From contig DASSIZ010000051.1 of the NCBI GenBank assembly GCA_035691485.1, positions 1-42,156 on the forward strand: a stretch of DNA of 42,156 bases. Reading direction: 5' to 3'. A program made the translations under genes and the position numbers. Below the pieces are notes generated by a model. That model made no database searches. It had not been told where the DNA came from and saw nothing but the letters and a program-made list of their open reading frames with translations. Numbering within the stretch: the stretch's first letter is position 1; each line of letters begins with the position of its first letter. Shown here piece by piece: positions 1 to 42,156 of this stretch. Source of the stretch: Terriglobales bacterium (GTDB taxonomy: Bacteria; Acidobacteriota; Terriglobia; Terriglobales; Acidobacteriaceae).

Positions 1-382
1 CTTCCTGCATGTAGCGGCCGCGGTGGTGCACCGTCCGCACCGCGTCTTGAAATTCCAGCGTGCCGGCGGCAACGTGCGCCGAATACTCGCCCAGGCTGTG
101 CCCGGCCGCGATGGCCGGCGCGATTCCTTTTTCGCGCAACACCCGCAGCACCGCGATCGACATCGTCAAAATCGCCGGCTGCGTGATCTCGGTCAGCCGC
201 AGCTTTTCGTCCGGACCTTCCCAGCACACCTGGGAAAGTTTGAACCCGAGCGCCGCGTCTGCCTCATCGAAGGTCTGCTGTGCGACCGGATGCAGGCTGG
301 CCAACTCGCGGCCCATGCCGACGCTCTGCGATCCCTGGCCGGGAAAAATGAATGCGGTCTGTTCTGGAGTATGTGCGCTCAT
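1..382 (-). CDS. fabD: Malonyl-CoA:ACP transacylase FabD, N-terminal part, cut by window edge
   Basis: Loads malonate from malonyl-CoA onto acyl carrier protein for type II fatty acid synthesis in the cytoplasm. The first 127 codons lie in the window on the minus strand, starting at the ATG whose first base is 382. Visible hallmarks are the N-terminal FIFPGQGSQ motif (residues 11-19) and the nucleophile elbow GHSLGEYSA with catalytic Ser96. The rest, including the catalytic His, is beyond the left edge. It starts 11 bases after the plsX stop, so the two are almost certainly co-transcribed. No fabH lies between them, unlike the common plsX-fabH-fabD order. Confidence 0.95.
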   Translation of the reverse strand, partial: MSAHTPEQTAFIFPGQGSQSVGMGRELASLHPVAQQTFDEADAALGFKLSQVCWEGPDEKLRLTEITQPAILTMSIAVLRVLREKGIAPAIAAGHSLGEYSAHVAAGTLEFQDAVRTVHHRGRYMQE

Positions 383-393
383 GCTGCGGTCAA

Positions 394-1440
394 TCAGCGG
401 TTCAGGCCATCAGCCACTGGGATGGCAGCGCTCTTTCCCCGAGCCGACGTCAGTCCGCGCGCGATTTCGGCGTTGATGCCGGCATTGGCAAATTCGGCGG
501 CCACGCGGATGGCGTTTTTGATGGCGTGTGCGTTCGATGACCCGTGGCTGATGATGCACACGCCCTTGAGCCCGAGCAGCGGCGCCCCGCCATATTCGGA
601 ATAATCCAGGCGTTTCTTGAATTCTTCAAACGCCCGGCGCGAAAGCAAGAACCCGACCTGCCGCGTGATGGTGGCGCGCAAGGAATCCTTCAGGATGTAG
701 CTGACGGTCTCCACCAGTCCTTCGGAAACCTTCAGCGCAACATTGCCGATGAAGCCGTCGCAGACGATGACGTCCACATTGCCGTTGTACAGATCGCGGC
801 CTTCCACGTTGCCCACGAACTGCAGCGGCAGTTGCTTTAGAAGCTGGTGCGCGGCGCGCGTCAGATCGTTACCTTTGGCCTCTTCTTCGCCAATGGAGAG
901 CAGCCCGACGCGCGGGCGCTCAGCGCCGAAAATCGCGCGCGCATAGATGTCGCCCATCACCGCCCACTGTTCCAGGTTGTGCGGCTTGGAATCGACGTTG
1001 GCGCCCACGTCCAGCATGATGCTCGCCGTTCCCTGCGCGGTGGGGAAAACCGCCGCCAGCGCGGGACGGTCCACGCCCGGCAGCGCGCCCAGCACCATCT
1101 TGGCCGTTGCCATCGCAGCGCCGGTATTGCCGGCAGTGATAAATCCCGCGGCCTTGCCGTCGCGCACCATGCGTAGTCCCACGCGTAAAGTGGAATCGCG
1201 CTTTGCCCGCACCGCTTGCGCGGCCTTTTCGTTCATGCCGATGACTTCGCTGGCATGAACCACCTGGATCTGTTCGAAGGGCGCGGTGGGATGGTGGCGG
1301 AGTTCCGCTCGGACCTCGTTCTCAGGCCCGACCAGAAGAACGTGGACGTCGTGGTGACGCGCGGCCAGAATCGCGCCTTCGATTTCCGGTTTCGGCGCGC
1401 GATCCGAGCCCATGGCGTCGACGGCTATGACCGTGGGCAT
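394..1440 (-). CDS. plsX: Phosphate acyltransferase PlsX
   Basis: Converts acyl-ACP to acyl-phosphate, the acyl donor for PlsY in the first step of phospholipid synthesis; a peripheral membrane enzyme. The 348-residue product has the usual family length and begins with the diagnostic strand-loop AVDAMGSD (residues 6-13). Further conserved stretches are AGNTGAAMA near residue 104, [11 protein letters not shown] near 143 and [11 protein letters not shown] near 228. The ATG start at 1440 gives the expected N-terminus directly before the AVDAMG motif. It sits between rpmF and fabD in the conserved rpmF-plsX-fab cluster, all on the minus strand. Assignment is secure. Confidence 0.97.
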
Positions 1441-1522
1441 TCGGCGTAGAGGTCCTCAGGTTCCCAGGCTGCGGGCCGGGCGCGCACCCTGCACCTGCGA
1501 TTCTTCCTCTCCAACCCGCGAC

Positions 1523-1708
1523 CTATTCCTTTTCCTTAATCGTCAGCACTTCGCGGCCCTTATAGTAGCCGCACTTCGGGCAGGCGCGATGAGGCAATTT
1601 CTGCTCGTGGCAGTTCGGGCACTCGGAAAGCGAGCGCGCGGTCAGGAAATCGTGAGCGCGCCGCGTCGAGGTCCGCGCCCTGGAATGTCGTCTCTTTGGA
1701 TTCGCCAT
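1523..1708 (-). CDS. rpmF: 50S ribosomal protein L32
   Basis: Small structural protein of the large ribosomal subunit. The ATG at 1708 gives a 61-residue protein beginning MANPKRRHSRART, the canonical L32 start; in-frame sequence further upstream is non-coding spacer. Four cysteines, Cys30, Cys33, Cys43 and Cys46, form two CxxC pairs for a zinc site (C+ type L32). The basic N-terminal tail and the CGYYKGREV segment are typical. It lies between the DUF177 gene and plsX, which is the usual bacterial order and couples ribosome and lipid synthesis. Confidence 0.97.
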   Translation of the reverse strand: MANPKRRHSRARTSTRRAHDFLTARSLSECPNCHEQKLPHRACPKCGYYKGREVLTIKEKE

Positions 1709-1762
1709 AAATATTCCGATCAGGACAGTGGCGGCACTGAAACTCTCCGCGACTGAAAATTG

Positions 1763-1791
1763 GAAATTCGAAACTTCGAGTTTCAAATTTC
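1763..1791. repeat. AT-rich hairpin between yceD and rpmF
   Basis: Two 13-base arms (1763-1775 and 1779-1791) are complementary with one mismatch around a 3-base loop. The arms are built of AAATTTC/GAAATTT words, strikingly AT-rich for this GC-rich window. It fills the gap between the DUF177 stop and the rpmF start, so it may act as a weak attenuator or RNA-processing hairpin. Similar AT-rich words recur at about 4890-4923 and 11673-11704. Confidence 0.6.
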
Positions 1792-1797
1792 AAATTC

Positions 1798-2349
1798 TCA
1801 TTGCCCTAGCTTGTCTTTCAGCTCTTTCAGCGCTTCCCATCGCGGGTCGGGAACGGAAGCCGCGCAATTGCACTCGCCCTGGTTACGATCGCGTCCGCAA
1901 TGCGGGCACAGGCCCTTGCATCCCTCGCGACAAACCACCTTCATAGGCACGGTCAGCAGGATCTGCTCCCCCAGGACGTCCCGCAACTCGATTCCGTCGC
2001 CGGTGTAGTAGCCGATTTCCGCCTCCGCCTGGGTGACGGAAATCTCTGCCCGGCCGCCATCGACGCCCCGCGGCCGGTACAGAAGCTCGAACTTCCGCGC
2101 CACCTCCCGGGTTACCGGCACCAGGCACCGGGCACAAGCGGTCTCCACCGACGTTGCCAGCTCGCCGAGCACCCGGATGTCTTGAATCACTTCCTTGTGC
2201 CCGTGATGTTCCTCAATCAGCGTCGCCCGCCCGCTGGTTCGCAGCGGCGCTGACTGGCGCATATCTGGACCCAAGTCAACCGTGTCGGGGGGATATTCCT
2301 CCCGAAAATTAATTTCCTTTTGTTCCAGAACTTGCAGGCTGATGAACAT
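1798..2349 (-). CDS. YceD/DUF177 family protein
   Basis: DUF177 proteins are encoded just upstream of rpmF in most bacteria and have been linked to 23S rRNA or large-subunit assembly; the biochemical activity here is inferred from the family only. The product is 183 residues when started at the ATG at 2349 (MFISLQVLEQKEI). A longer in-frame start at 2379 gives a less typical N-terminus. The C-terminal cysteine cluster CREGCKGLCPHCGRDRNQ followed by CNC (Cys140 to Cys162) is the family's signature, and a second pair CARC occurs at Cys72/Cys75. First gene of the yceD-rpmF-plsX-fabD group. Confidence 0.9.
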   Translation of the reverse strand: MFISLQVLEQKEINFREEYPPDTVDLGPDMRQSAPLRTSGRATLIEEHHGHKEVIQDIRVLGELATSVETACARCLVPVTREVARKFELLYRPRGVDGGRAEISVTQAEAEIGYYTGDGIELRDVLGEQILLTVPMKVVCREGCKGLCPHCGRDRNQGECNCAASVPDPRWEALKELKDKLGQ

Positions 2350-2404
2350 CGCAGACCAACAGACTAAGCCTTCCAACAATCACCCGGTCGTACAAGCAGC
2401 AGAA

Positions 2405-2640
2405 CTACCTCGGCGCAAACATCAAGAATAAAGGCCGGAGAGCGGCAGTGTCAAACCAGCAGAGCTCGCTACTGCTCTGCTCGGCATAGCCAATATACGG
2501 ATAGGTAATCTGGTAACTCGCCTGGGCGTTGGAAATGGCGTGCAGCGACGACGACGCGGAAGCCTCATTGGGCGGACATCTTCGACCGGATCAAGTTGGG
2601 AATGGCCATCGCCGCCAGGGTTTCGATAAGCCAGACCCGC
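2405..2640 (-). pseudogene. Decayed type IV pilin (PilA-like) fragment
   Basis: Reading the minus strand from about 2640 gives LIE...AAMAIPNLIRSKMSA, which matches the N-terminal helix of acidobacterial/deltaproteobacterial type IV pilins but with about ten hydrophobic residues missing between LIE and AIPNL. The frame then hits a stop. A shift of one base in the G-run at 2570-2572 restores NEASASSSLHAI and then YQITYPYIGYA, the next conserved pilin stretch. The shifted frame ends at a stop at 2405-2407, shorter than a normal pilin. No start codon or signal peptide with a prepilin-peptidase site is intact. I read this as a pseudogene with a deletion, a frameshift and a lost C-terminus. Confidence 0.72.
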
Positions 2641-2772
2641 CTTGCCACCGCATTGCTATCCTTGCGGCTCACAATATGTAAGGGCAAAGTGGAATCCAAG
2701 CGCCATTGCTTGGGGGCATCTAACATATTCCCGCTTTAAGGACGGTAAGCCCGGCTCCGAACGACCGTGTGG

Positions 2773-2791
2773 CACGGGTCTTTGACCCGTG
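2773..2791. repeat. Perfect 8-bp inverted repeat with 3-base loop
   Basis: CACGGGTC (2773-2780), loop TTT, GACCCGTG (2784-2791). A compact GC-rich hairpin in the gap between the pilin relic and the YtxH gene. It has no T-tract on either side, so it is more likely a dispersed palindromic element than a terminator. Confidence 0.6.
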
Positions 2792-2830
2792 AGGCTTAGC
2801 CGCTGCGGGATGTCGCAGTGCACGAATACA

Positions 2831-2867
2831 AGTACCAAGTACCTAAGCACAGCAGGTACTTGGTACT
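2831..2867 (-). terminator. Perfect 14-bp inverted repeat downstream of YtxH gene
   Basis: AGTACCAAGTACCT (2831-2844) and its exact reverse complement (2854-2867) enclose a 9-base loop. It lies 18 bases beyond the stop codon of the minus-strand YtxH gene. A hairpin terminator or 3'-end stabiliser is possible, although no long T-tract follows. The arms themselves contain repeats of the word GGTACT/AGTACC. Confidence 0.5.
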
Positions 2868-2884
2868 CGGTACTTAGTAACCCC

Positions 2885-3109
2885 TTAAATGCTGCTTTCG
2901 GTGCCGGTCGGACGCACGCCGGCCTCTCCGCGAATGCTGCTTACCGTACGCTGCACACGGTCGCGGCCTTGCTCAAAGGTTTCACGCGCCGAACTGGCCA
3001 AGTCTTGCGCCCGCTCCTGCAACGTGTTGCGTGCCTCTTGCCCGCTCATGGGCGCAAACAGAACACCCAGCCCGACGCCAAGTCCCAACCCGAATAGAAA
3101 CGCTTTCAT
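2885..3109 (-). CDS. YtxH-like small membrane protein
   Basis: 74 residues from the ATG at 3109, which has a good Shine-Dalgarno (AAGGAGAG) about 8 bases upstream. The N-terminus is one glycine-rich transmembrane helix (FLFGLGLGVGLGVLFAP), followed by SGQEARNTLQERAQDLASSARETFEQGRDRVQ, an amphipathic helix. This is the YtxH/gas-vesicle-like layout: a single membrane anchor plus a cytoplasmic helical tail, often linked to general stress. The role here is inferred. The divergent neighbour is the aldo/keto reductase gene. Confidence 0.75.
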   Translation of the reverse strand: MKAFLFGLGLGVGLGVLFAPMSGQEARNTLQERAQDLASSARETFEQGRDRVQRTVSSIRGEAGVRPTGTESSI

Positions 3110-3315
3110 AAATTCTCTCCTTGTTCGCTTTGCGGTCCGCCAGCCAAAGACTACGCCCGGGCCCGAGCCCCGGCAATCCCCCGGAGACAATTGGTTCGTT
3201 CGCCTACTTACAGATGCGAAAGCGGCGGAGAAGTTTGCTGCCGCAAAACTGGTGCAGCTCCGGAAAAGTTTCCCAAAAAGGATTCGTGCCTAACGCGCTG
3301 ATACACTAGGCGGTC

Positions 3316-4449
3316 ATGATCTCAGGCTTCGCCACTGCCGAAGGCTGTGCGCGCTTTGCACAGCATTTTCCACAGGCTCACCTTAATTTCCGGCGTCCCG
3401 AGTGGGTGCAGGGTGTCGGCGAGCTGACACTCTCCTCCATGGGCATCGGCACTTACCTGGGAGAGCCCGACGACGACGCCGACCGCGCCTACACCGCTGC
3501 CCTTGCCGAAGCGCTTGCTTCCGGCATCAACGTTGTGGACTCCGCCATCAATTACCGACACCAGCGCTCCGAGCGGAACATTGGCGCTGCGATGTCGCAG
3601 CTGATTGGAGAGGGTAAGCTCCGTCGCGACGAGGTGCTGGTCTGCACCAAGGCCGGATATCTGACCTTCGACGGCGACATGCCGTCCGATCCGCGCGCCT
3701 ATTTCATGAAAGAGTACATCGAGCCGGGCATTCTCGATCCGGCCGAGATCGCCGGGGGCATGCATTGCATGGCACCGCGCTTCCTTGCCGACCAACTGGA
3801 GCGCTCCCGCCGCAATCTCGGCCTGGAAACCATTGACGTCTTTTATGTCCACAACCCGGAGACGCAGCTCGCCTCAGTGCCGCCCACGCAGTTTGTTCAG
3901 CGGCTGGCAGCGGCCTTTCGCGAGCTGGAACAAGCCGCCGACGCGGGCAAAATCCGGTGGTACGGCGTGGCCAGTTGGAATGCCTTCCGTGTCGCGCCCG
4001 GCGACAACGGCTACATGCCGCTCGAAGCCGTGCTGCGTTGCGCCTATGAGGCCGGCGGGGAAGGCAATCATTGCCGCTTCATCCAGCTCCCCTTCAACCT
4101 GGCGATGACCGAGGCGTGGTCCTCGAACAATCATCAATTCAACGAGGAAACCATATCGGCGCTGGAGTTCGTGCACCGCGTTGGCATCGCCGCTATCGGC
4201 AGCGGCACCCTTGCCCAGGGACAACTGGCCGGCGATCTGCCGGAAGTCGTCAGCAAGCGGCTGGGAATGAGAACCTCCGCCGAAAATGCCATTCAGTTTG
4301 CGCGCTCCGCCCCGGGATTGGTGACCGCACTGGTCGGCATGGGCCGCCCTGAACACGTTAAGGCGAACGTAAAGATAACAGCGCATCCGCCCGCGGACCT
4401 GGACCAGTGGCGATCGCTGTTCCCGAAGTCGCGCCAGGAATCTGCCTGA
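3316..4449 (+). CDS. Aldo/keto reductase family oxidoreductase
   Basis: NAD(P)H-dependent (beta/alpha)8-barrel oxidoreductase; substrate unknown. The 377-residue protein shows the family's catalytic tetrad in order: Asp75 (NVVDSAINY), Tyr80, Lys112 (VCTKAGY) and His179 (YVHNPE). The C-terminal cofactor-binding end is recognisable at AENAIQFARSAPGLVTALVG. It is longer than the 320-350 residues usual for the family because of an N-terminal extension of about 30 residues and an insert around 115-150. The true start could be further in. It stands alone, divergent from the YtxH gene and convergent with the next gene. Confidence 0.88.
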   Translation: MISGFATAEGCARFAQHFPQAHLNFRRPEWVQGVGELTLSSMGIGTYLGEPDDDADRAYTAALAEALASGINVVDSAINYRHQRSERNIGAAMSQLIGEGKLRRDEVLVCTKAGYLTFDGDMPSDPRAYFMKEYIEPGILDPAEIAGGMHCMAPRFLADQLERSRRNLGLETIDVFYVHNPETQLASVPPTQFVQRLAAAFRELEQAADAGKIRWYGVASWNAFRVAPGDNGYMPLEAVLRCAYEAGGEGNHCRFIQLPFNLAMTEAWSSNNHQFNEETISALEFVHRVGIAAIGSGTLAQGQLAGDLPEVVSKRLGMRTSAENAIQFARSAPGLVTALVGMGRPEHVKANVKITAHPPADLDQWRSLFPKSRQESA

Positions 4450-4458
4450 GCGCCACCG

Positions 4459-4764
4459 TCACTTTCCCAGGTCCCTCCATCGCGCTCGCTCCGGCAGCAC
4501 GGCAATGGCTTTCCCGTCTTCGTCGAAGATCACCAGCCGGGCCGCGCTTCCCTGCACCTCCATGCGCGCCCGGACCTTCCCGCTGCTGTCTTTGAGCACG
4601 ACCTCCTCCGCCTCCACCGTGCGCGCCCGAACGCGCTCCGGATACGGCAGGTCCGCACGCGCGTTTTGCGCCAGGACCGCGGCCAGAGCGATCAGCAGCG
4701 AGATCGCGGTCATCTTCCACCGGCCTCGTTCCGCCACCATCTGTTCAAGGGATTCCAGCTTCAT
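4459..4764 (-). CDS. Hypothetical single-pass membrane protein with strand-rich tail
   Basis: 101 residues from the ATG at 4764, chosen because AGGAGGAG sits about 5 bases upstream; in-frame sequence upstream is low in coding character. Residues 17-33 (WKMTAISLLIALAAVLA) form one transmembrane or signal-anchor helix ending near ARA. The outside part VVLKDSSGKVRARMEVQGSA and then LVIFDEDGKAIAVL has two copies of a strand-turn-strand pattern (hydrophobic-D-x-G-K). This D-x-G-K strand pattern is one I associate with small acidobacterial proteins, but I know no function. It converges with the aldo/keto reductase, only 9 bases apart. Confidence 0.65.
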   Translation of the reverse strand: MKLESLEQMVAERGRWKMTAISLLIALAAVLAQNARADLPYPERVRARTVEAEEVVLKDSSGKVRARMEVQGSAARLVIFDEDGKAIAVLPERARWRDLGK

Positions 4765-4884
4765 GGTCTCCTCCTGCAGGACAGGCTTCTCCTCCTCTGG
4801 AATCTCTTCCCCTGCGGTTCTTGCACACTTTTGTTCGCGATCCTGGTTCCCACGCTTGCGAATGAGGCCGTCGTTTACAATCAT

Positions 4885-4923
4885 CGAGCAATTGCAAATC
4901 TTTAAATTTCAAATTGCAAATTC
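4885..4923. repeat. AT-rich spacer before alr
   Basis: A 39-base AT-rich stretch made of the words AATTGCAAAT and AAATTTCAAATT directly before the alr start. AATTGCAAAT occurs twice as a direct repeat (starting at 4891 and 4912). Composition is unlike the flanking genes and resembles the hairpins at 1763-1791 and 11673-11704. No Shine-Dalgarno is seen between it and the alr ATG. Confidence 0.5.
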
Positions 4924-6066
4924 ATGAGACCTACTTGGGCGGAGATTTCGCTCAGCGCGTTGCGACACAATTTTCGCCTTATCCAGGAACATGTCGGGGA
5001 CAAGGTGACCGTCTGCGCCGTCATCAAGGCCGACGCCTACGGCCACGGGTCGCCCGAGTGCGCTCGCGCACTGCAGGAAGCCGGCGCCACCTGGTACGGG
5101 GTGACTTCGACGGAGGAAGGGGTCAAGGTCCGCGAAGCCGGCGTTACCGGGCGCGTACTGTTGATGACCGGCTTCTGGCGCGGCGAGCAGGACGACGTAG
5201 TGCGTCACCAGCTCACGCCCACGGTCTGGGAGTGGTGGCAAATCGGCGCTCTTGAAGCCGCGCTTGCCAAGGTCAATGCTCCGCCGCGATCGTTTCCCGT
5301 CCATGTCAAGGTGGACACCGGCATGGCCCGCCTCGGTGTTCCCGATTACTTCATGGGCCTTTTTCTGAAGCGTATCCAGGCCGCCGAAGCGGTGGCGCTC
5401 GAGGGCGTCTTCAGCCACCTCGCATCCGCCGAAGTTCTCGATGCGACCGACGCCAGGCAGCAGGCGCAGCGCTTCGCCGAATTCGAGCAATTTGTCTGCG
5501 AGCACGGTTTCTCCCCGACTTACCGCCACATCGCCAACAGTGCCGCAGTAGGGGGGCGGCCCTCGCTGTGGCGCAACATGGTTCGTCCCGGGATGCTGCT
5601 CTACGGCTATGGCCTGCCGCTGATGCGTACCGAGGATGACCCCGAAATTCCACATCCCCTGGCAGTGAAGCGCGTGCTTTCATGGAAGACGAAAATCATT
5701 TCCATGAAGGACGTCGGCGCCGGACAGACGGTCGGCTACAAGGCTGCCTATGTCACCAACCGCCCGACAAAACTTGGTGTGCTCCCGGTCGGATACGCCG
5801 ACGGGCTCTCGCGCCATCTCTCTTCGCGCGGACGCGTGATCGTGCGCGGAACTTACGCTCCGCTGGTCGGAATTATTTCCATGGACATCACGGTGGTGGA
5901 CGTGACCGACGTAAATGGCGCCGCGCTTGGCGACGACGTCACCATTCTCGGCGCCGATGGCGATTGCATGATTGACGCCTGGGAGCACGCGCGCCTGGAA
6001 GCGACCATCCCGTACGAGGTCCTCTGCCGGGTGGGCGGGCGCGTCCGCAGGACCTACACCGAGTAG
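4924..6066 (+). CDS. alr: Alanine racemase
   Basis: PLP-dependent interconversion of L- and D-alanine, supplying D-Ala for peptidoglycan. The 380-residue protein contains the PLP lysine Lys35 in VIKADAYGHG, the phosphate/pyridine-binding arginine region ARLG near residue 136, and the second catalytic base Tyr272 in TVGYKAAY. SMDITVVDV near residue 320 and the C-terminal CRVGGRVRR are also typical. Length matches the family. The ATG at 4924 places the conserved WAEISLSALRHNF at the N-terminus. It appears monocistronic, with a 92-base gap before the next gene. Confidence 0.96.
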   Translation: MRPTWAEISLSALRHNFRLIQEHVGDKVTVCAVIKADAYGHGSPECARALQEAGATWYGVTSTEEGVKVREAGVTGRVLLMTGFWRGEQDDVVRHQLTPTVWEWWQIGALEAALAKVNAPPRSFPVHVKVDTGMARLGVPDYFMGLFLKRIQAAEAVALEGVFSHLASAEVLDATDARQQAQRFAEFEQFVCEHGFSPTYRHIANSAAVGGRPSLWRNMVRPGMLLYGYGLPLMRTEDDPEIPHPLAVKRVLSWKTKIISMKDVGAGQTVGYKAAYVTNRPTKLGVLPVGYADGLSRHLSSRGRVIVRGTYAPLVGIISMDITVVDVTDVNGAALGDDVTILGADGDCMIDAWEHARLEATIPYEVLCRVGGRVRRTYTE

Positions 6067-6158
6067 CTTTCACGGGCCAGGTAATGGACTGGCAGATCTG
6101 GCTGACGACTAAGAGCTGACAACTAAGAGCCAAGAGCTTTTGTTATTCTTTTTCATCC

Positions 6159-7256
6159 ATGCGTCGCCGCTACCAGAACTGGATGCACGAGTGGGAGACT
6201 CGTCTCACCACCCGCGACACCAACCGCATCGTGCGTCCGTTCGAGTGGGGCGAAGAATGGACGCGTGACTGGCCCGGCTTAAGCGCTGACCGGCCCGCGG
6301 TCGCGAGCAATCCCGAAAGATTCTTCCAAGAACTCAACCACCACATCATCGCCCACAGCGACGAATTCTTCTCGTACCGCACTCCTACCGACTTCCGCAT
6401 CGAGAAGCATCCCGTAAGGTTGCACGCCTCCGGCGGGAACAATGGCGACGACCGCGAGCGCGGCAGCGGCAACTTCCTCCGCTTCACCTCGGCCGCCGAG
6501 ACTCCCTACCGCGAAAACAACACCGCCAATGCCCGCTGGTTCCCGGCCCGCGGCCGGCGCGCGGTTATCGTGCTGCCGCAGTGGAATGCCGATGCGCTCG
6601 GTCACAACGCGCTTTGCCGCATGTTGAATTTCTGCGGCATCGCCGGCCTGCGCCTCAGCATGCCGTACCACGACGTGCGCCGGCCCGCCGAACTGGAACG
6701 CGCCGATTACGCCGTTTCCGCCAACATCGGCCGCACCATCGCCGCCGCGCGGCAGGCGATTCTCGACATCCGCTGCTGCCTCGACTGGTTGGAATCGCAG
6801 GGCTACCGCGAGCTGGGCATCCTCGGCACCAGCCTCGGTTCCTGTTACGCCTTCATTGCCAGCGCCCACGACCAGCGGCTGCGCGTGAACGCCTTCAACC
6901 ACGCTTCCACCTATTTTGCCGACGTGGTGTGGACCGGCCAGTCCACGCGCCACGTCCGCGCCGGCGTCGAACGTGAAATTTCCCTCGACAGCCTGCGCAA
7001 TTGCTGGCTGGCGATCAGCCCCATGTCCTACTTCGAGCAGTACGCTCGCTTCCCCAAAAAGTCGCTGATCGTCTATGCCACCTATGACCTGACGTTCCTG
7101 CCGGAGTTTTCCCGCGAAGTGGTCGCCGAATTTCGCCGTCGCCATCTCGATCATCGCGTCGCCGTGCTTCCCTGCGGCCACTACACCACCGGCGAAACCC
7201 CGTACAAGTTCCTCGACGCCTGGCACCTGGTGCGCTTCCTCAACAGCGCACTGTGA
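6159..7256 (+). CDS. Alpha/beta-hydrolase fold protein
   Basis: 365 residues, cytoplasmic (no signal peptide). The nucleophile elbow is GTSLGS with Ser225. Asp310 (YATYD) and His341 (LPCGHY) are at the right places for the acid and histidine of the triad, and VIVLPQWNAD near residue 136 is the oxyanion-loop strand. The 130-residue N-terminal segment, rich in Arg/Trp, precedes the hydrolase core and is not recognised. The substrate is unknown; an esterase or acylhydrolase role is an inference from the fold. It follows alr in the same direction, but the 92-base gap contains repeated AAGAGC words and no clear coupling. Confidence 0.75.
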   Translation: MRRRYQNWMHEWETRLTTRDTNRIVRPFEWGEEWTRDWPGLSADRPAVASNPERFFQELNHHIIAHSDEFFSYRTPTDFRIEKHPVRLHASGGNNGDDRERGSGNFLRFTSAAETPYRENNTANARWFPARGRRAVIVLPQWNADALGHNALCRMLNFCGIAGLRLSMPYHDVRRPAELERADYAVSANIGRTIAAARQAILDIRCCLDWLESQGYRELGILGTSLGSCYAFIASAHDQRLRVNAFNHASTYFADVVWTGQSTRHVRAGVEREISLDSLRNCWLAISPMSYFEQYARFPKKSLIVYATYDLTFLPEFSREVVAEFRRRHLDHRVAVLPCGHYTTGETPYKFLDAWHLVRFLNSAL

Positions 7257-7443
7257 TCTCGAGTCGGGCCGCTGGACAGCCCCGCGCGTTGCTCCGTCGT
7301 GAATTATGTCGTGAGGCGATAGTAGCTCGAAAGTACTACGGCAAGATTTTGGCTGAACGTGAGCAGGATTTTTCGTAGCGTAACGTCAGTACCAAGAGGC
7401 AAGGATTCGGCTGGTCCACGGCCGTTTCTCATGTACCTTCCCC

Positions 7444-7484
7444 CAGAACGTTAAGGGCGCGCCGAAAAGCGCGCCCTCGTTCTG
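7444..7484. terminator. Bidirectional hairpin terminator
   Basis: Outer arms CAGAACG (7444-7450) and CGTTCTG (7478-7484) flank perfect inner arms GGGCGCGC (7455-7462) and GCGCGCCC (7469-7476) around a CGAAAA loop. TTTT follows on the plus strand. It sits between the convergent hydrolase and crotonase genes, 190 bases after the former and 49 bases beyond the stop of the latter. The remaining 7257-7443 interval holds no gene I can recognise. Confidence 0.8.
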
Positions 7485-7532
7485 TTTTGGGCATTTCCAC
7501 AGATGTTCCGCGCGGAACCTGTGCGCAAATCT

Positions 7533-8324
7533 TTACTTGTTCTTCCACACCGGCTTGCGCTTCTCCACCACCGCGCGCAAACCTTCGGCAACATCTTCCA
7601 AGTCGTAGAGCTGGTTCAAGTAAATGTCCTGCGACTCTTTCATCGCTTCCGCCAGCGGTTTGCCGATCGAGCTGCCGATCACGCGCTTGGTCATCTCCAG
7701 CACCGGGCCGCTGAACTCGCCGATGCGCATCAAGACCTCGTTCACAGTTTTGGGAAGTTCGGCCTCCGGGACCACCTTATTGACGAAGCCAAACGCCAGC
7801 GCTTCTTCCGCGGTCAATGGATTGCCCGTGAGGATGAGCTCGTAGGTTTTCTTGGGACCGATGAGCGCGGGCAGCATGATGGCAGCGAACGGAGGAAAGA
7901 CCCCCATCTTCACCTCGGGCTGAGCGAAGCGGGCGTTGGTAGTGGCGATAACCATGTCGCCGAAGGCGACCAGTTCGCAGCCGGCGCCGATGGCGGGGCC
8001 ATTCACCACAACAATAAGCGGCTTTGAAATTTCGCCGATGGCATGGAACACGCGGTTGAAGGCGTCCAGCGTCTGGAAGACGCGCTCAGGTCGCGAGTCT
8101 TCGACCGAGATGCCGGCGGAGAAAGTCTTCTGCGACGAATCGAGCAGGATGCATTTCACGTCGGCGCGGCCATTGAGGCTCTCGATGGCTTCGGCCAACT
8201 CGCTCATCATCGGTATCGTCAGCACGTTGTACGGCGGGTAATTCAGCGTGATGTGGGCAGCGAACGTGCTGTGGTCGAACTTGATGTACTTGAATTCTTG
8301 TGCGACCCGCTTCAGCGTGGGCAT
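7533..8324 (-). CDS. Enoyl-CoA hydratase/isomerase (crotonase) family protein
   Basis: Crotonase-fold enzyme acting on an acyl-CoA thioester. In 263 residues the two oxyanion-hole segments are clear: KTFSAGISVED (66-76) and NGPAIGAGCELV (108-119). ARFAQPEVKMGVFPPFAA (131-148) follows, where many hydratases have PGAGG; here it is PPFAA. Glu137 occupies the first catalytic position and Glu162 (TYELILTG) the second. The family also includes dienoyl-CoA hydratases and isomerases of aromatic-acid degradation, so the exact reaction is open. GGAGGAG lies 3-4 bases before the ATG at 8324. Monocistronic. Confidence 0.88.
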   Translation of the reverse strand: MPTLKRVAQEFKYIKFDHSTFAAHITLNYPPYNVLTIPMMSELAEAIESLNGRADVKCILLDSSQKTFSAGISVEDSRPERVFQTLDAFNRVFHAIGEISKPLIVVVNGPAIGAGCELVAFGDMVIATTNARFAQPEVKMGVFPPFAAIMLPALIGPKKTYELILTGNPLTAEEALAFGFVNKVVPEAELPKTVNEVLMRIGEFSGPVLEMTKRVIGSSIGKPLAEAMKESQDIYLNQLYDLEDVAEGLRAVVEKRKPVWKNK

Positions 8325-8443
8325 TGCTCCTCCAGAATTGTCCCGAGGGTCGCATTATGTGACGAAATCCGGGAGCGTACAAGTAACGGGTTGACACGTG
8401 CCGGATAATATCCGACGGCACCAACCGTGCCTGGAGGGTGAGG

Positions 8444-8728
8444 ATGTCATTGAACTTCAAAGTCCCCGCAGGATTGATGGCATTGGCATTGGCCGGCAGC
8501 ATGTTCGTTCCCGCCGCCCGGGCGGAAGAGCAGCCGCACATGAGGGAAGCACTGGAACACTTGAAAGCAGCGCAGGCCGAACTGGCCAAGGCGGAGCACG
8601 ACAAGGGCGGGCATCGCGCCAGGGCGCAGCAACTCGTCAACCAGGCCATCCAGCAGGTGGAGCAAGGACTGCGATACGACACGAAGCACGACAAGGACGA
8701 AGAGCGCCACGAGAAGGACAAGCACTAA
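8444..8728 (+). CDS. Small secreted Ala-rich helical protein with charged His/Lys tail
   Basis: 94 residues from the ATG at 8444, chosen because GGAGGG lies at 8433-8438; a GTG six bases earlier would overlap that site. A signal peptide (LMALALAGSMFVPAARA) ends near residue 27. The mature part is one long amphipathic helix, ALEHLKAAQAELAKAEHD and QQLVNQAIQQVEQGL, followed by a Lys/Asp/His-rich tail with several histidines. A periplasmic helical protein, perhaps metal-binding through the tail (inference only). Followed by a strong terminator, so transcribed alone. Confidence 0.72.
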   Translation: MSLNFKVPAGLMALALAGSMFVPAARAEEQPHMREALEHLKAAQAELAKAEHDKGGHRARAQQLVNQAIQQVEQGLRYDTKHDKDEERHEKDKH

Positions 8729-8750
8729 CCACGGGCATTGCTGCGATAGA

Positions 8751-8800
8751 GGCTCACGGTCGGAGCGCTCACAGAATCTGACCGTGAGCCGTTTTCGCTT
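8751..8800 (+). terminator. Intrinsic terminator after the small secreted protein
   Basis: Perfect 11-bp arms GGCTCACGGTC (8751-8761) and GACCGTGAGCC (8780-8790) with an 18-base loop, followed by GTTTTCGCTT. It separates the small secreted protein gene from rpiB. Confidence 0.82.
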
Positions 8801-8819
8801 AAAGGGATACAATCAGCAA

Positions 8820-9278
8820 ATGAAAATCGCACTCGGCGCCGACCATGCGGGTTTCCCGCTCAAAGAAAAAGTGAAGCAGTGGCTGACCGAACAGGGTGTC
8901 CAGGTCGATGACAAGGGCACATTGTCCAGCGACTCCGTCGATTACCCGGACTATGCGCGCAAGGTTGGCGAAGAGGTGGCGGCGAAGAAAGCCGATCGCG
9001 GCGTGCTGGTATGCGGCAGCGGGATTGGCATGGCGATAGCAGCCAACAAAGTTCCCGGGGTCCGCGCCGCCAACGCGCATACGGTTTATGAGGCGCAGAT
9101 GTCACGCGAGCACAACGATGCCAACGTGCTGACGCTGGGCGCGCGCGTCATGACCGACGAGGAAGCGCACAGCATCCTGGATATGTGGTTACGCACGAAG
9201 TTTGCCGGCGGCCGGCACCAGCGGCGGGTGGAAAAGATCTCCCAAATCGAGCGCGAAGAGCGTGTCCCGACCAGCTAA
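8820..9278 (+). CDS. rpiB: Ribose 5-phosphate isomerase B
   Basis: Interconverts ribose 5-phosphate and ribulose 5-phosphate in the pentose phosphate pathway (RpiB/LacAB family). The ATG at 8820 gives 152 residues starting MKIALGADHAG, the family's usual N-terminus; an in-frame extension upstream runs into the terminator. Cys65 in VCGSGIGMAIAANK is the catalytic cysteine and His9 in GADHAG is in the active site. The HNDANVLTLGAR segment is also conserved. Its nearest codirectional gene is glyA, about 1 kb away, with a divergent secreted-protein gene in between. Confidence 0.95.
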   Translation: MKIALGADHAGFPLKEKVKQWLTEQGVQVDDKGTLSSDSVDYPDYARKVGEEVAAKKADRGVLVCGSGIGMAIAANKVPGVRAANAHTVYEAQMSREHNDANVLTLGARVMTDEEAHSILDMWLRTKFAGGRHQRRVEKISQIEREERVPTS

Positions 9279-9308
9279 GCAATGAGCCGTGCTTTCCCGG
9301 GTGTGCCA

Positions 9309-10100
9309 TCACCTGATTTCCGGCCCGAAGCTGAAATTGTAGGCGCTGACGGGCACCGCTAGTTCTCCTGGCGCCGGCGCGATCCAGTTCGTGCCTCCCG
9401 CCGGAACTCTCACCGTGAATGGCCCCTGGCGCACGTTTTCGACATAGATGTCGACATAGCCGCTCGCGGTAGCGCCAGGAGCAAGTTTCTGGGCCACCAG
9501 GTACTGCTCTTTGACGGCGCGAACATAGTGCTTCCACTTAACGTCTTGGAGAACAGCTCTTGTCATGTAGCGAAGCGCAACCCGGCGGGCGCGCCACCGT
9601 TCGGTCGATACGTCCGCCGCGGTTGAGCAGGCGGCGCTTTCGCCTCGGACAGAGCAACTGCTCGCAGAGCCCGCCTCCGATACCGAAGCGCGCTTCGCAG
9701 ACAGCGTCGGGGTTTCTTCCGCGACTGATTCGGAACGGGCGCCTGCCTCCACCGCGTACGCCTCTTGCAGGACATCGTTCTGGCTGAAGGGTCGATAGGA
9801 ATGTCCGTTCGGCAAAATCACCACGATTTCGCTGGGGGCAAAAACCAGGGGTCTAGCGGATGCATTCGTGATTTTCAGAAGCAGGCCGACGGTAGAACTG
9901 TCGCGCAAACGCATGCCGGCGCAGATGTCGAACGGACTACCCACTTTCCTGAGAAGCAGTCCGCTTTCCTGATCTTTGGTCGACGGAAGCAAAGCTTGCG
10001 GATCGGCACTCGCGACCAGCGTCGCAGGCTTCTTCGATTTCGCGGCTCCGGAAAACACCACCAGCGGCAGGCAGACTAATATCACCAGTGCTTTCTTCAT
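9309..10100 (-). CDS. Hypothetical secreted protein
   Basis: 263 residues with a signal peptide (KKALVILVCLPLVVFSGAA). Two beta-rich parts can be read: residues 55-105 (VGLLLKITNASARPLVFAPSE), like an extracellular immunoglobulin-like strand set, and 200-263 (ASGYVDIYVENVRQGPFTVRVP). The middle (about 118-165) is Ser/Ala-rich low complexity with three cysteines. I recognise no family or catalytic motif. It converges on rpiB with a 30-base gap and is divergent from glyA. The ATG at 10100 has only a weak ribosome-binding site. Confidence 0.7.
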   Translation of the reverse strand: MKKALVILVCLPLVVFSGAAKSKKPATLVASADPQALLPSTKDQESGLLLRKVGSPFDICAGMRLRDSSTVGLLLKITNASARPLVFAPSEIVVILPNGHSYRPFSQNDVLQEAYAVEAGARSESVAEETPTLSAKRASVSEAGSASSCSVRGESAACSTAADVSTERWRARRVALRYMTRAVLQDVKWKHYVRAVKEQYLVAQKLAPGATASGYVDIYVENVRQGPFTVRVPAGGTNWIAPAPGELAVPVSAYNFSFGPEIR

Positions 10101-10345
10101 TTGTCATATCGACGCTGCGTGGCGAGCAGCGATAGTAGCAAACACCACCCCGACTCGACATCAGCAATTTACCTGATGGACGAACCGTTACTTCGGAGCA
10201 GGTTGGCCGGGACCGAAGTTCCGTTTCAGCACGCCGCTTCGCTGGCCGCGCCCGGCCAACTTGGAAGCGCCCGGATTGCGGAGTATGCTTTACGGTTTCC
10301 GGATTCGCCGCCCCGAATCGCCGGCGGCTGACAGGAAGAGCGCTT

Positions 10346-11656
<1,311 letters not shown>

Positions 11657-11672
11657 CAGGCATTTCCGGCGA

Positions 11673-11704
11673 TTGCGCAATTACGAAATTACCAAATTGC
11701 GCAA
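11673..11704. terminator. Perfect 10-bp AT-containing hairpin between convergent genes
   Basis: TTGCGCAATT (11673-11682) and AATTGCGCAA (11695-11704) with a 12-base AT-rich loop. It lies between glyA (plus) and the VOC gene (minus), one base from the latter's stop codon. Likely a shared terminator or 3' hairpin, although neither side has a long T-run. Part of the AT-rich spacer class seen at 1763-1791. Confidence 0.6.
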
Positions 11705-11705
11705 C

Positions 11706-12071
11706 TCATTGGGGTTGCTGGTACAGGCCGATCACGTTTCCTGCCGGATCGGTGAACCTGGCGGTGATCTCCGGGGCGTCAACGCCGATGGGCTGCACGA
11801 TTTTGCCGCCGGAGGCAATGACCGCGTCCACCGCCGACTCCACGCTGTCCACCATGATGTAAATGACGAATCCCGGCTTGGATGCCGGCGGACGCCCCAG
11901 CACCCACGCTCCGCTCACTTCACCGACGGCGTCGTCGAAGGCAGTAGCACCGTCGCCCCGCTTGCGAATGTTCCAGCCGAATGCTTTCTGGTAGAACTCA
12001 GCTGAGCGCGCAATGTCGGTGGCGGGAATCTCGATGTAGCAGATCTTGCCGTTGGCATACGTAGCAGGCAT
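11706..12071 (-). CDS. VOC-superfamily (glyoxalase/bleomycin-resistance fold) protein
   Basis: 121 residues from the ATG at 12071; an upstream in-frame ATG at 12137 would add a poorly conserved 22-residue leader. The vicinal-oxygen-chelate fold is visible as two beta-alpha-beta-beta-beta modules: ICYIEIPATDIARSAEFYQKAF with GW at residues 10-33, and FVIYIMVDSVESAVDAVIASGG followed by TDPAGNVIGLYQ near the C-terminus. This N-to-C pattern matches the small VOC proteins of unknown substrate (PhnB/glyoxalase-like). Metal ligands cannot be assigned safely from sequence alone. Confidence 0.85.
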   Translation of the reverse strand: MPATYANGKICYIEIPATDIARSAEFYQKAFGWNIRKRGDGATAFDDAVGEVSGAWVLGRPPASKPGFVIYIMVDSVESAVDAVIASGGKIVQPIGVDAPEITARFTDPAGNVIGLYQQPQ

Positions 12072-12248
12072 CAGAGCACCTTCGCCGAAAGGAATTGTAG
12101 CAGCGAGTACTGTCGAACAAAGCCTGGACCGCTGCACGCGGGAGTCATTGGCGTTGGATGAGTTCGGTTTGGATGGCCCGCGACTGACTGCGCAGTTTCC
12201 GTTCCACTCTTCGGCTCAAGTTGCGACGGTCCGCGTTACACTATCCGC

Positions 12249-13421
12249 GTGCGCGTGGGGTTTGACATCCGGCCGATCCGGGACTTTGGAGTCGGCACTT
12301 ATATCCGCAACGTAGTGCGGACGCTGGGGCTGCTGGACCAGAGCGGCGAATATTTCCTGATCGGCGGGCGCGATCGGGTGCGCGAGATCGGTAAGCTGCC
12401 GCCCAACTTCCACGTCGTTCCGTTTGCCGAAGAGGAACATTCGCCGCGCGGATATATCGGATTCGCGAAGGTGTTGCGCCATTACGCCTGCGACCTGGTT
12501 CACATCCCGCACCTGTTCTGGACACCGCTGTACCTGCCTTGCCCCTACGTGATGACGGTGCACGACCTGCTTGATTTCATGTACCGGGCGCATAACGGAT
12601 CAGGCTTGCGCCGGGCGGCTCACCGCTACCTGACCCACCGCGTGCTCAGCCGGGCGGCGCGCATCCTGGCGGTCTCGCAATTCACGAAGATGGATATCCA
12701 GCGGCTGTTCAATATTCCCCAGGACAAGATCGAAGTGGTGTACAACGCGATCGACGAACGTTTCCGCGTTGGCCACGCCACCGATGCCGACCGGGAGCTG
12801 ATCGCCGAACGCTACCAGTGCAATTACCCGTTCATCTTGTACGCCGGCAGGATCAGCCCGCATAAGAACGTGGTTCGCATCATCGAGGCGTTTTCGGCGC
12901 TAAAAACGGAGTTGGAGAAGGAAGACAAATTCCCGGATTTGAAGTTAATCATCATCGGCGACGAAGTTTCGCGCCATCCTGACTTGCGGCGGACGGTGGT
13001 CAAGAGCGGCGTGCAAAATGACGTGCGCTTCCTGGGCTTCGTGCCCGTCGAGGTGCTGCGGATTTTTTACGACGTGGCGAAAGTTTTCGTGTTCCCGTCC
13101 CTCTACGAGGGATTCGGCCTGCCGCCGCTGGAGGCGATGGCGCACGGAACCCCAGTGGTGGCGTCGAATACATCGTCGCTGCCGGAAGTTGTGGGCAGCG
13201 CGGCGGTGCTGGTGAATCCTGAGAACGTGTTTGAAATCATGCGCGCTCTGCATAAGGTCCTGGTGGACCAACCGCTGCGGGAGAAGCTGAAGCAGCGGGG
13301 CTATGAGCAGGTGCAGCGTTTCTCCTGGGACACCTCGGCGCAGCAAATCCTGGATGTGTACCGCGAAGTCGCAGGCGCGCCAGCGGCGGCGGCTGTGGAG
13401 ACCCCCATAGCGCAAGTCTGA
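12249..13421 (+). CDS. GT4-family glycosyltransferase
   Basis: Retaining GT-B glycosyltransferase that transfers a sugar from an NDP-sugar, probably to a polysaccharide or lipid-linked acceptor. 390 residues from a GTG start at 12249 that gives [20 protein letters not shown], the usual N-terminal Gly-rich donor/acceptor loop. The C-terminal Rossmann domain starts near residue 195 ([14 protein letters not shown]). It holds the EX7E motif Glu287-Glu295 in [18 protein letters not shown] and SLPEV. Specificity is not readable. It stands alone, not in a polysaccharide cluster. Confidence 0.9.
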
Positions 13422-13617
13422 ATTCAGCTTCCACCCGGTATGAGCTGCCGGGCGCCAATTCTGCCCGGTTGCGCTTCTACTCCCAATTTCAGAGGCAGGC
13501 GCTCATACCAGGGCGGCGCCAGGTTGTCTGGAATATTTCTGCCGGGGACACTCTGTTGGCCTCTTATTTGCTTCTAACTCTGTAGCGGTAGGCACGACTA
13601 GTGAGGCCAAGGGTCCC

Positions 13618-14430
13618 GTGCAATATAAAAAATCGGCAATCGGCTACCTAATTTTCCTAATCGCCGCATTGGCGGCAGCCCAGGCACCCCAGCCTCCGCA
13701 GGTTCCAGCCCAATTCACCCAGCAGGAACCCCGTCCAGAGTTGCAGACCATCGTGCAGCGGATGGAACAGGCGGCGCGCGAGAACCGGGAAAAATACCGG
13801 GCTTACGTCATTACGCGCGAATACCGCATGTACGGCGGCGGTGAGCAGAAGCCGGGCTCGACGGTGGTGGCCGATATCAGCTTCGTTCCTCCCAAGACGC
13901 AGGAATTCAAGATCACGGAAACCCAGGGTAGTGCCCGCGGTGAAAACGTGGTGCGCCACATCCTGGAGAACGAACAGAGAGCGGCTGAGACGGGCCAGGC
14001 GCCGGGCGCGGTGACCCGCGAGAATTACGAATTCACCCTCCAGGGCGAACAGCGCGTGGATGAACACGACTGCTTCGTGCTCGGACTTACACCCAAACAC
14101 AAGGAAAAGAACTTGATCGTCGGTCGCGCCTGGGTGGATAAGAATACCTACCTGGTGCGCAGGGTGCAGGGAGAGATGGCAAAGATGCCCTCGTGGTGGA
14201 TCAAGTCCGTGGAAGTCACTCTCGACTTCGGCGACGTCAGCGGCATGTGGATGAAGACGCACACCACGGCGAATGCGGACGTTCGGGTCTTCGGCCCGCA
14301 CACGCTGCAGGAGAATGCGATCAGGGTCCGAACCGGATCGACGGTGGCGGAAGTTGCGGGCACTCGAGCCCAGCAGTCGAGGCGCTCTTTCCGCCGCGCG
14401 GAGGCCGTGCTCGGGACCTTCCAGCACTAA
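13618..14430 (+). CDS. Secreted LolA/RseB-like (outer-membrane lipoprotein-sorting-like) protein
   Basis: 270 residues from a GTG at 13618; a signal peptide (AIGYLIFLIAALAAAQA) is followed by a Pro/Gln-rich linker. The mature domain has the incomplete beta-barrel pattern of the LolA/LolB-like superfamily: YVITREYRMYGGG, VADISFVPPKTQEFKITE, YEFTLQGEQRVDEHDCFVLGLTPK, IVGRAWVDKNTYLVRRVQG and VTLDFGDVSGMWMKT. It is likely periplasmic and lipid- or lipoprotein-binding, but this is fold-level inference. No operon partner is obvious. The region 13422-13617 upstream contains no gene I can see. Confidence 0.72.
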   Translation: MQYKKSAIGYLIFLIAALAAAQAPQPPQVPAQFTQQEPRPELQTIVQRMEQAARENREKYRAYVITREYRMYGGGEQKPGSTVVADISFVPPKTQEFKITETQGSARGENVVRHILENEQRAAETGQAPGAVTRENYEFTLQGEQRVDEHDCFVLGLTPKHKEKNLIVGRAWVDKNTYLVRRVQGEMAKMPSWWIKSVEVTLDFGDVSGMWMKTHTTANADVRVFGPHTLQENAIRVRTGSTVAEVAGTRAQQSRRSFRRAEAVLGTFQH

Positions 14431-14517
14431 GCGGCGGCGCGGGAACGTGCCAGCATCGCTTTGGGCCGCATACCAACAAAAAGCAACCACCTGAGCAGCG
14501 GGATACGTCATAATGGG

Positions 14518-14778
14518 ATGATGTGGGGTGTGCTACGCGCGGCGTTGGGAGTTCTGCTCGTCTGTGTTGTTGTCTTCCTCGTGATTTCGCCTTATGTTGA
14601 CCCGCCCCTGACTGTCTTACGCGCCCGGCAAATCGCAGTGGGCGTCCTGGCAGTAATGAGCGTTTGCTGGGAGATGGCTGCCAATCGGCAGCCGTTGCGG
14701 GGTGCTGAGCGCGTATGGCCGCCGGCCGGCCATTTTCCTGACACGCATCCGCTGCGCTTGATCACCCTTCTTTGCTAA
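14518..14778 (+). CDS. Small hypothetical membrane protein
   Basis: 86 residues from adjacent ATG codons at 14518 and 14521. Two hydrophobic helices are predicted by eye: ALGVLLVCVVVFLVISPYV and QIAVGVLAVMSVCWE, then a Pro-rich tail. No Shine-Dalgarno is clear. The two-helix pattern with a conserved-looking PPLTVLRARQ loop supports a real gene. Function unknown. It lies between the LolA-like protein and the radical SAM gene. Confidence 0.5.
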   Translation: MMWGVLRAALGVLLVCVVVFLVISPYVDPPLTVLRARQIAVGVLAVMSVCWEMAANRQPLRGAERVWPPAGHFPDTHPLRLITLLC

Positions 14779-14868
14779 AGCGCTCCGTCTCTCATTTTTT
14801 CATCGGGCCATAAACCAAGATTCTCCGGCGGCGTCCCGAAGCCCAAACTCGGGGTCGAGGCAATTTCC

Positions 14869-15990
14869 ATGAAGAAGAAAAGCAGCCTTCGGGCCATACA
14901 CCTGGTGAAAGGTTGGGGCGGGATCCTGACCGGCCGCTCACCGCTAATGTCGATTGAAATCACGCGCGAGTGTCCGTTGAGTTGTCCTGGCTGCTACGCC
15001 TATGGAGAAGACCACCTCGGCGGCGAGAAGAATCTGCGCGACCTCAGCGACTTCAAGGGTGACGAACTGGTGGAACGGGTGGTGGACCTGGTTCGACGCT
15101 ACCGCCCGCTGCACGTGTCGCTCGTCGGCGGCGAGCCCATGATGCGCCACCGCGAGCTGGAAACGATCATCCCGCGGCTCACCGCGCTGGGAAGCTTTGT
15201 CATGCTGGTGACCAGCGCGGTCATTCCCATCCCGAAGCACTGGATGAAATTCAAAGACTTCCGCACCACCATCTCGGTGGACGGGTTGCCCGAACATCAC
15301 GATGTCCGGCGCAAACCGGCGACGTACGAGCGCATCCTCCGCAACATCGCGGGTTGTGAGGTGAATGTGCACTGGACGCTCACCCGGCCCATGTTCGAGC
15401 GCGACGGCTACCTGGAAGACTACGTACGATTCTGGAGCGAGCGCCCGGAAGTGAATTTCATCTGGGTCAGCACGTATTCACCGCAACGCGGCGAAGATTC
15501 CGCGGAAATGCTCCAGCCCGAACACTACCAGCGCCTGATTCGCGAGGCGCCGGAACTACGGCGGCGATATCCGAAGTTCCTGTTCAACCAGGAGATCGCG
15601 CGTACGCTGCTGGCGCCGCCGCGCAATCCGGACGACTGTATTTTTTCCAAGATGTCGGTGAATTACACCGCCGACCTGCGCACGCGCGTGGAGCCATGCA
15701 TTTTCGGCGGCGATCCGGATTGCAGTAAATGCGGGTGCGCGATCAGTTCAGCGCTCCACTGGATTGGGCACCGGCAACTGGCCGGCCCGCTCACGGTCGG
15801 GCACCTGGTGCGCGGTTCGGTTGGGATTGGCAAGTTCGCCGCCAACTTCCGTCCCGGCGTTCGCGAGGCCCTGCGCTGGGAACGTGACCTCGCGGCTGGC
15901 GCGCCGCGCGCAGATAACCTGGTGCAAATCGCTCCACCGGTCCCTATCGCGACGGATCAAAAGCGGGAGAACGCGGCCGCCGGCGACTAG
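14869..15990 (+). CDS. Radical SAM protein with C-terminal cysteine cluster
   Basis: 373 residues. The radical-SAM [4Fe-4S] motif is CPLSCPGC (Cys35, Cys39, Cys42), followed by YAYGEDHLGG. VSLVGGEPMM (83-92) is the SAM-binding GGEP segment and ISVDGLPEHHD (135-145) is the next conserved strand. C-terminal cysteines at 257, 277, 285, 288 and 290 (EPCIFGGDPDCSKCGC) resemble a SPASM/twitch auxiliary cluster, which is common in enzymes modifying peptides or proteins. Substrate unknown; no short precursor peptide was found next door. GAGG lies about 8 bases before the ATG at 14869. Confidence 0.85.
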   Translation: MKKKSSLRAIHLVKGWGGILTGRSPLMSIEITRECPLSCPGCYAYGEDHLGGEKNLRDLSDFKGDELVERVVDLVRRYRPLHVSLVGGEPMMRHRELETIIPRLTALGSFVMLVTSAVIPIPKHWMKFKDFRTTISVDGLPEHHDVRRKPATYERILRNIAGCEVNVHWTLTRPMFERDGYLEDYVRFWSERPEVNFIWVSTYSPQRGEDSAEMLQPEHYQRLIREAPELRRRYPKFLFNQEIARTLLAPPRNPDDCIFSKMSVNYTADLRTRVEPCIFGGDPDCSKCGCAISSALHWIGHRQLAGPLTVGHLVRGSVGIGKFAANFRPGVREALRWERDLAAGAPRADNLVQIAPPVPIATDQKRENAAAGD

Positions 15991-16258
15991 ACTGCCGCGG
16001 TAGATCATTCTCCAATTCGGCGTTTCCGCCGGCCCGCTCAAATGCCCGCTGGAAGCGGCATTGACTTCCGTGCTCTCGCCCAACTAATATCCCGCCCACA
16101 ATTTGCAAGCCGATGGAACCGGCCTGCAAGCGAAAAAATCCATGCTGTCCATCCGCGTGGGTCGGGTGCAGCATTTGCTCATCTTTCCGTAGCCGGTATT
16201 TTTAAATCCGTTGCGTCTTTTTCATTCGGGGTAGGCCATCTTGAAAGACGAGGTCTCC

Positions 16259-19200
16259 ATGGCCAAGAAGCTGCATTTCCTGCTGGTCTCCATTCTGCTG
16301 GCTTGCGTGCTGCCGTTGCCGGCACAACAAGTAGCCGTTTCCGTCGGAGGCCGCGTCAGCGACACGACCGGCGCCGTGGTGCCGAATGCCACGGTGAAGG
16401 CGGTCAACACCCAGACCGGGTTCAGTCGTAACACGACCAGTTCGACCACCGGCGATTACCAGTTGACCGCCATGCCGGTCGGCGATTACCGCATATCGGC
16501 CGAGGCCCAAGGCTTGAAGCGGATGGTAAGGAGCGTCCACCTGGATATCGGCGCCAACGCAACGATTGACTTCGCATTGCCGCCGGGGCAGGTGACCCAG
16601 GAGATCAACGTCGAGGCGCAGCCGGAGGCGGTGGAACCGACGCGGAGCATGGTCAGCGAGGTCATTGCCGAACGAGAGATCGAGACGCTCCCGGTGAACG
16701 GGCGCCAGTTCATCGATTTTGCGCTGCTGGCACCCGGGGTGACGATTGGCGACACCACCTCGGGCTCCACCGACGTGATCATCGAGCCCGTCACCAAGCT
16801 GTCATTCGCGGGCCAGAACATCCATTACAACTTCGTGGCCATCGATGGCGCCGACAATATGTCCACCGCCTCCGGCATCCAGAAAACGACGCCGTCGCAG
16901 GAAGCGGTCAAGGAATTCCGCGTCATCAACAGCGAGTACAGCACCGAGGCGGGCCGCGCGGTGGGCGGGATCATTAACATCATCACCAAGAGCGGGACCA
17001 ACCAGACGCACGGCTCGGTCTACGAATATTTCCGCAACGACGCGATGGACGCGCGCAGCATCCTGGCATCGCCCGGATTGGACAAGCTGCGGCAGAACCA
17101 GTTCGGGTTCACCCTCGGCGGTCCCATCCGCAAAGACAAGACATTTTACTTCGGCAACTACGAGGGCCAGCGGCGGCGGGAATCGCCGTTCTACAACTCG
17201 ATCATCCTCGCGAACCTGCCGGCGATCAACCGCGTCAAGACCCAGTTCTATCACCTTGCGCCGGAAAACCTGAATGTCACGCGCAACACCGATTATGACA
17301 ATATGCTGTTCCGGCTGGACCACACCTTTAATGAGCGGCACAACATGTTCGTGCGCTATTTTTTCAACGACCAGCGCGCCACCAACCTGTCGCCGCTCAA
17401 CGATGGCTTCGACCTGCCCTCCGGCTTCAAGGACAATAATTTCCGCGACCAGTCGCTGGTGGCATCGCTGACCTCTTCGCTGTCGAGGACCCTGGTCAAC
17501 GAACTGCGCGTCCAGTATGCCCACCGCTACTTCAATTTCCCGACCGATACCACGCAGCCGCACCTGGAGGTCTCGAACACGTTCACGCTCGGCGTGAACC
17601 GCGGCAATCCCGATTACTACGAAGAGGGCCGCTGGGAAGTCGTGGACAACGTCACCAAGGCCTGGGGCAAACACACCCTCAGCTTCGGCGGGAATTTCGA
17701 CCATGTGAACACGATCGAATCGTTCCCGCTGTTCTATCCCTTCGAGGCGGATTTCCCCAGCTTGAGCGCCTTCCTGGGGACCGATTGCCTGTTCGGTCCG
17801 GCGGTACCGTCGTTGTGTGGCACGGCGGCAAACCCGATTCCGCACCCGTTCGTGATTTTCTTCGAGCGTTTCAATGCTGCCAACGGCTTCAACGAAACCT
17901 CGTTCAATACCTCGGTCTTCACCGGTCAACGGATCTCGCAGGCCGTGCGCAACCAGGCGCGCGGCGAGTTGGGACACACCTACGAGGGCCTCTACATCCA
18001 GGACAAATGGCACGCAACCGATCGTCTGACCATGAATTACGGCCTGAGGTGGGAGGGCGAAACCTGGCCCAGCATTGCCCTGGACAGCCCGATGAAGAAC
18101 TTCGATCCCCGCGCCGGTTTCTCGTACAGTCTCGGCACCAGCCACAACGTGATCCTGCGCGGCGGAGCGGGCCTGTTCCACGGCACCATCCCCTCGCCCC
18201 TGCTGATGTGCCAGATTCCTTCCTGCGGCGGGCTTTCGAAGTATCCCGGCCGCGAAAACATTCAGGACGGGCTGAACTCCACCACCCGGCTTTCCGCGTT
18301 CGGTTCCGACCCGCTTTCCATGAACATCGCGCTCGGCGGAATCCTAAACGGCAACTATCCGCTGCTGATTCCCTCTCCTTTCCCCGGCGCTCCGCCCTCG
18401 GTCGCGCTGGACGCCACCGTTGTCCGTTTCGCACAGAAACACAAGCCACCCTACGGCGAGCAGGCCAGCCTCGGCCTGGAGTTCGAGCCGTTCCACGATG
18501 CCATCCTGGACGTCAGCTACCTGCACGTTCGCGGCATCCATCTCGGCAGCTTCTATAACGTCAACCAGCCGAACCCTTCCGGCCAGTTGCTGATGCACGA
18601 TTCCAACGGCAATACCGGGCTGAAGAACATGTATTGCGCCAACTTCCCATGCTTCCCCGACGTGGGTTCGGGAATCATCCCCAACATCCGCACTTTCCCG
18701 TTCGCCATCGACTTCGAGGCGGACTCGAAGTGGGACTCGCGATGGGACGGGCTGCTGGTGAACTTCAACAAGCGCATGAGCAAGCACGTCGCCGGCGGCA
18801 TCAGCTACACCTGGTCGCACGGTATCGACAACGGCCCGAACCCAAGCTTCGTGCTGATTCCGCAGGACAGCTCGAATTTCAGGGCCGAACGCGCGAGCTC
18901 GGCGGACGACGTGCGGCATCGTTTCGTGGCTAACATGACGCTGCAGGGACCCACGCACGTGAATCCCCTCGTCAACGGCTTCCAGTTCTCCTTCATCCTC
19001 ACCCTGGAATCGCCGCACTACTTCACCAAGTTTGCCGGGTTCGACGCCAACGGCGACATCTTCGGCAACAACGACCGGGTCGGCATCGAAGCACGCAACA
19101 CCTTCAAGGGGGACAGCTACAAGGCTGCCGACGTGCGCCTATCGCGTACGTTCGCCTTCAGCGAGCGGACCCACCTGGAAGCAATGGCAGAGGCCTTCAA

Positions 19201-19393
19201 CCTGACCAATACGCTCAACGTGCGTTTCTTTAACACCGCCTACGGCGCATCGGATTTTTGCCCCGCCGGCGGCGCCGCCAACGGCTGCATAGGACCTCTA
19301 TTCAAGGAAGGTTCGCCGAACCCCGGCTATGGAACGCCTCGGGCAGTTTTCAATCCGCGGCAGATTCAATTGGCCGTCAAGCTGACGTTCTAA
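16259..19393 (+). CDS. TonB-dependent receptor with carboxypeptidase-regulatory-like N-domain
   Basis: Outer-membrane beta-barrel transporter of the large acidobacterial Oar-like group. The ATG at 16259 gives 1044 residues with a signal peptide (FLLVSILLACVLPLPAQ). Residues about 28-110 form the CarboxypepD-regulatory-like domain (VGGRVSDTTGAVVPNATV, TTGDYQLTAMPVGDY). The plug domain follows (LPVNGRQFIDFALLAPGV, GGIINIITKSGTN, VYEYFRNDAMDARS). The remaining 750 residues are barrel strands ending in IQLAVKLTF, with the terminal Phe typical of Bam substrates. The substrate is unknown; plant-polysaccharide or peptide uptake is often assumed for this group. The 268-base upstream gap holds only imperfect palindromes. 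Confidence 0.92.
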   Translation: MAKKLHFLLVSILLACVLPLPAQQVAVSVGGRVSDTTGAVVPNATVKAVNTQTGFSRNTTSSTTGDYQLTAMPVGDYRISAEAQGLKRMVRSVHLDIGANATIDFALPPGQVTQEINVEAQPEAVEPTRSMVSEVIAEREIETLPVNGRQFIDFALLAPGVTIGDTTSGSTDVIIEPVTKLSFAGQNIHYNFVAIDGADNMSTASGIQKTTPSQEAVKEFRVINSEYSTEAGRAVGGIINIITKSGTNQTHGSVYEYFRNDAMDARSILASPGLDKLRQNQFGFTLGGPIRKDKTFYFGNYEGQRRRESPFYNSIILANLPAINRVKTQFYHLAPENLNVTRNTDYDNMLFRLDHTFNERHNMFVRYFFNDQRATNLSPLNDGFDLPSGFKDNNFRDQSLVASLTSSLSRTLVNELRVQYAHRYFNFPTDTTQPHLEVSNTFTLGVNRGNPDYYEEGRWEVVDNVTKAWGKHTLSFGGNFDHVNTIESFPLFYPFEADFPSLSAFLGTDCLFGPAVPSLCGTAANPIPHPFVIFFERFNAANGFNETSFNTSVFTGQRISQAVRNQARGELGHTYEGLYIQDKWHATDRLTMNYGLRWEGETWPSIALDSPMKNFDPRAGFSYSLGTSHNVILRGGAGLFHGTIPSPLLMCQIPSCGGLSKYPGRENIQDGLNSTTRLSAFGSDPLSMNIALGGILNGNYPLLIPSPFPGAPPSVALDATVVRFAQKHKPPYGEQASLGLEFEPFHDAILDVSYLHVRGIHLGSFYNVNQPNPSGQLLMHDSNGNTGLKNMYCANFPCFPDVGSGIIPNIRTFPFAIDFEADSKWDSRWDGLLVNFNKRMSKHVAGGISYTWSHGIDNGPNPSFVLIPQDSSNFRAERASSADDVRHRFVANMTLQGPTHVNPLVNGFQFSFILTLESPHYFTKFAGFDANGDIFGNNDRVGIEARNTFKGDSYKAADVRLSRTFAFSERTHLEAMAEAFNLTNTLNVRFFNTAYGASDFCPAGGAANGCIGPLFKEGSPNPGYGTPRAVFNPRQIQLAVKLTF

Positions 19394-19469
19394 GATCACG
19401 GATTTTCGTGTGCTGGAGTGCCGCGCTCATAGGGGCCACGCGTAAGTCAATTCAATCAAGGAGTGTGTT

Positions 19470-19826
19470 ATGGCCGCGAATCCTCTCCCCAATCCCGAGC
19501 TTGACCTGGCTACCGATCACATACCGGGCGGGACCATCGTTCACTGCAAGGGAAGAATAACTTCAGAAACGACAGAACACCTCAAGACGTCCGTCAAGCC
19601 TCTTTTTGAACAAGGCAAAACGTTGGTGTTGGACTTGACTGATGTGAGTTACATGGACAGCTCGGGCTTGGGCACTATCGTCGGAATGTACATTTCGGCG
19701 AAAACTGCCCACTGCCGGTTGAAGCTCGTCAACTTGAACCAGCGTTTGAAGGAGCTATTCAGCATTACCAGGTTGGGCGAGGTAATGTCGGAAGGACGCG
19801 ACCCGAACGATTTCGGCATTCCGTAA
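19470..19826 (+). CDS. STAS-domain anti-sigma factor antagonist
   Basis: SpoIIAA/RsbV-type switch protein: when dephosphorylated it binds an anti-sigma kinase and frees a sigma factor. In 118 residues the STAS fold is complete: TIVHCKGRITSETTEHLK, LVLDLTDVSYMDSSGLGTIVGMY and LKLVNLNQRLKELFSITRL. Ser64 in MDSSGLG aligns with the phosphorylated serine of SpoIIAA. AAGGAG lies 7 bases upstream of the ATG. No cognate RsbW-like kinase or sigma factor is in the window. It follows the TonB receptor by 76 bases, perhaps without coupling. Confidence 0.92.
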   Translation: MAANPLPNPELDLATDHIPGGTIVHCKGRITSETTEHLKTSVKPLFEQGKTLVLDLTDVSYMDSSGLGTIVGMYISAKTAHCRLKLVNLNQRLKELFSITRLGEVMSEGRDPNDFGIP

Positions 19827-19866
19827 TTGTGGGACCGCTAGAGGAGTTTTCGAATATGTCCTCACT

Positions 19867-20307
19867 CTAATTTGGAGACGACCTCTGTTCTCGCGCCATG
19901 GACCGCTGGTCTCGATTCGCAGCCACGCTCGCAACTGGATAGTCCCTGCAATCGTGCGCCTCGAACACGCGACAAGCTTGGTAAGCATCTTGCTCATGCA
20001 CACGGTTGGTTTGCGGGTTCTTGATCTGGTAAAGCCACGCACATTGGCTGCATCGAAAGCTGTCGATGACCGCTTCGTCGTGTCGACACTGGGGGAGAAT
20101 GGAGCGCACTGAGAACGGGTTTCTCGTGAAACTCCGGTTAGCGCGTTCGTGAAGCCGCTGAGTCAACCACGCGATTGCCAACTTTGCTTCGACGCAATTT
20201 GTGTCCTTGCATGTGGCGTATCCATTCGCATCGGCGTGTTGGGCGTGTGATTTCTCAAGCAGAAGCCTGAGAGACTCGATTTCTTCGGCTGCGATGCTTG
20301 AAGCCAT
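19867..20307 (-). CDS. Hypothetical Cys-rich protein
   Basis: 146 residues from the ATG at 20307 (MASSIAAEEIESLRLLL), which has a GGAG about 7 bases upstream; the open frame further upstream to 20583 looks non-coding. An N-terminal helix is followed by AEDxxC-like segments: YATCKDTNCVEAKLAIAWL, then CRHDEAVIDSFRCSQCAWLYQ and ACRVFEAHDCRDY. The CxxC (FRCSQC) and the other Cys/His pairs suggest a small zinc-binding fold, but I know no named family. Convergent with the STAS gene. Confidence 0.62.
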   Translation of the reverse strand: MASSIAAEEIESLRLLLEKSHAQHADANGYATCKDTNCVEAKLAIAWLTQRLHERANRSFTRNPFSVRSILPQCRHDEAVIDSFRCSQCAWLYQIKNPQTNRVHEQDAYQACRVFEAHDCRDYPVASVAANRDQRSMAREQRSSPN

Positions 20308-21108
20308 GGGAAACTCCGGCTGGAAACTTTCAATGCCATGGGATTGTCCAACTCCACCCGGAATTGCTTCTGTGCAAAATTGAACACTTTTCTGATTATT
20401 GAGAAATCGCCATCTCACAAGAAATTGCCGAGCCCATCCCCCGGCGTCCCGATTTTCCCGGCGATCCCGACTCAGGGACTTGCTGATTCTTGCGATTGCT
20501 GAACTTGTCGCTAAGGGGACATTGCCTCGAACTCGGCGCAGTCCGTGAAGTAGAGGCGATCCAAGAGGTGAACCGCGCTGCATCTGGCAGGATGATCGCG
20601 GAAGCAGTCGTCATTTTTTCACAAGTTTTCCACGTCGGATTTTTCCACATTGCTGTGGAGAACTCTGTGAAAAATCGCGCCTCTCGCGCGCTACCGGCCG
20701 AGCAGCTAATGAGTTCAACACTTTGCACTGCGATGGATGACGTGGTTTCCTCAGTGGCGTGTTCTACGCTTTCGGCATCTTGTCAGTGATCGCCGTCACG
20801 TTTCATGGTGAAGAGATTCTTTCTCGTCGATAAGCCGTCGATCTGCGCAGTGTGTTGTTCAGATGTCGTCCGGGGGCAATATCCACCAACTCTGCTACGC
20901 GATCTGACAGCGTGCTGAATCGGTGTGATTGTTCGCCGCTACCGATAATGTCAACATTGATGACAAGCAGGCAACTCCACGCCAAGATGCGCCGTCCGAC
21001 AGATTCAGGCAGGTTCCCCACCGGCTCGTACCCACTCTGGCCAGAGTACGAACTGCATCACGCCTATCGTCAGCGCGGTATTAGTTGCCGGACCCAAGAG
21101 GCGGCACT
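20308..21108. other. Gene-poor stretch, about 800 bp
   Basis: No open frame here looks like a gene: the available frames on both strands are short, mutually overlapping and lack ribosome-binding sites or recognisable motifs. The stretch holds an AT-rich patch (about 20376-20407) and the DnaA-box-like cluster at 20615-20674. The part from 20700 to 21108 contains nothing I can name. Confidence 0.6.
20615..20674. other. Cluster of five DnaA-box-like 9-mers
   Basis: Against the consensus TTWTNCACA, the plus strand has TTTTTCACA (20615-20623), TTTTCCACG (20626-20634, one mismatch) and TTTTCCACA (20641-20649). The minus strand has TTCTCCACA (20654-20662, one mismatch) and TTTTTCACA (20666-20674). 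Three are exact matches. The converging arrangement TTTTCCACA / TGTGGAGAA / TGTGAAAAA resembles the core of many chromosomal origins. No dnaA, dnaN or other origin-linked gene is in the window, so it may be an origin, a DnaA-titration site or a relic. Confidence 0.5.
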
Positions 21109-21384
21109 GTGTCGTCGAGCCGATTTGAATTCGGAGCAGACCAGCGCAAGCAGATCGTGCCAGCTTCGATCCCGCGCACACGACTGTTCAGAGGCGACCT
21201 GTTCGCCGAAATCATCCAAGACCGCCGCAGCCACCCTGCTCTATTCTTCGCGATAGTGCAAAGGCACGGTTCGACCGAAATCCTCATGTTGGGACAATTC
21301 CGCTCGCGATCGAAAGCTCAGGCGGCGGCGAGGCAGTTCATGGCTGATTATTCGAGGCGAAGTAAAGGCCAACGTGCAGCTTAG
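21109..21384 (+). CDS. Small hypothetical protein
   Basis: 91 residues if started at the GTG at 21109; a TTG at 21085, just after an in-frame stop, is the only earlier start. The C-terminal half reads as a structured domain: HPALFFAIVQRHGSTEILMLGQF then SKAQAAARQFMADY, a strand-strand-helix pattern that I have seen in small acidobacterial hypothetical proteins. The N-terminal half is basic and featureless. No operon partner. A real gene is likely but the start is uncertain. Confidence 0.45.
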   Translation: MSSSRFEFGADQRKQIVPASIPRTRLFRGDLFAEIIQDRRSHPALFFAIVQRHGSTEILMLGQFRSRSKAQAAARQFMADYSRRSKGQRAA

Positions 21385-21955
21385 CTGAGGAAGATTGCCA
21401 TGGCCGGAGTGAGGACGCAATACGCCTTCCCGGGGCGGTTTGGAGCAGGCCGACACGCGCCCCTAGTGCCACACCGGCGGTCACAATTACCAACAAGAAC
21501 TGTGTAAACAACTGAAAAATACAGAGCTGATAGTAACCGGACCTGTAAGCCAAATTATATAAAGCCGTTTCCAGCTAAATTCCTGCCGGACTGCTGTTTA
21601 GGTTCCAAACAACGCGATTACAGCGGCTTGCGTCGATTCTCGTAACAGGACCCACCACCTCGCTCCACTGCGAATGCCTGAGGCGCTCGGTCAAGGGTTA
21701 CTGGGAGGAAGTAGGACGCTCAGGATTTCGCAAGCCTGTAGACGCAAAGGGCGCGATACCAGCGTTCCAAAACGCCGGATTCCTATGCCTGATGAATCAT
21801 GTACCTCATTATCTGTCAATGACTTGCGGTTCTGTTCATTGGCGAGGAAGACAGGCGGCATCTGCCAAGAGTGTCCCTCCGAAACCTTGCCTTCGCTCAC
21901 CATTGAACTACTCTGTTTCGCAAAACGGGGGAATCCATTTTGAGAGGGGGGAGCG
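21385..21955. other. Non-coding leader upstream of the S53 peptidase
   Basis: About 570 bases without a convincing gene; lower in GC than its surroundings in the first half. It contains the rnpB 3'-end copy at 21537-21556. The later part could be a long 5' leader for the peptidase gene. I could not fold it into any riboswitch class I know. Confidence 0.5.
21537..21556. repeat. Displaced copy of the rnpB 3' end (possible attachment site)
   Basis: CCGGACCTGTAAGCC followed by A-AATT matches 25870-25889, the 3' end of rnpB, at 19 of 20 positions and in the same orientation. The two copies are 4.3 kb apart, and this one lies downstream of rnpB with respect to rnpB transcription. That is the geometry left when an element integrates at the 3' end of an RNA gene. 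No recombinase gene remains between the copies. Confidence 0.6.
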
Positions 21956-24900
21956 GTGATCCATAAATTGGGAGTCGCGTCCGTCGTTGTTGCCCTTTTC
22001 CTCGCTGTTCCTTGCGCCACCGCGCAAGTCGAATCAGGACTTCGCTCTCGCCCTGGGGTCGTCCAGGCGGTTCAAGAATCAGACCGAATCGCGCTGCCCG
22101 GAAACGTGCGTCCCGAGGCGATGCCTGAAAACGACCGCGGAAGAGTGCCGGACTCGCTGCCCTTGGAGCACATGCTGCTCCAACTAAAGCGCTCCCCCGA
22201 ACAAGAAGCGGCCCTCCAGCAATTCATTGACGAGCTCCACACCCAGGGCTCGCCGAATTTTCATCACTGGCTGACTGCCCAGGAATTCGGCGAAAGGTAC
22301 GGTGTTGCACCGTCAGACCTGGACGCTGTTACCGCGTGGCTCGAGTCCCACGGTTTCCAAGTCAACGTGGTTTACCCGAGTGGCATGCTCATTGATTTTT
22401 CCGGCACTGCCGGCCAGGTGGGCGCGGCATTCCAGACGGAGATACATCACATCGAGTTTAAAGGCGAGCGGCACCTCGCCAACATGAGCGACCCGCGCGT
22501 ACCCGCCGCTCTCGCCCCGGTGATCTCCGGCGTCGTTTCGCTGCACGATTTTCGCCCGCACGCCTTGCATCGCATGCGCAGAGTAAAACCAGAATTCACT
22601 TTTACAGATTTCCTTGGCGGAATTAACTACGCTGTGGTTCCCGCAGATTTGGCCACGATCTACAACCTGAATCCTGTCTTTGCCTCCGGCATTTCCGGCC
22701 AGGGGCAGACTATCGTTCTGATCGAGGACACAGACGTCTACCGCGCCGCCGACTGGAGCACATTCCGCTCGACATTCGGCCTCAGCAAGTACAGTTCAGC
22801 CTCATTCACGCAGGTGCATCCGCCGGCGCCAGCTCCTACCAACAACTGTGGCGCACCCGGTGTTATTGCGCCCAACGACGCGGAAGCCATCCTTGACGCG
22901 GAATGGGCCAGCGCGGCTGCGCCCAGCGCCGCGATTGAGATGGCCGCTTGTGCGGATACCAGCACCACCTTCGGCGGTCTCATCGCTCTCCAGAACTTGA
23001 TCAACGCAAGCACGGCGCCGCCGTCGATTATGAGCATCAGCTACGGCCAGTGCGAGACCGTGAACGGAGCGGCCGCCAATGCCGCCTATAACTCGGCTTA
23101 TCAGCAAGCGGTCGCCGAGGGCGTATCCATCTTCGTAGCCGCCGGCGACAGCGGCGCTGCCGGATGCGACAACAGCGCCGCCGAAGCCACACACGGCATC
23201 GGCGTCAACGCCTTCGCTTCGACTCCCTACAACGTTGCCGTCGGCGGCACCGATTTCAGCGATACCTTCGACGGCACCAACGATACCTACTGGAGCCTCG
23301 GGAACACGGCAGACTTCGGCTCCGCGCTTTTCTATATTCCCGAAATCCCGTGGAACGATTCCTGCGCCGGCGGGTTGCTGTCCGCTTATCTTGGCTATTT
23401 CCCCACTTACGGTCCGAGCAGCCTTTGCAACGATCCGCTCTTTGGCTCTTTCTTTATGACTACGGTGGCCGGCGGCGGCGGTCCCAGCCAATGCGCCACG
23501 GGTACGCCCTCGACCAGCGGCGTGGTGAGCGGTTCCTGTGCGGGATGGCCGAAGCCCTCCTGGCAATCTGTGTTCGGCAACCCCAGCGACGGTGTGCGCG
23601 ACACACCCGACGTCTCACTGTTTGCTGCCGACGGCCTATGGAGCCATTTCTATATTTTCTGCTGGTCGGACACGGCAAACGGCGGCGCCGCTTGCGGCAG
23701 TGACCCCAGCACCTGGTCGGGCGCGGGCGGTACTTCGTTCTCATCGCCGATCTTGGCCGGGATCCAGGCGCTCATCAATCAAAAGGCGGGAGGCCCGCAG
23801 GGCAATCCAGCCCCCGTTTACTATCAGCTCGCCGCTGCCGAATATGGCTCCGCCGGCAGCACGGTTTGCATTTCATCCAACGGCACAGGAGTGTCCCCGA
23901 ACTGCACCTTCTACGACGTCACCTTCGGCGACATGGACGTGAGCTGTGTCGGCCCCAACTGCTATCTGGGTGGCGGCTCGGTTGGCGTGCTCTCCACTTC
24001 CAACGCAGCGTTCGCCCCTGCTTATGGCACAACGACCGGCTGGGACTTTGCCACGGGCATTGGCACGATCAACGCCGCCAACTTGGTAAACAACTGGCCA
24101 GTGTCGGGGCCACCGCAGGACTTCACGATCTCGGCGTCGCCCGCCAGCTTAAGCATTACGCAGGGCGACAGCGGGTCCAGCACCATCAGCATCACTCCGC
24201 AAAATGGTTTCAGTGGCAGCGTCAGCTTTGCCGCCTCCGGTCTGCCCAGCGGCGTGACTGCGTCTTTCGATCCGGCCAGTGCGACAACCAGCAGCACCCT
24301 GAAGCTTACCGTCTCCAGCACCGCTGCTACTGGCACGGCAAATGTGACCATCACCGGCACATCCGGCAGCCTGACACGACAGGCTCAACTCACTATTACC
24401 GTCAATCCAGCAGCCAGTTTCACACTATCGGCTTCGCCGAGCGCGCTGAACGTTATTCAGGGAGGCCAGGGCTCCAGCACGGTTACCGTCAATCCCCTGA
24501 GCGGTTTTAGTGGTACCGTGGCGCTCTCCGCCTCCGGTTTACCCAGCGGCGTAACCGCGTCTTTCAATCCGGCCAGCACTACCACCAGCAGCACCCTGAC
24601 GCTTGCCGCATCTGAAACTGCTGCTGTCGGTACAGCCACCGTGACCGTTACCGGCACCTCTGGCAGCTTGACCCAGCAAGCGCAGATCTCCCTTTCGGTT
24701 AATCCAGCGCCCAGCTACACGCTTTCTGCATCGCCGGGTTCGTTGACCATAGTCCAGGGGAGTCAGGGTTTCAGCACCATTGCGATTACTCCGCTGAACG
24801 GCTTCAGCGGTACCGTCGCGCTGTCCGCCTCCGGTTTGCCTGGCGGGGTGACCGCGTCATTCAATCCGGCCACTGCCGCAACCAGCAGTACGCTGACGTT

Positions 24901-25600
24901 TGCCGCTTCCGGCACGGCTGCCATCGGCACGACCGTCGTGACCATTACCGGCACCTCGGGCAGCCTGACGCGGCAAACGCAGATAACTCTTACTGTTAAT
25001 CCGCCGCCGAGTTACACACTTTCTGCTTCGCCGAGCTCGCTGAACGTTATTCAGGGAGGCCAGAGCTCCAGCACGATTACCATCAATCCCCTGAACGGCT
25101 TCAGCGGTACCGTCGCGCTGTCCGCCTCCGGTTTACCCAGCGGCGTGACTGCGTCCTTCAACCCGGCCAGTACCACGGGTACAAGCACGCTGACCTTCAC
25201 CGCCGGCGCGACCGCCGTCACCGGGAGTGTCATTGTTACCATCACTGGGACGTCGGGTAGCTTGACTGCGTCCACTACGATTTCTCTCACCGTGACGCTC
25301 GCACCGGACTTTTATCTTTCGGCCTCACCTACGAGTATGAGCATTGCACGTGGCAGCCAACAGACCACGAACATTACCGTCGTGCCTGTGAACGGCTTCA
25401 ACAGTAATGTGACATTCTCTGTCTCAGGATTGCCAAAAGGCGTGTCGGCCGCTTTCACTCCAAATCCGGCCACGTCCACGAGCACGTTGACGTTGACTAC
25501 GAGCAACGGGGCCAACGTGGGAACGTCTACTGTCACGATTACCGGTGCTTCGGGCGCTTTGAGACATCAGACAACGATCAGTCTTACGGTCCACCGCTGA
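21956..25600 (+). CDS. Secreted S53 family peptidase (sedolisin/kumamolisin-like) with five Ig-like repeats
   Basis: Serine-carboxyl endopeptidase, exported and probably active at low pH. 1214 residues from a GTG at 21956, preceded by AGGGGGGAG. Signal peptide 1-24 (VVALFLAVPCATAQ). An activation prodomain spans about 60-205 (FIDELHTQGSPNFHHWLTAQEF). The catalytic domain spans about 225-715: Glu310 and Asp314 in the ExxxD motif AEAILDAEW, oxyanion Asp398 in VAAGDSG, and nucleophile Ser594 in GGTSFSSP. Residues about 721-1214 are five 99-residue Ig-like repeats, probably for surface or substrate attachment. No neighbour suggests a substrate. It is enclosed by the rnpB 3'-end repeats. Confidence 0.93.
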   Translation: MIHKLGVASVVVALFLAVPCATAQVESGLRSRPGVVQAVQESDRIALPGNVRPEAMPENDRGRVPDSLPLEHMLLQLKRSPEQEAALQQFIDELHTQGSPNFHHWLTAQEFGERYGVAPSDLDAVTAWLESHGFQVNVVYPSGMLIDFSGTAGQVGAAFQTEIHHIEFKGERHLANMSDPRVPAALAPVISGVVSLHDFRPHALHRMRRVKPEFTFTDFLGGINYAVVPADLATIYNLNPVFASGISGQGQTIVLIEDTDVYRAADWSTFRSTFGLSKYSSASFTQVHPPAPAPTNNCGAPGVIAPNDAEAILDAEWASAAAPSAAIEMAACADTSTTFGGLIALQNLINASTAPPSIMSISYGQCETVNGAAANAAYNSAYQQAVAEGVSIFVAAGDSGAAGCDNSAAEATHGIGVNAFASTPYNVAVGGTDFSDTFDGTNDTYWSLGNTADFGSALFYIPEIPWNDSCAGGLLSAYLGYFPTYGPSSLCNDPLFGSFFMTTVAGGGGPSQCATGTPSTSGVVSGSCAGWPKPSWQSVFGNPSDGVRDTPDVSLFAADGLWSHFYIFCWSDTANGGAACGSDPSTWSGAGGTSFSSPILAGIQALINQKAGGPQGNPAPVYYQLAAAEYGSAGSTVCISSNGTGVSPNCTFYDVTFGDMDVSCVGPNCYLGGGSVGVLSTSNAAFAPAYGTTTGWDFATGIGTINAANLVNNWPVSGPPQDFTISASPASLSITQGDSGSSTISITPQNGFSGSVSFAASGLPSGVTASFDPASATTSSTLKLTVSSTAATGTANVTITGTSGSLTRQAQLTITVNPAASFTLSASPSALNVIQGGQGSSTVTVNPLSGFSGTVALSASGLPSGVTASFNPASTTTSSTLTLAASETAAVGTATVTVTGTSGSLTQQAQISLSVNPAPSYTLSASPGSLTIVQGSQGFSTIAITPLNGFSGTVALSASGLPGGVTASFNPATAATSSTLTFAASGTAAIGTTVVTITGTSGSLTRQTQITLTVNPPPSYTLSASPSSLNVIQGGQSSSTITINPLNGFSGTVALSASGLPSGVTASFNPASTTGTSTLTFTAGATAVTGSVIVTITGTSGSLTASTTISLTVTLAPDFYLSASPTSMSIARGSQQTTNITVVPVNGFNSNVTFSVSGLPKGVSAAFTPNPATSTSTLTLTTSNGANVGTSTVTITGASGALRHQTTISLTVHR
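24119..25597 (+). repeat. Five tandem 297-bp repeats encoding Ig-like domains
   Basis: Repeat units begin near 24119, 24416, 24713, 25010 and 25307, an exact 297-base period (99 codons). Each starts with a [FY]-x-[IL]-SASP motif and carries GFSG, ASGLP-x-GV-x-A-F-x-P and GTSGSL signatures. Units 2 and 4 share nearly identical nucleotide stretches (for example around 24443-24470 and 25040-25067), while unit 5 is the most divergent. This indicates duplication with later gene-conversion-like exchange. Confidence 0.88.
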
Positions 25601-25867
25601 GACGCAACCGGAGCTGCCACAGAGTACAGACTGTGAGCGGCGCCTTTTCGCACCCATGTCTTTTTGTTCGCGATGTATACGCGTGCTATCAACATCCGCA
25701 CATCGTCGCGGTGATCACGCTCCGTATAACGGGCTAACCGAAGTGATCATTAGGCGACGAGACTTGCCTCACCCAGCTCACAGTCTGCGGACCTAGAATT
25801 GTCTCTCATGCAGTGGACACTACGACGAGGCAGACAGATGTAAGTTGCCTTCAATGAATAGTTTGGC

Positions 25868-26244
25868 AGCCGGACCTGTAAGCCGAATTCTGTCCGCCCT
25901 TGCAGGCGGGACGGTCATTCCTCTGGGCCGCGCATCGCTGCACGGCTCTAGCGACCTACCCGGAAGTTTGACGCGCCGAGCCGGCACGCGCCGCCTTGCG
26001 GCGGCTCCTCCCCTATTTGGTCTTGCTCCGTGTGGGGTTTGCCCTGCCCCGCCCATTACTGGACGGGCGGTGCGCTCTTACCGCACCTTTTCACCCTTAC
26101 CCTTGCGGGCGGTATGTTTTCTGTGGCACTTTCCGTCGACCAGCCTTGAAGCCGGCCTCCCGGACGTTATCCGGCACACTGCTCTGCGGAGTTCGGACTT
26201 TCCTCTATCTCCCTTGCGAGCGACAGCGACCGTCCGGTCCGGCT
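25868..26244 (-). ncRNA. rnpB: RNase P RNA (bacterial class A)
   Basis: Catalytic RNA that matures tRNA 5' ends. On the minus strand the conserved blocks appear in order: GAGGAAAGTCCGAACTCC (P4 5' side and J3/4), AGAGCAGTGTGCCGGATAAC, ACAGAAAACATACCGCC, GGTAAGGGTGAAAAGGTGCG, GGTAAGAGCGCACCGC, AGAGGAATGACCGTCC (P4 3' side) and CAGAATTCGGCTTACAG. The terminal helix P1 closes with AGCCGGACC at the 5' end (26244) and GGTCCGGCT at the 3' end (25868). This gives about 377 nt, usual for class A. Ends are set by P1 pairing and could differ by a few bases. Confidence 0.95.
25870..25889. repeat. rnpB 3'-end copy of the direct repeat
   Basis: CCGGACCTGTAAGCC followed by G-AATT inside the 3' end of rnpB. 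Partner of 21537-21556 (19 of 20 identical, same orientation). Would be the attL-side core if the S53 peptidase segment arrived by site-specific integration. The 25601-25867 interval between the peptidase stop and rnpB carries nothing I recognise. Confidence 0.6.
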
Positions 26245-26256
26245 ACCAACTTGTTC

Positions 26257-26262
26257 ATTATA
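26257..26262 (-). promoter_or_regulatory. -10 element of rnpB promoter
   Basis: A perfect TATAAT on the minus strand, 12 bases upstream of the predicted rnpB 5' end, within an AT-rich patch. No convincing -35 hexamer is found 16-18 bases further upstream. Either the RNA begins a few bases before P1 or the promoter relies on other contacts. Confidence 0.5.
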
Positions 26263-26350
26263 TTTGATATCAGGCGGACCGGCCGACTCATCTGGAGCTT
26301 CCCTATCACGCTTTTCATCAATTCTCTAGTATCCTGAACCCAGTTTCCGC

Positions 26351-27580
<1,230 letters not shown>

Positions 27581-28843
27581 ATGATCCAGAAACGCGACTA
27601 CGGCGAGATTGTCCGCATGGCGTGGGAGACCATCCGCAAAAACAAGATGCGTTCGACGCTGACGATTCTCGGCGTCGTGATTGGCGTCGCAGTCGTGATC
27701 GGGATTTCTTCCGTGGTCAACGGGCTGAACACCAATGTTACCGGCGCCATCCAATCCATGGGCTCCAACCTGGTCATCGCCTATCACATGGAGCCCTTTA
27801 TCTTTGGCCGCATTCCCGACGAAATGCGAAAGCGCAAGGAACTGAACGCCGACGACGCGCTCGCCATGCGTGACCTTCCTCACGTGCAATCGGTTACCGC
27901 CGGGGTACGCTATTTTTCGCGGCAGTTCGGCACCGGCAGTTACGTGGTGAAGTACAACGGCCAGAAGGCGAAGAACGTGATTCTGGAGGGGGACATGGCG
28001 AGCGCGCGCATCGTCTATGACCTGCCGATCGCGGAAGGACGCTGGTTCGACGAGTTTGACGACCAGCACCGCACGCCAGTTATCAATCTCGGCGCTGACA
28101 CCGCGCTAACCCTTTTCCCGGAAGGCAATCCGGTCGGCAAGGACATCAACATCGAAGGCCAGTTGTTCCGCGTCGTCGGCGTCATGGGTCCGGTGAAGAG
28201 CGCCTTTGCCGGCGGCAAGAATCCGGACGACAACATCGTTCGCTTCCCGCTGAGCACGTTTCGCAAGCTCCATCCCGAGTTGAAGGACCACTGGATCACG
28301 GTCAGAGCCACCTCTCACGAGGACATGCCGCGCGCCATCGACGAGATGCGCCAGTTGCTGCGCCGCCGCCGCCATGTTCCTCCGGGCGCTCCCGACAACT
28401 TCGCCATCTTTACCCAGGACTCCCTCTCCGACATTTGGAACCAAGTGACCGGCGCGGTGTTCATCTTCATGTTTGCCGTGTCCAGCGTAGGCCTGATCGT
28501 GGGCGGCGTAGGCGTGATGAACATCATGCTGGTCTCGGTGACCGAGCGCACGCGCGAAATCGGAGTACGCAAGGCGGTCGGGGCGCGCCGGCGCGACATC
28601 ATGCTTCAGTTCACGCTGGAAGCAGTTACGCTGACCGCGCTGGGCGGCCTGCTGGGCGTGGCGCTAGGAGCCATTCTCACTTACCTGGTGCGTGTGATCT
28701 GGTCGTCTCTGCCGGCAACCATGTCCGTCTTCTGGACCATGACCGGCTTCTGGATCGCATGCGCTACCGGGCTTATCTTCGGCATCTACCCGGCATGGAA
28801 GGCCTCCAACCTTGATCCCATCGAGGCGCTTCGTTACGAATAA
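27581..28843 (+). CDS. ABC transporter permease, MacB/FtsX-type (second of pair)
   Basis: 420 residues, a paralogue of the preceding gene with no bases between them, so translationally coupled. Same layout: TM1 near 22-46 ([25 protein letters not shown]), a periplasmic core domain about 50-280, and three C-terminal helices. [29 protein letters not shown] is nearly identical to the loop in the first permease, and ends in [14 protein letters not shown]. The two probably form a heterodimer that transmits ATP-driven motion to the periplasm, for efflux or lipoprotein/peptide handling. Substrate not deducible. The 242-base gap after it holds a 9-bp imperfect palindrome (28933-28957) and no gene. 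Confidence 0.9.
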
Positions 28844-29085
28844 TTCTTCTAGCGCAACAGGAATGTGACATCAATCAGAGCAGTTCCGCACCAGCAGAGG
28901 AATCACCGCCCCGATCAGGATGGCGTTTCTAAGTGTGGAACAATCCTGGTTCTACACTGTGGTACGGAGCAGGTGGGACAAATCGGCCCCAGCCCGGAAG
29001 CAGAAACGCAACGATTGTGGTGTCCGCTGGTCGCCTTTGGTAAGCTGTTGTGCGGCGGATACACGCTTTTTCGCGCGAAAGAAAG

Positions 29086-30267
29086 ATGGTCCAGTTCTTA
29101 TTCAATCTGTTTTTTGTAGTCGCAGCAACCGGCGCTGTGTGTGGCTGCGGCTACTACCTTCTTTGCCTGGTCGGGGCACTGAACTTTCTTCGCGTCAGCC
29201 GGCAAGCCGCCGCCGCGCCCACGTGGACGCCGCCCGTCTCCATTCTGAAGCCGCTGCGCGGTACCGATCCCGAGATATACGAAAGCTTCCGCAGTCATTG
29301 CCTGCAGGAGTATCCCGAGTACGAGCTCATCTTCGGCGTCAGCGATCCCGACGACCCCGCCGTGCAACTGGTGGAGCGGCTGCAAGCCGAGTTCCCCACC
29401 CGCGATATCCGGCTCACGGTTTGCCCCAAGGTGCTGGGCACGAACCTGAAGGTCAGCAACCTGGTACAGATGCTGCCGCTGGCGCGCCATGATTACCTGA
29501 TCGTCAATGACAGCGATATTCGCGTCGACAGCGATTACCTGCGCCGGATCGTGCGCGAGTTCTCCGACCCGCGGGTTGGCATGGTCACTTGCCTCTACCG
29601 TGGCATCGCCGGCAGGACCCTGGGTTCGAAGCTGGAAGCAATCGGCATCAGCACCGATTTCAGCGCCGGCGTGCTTGCCGCCCGGCAGCTTGAAGGCATC
29701 CGGTTCGCGCTCGGATCGACACTCGCCTTCCCGCGCAAGCCCCTGGAAGCCATTGGCGGGTTTGAGCCGCTGATGGATTACTTGGCCGACGATTTCGAAC
29801 TTGGCGCGCGCATTGCCAAGACCGGGTTCGAGGTCCGGCTATCGGACGTCGTCGTGGACCACCATCTGCCTGACTACACTTTGCGCGGTTTTCTCCAGCA
29901 TCAACTGCGCTGGGCGCGCAGCACGCGCGATTCCCGGCGTTGGGGCTATACCGGCGTTGGGCTGACATTCGGCCTACCCTGGGCCATGGTGGCGCTGCTG
30001 TTGTCGGGCGGCGCTGCCTGGGCGTGGGGAATGCTCGCCGTGGCTGCGGGTCTGCGGCTGGCCATGGCGACGACGGTTGGCAGAACCATTCTTCACGACG
30101 TAGATGTCGCGCGACTTTTGTTCCTGCTTCCCTTACGCGACTTCGTTGCCATGATGGTTTGGTTCGCCAGCTTCGCCGGACACACGGTTGCATGGCGTGG
30201 CGATGAATTCATCTTGGAAAAAGGGAAGCTCCGACCTATCCGGGAGTGGCCGGCAGTGAGCGGCTAA
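29086..30267 (+). CDS. hpnI: HpnI-like membrane glycosyltransferase (GT2/GT21, ceramide-glucosyltransferase type)
   Basis: 393 residues from the ATG at 29086; an upstream in-frame GTG at 29050 is possible. TM1 is at about 4-34, with the cytosolic catalytic domain 47-290: PPVSILKPLRGTDPEIYESF, NDSDIRVD (Asp142/Asp144, sugar-nucleotide/metal site), LADDFELG (Asp235/Asp236) and the acceptor-site HQLRW (272-276). Two to three C-terminal TM helices follow. This order matches HpnI, which transfers N-acetylglucosamine to bacteriohopanetetrol. The rest of the hopanoid cluster is not in the window, so the acceptor is inferred from family resemblance. Confidence 0.78.
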   Translation: MVQFLFNLFFVVAATGAVCGCGYYLLCLVGALNFLRVSRQAAAAPTWTPPVSILKPLRGTDPEIYESFRSHCLQEYPEYELIFGVSDPDDPAVQLVERLQAEFPTRDIRLTVCPKVLGTNLKVSNLVQMLPLARHDYLIVNDSDIRVDSDYLRRIVREFSDPRVGMVTCLYRGIAGRTLGSKLEAIGISTDFSAGVLAARQLEGIRFALGSTLAFPRKPLEAIGGFEPLMDYLADDFELGARIAKTGFEVRLSDVVVDHHLPDYTLRGFLQHQLRWARSTRDSRRWGYTGVGLTFGLPWAMVALLLSGGAAWAWGMLAVAAGLRLAMATTVGRTILHDVDVARLLFLLPLRDFVAMMVWFASFAGHTVAWRGDEFILEKGKLRPIREWPAVSG

Positions 30268-30314
30268 AACTTCTCCGCGCCATCGCTTTGCAAGCCAGTG
30301 TTGGACTTAGTCTG

Positions 30315-30497
30315 TCAGCGGCCGATTTTTTTCTTCGGTTCCGGTCCGGGCTCCCGCACCGGCGCATCCGGCGCACTAGTCGGTTTGTCGGGAGGCTCCT
30401 TGACTGGAGCGCCCGGGCTATGCCCGGGTGGTTGCGGCGGCATGTTGTCGGGATCGGATTCGCGAAAGTTATAAGGCGTTCGGCAACCCGAGTGCAT
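30315..30497 (-). CDS. Small Pro-rich hypothetical protein
   Basis: 60 residues if started at the ATG at 30497. The C-terminal 42 residues are mostly Pro, Glu, Lys and Asp in PPDKP, APVKEPP and PEPKKK words, giving a disordered tail. The N-terminal 18 residues (MHSGCRTPYNFRESDPDN) contain one Cys. Small Pro/Lys/Glu-rich proteins of this sort are common and mostly uncharacterised. A GC-rich palindrome (CCCGGGC-TAT-GCCCGGG) lies within the frame. It is downstream of mrpD and convergent with hpnI. It may not be expressed. Confidence 0.4.
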   Translation of the reverse strand: MHSGCRTPYNFRESDPDNMPPQPPGHSPGAPVKEPPDKPTSAPDAPVREPGPEPKKKIGR

Positions 30498-30538
30498 TGT
30501 CACTATGATGCCCGCCCTTCCCTGTGGAGTTCGCGCGC

Positions 30539-32374
30539 TTAGAAGCCCAGCTTGATGAGCAAGGAAAGCGCTGCTCCCAATGCGGCCACTCCCAACGTGA
30601 GCAGCGCGACATAATCGCCGACATGACCACTGTGAAGCTGGCGCAGGCCTGCCATCCCCGCCTTCAGCGGCCGGAAAACAGATTTTTTCTTGGGCCAATA
30701 CGGTGAGAGTGAGAGTCCGGCCAGGGCCAGGGCCAGGAGTGCCGCTGCCATTGCCCGCCCGACACTGGAAGTCGGAAACGCGCGCTCCACCGGTGGCGGA
30801 TTGATCGGCAGAGATGCGTGATCGAGCACCATCGCCTGGTATCCGGCGGCATCAGCCATGCGATTTGCACCGGCTTGCGCGGCCAGGCGAACTCCGGGAG
30901 CCAACCCTATCGCCAGCGCGAGGATTGCAAGCGCTGCCGCCGGGCCGAACATTACCGCGGGAATGCGGTGTTCGCGGCTTCCGGCACCCGACGTTTCGGG
31001 GCCTTCTTCGATCTTCTTCGCCCCTTCGGGTCCGCTATCTTCTATCGGCCCCCATCCCCGGAAAACGCGCCCGCCGACCCGGAACACCGCACCCGCGGTC
31101 AGCATGGCGGACAAAAAGAACACGATCCAGATCCATCCCTGTCCCGCTTTTTGCGCCGATTCCTCAATCGCCGCCTCGCCCAGGAAGCTTGCAAATGGCG
31201 GCAAGCCGGCCAAACCCAGGCCGGCGAAGATCCATATAATTCCGGTTGCGTAAAGATCGCAGGCGCGCCCGCGCAATTCGAACTCGTCCACCGTCGCCAG
31301 CCGATGCAGCAGGATTCCCGAGCCAATGAAGAGCGCCGCTTTCACCAGCCCATGACCGACGACATAGAGGGCAACTCCCGCCAATGCGTCCGGCCTGAGC
31401 AACGCGAATCCGATCAGCATCAGTCCCATGTGGCTGATCGTGGAATACGCGAGCAGGCGTTTGAGGTGGCGTTGCCCGAAGCACATGACGCCGCCCAGGA
31501 TCGCGGTCATCGTTCCCACCGTCAGCAGTAGCCCGGTCAATGCCGGGCGATGCGGCGCGAGCGGGCCATCCATCGCGCTCCAGTACACCCGCGCCGCCGC
31601 GTACAGCCCCAGTTCCACCATGACCCCGGAGAAGAGGATGCACACCGGCGTCGGCGCCACCGCGTGCGCATCCGCCAGCCAGAAGTGAAATGGGACAATC
31701 GCCGCCTTCACGAAGAAGCCGGCCATGATGAATACGAATGCGGTCACAACCAGCGGTCCGGAATCGCCGCCCAGTGCGCGACCGATCTGCGCCAGGTTGA
31801 GCGCGCCGGTGTGGCCGTAGAGCAGGGCAATGCCGGTGAGCACGACGAAGGCGGCGATGGTGTTCGTGATCGCGAAGTTGAGCGCGCCTTGCAGGGGCCC
31901 TTTTTCCTCGACTTTATACCCGCACAGTGTGAACGCGCAGGCACTCATCAGCTCGAACCAGACGAACATATTGAACAGGTCACCGGTCAGGCTGAAGCCG
32001 CACATCGCCGCCAGGAACACCAGCATCAGCACATGAAAATGCGTGCCCACGGAATCGAAGTAGTGCCAGGAGAAAATGAAGGCAGCGATAACCAGCAGGC
32101 TCGCAAACGATGCCAGGCCCGCGCCGAACGTATCGATGGAAAAGAGAATTCCGAGCGCGACGCCGGCGCGCGGCGTCCACCCGCCAAACCAGTACTCCAG
32201 CGGTTGCCGCGCCGCCATTCGCATCAGTTCCAGGCAGATTCCCAACACCGATGCGCTGGCCAGGAACGCGGCGCCATCCGCCACGCGCCGGGGAACAATC
32301 TTATTCGCGCCGGCGAGAATCGCGGCCACGCTCAGCGGGATCACCACCGGCAGCGGCGCAAGTTGACTGGTCAT
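30539..32374 (-). CDS. mrpD: Cation/proton antiporter subunit MrpD/MbhH (ND4/ND5-like)
   Basis: Proton/ion-translocating antiporter-like subunit related to NuoL/M/N. 611 residues; the ATG at 32374 overlaps the mrpC stop as ATGA. About 14 membrane helices. Conserved NuoM/MrpD-type segments are DLFNMFVWFELMSACAFTL (lysine/glutamate channel helix), FFVKAAIVPFHFWLADAHAVAPTPV and RLLAYSTISHMGLML. A hydrophilic loop of about 30 residues with Glu-rich sequence lies near residues 475-505. It is the only large ND5-like subunit in this cluster. The last gene of the Mrp/Mbh-type block. Confidence 0.93.
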   Translation of the reverse strand: MTSQLAPLPVVIPLSVAAILAGANKIVPRRVADGAAFLASASVLGICLELMRMAARQPLEYWFGGWTPRAGVALGILFSIDTFGAGLASFASLLVIAAFIFSWHYFDSVGTHFHVLMLVFLAAMCGFSLTGDLFNMFVWFELMSACAFTLCGYKVEEKGPLQGALNFAITNTIAAFVVLTGIALLYGHTGALNLAQIGRALGGDSGPLVVTAFVFIMAGFFVKAAIVPFHFWLADAHAVAPTPVCILFSGVMVELGLYAAARVYWSAMDGPLAPHRPALTGLLLTVGTMTAILGGVMCFGQRHLKRLLAYSTISHMGLMLIGFALLRPDALAGVALYVVGHGLVKAALFIGSGILLHRLATVDEFELRGRACDLYATGIIWIFAGLGLAGLPPFASFLGEAAIEESAQKAGQGWIWIVFFLSAMLTAGAVFRVGGRVFRGWGPIEDSGPEGAKKIEEGPETSGAGSREHRIPAVMFGPAAALAILALAIGLAPGVRLAAQAGANRMADAAGYQAMVLDHASLPINPPPVERAFPTSSVGRAMAAALLALALAGLSLSPYWPKKKSVFRPLKAGMAGLRQLHSGHVGDYVALLTLGVAALGAALSLLIKLGF

Positions 32375-32715
32375 CCGCGCAGCTCCTGCAGCTTGTCCGG
32401 ATTTAGAGTGCGGAACCGCTTCTGCGCCTGCAGCGCGAGCGCCAGCAGCAGCGCGGCGACCGTCGCCTCCACGACGATATCGGTCAGCATCAGCGCTTGC
32501 ACCACCGGATCCACCGCCGGCGTTCCCACAGGCGGTCCGGCAAACACGGGAGCCACTCCGCCGACCTTGTATCCGATTGCGAGCAGCAACACGTAGGTTG
32601 ACGATTGCACCACCACGATACACATGATGAGGTGAATGAAATTCTTGCTGGTCACTACGCCGTAGAGGCCGATGATGAACAGCCATGCCGCAATCGCGTA
32701 GGGAAGAAAGGTCAT
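32371..32715 (-). CDS. mrpC: Cation/proton antiporter subunit MrpC/MbhG (NuoK-like)
   Basis: 114 residues, three transmembrane helices (about 5-22, 28-50 and 74-97), the NuoK/MnhC fold that forms part of the proton path. The loop FAGPPVGTPAVDPVVQALMLTDIVVEAT is diagnostic for MnhC (DPVVQALMLTDIVI in the family). Starts with ATG at 32715 overlapping the stop of the upstream MbhE/MnhB gene (ATGA), and ends overlapping mrpD. Such 4-base overlaps imply translational coupling and equimolar synthesis. Confidence 0.95.
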   Translation of the reverse strand: MTFLPYAIAAWLFIIGLYGVVTSKNFIHLIMCIVVVQSSTYVLLLAIGYKVGGVAPVFAGPPVGTPAVDPVVQALMLTDIVVEATVAALLLALALQAQKRFRTLNPDKLQELRG

Positions 32716-33488
32716 TGTGGCCCCCGGAGCCGCAGCTCCAACGTTTGTTCAAGGAACGCGTGCATCAGCAATACGAATCCGCCTGCAACTTCCAACCCGA
32801 CGCTTGCGCTGATCACCGCAATGGTTCCGGCGGAGTTGATATTGCCGGTTGTTCCCAGCGGCAATACGTTCTGCAGGAACACTCCCCCGGCGATCATTCC
32901 CAGCAATCCGATCACGGCGTATCCCAGTGCGCCAATTGCCTCGCCAACTTCCAGCAGCGTGTGCGCGGCGACTTTCTTGAACGTCTTGTAATCTCCGGCC
33001 AGGTAAACCAGCAACGGCGCGGTGGCCAGGATCACTCCGCCCTGGAATCCGCCACCGGGCGTAATTTGTCCATGGCTCACGATGTAGATTCCAAAAACAA
33101 CCAGCGGCCCGATCAGCGCCAGCGTCGTCACCTTGAGCGCTTCGCTGGGCTCAGGTGCATGGCGCCCGGGCTGCTGGTCGTCACGGGCGAAGGCTTCGTC
33201 TTCCTGCTTCGACTCTTCACGCTGGTGACGAAGCAGGGTCAGGACTCCTATCACGGAGGCGAAGAAAATGAATTCTTCTCCCAGGGTGTCAAATCCCCGG
33301 TAATCGAAGTTGACCGCTGTCACCAAGTCGGTTGCGTGGCGCTCATAGACGCCTACCTGGTTGATCAGGTCGCCGTACGGCCCTTGGTAATGACCCAATG
33401 GCGGCAGGCCGCTAGCGCCCCACAGGTAGAGCAGGATTAGCCCGAATGCCGAGACGGTAAACACGATCAGTCGCGCGCTGCGGGTCAC
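32712..33488 (-). CDS. Fused MbhE-MnhB (MrpA C-terminal-like plus MrpB) antiporter subunit
   Basis: 258 residues from a GTG at 33488, which overlaps the upstream stop as GTGA. Residues about 1-100 match the MbhE/MrpA C-terminal piece (LYLWGASGLPPLGHY, DLVTAVNFDYRGFDTLGEEFIFFASVIGVLTLLR). After a charged linker, residues about 125-250 are MnhB (LIGPLVVFGIYIVSHGQITPGGGFQGGVILATAPLLVYLAG). In many genomes these are separate (mbhE, mbhF) or sit at the end of mrpA and in mrpB; here one open frame carries both. Provides an ion-path helix set between mrpC and mbhD. No ATP or redox motif. Confidence 0.88.
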   Translation of the reverse strand: MTRSARLIVFTVSAFGLILLYLWGASGLPPLGHYQGPYGDLINQVGVYERHATDLVTAVNFDYRGFDTLGEEFIFFASVIGVLTLLRHQREESKQEDEAFARDDQQPGRHAPEPSEALKVTTLALIGPLVVFGIYIVSHGQITPGGGFQGGVILATAPLLVYLAGDYKTFKKVAAHTLLEVGEAIGALGYAVIGLLGMIAGGVFLQNVLPLGTTGNINSAGTIAVISASVGLEVAGGFVLLMHAFLEQTLELRLRGPQ

Positions 33489-33787
33489 GCCGCCTCCCTG
33501 CCTTCGGACTTTTCTTTCGGCTTGTTCTGCTTGTCCTGAAACTCCGCAATCTGGCTGTTCAGCCGCACCTTGGCGAGCGTCAGCAGGATCATCAAGGGCA
33601 ATGCAACGGCTCCAATGACAATCTGCGACAGCGCCACGTCGGGCGCCTGGAAGATAAAAAACATCAGCGCCAGTATGAGCCCGTAATAGGTAAGTCCGAT
33701 CGCCTGCCGGGCAGGATCGCGCGTGAGCACGACCGCCGTACCGGCTATCCCCACCATCAGCAGAATCGTGATTTGCAGCAGAAGCAC
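33485..33787 (-). CDS. MbhD-like antiporter subunit (DUF4040, NuoJ-like)
   Basis: 100 residues from a GTG at 33787, two bases after mrpG's stop. Three helices: LLLQITILLMVGIAGTAVVLT, IGLTYYGLILALMFFIFQAPDVALSQIVIGAV and ALPLMILLTLAK, then a Lys/Glu-rich tail. The helix QAPDVALSQI is the MbhD/MrpA-C signature (APDVALTEAVVGA in the family). In classical Mrp complexes this segment belongs to the C-terminal part of MrpA; here it is a free-standing gene, as in archaeal Mbh modules. It overlaps the next gene. Confidence 0.9.
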   Translation of the reverse strand: MLLLQITILLMVGIAGTAVVLTRDPARQAIGLTYYGLILALMFFIFQAPDVALSQIVIGAVALPLMILLTLAKVRLNSQIAEFQDKQNKPKEKSEGREAA

Positions 33788-33789
33788 GG

Positions 33790-34164
33790 TTATTCGTTCT
33801 CCTGGCGGTGCCGGTCGCTTTCGGCGCCGCCGCGTCCGTGGGTTCCCGGCAGCTGCTCATACGGGTTCGACGACCAGTGTCCCAGCGTCCTGACGCGCGC
33901 GGCCCGGGCCGTGGCGTGTGTAACGATGGCGTTAATCAGCAGCAGGACCAGGCACACAAAAATGGTTTTCACCGTCGCCTGGCCCCAACCTTCCTCGATC
34001 ACAACCGCGGCCAGGATGGCAAAAGCGCAAATCGTGGTCACCGTCGACAGGTAGTGCAGCCGCTCATAGAAATTCGGCATGACCAGAATGCCGAGACAAC
34101 ACAGCCATGCGACCACCACCGCGATCCCCAGCAACACCTCCACCGCAATGGTTGCGGCGCTCAC
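33790..34164 (-). CDS. mrpG: Cation/proton antiporter subunit MrpG/MbhC
   Basis: 124 residues. A GTG at 34164 overlaps the mrpF stop as GTGA and matches the coupling style of the other genes; a GTG six bases upstream at 34170 is the alternative. Three helices (about 5-30, 45-67, 70-90) in the MnhG/PhaG order: GIAVVVAWLCCLGILVMPNFYERLHYLSTVTTICAFAILAAVVI. Followed by a longer hydrophilic tail (GHWSSNPYEQLPG...) than in most relatives, ending in RHRQENE. The next gene starts after 2 bases. Confidence 0.92.
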   Translation of the reverse strand: MSAATIAVEVLLGIAVVVAWLCCLGILVMPNFYERLHYLSTVTTICAFAILAAVVIEEGWGQATVKTIFVCLVLLLINAIVTHATARAARVRTLGHWSSNPYEQLPGTHGRGGAESDRHRQENE

Positions 34165-34412
34165 AGCCACCTCTCCAGGAAACGCACGAAAACCAGGCCT
34201 CCCCCAAGCGTCAGCAACGCCAAGGCGACCGCCAGATCGTAGAAGTTAGGGTTGCTCATCCCCTGCGCCAGCAGCAGCAGGATCAGGCAATCGAGGATTC
34301 CGGCCATCTCCAGGCCTACGATCCGGTCCATGGCCGTCCCTTTGAAGCACACGATTCCACACGGAATCAGCGCGAACACGAGGGCAGCCGCGGCGATGAG
34401 CCAGGCGTTCAC
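34161..34412 (-). CDS. mrpF: Cation/proton antiporter subunit MrpF/MbhB
   Basis: 83 residues, GTG start at 34412 overlapping the mrpE stop (GTGA). Three helices: WLIAAAALVFALIPCGIVCF, DRIVGLEMAGILDCLILLLLAQG and FYDLAVALALLTLGGGLVFVRFLE, the standard MnhF arrangement. The DR-x-V-GLE helix corresponds to the family's DR-x-x-ALD segment. Ends inside mrpG. Confidence 0.93.
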   Translation of the reverse strand: MNAWLIAAAALVFALIPCGIVCFKGTAMDRIVGLEMAGILDCLILLLLAQGMSNPNFYDLAVALALLTLGGGLVFVRFLERWL

Positions 34413-34984
34413 GCTTCCACCCCGTCACGCCGGGCGTGCCGGGGACCCCGGGCTTGCGGCGCCTCCATAATTGCTTCTTTGCTGGCGCCGAGCTTTTGCG
34501 CGATCAGCGGAACCCCGGTTTTAGAGACCTGGTGCACGAGCATGCGCTGTTCCTTGATGTCGATCCCGAGCACGATGAAATTCGGCGGGATCGTCAGGTA
34601 GGCGGTCATCAGCGTGCGCCGCGCCCAGCTTTCCGCGTCGTCACCGCCGGCTTGCATGCGGATCGAGACGAACTCCGCCTCCGATTTCTTGCCGGCGATA
34701 TGCTTGACCATGGCGGCCATAATCGCCCAGCTGCCATCCAGCGCGTACCATGCCTCCCAGAAGATCAGCGGCAGCCACTGCATTTTTGGCTTGAACCTGG
34801 CGAACTTCGCGGACTTGATCGAGGCGTCAGCCACCGACGCGATCAGCGCTGCAAGCGCCCCGGCGATGAACTCCTGCCGCTTCATCATGCTGACGAACAG
34901 CATCCACACGGCGAGCAGGACCAGGTACTCGAGCACGGATTTCCTGATGGCGTCGAAGACGCGCGATTGCGATCGGGCAGACAT
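34409..34984 (-). CDS. mrpE: Cation/proton antiporter subunit MrpE/MbhA
   Basis: 191 residues from the ATG at 34984. An N-terminal membrane part with at least two hydrophobic helices (EYLVLLAVWMLFVSMM and the WLPLIFWEAWYALDGSWAIMAAMVKHI region) is followed by the soluble ferredoxin-like domain typical of MnhE, with RTLMTAYLTIPPNFIVLGID the signature strand (S-x-T-x-x-PGT in many members is TIPPN here). First gene of the antiporter block; a 71-base gap separates it from the upstream SDR gene and no obvious terminator is in it. Confidence 0.9.
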   Translation of the reverse strand: MSARSQSRVFDAIRKSVLEYLVLLAVWMLFVSMMKRQEFIAGALAALIASVADASIKSAKFARFKPKMQWLPLIFWEAWYALDGSWAIMAAMVKHIAGKKSEAEFVSIRMQAGGDDAESWARRTLMTAYLTIPPNFIVLGIDIKEQRMLVHQVSKTGVPLIAQKLGASKEAIMEAPQARGPRHARRDGVEA

Positions 34985-35055
34985 GGGCAAGCAGCCGGCA
35001 TTCCTGGGTCGAAACGCCTGCTTCGGTAGAGCGAAGACGCCGAGCGCAGGTTGCC

Positions 35056-36165
35056 TTACGCGGGATGTCCGACCGGTCGCAGTGGCTCTTCTCCGTTCCG
35101 TCTGCGCTCGGGATACTGGTGCAACTCCCTGGCGGCGCGCCGGCCGAAGCTGGTGAGCACGGAGTCGGATACCGCGGATTCACTGTCTTTTCCGAGATGC
35201 CGCTGCTGGTCCGTCTTCTCCGGTGACGGCAACAGGCGATTCACCGCCGCCATCAGTTCCGACGCCGTGCCCGGCGCCAGCCCGTTCAGGATTGCCAGGA
35301 GCCGCGCCTGCGGCGTCAGGATGATCTCGGCGTCACCGCGACGTATGGCCGATACTATCTTTCGTGCTGCGCGCCGTCCGTTCATCGCCAACACCGGGAT
35401 GGCGGATGAAAGGCTGAACCACCCGTACTCGGCGCGGTTCTGTCCCTTGAACCACGCGTTCACGAACGAACCGGTGCGCATCAACCCCGGCACCACCGTC
35501 GTGACTTTGATCCCGTACTTCGCCACTTCCGCGTGCAACCCTTCCGAAAATCCGACCGCCGCAAACTTCGCCGCGGTGTATGGCAGAAGGTGGGGCACCG
35601 CGATTTTCCCACCGATGGAGGTAATGTTTGCGATCCGCCCGCTGCGCCGCTCCATCATGTGCGGCAGCACCGCGAGAGTGGGATACACCACGCCCCAGAA
35701 CATGGTGTCCATTGCTTCCTGGTAATCGGTCAGCGACTGCGAAGGCAGGGGCCCGACCGTGATCACACCGGCGTTGTTGATCAGGATGTCGATGCGCCCG
35801 AAACGGTCCATCGCTTGCCGCACCGTGCGCACCACGTCGTCGTGACTGCCGACATCGCACTGGATGGCGAGCACCTCCGCGCCGGTGCGCGCCAGTTCCT
35901 CGCGTGCCCATTCCAGTTCGTCCAGGTCGCGCGCGCAGATCACCAGCGTTGCGCCTTGCGCCGCCAGTTCGGTAGCCATGGCCAGGCCCAAGCCGCGCGA
36001 CCCGCCCGTGATCAGCGCCACCTTGCCTCGTACTTCCTCACCGCGCGTCATCCGACGCCACGCGCTCAGGCCGAGCAGCCCAACCCCCACGCCGGCCGCT
36101 GCCGTCCCGACTGCGCCTGCCGCTCCCAACCATGCCATCCGCCGCAATGTCTTTTTGATTTTCAT
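35056..36165 (-). CDS. Membrane-anchored short-chain dehydrogenase/reductase
   Basis: NAD(P)-dependent oxidoreductase with an N-terminal anchor. 369 residues from the ATG at 36165, preferred because GGAG lies 6 bases upstream. Two earlier ATGs (36180, 36177) overlap the FNT stop. Residues 11-36 form one transmembrane helix (AWLGAAGAVGTAAAGVGVGLLG). The Rossmann domain begins at ALITGGSRGLG (50-60), with NNAG (130-133), Ser183, and the YxxxK pair Tyr196/Lys200 in YTAAKFAAVGFSEGL. The C-terminal 60 residues are Arg-rich and not conserved. Sits between the FNT channel and mrpE, so may be co-transcribed with them; substrate unknown. Confidence 0.86.
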   Translation of the reverse strand: MKIKKTLRRMAWLGAAGAVGTAAAGVGVGLLGLSAWRRMTRGEEVRGKVALITGGSRGLGLAMATELAAQGATLVICARDLDELEWAREELARTGAEVLAIQCDVGSHDDVVRTVRQAMDRFGRIDILINNAGVITVGPLPSQSLTDYQEAMDTMFWGVVYPTLAVLPHMMERRSGRIANITSIGGKIAVPHLLPYTAAKFAAVGFSEGLHAEVAKYGIKVTTVVPGLMRTGSFVNAWFKGQNRAEYGWFSLSSAIPVLAMNGRRAARKIVSAIRRGDAEIILTPQARLLAILNGLAPGTASELMAAVNRLLPSPEKTDQQRHLGKDSESAVSDSVLTSFGRRAARELHQYPERRRNGEEPLRPVGHPA

Positions 36166-36176
36166 AGTCTGCTCCA

Positions 36177-37007
36177 TCATGCCGCGCGCCGCGACTTTTT
36201 CGGCTGCGGTTTCGATTCGTCCTTCCCCGCATGCACCTGGCCCCAGTTCAACAAGCTGACGATAGTCACTCCGCCTAAAATATTTCCCATGGTCGCGAAC
36301 AACAGCCAGTGAAAGAAACTGCTTATCGGCACCGGCCCGGCGAGCGAGGCAGCGATGATTTCGCTGCTGGTGGCGATGCAGTGCGAGAAGTGGCCCGCCC
36401 CGACAACGAAGGTCAGCAGCCAGATCATCGCCACCTGGCCGATGGTCCACTGGCTGGCGGTCACAATCCATGCCACCAGCGCGATCATCCATCCTCCGAT
36501 CACACCGCTCCAGAAGACGTTGCTTGTCGAAGCCGCAACCATGTCCGTGCCCAGCTTGACCAGTTCTTCCATCACCTTCGGCTCCAGCGCCGGAGTGAGC
36601 ACGGCCAGCGCAGCAAACAGGAACGCGCCCGCCACATTCGCCGTGAAGACCACCCCCCAAAGCCGCAACGTGTTACCGACGTGGCGCCGTTCGGTGAGCA
36701 CCAGCACGACAGGATACAGCGTGTTCTCCGTGAACAATTGTTGCCGGCCGATAATCACGGCGATGAAACCCAACGGATACAGCACGTAGGAAATGAAATC
36801 GGTCATCGGCCCCGCGGGCAGCAGCGCGCGCGCAATGGCTACCGACATTCCCGTTAAACCCATGGTGAAGCCGCCTGCCAACCCCGAAATCGCCAGGGCG
36901 CGCGAGCTGCGCCGGAGTTCGTCGCGGCCGCTCTCGGCCGCCTGCCCGAAGATTTCGTGGACTTGGGGGCGGGATGTGTCGATGGAAACGCTTTCGCCGT
37001 CAGCCAT
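36177..37007 (-). CDS. Formate/nitrite transporter (FNT) family channel, YfdC-like
   Basis: Pentameric inner-membrane anion channel of the FNT family. 276 residues with six predicted helices. Conserved parts are residues about 40-60 (AISGLAGGFTMGLTGMSVAIA), GRQQLFTENTLYPVVLV (the FNT L-F-T-E-N motif), TANVAGAF and AGHFSHCIATSSEIIAA. The hydrophilic N-terminus and the basic tail (KPQPKKSRRAA) are as in YfdC-type members rather than FocA/NirC, so the transported anion is uncertain. Its stop overlaps the possible SDR starts. Confidence 0.88.
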   Translation of the reverse strand: MADGESVSIDTSRPQVHEIFGQAAESGRDELRRSSRALAISGLAGGFTMGLTGMSVAIARALLPAGPMTDFISYVLYPLGFIAVIIGRQQLFTENTLYPVVLVLTERRHVGNTLRLWGVVFTANVAGAFLFAALAVLTPALEPKVMEELVKLGTDMVAASTSNVFWSGVIGGWMIALVAWIVTASQWTIGQVAMIWLLTFVVGAGHFSHCIATSSEIIAASLAGPVPISSFFHWLLFATMGNILGGVTIVSLLNWGQVHAGKDESKPQPKKSRRAA

Positions 37008-37086
37008 GCTGGGGGTTAGATGCGGATCAGCGGGGCCGAATCAAGGCATCATCCCGGAGGATGATTGCTACCACCGGTCGGCCCGG

Positions 37087-37413
37087 CTAATCGAGCCCTT
37101 GCTCGATGTGCACGTTCTCGCGCACGATCAGCCGATGCGCCGCCATTTCGCGCAGCTTCGGCAACACTCGTTGCACGTGTTCGTCTGTGTCCACGAACGT
37201 CAGCACCAGCGGCAGTTTTCCTCCAGCGTCCACCAGGGTTGAGGTGTGCACCCGCTGCCGCCCGTTGAACCCGGCCACCGCGTGCAGCACCGTTGCCCCA
37301 GCAACATTTTCCTGCCGCAAGTAATTGAGCAGCTCGATGTGCAAAGGGCGGCGCTGCCACTCGTCGGCCTGATTCAGGTAGATGGTGACTTGAACTGCCA
37401 TTTGGGCAAGCAT
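37087..37413 (-). CDS. DUF190 family protein
   Basis: PII-like fold protein that commonly sits next to crcB. 108 residues from the ATG at 37413 (GAGGG about 9 bases upstream); an ATG at 37401 gives 104 residues starting AVQVTIYLNQ. The family's conserved order is present: VTIYLNQADEWQRRPLHIELLNYLRQENVAGATVLHAVAGFNG, and then LVLTFVDTDEHVQRVLPKLREM, with VHIEQG at the C-terminus. It begins immediately after the crcB stop (coupled). A regulatory or ligand-sensing role in fluoride handling is an inference from the pairing. Confidence 0.9.
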   Translation of the reverse strand: MLAQMAVQVTIYLNQADEWQRRPLHIELLNYLRQENVAGATVLHAVAGFNGRQRVHTSTLVDAGGKLPLVLTFVDTDEHVQRVLPKLREMAAHRLIVRENVHIEQGLD

Positions 37414-37414
37414 T

Positions 37415-37789
37415 CTACAGCGCCCTCGCCAGCGCCGCACCCGCCAGCACCGCCGCCAGGCAGAACAGGTTGTTGGCGATCACGTTCATCGCCAGCAACG
37501 GCAAATGTCCCTGTTCGAAATAGGCGAATGTCTCGAAGGCGTAGCTGGAAAATGTCGTATAGGAGCCGCAGAACCCGATTGCGATCAGCAACCGCCATCG
37601 CGGGTCGGCCAGCACGCGCTCAGTCGTCCAGATCATGAAGAATCCGAGCACCAGGCTTCCCGTAACGTTAATAAGCAACGTTCCGAAGGGAAATGCCACG
37701 TCCATGTGGCGGGTTATGAGTCGGCTCAGAAAGTAACGGGCGTTGGCGCCGATCACGGCGCCCAGGGAAATCCAGAAGACGGCAAGCAC
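37415..37789 (-). CDS. crcB: Fluoride exporter CrcB/FluC
   Basis: Dual-topology fluoride channel of the inner membrane, protecting enolase and pyrophosphatase from fluoride. 124 residues (the usual length) from a GTG at 37789 with GAAGGAG about 9 bases upstream. Longer in-frame sequence upstream is the riboswitch, not protein. Family motifs: GAVIGANARYFLSR (10-23), FPFGTLLINVTGSLVLGF (33-50) and GFCGSYTTFSSYAFET (72-87). Translation is probably under control of the fluoride riboswitch at 37826-37876. First gene of a minus-strand run with DUF190, FNT, SDR and Mrp genes. Confidence 0.96.
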   Translation of the reverse strand: MLAVFWISLGAVIGANARYFLSRLITRHMDVAFPFGTLLINVTGSLVLGFFMIWTTERVLADPRWRLLIAIGFCGSYTTFSSYAFETFAYFEQGHLPLLAMNVIANNLFCLAAVLAGAALARAL

Positions 37790-37825
37790 GCTGGAGTTCT
37801 CCTTCAATTCGGCTCGGGCCGGAAT

Positions 37826-37876
37826 GGTAGGAGTTATCAGCCTTGCAGCAAGGCGGTTAAGGCGAACTCCATCGCC
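37826..37876 (-). promoter_or_regulatory. Fluoride riboswitch (crcB motif) upstream of crcB
   Basis: On the minus strand: GGCGATGGAGTTCGCC, a linker TTAACC, hairpin GCCTT-GCTGC-AAGGC, then TGATAACTCCTACC. This matches the fluoride aptamer: a closing GGCG/CGCC hairpin, a second hairpin, UGAU, and a pseudoknot between GGAGTT and AACTCC. The expression platform is also visible. The 8 bases TGGAGTTC in the aptamer loop are exactly complementary to GAACTCCA at 37792-37799, which begins at the last G of the crcB Shine-Dalgarno. Fluoride binding would hold GGAGTT in the pseudoknot and free the site. Confidence 0.92.
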
Positions 37877-37882
37877 GCACAA

Positions 37883-37911
37883 AGTGTAGCAGACCATCTT
37901 TTAGGTGAGAA
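37883..37911 (-). promoter_or_regulatory. Candidate promoter for the crcB riboswitch transcript
   Basis: On the minus strand TTCTCA (37911-37906) and TACACT (37888-37883) are 17 bases apart, a fair sigma-70-like match (4 of 6 each). The predicted start, about 7 bases after the -10, coincides with the first base of the aptamer at 37876. It lies just after the stop of the hybrid kinase gene, so crcB could also be read through from there. Confidence 0.4.
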
Positions 37912-37918
37912 CCGCAGA

Positions 37919-40264
37919 TCACTTTGCTGCCGCCATCTCCGCGTCCGACGCCTTGGCCTGCGTCGCGTCCGCATCCAGCACCTGGCGGACCTTATTCGCC
38001 AGCGCGGTCAGCGTGAACGGTTTCTGCAGGAATCCGGAAGTCGATTCGATCCCTTGCCGCACCACCATCGATTCGGTATACCCGGAGATGTACAAAATTC
38101 GCGTCTCCGCTCTCACTTCTCGGACCCATCTGCCGAGCTCCGCCCCGCTCATGCCGGGCATGATCACGTCGGTGATCAGCAGGTGAACCTTGTCGCTGGT
38201 GTGCGCAAGCACCTCCTTGGCATCGGCGCCGTTTTTTCCCTGTAAGACGGTGTAGCCGCGCGCAGTCAGGTATTCGCACATGGACTCGCGCACCGCCTCC
38301 TCGTCTTCCACCACCAGGATGGTCTCCGATCCCCGTGGCGGAGGCGCTGCCGCCGGCTGCTCGTCGTCCTTGCCCGCCACCGCATCGGCGCGCGGCAGGT
38401 AGACCTTGATTACGGTTCCATGTCCCGCTTCGCTGTACACCCACACCGATCCGCCACTCTGCTTCACGATGCCGTACACCGTGGGCAGCCCGAGCCCTGT
38501 TCCCTTGCCCCGCTCCTTGGTCGTAAAAAACGGCTCAAAGATGCGCGGCTGGATTTCCGGCGCGATCCCGCACCCGGTGTCGCTGACCGTCAGCATGACG
38601 TGCTCGCCCGGCGAGACGCCCACGTGCAAACGGCAATAGTCCTCGTCCAGCCGTTCATTCGATGTTTCCAACACCAGTTGTCCGCCGCGCGGCATGGCAT
38701 CGCGCGCGTTCACCGCCAGGTTCATGATCACCTGTTCGATCTGCACCGGGTCAGCCTTGACCTTCCACAGCGCTGCGCCTGGCCGTATCATTACCTGGAT
38801 GTCCTCTCCGATCAGGCGGGGCAGCATTTTTCCGATTTCGCCCAGCACCGTGTTCAGGTCCAGCATGCGCGGCGACATCACCTGCTTGCGGCTGAAGGCC
38901 AGCAGTTGCTGCGTCAAGGCTGCCGCCCGGCGCGCCGCCTTTAGAATCTCCTGTGCCTGGTGATGGGCCTTGGCATTCGTCGCGCAGATAGAGTCCGAGA
39001 GCAGCTCAGCGTAGCTGCTGATCACCATCAGAAGGTTGTTGAAGTCGTGCGCTACCCCGCCCGCCAGCTGTCCCACCGCATCCATCTTCTGTGACTGCAG
39101 CAGCTGTTGTTCCAGTGCGCGCCGTTCCGTGATGTCCCGGTCGTTGGAAATGAAGTTTCGAACCTCTCCCCGCTCGTCCACAATCGGGGTGACCGTCTTT
39201 TCCGCCCAGTACAGTTCGCCGTTCTTCTTGCGGTTGATCAGAACGTCGCGGAAGACCTTGCCTTGGAGCAGCGTGCCCCACATCTTCCGATAAAATTCCG
39301 CGTCCTGGCGGCCTGACTTCAGGATGCGCGGCGTCCTGCCTCTAGCCTCCTGCCGCGTATAGCCGGTCAGCGTTTCAAACGCCGGGTTAACGTACTCGAT
39401 CACTCCTTGCGGATCCGTCATGACCACGATGTCGGCCGACTGCTCTACCGCTCTCGACAATTTTTGCAGCGCTTCCTCGGCCCGTTTGCGCTTGGTGGTG
39501 TCCCGTTCATTGATCACCACCGCCCCCACCGCCGGTTCTGCAAGCCGATTCACCCAGACGGCCTCCAGGTAACGCAGTTCTCCGTTCTTATGCGGGCACC
39601 GGTATTCCAGGCGGCACGGCAGGCCGGGCGTGTGCAGCATCGCCAGGAATGTCTCGCGCACGCACGCCCGATCGTCCGGATGGAGCTGCTGGAAAACGCT
39701 GGTTTCCACCAGCTCTTCCGGCGCGTATCCCAGGCAGCTGCGCATGGACTGGCTGGTGTACAGGATGATTCCCTCCGCATCCAGCAGCACGATTGCATCC
39801 GAGCTGTTCTCCACCAGCGCCCGGAAGCGCTGCTCGCTGGCATGCAAGGCGCGCCGTGCCGTCCGTACCGCCTCTTCCTGGGTACGCAACGCCAGCGCAT
39901 AACGGACCGCTGCCTCCAGCGAGGGCACCGTCAACTTCGATTTCAGCAGGTAGTCGGTCGCCCCCGCCTTCATCGCCTGCACCGCCACCTCCTCATCCCC
40001 CTGCCCGGTAAGGAAAATGACAGGCGCGGCCAAACCGCGTTTCTTCAGCTCCCGCAGGACCTCCAGCCCATCCTTTTCTCCCAGCCGGTAATCGAGGAAA
40101 CAGAGGTCGTCGCGCTCGTCGCGCGCCATTTCCAAGGCAGCATCCGCGGTCGCGGCCCGTTCCACCTCCGCGTCGCCCAACGTCTTCTTCAGCAATTGCC
40201 GAAGGAGCAGAAAATCGTCTTCATCGTCCTCGACGACCAGGACTTGAAGTTTTTCCGTCGCCAT
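37919..40264 (-). CDS. Hybrid histidine kinase: REC-PAS-PAS-HisKA-HATPase-REC
   Basis: 781-residue cytoplasmic sensor (no membrane helices). REC1 covers about 5-120 with phospho-acceptor Asp58 (CFLDYRLG) and Lys108. PAS domains are about 142-255 and 268-383. The HisKA phospho-site is His406 in GGVAHDFNNLL, and the ATP-binding domain has NLAVNARDAM (N box), DTGCGI (G1) and GKGTGLGL (G2). REC2 covers about 648-765 with Asp699 (LLITDVIMPGMSG) and Lys748. The family lets one protein take phosphate at both ends. AGGAGG lies 5 bases before the ATG. It follows the Rcp1-like regulator by 8 bases, so part of one signalling operon. Output unknown. Confidence 0.94.
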   Translation of the reverse strand: MATEKLQVLVVEDDEDDFLLLRQLLKKTLGDAEVERAATADAALEMARDERDDLCFLDYRLGEKDGLEVLRELKKRGLAAPVIFLTGQGDEEVAVQAMKAGATDYLLKSKLTVPSLEAAVRYALALRTQEEAVRTARRALHASEQRFRALVENSSDAIVLLDAEGIILYTSQSMRSCLGYAPEELVETSVFQQLHPDDRACVRETFLAMLHTPGLPCRLEYRCPHKNGELRYLEAVWVNRLAEPAVGAVVINERDTTKRKRAEEALQKLSRAVEQSADIVVMTDPQGVIEYVNPAFETLTGYTRQEARGRTPRILKSGRQDAEFYRKMWGTLLQGKVFRDVLINRKKNGELYWAEKTVTPIVDERGEVRNFISNDRDITERRALEQQLLQSQKMDAVGQLAGGVAHDFNNLLMVISSYAELLSDSICATNAKAHHQAQEILKAARRAAALTQQLLAFSRKQVMSPRMLDLNTVLGEIGKMLPRLIGEDIQVMIRPGAALWKVKADPVQIEQVIMNLAVNARDAMPRGGQLVLETSNERLDEDYCRLHVGVSPGEHVMLTVSDTGCGIAPEIQPRIFEPFFTTKERGKGTGLGLPTVYGIVKQSGGSVWVYSEAGHGTVIKVYLPRADAVAGKDDEQPAAAPPPRGSETILVVEDEEAVRESMCEYLTARGYTVLQGKNGADAKEVLAHTSDKVHLLITDVIMPGMSGAELGRWVREVRAETRILYISGYTESMVVRQGIESTSGFLQKPFTLTALANKVRQVLDADATQAKASDAEMAAAK

Positions 40265-40272
40265 CGCGCCTC

Positions 40273-40731
40273 CTAACTGGGCAACACCACCACCTCAAAC
40301 CAGTACTCTCCCAGCGCCTTCATCGCTTCCACCAATCCCAGGAACGTGACCGGCTTGGTGATGAAGGAATTCACCCCCAGCTGGTACGACCGCACTACGT
40401 CTTCCTCGGCGCGCGACGTCGTCAGCACCACTACCGGAATATGCCGCAGCTTCGGGTCCGACTTGATCTCCTTCAGCGCCTCCCGGCCATCCTTGCGCGG
40501 CATGTTCAGGTCCAGCAGGATCAGCGACGGCGCCGGAAAGCCGTTGCTTCCGGCAAACTTGCCTTCGTGCCGCAGGTACTCCATCAGTTCTTCCCCGTCC
40601 TTGACCCGGGAAATTTCATTGCGCAGACGGTTCTCCTTGAGCGCCCGGTCGGTAAGGTAAAAATCGTCGTCGTCATCCTCGGCCAGCAGGATTCGTACTA
40701 GCTCGCCGCCATTTTCATTTCCGTAGTCCAT
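40273..40731 (-). CDS. Single-domain response regulator, Rcp1-like
   Basis: 152-residue receiver without an output domain. LLAEDDDDDFYLTDRAL (15-31) has the acidic pocket, Asp74 in ILLDLNMPRKDG is the phospho-site, LTTS the conserved Thr/Ser region, and ITKPV the Lys. The insert between beta2 and beta3 (about residues 50-70) and the LNMPRKDG loop match the Rcp1/CheY-like group paired with phytochrome-type kinases. GAGGAG lies 6 bases before the ATG at 40731, inside the upstream kinase gene: the genes overlap by 34 bases. It probably takes phosphate from that kinase and passes it on. Confidence 0.93.
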   Translation of the reverse strand: MDYGNENGGELVRILLAEDDDDDFYLTDRALKENRLRNEISRVKDGEELMEYLRHEGKFAGSNGFPAPSLILLDLNMPRKDGREALKEIKSDPKLRHIPVVVLTTSRAEEDVVRSYQLGVNSFITKPVTFLGLVEAMKALGEYWFEVVVLPS

Positions 40732-42156
40732 GCTTCACTCCTCTCGGGTTCGCCGGGCTCAGCTGCTTCAGTCTTGGCCGGCAGAGTTACTACGAACGTC
40801 GCCCCGGCGCCGGGCCGGCTGTGGGCCGTGATTGTTCCTCCATGCCGCGCTACCACCTTGCGGCAGATCGCCAGCCCCATGCCGCTGCCTTCATACTCGT
40901 TGCGCCCGTGCAGCCGCTGGAAGGGCCGGAAAATACGGTCCAGGTACTTCTCGTCGAACCCGATACCGTTGTCGCGAACACTGAGTTCGCACCAGCCTCT
41001 CTCATTGATCTTGCCGGTGATCTCCACCTGCGGCGTCGTGCCCGGCGCCTGGAACTTGAGCGCGTTTCCCAACAGGTTCTGGATCACTTGCCGCACCTGC
41101 ATCGGGTCCGCCATAACTTTCGGCAAGGGTGCAAATTCGATGCGAGCGTGCGTCTTCGCAATCCGCTCTTCCAGATCCGGCAGCACTCCGAAAAGCACGC
41201 TCAGCAGGTCGACCGGCTCCATCGGCTGGGCTCGCGACGCCACCCGCGAGTAAGCCAGCAGCGCCTCAATCAGCACCGACATCCGCTTCGCCGCATTTTG
41301 CATGCGCGCCAGGAAATCCAAACCCAACTCGTCGAGCTTGCCTTCGCAGTGCTCGCGCAGGTGCTCGCCGAAGGCCAGCACCTTGCGGAGCGGCTCTTGC
41401 AGGTCGTGCGAGGCAATCGAGGCGAAGTCCTGCAACTCGGCATTGCTCCTCTCCAGTTCGGCCGCGTAGCGCTTAATGTCCTCTTCCGCCTGCTTGCGCT
41501 CCGTGATGTCGTTACAGGTGCCGACCCATTCCCGGATGGTCTCGCCATCGGCTTCCATGACCGGCACCCCGCGCACCCACATATGGCGGTATTGGCCGTC
41601 CCAACGTCGCACCCGATACTCGACGTTGTACAGCGTGCGCGTCCGTACCGCGTCCGACCACACCGCGTGCGTGCGCTCCCGGTCTTCCGGGTGCACCGCT
41701 TGCAACCATCCCCAGCCACGCACATCCTCTATGCTCTGGCCGGTGATCGCCCGCCACATGGGCATGTCCTCCACCTCCCCCTGCGGGTTCGTGGACCACA
41801 CCACCTGGGCGGTTGCAACCGCCAGCGAGCGATAGCGCTCCTCGCTGTTCTGCAGCGCGGCCTCGGCCCGCTTCCTTTGGCTGATGTCGCGCGCCGCCGC
41901 GAACACGCCGGCAACCTCCCCTCGCGCGTCTTTGAACACGCTCGCGTTGTACAACACCTCCGTTAACCGCCCCGAGGCATGACGGATCGCCAATGGGTAG
42001 TCCCGCACCGATCCATCGGCAAACACCTGCTGGTATCCGGCGCGCGCTTGCTGAGGTTCGGTGAAGTAATCGCAGAAATCACTGCCGAGCAGTCGCTCGC
42101 GGGAGATGCCGGTCACCGCTTCCGTGGCCCGGTTCACATCCGTGATTTTGCCTTCG
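40698..42156 (-). CDS. Multi-PAS histidine kinase, N-terminus cut by window edge
   Basis: About 486 codons are in the window; the open frame continues past the right edge, since EGKITDVNRATEAVTG reads on in frame. At least three PAS/PAC segments precede the kinase: an incomplete one at the edge, one ending NASVFKDARGEVAGVFAAARDIS, and one with YRSLAVATAQVVWST to DITERKQAEED. The HisKA site is His in SIASHDLQEPLRKVL. The ATPase domain contains NLLGNALKF (N box), DNGIGF (G1) and GSGMGLAICRKVV (G2), ending in the family's FVVTLP strand. No membrane helix is in the visible part. The stop lies within the Rcp1-like gene (34-base overlap). Confidence 0.92.
   Translation of the reverse strand, partial: EGKITDVNRATEAVTGISRERLLGSDFCDYFTEPQQARAGYQQVFADGSVRDYPLAIRHASGRLTEVLYNASVFKDARGEVAGVFAAARDISQRKRAEAALQNSEERYRSLAVATAQVVWSTNPQGEVEDMPMWRAITGQSIEDVRGWGWLQAVHPEDRERTHAVWSDAVRTRTLYNVEYRVRRWDGQYRHMWVRGVPVMEADGETIREWVGTCNDITERKQAEEDIKRYAAELERSNAELQDFASIASHDLQEPLRKVLAFGEHLREHCEGKLDELGLDFLARMQNAAKRMSVLIEALLAYSRVASRAQPMEPVDLLSVLFGVLPDLEERIAKTHARIEFAPLPKVMADPMQVRQVIQNLLGNALKFQAPGTTPQVEITGKINERGWCELSVRDNGIGFDEKYLDRIFRPFQRLHGRNEYEGSGMGLAICRKVVARHGGTITAHSRPGAGATFVVTLPAKTEAAEPGEPERSEAWTTEMKMAAS

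Follow-up and report, generated by a model that had tools for sequence, protein, structure and literature searches.

How did a 4.3-kb segment with a single peptidase gene come to lie between rnpB and a second copy of the rnpB 3′ end? The question is raised by the window, the whole 42,156-nt stretch of Terriglobales DNA that was analysed here. According to our analysis the segment 21537-25889 is very probably a small cassette that was integrated at the rnpB 3′ end. The target gene and the two copies of its end are as follows.

25863..26245, minus strand: rnpB, class A RNase P RNA gene, the intact target (Rfam RF00010, 285 bits, full model)
25870..25889, minus strand: rnpB-proximal attachment core (attL) within the intact rnpB 3′ end, from the repeat search
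21537..21556, minus strand: displaced rnpB 3′ end, attR of the S53 cassette, from the repeat search

Both copies match CCGGACCTGTAAGCC[A/G]AATT and lie 4,333 bp apart on the same strand. The pattern search of window and assembly confirmed what the preliminary description of this DNA had claimed, a 20-bp repeat of the rnpB end with one mismatch, in the same orientation and on the downstream side of rnpB. The window holds no third copy at up to three mismatches, and 100 dinucleotide shuffles of the window gave zero matches. A search of all 145 contigs of the assembly (3,836,507 bases) found the repeat at these two places only (≤3 mismatches), and the reversed pattern, used as a control, had zero matches. 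Copies at many unrelated sites, which had been named in advance as an argument against an element, are thus not present in these 3.84 Mb. As in an integrative element of an RNA gene, the segment is bracketed by a direct repeat of a gene 3′ end, and the gene is intact at one side.

The cassette and the conserved genes further downstream comprise the following features.

21956..25600, plus strand: cargo gene for an S53 (kumamolisin-like) peptidase of 1214 aa; it contains four repeats of ~297 bp and is open throughout
25788..25862, minus strand: left end of the element, ~75 bp after rnpB, aligning with congener G003 (blastn)
25814..25822, minus strand: left box of type B, TAGTGTCCA, found 45 nt past the 22-nt rnpB pattern
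21537..21640, minus strand: right end of the element; its 104 bp share 72% identity with the corresponding end of the G003 element and run up to and including the final base of the displaced repeat
14869..15990, plus strand: radical-SAM gene with 84% DNA identity to G001 and G003, serving as the genus anchor on the downstream side of rnpB
12249..13421, plus strand: conserved gene, presumably a glycosyltransferase, family anchor, directly after rnpB in G024 and G010

The 4.3 kb contain one long ORF, and the earlier statement that they hold a peptidase and no recombinase proved correct: neither PF00589 nor PF00239 had a match on contig C51, which carries the window, and tblastn with three rnpB-site integrases gave zero matches in the window; no integrase fragment was detected in the segment. 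Judged from its sequence the ORF belongs to the kumamolisin/S53 sedolisin family, with which it has in common a pro-kumamolisin activation domain (PF09286, E 3.7e-28), similarity to kumamolisin 1t1e (E 1.7e-30) and a GGTSFSSP motif, which we take to be the catalytic motif. Beyond this family pattern it carries the four repeats, which are C-terminal and which we read as Ig-like. A prophage would contain phage structural genes; here the peptidase ORF fills the segment. With attL and attR present and a recombinase absent, the segment has the composition of a CIME or a cassette mobilised in trans. Its G+C content (59.6%) equals that of the flanks, so composition gives no hint of recent import.

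The informative parts are the non-coding ends, ~260 nt after rnpB and ~400 nt before the displaced copy. Window and G003 share both the ~75 bp that follow rnpB and the 104 bp that end at the displaced repeat, and the genes between these ends are unrelated. Past the displaced copy the two have nothing in common before the radical-SAM gene. A motif within the right end (21604-21630), for which the pattern was built from window and G003, was found in 2 of 61 genomes and only at those two places. The left end aligns loosely with G002 (MAFFT; blastn ends at +9) and does not align with G001, where blastn ends at +4. In the local alignments that sought further displaced copies, one weak alignment inside the G003 element scored 27, against a best score of 25 in 100 shuffles.

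The attachment arms fall into two types, and in each of them a box stands at a fixed distance. The type-B box of the window is also present 42-47 nt after the rnpB pattern in G095, G012, G299, G148 and G003, and the left arm of the window cassette is of the type found beside a G095-like tyrosine integrase in two relatives. A long pattern of the B left arm occurs at four places in 398 genomes, each directly after an rnpB end; at three mismatches it misses the window and G002, which are matched by the short box alone. Of the 23 distinct places of the type-A box, 18 are at fixed offsets from an rnpB 3′ copy, 7 of them after it and 11 before it, and the displaced copy of the window is among these copies. 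In many other genomes the displaced copies share one starting base (AATTCGG) and are preceded by conserved arms of 60 nt, 11 of type A and 6 of type B. Scored with the profile of type-B arms, the right arm of the window did not exceed shuffles, and it is recognised only by its core and via G003. G008 and G318 fit neither type, and G085 fits in its right arm only. A 9-nt arm motif (AATAACTTG) was rejected, as it matched 17 of 27 fragments at ≤2 mismatches, 9 at ≤1, and not the window. Scans of viral sequences with two arm patterns yielded nothing.

Displaced rnpB 3′ ends downstream of a full rnpB and in the same orientation occur in at least ten genomes of the family, with spans of 1.4-34 kb (G000, G003, G008, G085, G095 twice, G118, G143, G148, G299 and G318). 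Three-mismatch matches on unlinked contigs (e.g. G069, G180) may be due to chance and were left out of this count. Rare as rnpB had been supposed to be as an integration target, within this acidobacterial family it is a recurrent attachment site. The larger integrase-bearing islands whose existence at the same place was to be checked were indeed found. The 30.6-kb island of G095 has an intact tyrosine integrase starting 85 bp after rnpB, the 21-kb island of G118 has one 116 bp after rnpB, and on an IMG/VR contig rnpB is followed by one small ORF and, ~0.8 kb on, by a related integrase. Within 1.2 kb of rnpB there is, besides these three integrases, the start of one in G012, and truncated remnants are found in G085 and G202; an integrase near the restored gene is therefore a feature of related elements at this site. 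At 29 loci of more distant G095-like integrases no copy of the rnpB end was present. Among the cargo units are single protease or kinase genes and, in 1.4 kb, a candidate defence pair of two genes.

Relatives were also compared for empty and occupied sites. In G188 full rnpB is followed at 158 bp by the start of a 59-aa gene (empty), and the same gene starts 176, 38 and 37 bp after the displaced copy in G148, G226 and G012 (occupied), with displaced copy and rnpB on different contigs in G226 and G012. The empty-site comparison thus succeeded at the family level, for the rnpB site in general, but not for the exact junction of the window. Window 13.5-21.5 kb was searched as DNA against 41 genomes, and no exact empty site for the window's own left junction was among the matches listed. 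Blastn of the first 3 kb beyond the displaced copy against 107 oriented rnpB loci gave none, and none of the genomes searched showed rnpB running directly into the window sequence from 21536 downwards. A match between the post-island sequence of G118 and sequence adjoining rnpB in G278 looks like a dispersed repeat and was not used. We encountered no relative with the same peptidase beside rnpB and without the repeat.

The flank beyond the displaced copy may itself be an older element, to which the following features are assigned.

21466..21486, minus strand: type-A left box TTGTGACCGCCGGTGTGGCAC, ≤3 edits from the consensus, 48 nt after the displaced copy
15991..21536, no strand assigned: probable remains of an older type-A element; G001 and G003 lack it in the interval from rnpB to the radical-SAM gene
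16241-19393: outer-membrane receptor, in the presumed older element
19470-19826: STAS protein, in the presumed older element
19867-20583: ORF, in the presumed older element

The type-A box is probably the left end of this second element, whose identity we infer. Its far attachment copy was not recognised and no right arm was found; local alignment and arm profiles revealed no second displaced copy above shuffles at 15.9-21.5 kb or in G001. Because a type-B box follows rnpB and a type-A box follows the displaced copy, the window probably contains a tandem array, with the S53 cassette probably as its newest member ahead of the debris of the older element. Of the original idea of one element at rnpB, the insertion stands and the single element probably does not.

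The case for insertion, and with it the integrative-element reading put forward at the outset, rests on the uniqueness of the repeat, the ends shared with G003 around different cargo, the boxes at fixed offsets, the integrase-bearing islands at the same site and the empty and occupied sites of relatives. An element whose attachment site carried a copy of the final ~20 nt of rnpB would have recombined with the 3′ end of the chromosomal rnpB. The gene would have been kept intact through the element-borne end, and the original host end, presumably the displaced copy, would have been pushed 4.3 kb downstream. The recombination may have been catalysed by a G095-type integrase that has since been lost or acted in trans.

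That a larger integrase-bearing element lost its integrase and other genes at rnpB, keeping its ends and one cargo gene, has in our view about an even chance. Such decay is consistent with the intact islands of G095 and G118, with the truncated integrases of G085 and G202, with the drift in right arm and displaced copy of the window, and with integrase fragments on C77 and C10 of the same assembly that are weakly similar to the G095 enzyme. Altogether three recombinase fragments lie elsewhere in this assembly, one of them cut by a contig end, so that a broken-up integrase gene is conceivable there. However, the window segment itself holds no detectable integrase fragment, and 7 of the 10 genomes with linked copies lack a recombinase or remnant in the island adjoining rnpB (G000, G003, G008, G143, G148 and G299 by PF00589/PF00239, G318 by its single ORF). 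Two of these seven islands are only 1.4 and 1.75 kb long and contain whole genes.

Movement in trans, in which integrase-less cassettes with rnpB ends use the integrases of other rnpB elements, is given somewhat less than an even chance. It would explain why the same left boxes stand at the same offsets with and without an integrase: the B box is common to the integrase-less segments of the window, G003, G299 and G148 and to G095 and G012, which bear an integrase and the start of one, respectively, and the A box is common to the integrase-less segments of G143 and the second G095 unit and to G118, which bears an integrase. The shared ends around different cargo in window and G003 and the tandem of an integrase-bearing and an integrase-less unit in G095 point the same way. 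Against it, an intact rnpB-type integrase was not found in the window's own assembly, where the sole full-length tyrosine recombinases found were an adjacent Xer-like pair on C33. Furthermore, arm type and integrase clade do not pair cleanly: in G085, which has a remnant of a G095-type integrase, the right arm is A-like and rnpB is followed by no box, and on the IMG/VR contig, which has a G118-type integrase, rnpB is followed by no A box.

Duplication of the rnpB 3′ end without any attachment mechanism is improbable. It is favoured by the G008 copy, which is 62 nt long, differs at one position and lacks arms of both types, and by Escherichia coli, where rnpB is known to be followed by short repeats of its own end. 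It is disfavoured by displaced copies in many other genomes that start at one base after conserved arms, with unrelated cargo between and integrases nearby. Chance similarity, suggested only by the 20-bp length of the repeat, is rejected as practically negligible in view of the shuffles, the whole-assembly search with its control and the recurrence of the repeat in other genera.

Returning to the integrative cassette, we tentatively propose, at distinctly less than even confidence, that rnpB anchors tandem cassette arrays in this family, where two separate tyrosine-integrase clades (G095-type and G118-type), with two arm signatures, converged on the rnpB 3′ end and most cargo is integrase-less and moved in trans, the same ends picking up different cargo. 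If so, the repeated use of an essential ribozyme gene, to all appearance by two clades of integrase, would establish a new kind of attachment site and a place in acidobacteria to seek cargo, candidate defence genes included. Whether cassettes without an integrase are mobile in trans when a neighbour with the same arms has one would become a testable question. The literature searched contained no report of rnpB as an integration or attachment site; in the portions of it covered, rnpB figured as promoter, reference or marker gene, annotated gene or in a cited title, or was absent. The main text of the TIGER/Islander resource, in the portion covered, lists tRNA/tmRNA, protein-coding and intergenic targets and does not mention rnpB or RNase P (PMC12424338). 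Searches confined to tRNA and tmRNA genes would overlook rnpB elements.

The best-known sites of integrative elements are tRNA and tmRNA genes. The rnpB segments resemble Islander/TIGER-type islands of such genes in that a gene 3′ end is kept on one side and a displaced 3′ fragment on the other, in the tyrosine integrase near the restored gene (G095, G118) and in tandem accretion; they differ in their target and in that most linked segments, including that of the window, have no integrase. CIMEs are cis-mobilisable elements flanked by attL and attR without an integrase. Like these, the window cassette has kept its attachment ends, has no recombinase and belongs to a type that can sit in tandem with an integrase-bearing element, whereas its target gene is a different one. 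The one sign of a possible mobilisation by the integrase of a related element is a matching left box. Tycheposons and other small cargo elements occupy tRNA genes; unlike them the cassette lies at rnpB and carries no recombinase, and like them it represents variable cargo at the end of an RNA gene.

A 20-nt sequence from the 3′ end of rnpB occurs at both ends of the segment that carries the S53 peptidase gene.

25863-26245, minus strand: intact rnpB (RF00010 full model, 285 bits)
25870-25889 and 21537-21556, same orientation: 20-nt rnpB 3′-end repeat, one mismatch between the copies

The direct repeat reported in the preliminary description was confirmed: with up to 3 mismatches allowed, its two copies, 4,333 bp apart, were the only matches in the window (0 in 100 shuffles) and in the entire assembly of 3,836,507 bases (reversed control 0). 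The one long ORF of the segment encodes an S53 peptidase of 1,214 aa with four repeats of ~297 bp and a PF09286 activation domain (E 3.7e-28), whose best solved relative is kumamolisin. The statement that the segment lacks a recombinase held as well, as neither PF00589 nor PF00239 was matched on the window contig. The G+C content of the segment (59.6%) equals that of the flanks. Among 61 genomes the closest S53 relative was found in G019, a member of another genus (54% over 677 aa), and the best matches to the catalytic part in congeners reached 40-41% identity; a closer relative in G019 than in the congeners fits a putative acquisition of the gene. A distant S53 peptidase (29% identity) is encoded ~1.5 kb downstream of rnpB in G017 (C53:40235-41428), again from another genus, which may be coincidence because S53 genes are numerous. 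Elsewhere on the window contig a fluoride riboswitch is present (37821-37885, minus strand, 58 bits).

The rnpB 3′ end is a recurrent attachment site in the family Acidobacteriaceae. A 22-nt rnpB-end pattern (up to 3 mismatches) was run against 398 genomes of the family (G-numbers), and 191 of them had at least one match. Among the matches listed, with 20 chosen genomes covered in a listing of their own, at least 10 genomes have a displaced copy that shares contig and strand with a full rnpB and lies downstream of it; this count is a lower bound.

Displaced copies of the rnpB 3′ end and their distance downstream of rnpB
G000 (window): 4.3 kb
G003 (same genus): 4.4 kb
G008: 1.4 kb
G085: 4.1 kb
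G095: 30.6 and 33.9 kb
G118: 21 kb
G143: 8.1 kb
G148: 18.8 kb
G299: 20.9 kb
G318: 1.75 kb

In G003 the resident rnpB end deviates from the family form and the displaced copy keeps the usual GGTCCGGCT end. A strong terminator-like hairpin follows this displaced end (G003:C23, L065, locus 11055-11085, minus strand) and may be the original rnpB terminator. In G016 (C117, L075) a 19-nt exact direct repeat was seen at the very end of rnpB and again ~1.4 kb downstream; it begins at a later position than the repeats of the other islands.

The segments differ in cargo. In G008 (C81, L067) a 62-nt rnpB 3′ duplicate with one mismatch brackets 1.4 kb with two genes, which match the PADLOC candidate defence pair PDC-M21A and PDC-M21B (E 1.4e-42 and 3.4e-64). 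The G143 segment contains a PDC-S01 match and an SNF2-type helicase, the second unit of G095 is one kinase-domain gene, and the G318 segment is a single ORF with DUF6438 and ankyrin matches. Different cargo between the same ends was found when the window was compared with its congener G003: the alignment runs through rnpB to ~75 bp past it, and the right ends align (72%, E 5e-9) over 104 bp, as far as the final base of the displaced repeat. Between these ends, and beyond them until a radical-SAM gene, blastn gave no match; in G003 the interval between the ends encodes a zinc alcohol dehydrogenase, an AraC regulator and an aldo/keto reductase. A scan of 61 genomes with a right-end motif built from both sequences gave these two places, in two genomes, and no others. 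At the left end, blastn alignments with the window stop 4 bp after rnpB for G001 and 9 bp after it for G002, which aligns loosely and whose contig ends 320 bp after rnpB.

Two types of attachment arms were distinguished among the segments. In type B, TTAGTGTCCA stands 41-47 nt past the rnpB pattern, and the right arm, preceding the displaced copy, contains TTTGCRCGTTAAGTC. Type A has TTGTGACGCCGGTGYGACGC 41-48 nt after the pattern; its right arm begins with CATTGACACTTC, and the A box recurs 95-123 nt before the right copy. Right arms of type A (11) and type B (6) were gathered; neither type was found in the G008 segment. Among the loci examined, many of them chosen for their rnpB copies, and with up to 3 edits allowed, the A box occurred at 23 distinct places, 7 after and 11 before an rnpB-end copy at these offsets and 5 at neither. 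The short B box (one mismatch) was less specific (9 of 30 places after an rnpB-end copy). A longer B-left pattern had four places in the 398 genomes (G003, G299 and twice G152), each immediately following an rnpB end, and no match in the window or G002. One of the G152 contigs (C28, L144; 4.3 kb) ends in an rnpB-end copy with the B-left box; three rnpB-site integrases had no match on it, and its ORFs presumably resemble lactate dehydrogenase and a Crp-type regulator.

The window has a B box after rnpB, and its only A box lies 48 nt past the displaced copy. This order recurs in G095, whose B unit precedes an A unit and which retains both right arms. On G239:C50, a contig on which no rnpB was seen, a B right arm comes first, then an A box, then the right arm of type A. 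The window is therefore read as a putative tandem array, in which a type-B S53 cassette would lie next to rnpB and an older element of type A behind it. In the window the right arm is too drifted for a profile score, and a far end of the type-A element was not recognised.

Empty and occupied sites exist among relatives, and the exact empty site at the window's own left junction, as sought in the preliminary description, was not found among those compared. A 59-aa gene, absent from the window, starts 158 bp (G188), 407 bp (G253), 755 bp (G009) or 943 bp (G171) after full rnpB, and 176 bp (G148), 38 bp (G226) or 37 bp (G012) after a displaced copy, which is linked to rnpB in G148 and on another contig in G226 and G012; the other four of its 11 distinct places lie 3.3-8.3 kb from the nearest rnpB-end copy. 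Likewise, the gap between rnpB and the conserved gene at 12249-13421 of the window ranges from 53 bp (G024) and 88 bp (G010) to 12.5 kb (window) and 19.3 kb (G148), and nine more genomes are intermediate; the gene is on the opposite strand in G021 and on the other side of rnpB in G152 and G202. G001 has the radical-SAM gene (window 14869-15990, plus strand; 84% identical) 1.9 kb from rnpB, G003 has it at 6.0 kb and the window at 9.9 kb, and the interval differs in sequence in each. In another family of the order, 9 of 11 loci (L084-L093, L097) have a conserved ORF of 434-607 aa behind rnpB that starts at most ~400 bp past the end of rnpB; two of the 11 contigs end inside this ORF.

Larger islands with an integrase at the same site, anticipated in the preliminary description, were found in G095 (30.6 kb) and G118 (21 kb). 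In G095 a tyrosine recombinase of 370 aa (PF00589, E 1.4e-29) is encoded 85 bp past rnpB. In G012 a contig end holds the start of a 71% identical integrase, 88 bp past rnpB, and in G085 a C-terminal remnant (86% over 59 residues) lies ~1 kb past rnpB. The G118 integrase, 116 bp after rnpB, belongs to a different clade; an IMG/VR contig encodes a 57% identical enzyme, separated from rnpB by ~0.8 kb that include one ORF, and a 65% relative in G317 ends ~360 bp before a displaced copy in a stretch without rnpB. A C-terminal integrase remnant is also present within 0.33 kb of rnpB in G202. A genome scan gave two loci, JAICSO010000009.1 (identical to G118) and PMOP01000538.1; in the latter, 91 nt separate the integrase match from the contig end. 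B boxes occur with G095-type integrases (G095, G012) and A arms or boxes with G118-type enzymes (G118, G317, G202), a pairing not followed by G085 and the IMG/VR contig. The G095 enzyme had matches in 58 of the 398 genomes, G095 included; its weaker relatives (39% identity or less) are not at the rnpB site, as none of the 29 loci examined besides G095 had an rnpB-end copy within flanks of ~1.5 kb.

The segments of the window, G003, G008, G143, G148 and G299 contain no PF00589 or PF00239 match. The window's assembly encodes a Xer-like pair on C33 and integrase fragments on C77 (at a contig end), C10 and C116. Two of these three fragments show weak similarity to the G095 enzyme, of which no intact counterpart was found in the assembly. 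The window is best read as the product of site-specific recombination, by a G095-type integrase, at the 3′ end of rnpB. Such an enzyme may have been lost from the element or may have acted in trans, corresponding to the decayed island and the passenger proposed initially. A text search of literature covering few subscription papers returned nothing that describes rnpB as an attachment site, and the preliminary description regarded it as a rare integration target; in this family, with displaced copies in at least 10 genomes, it is a recurrent one.
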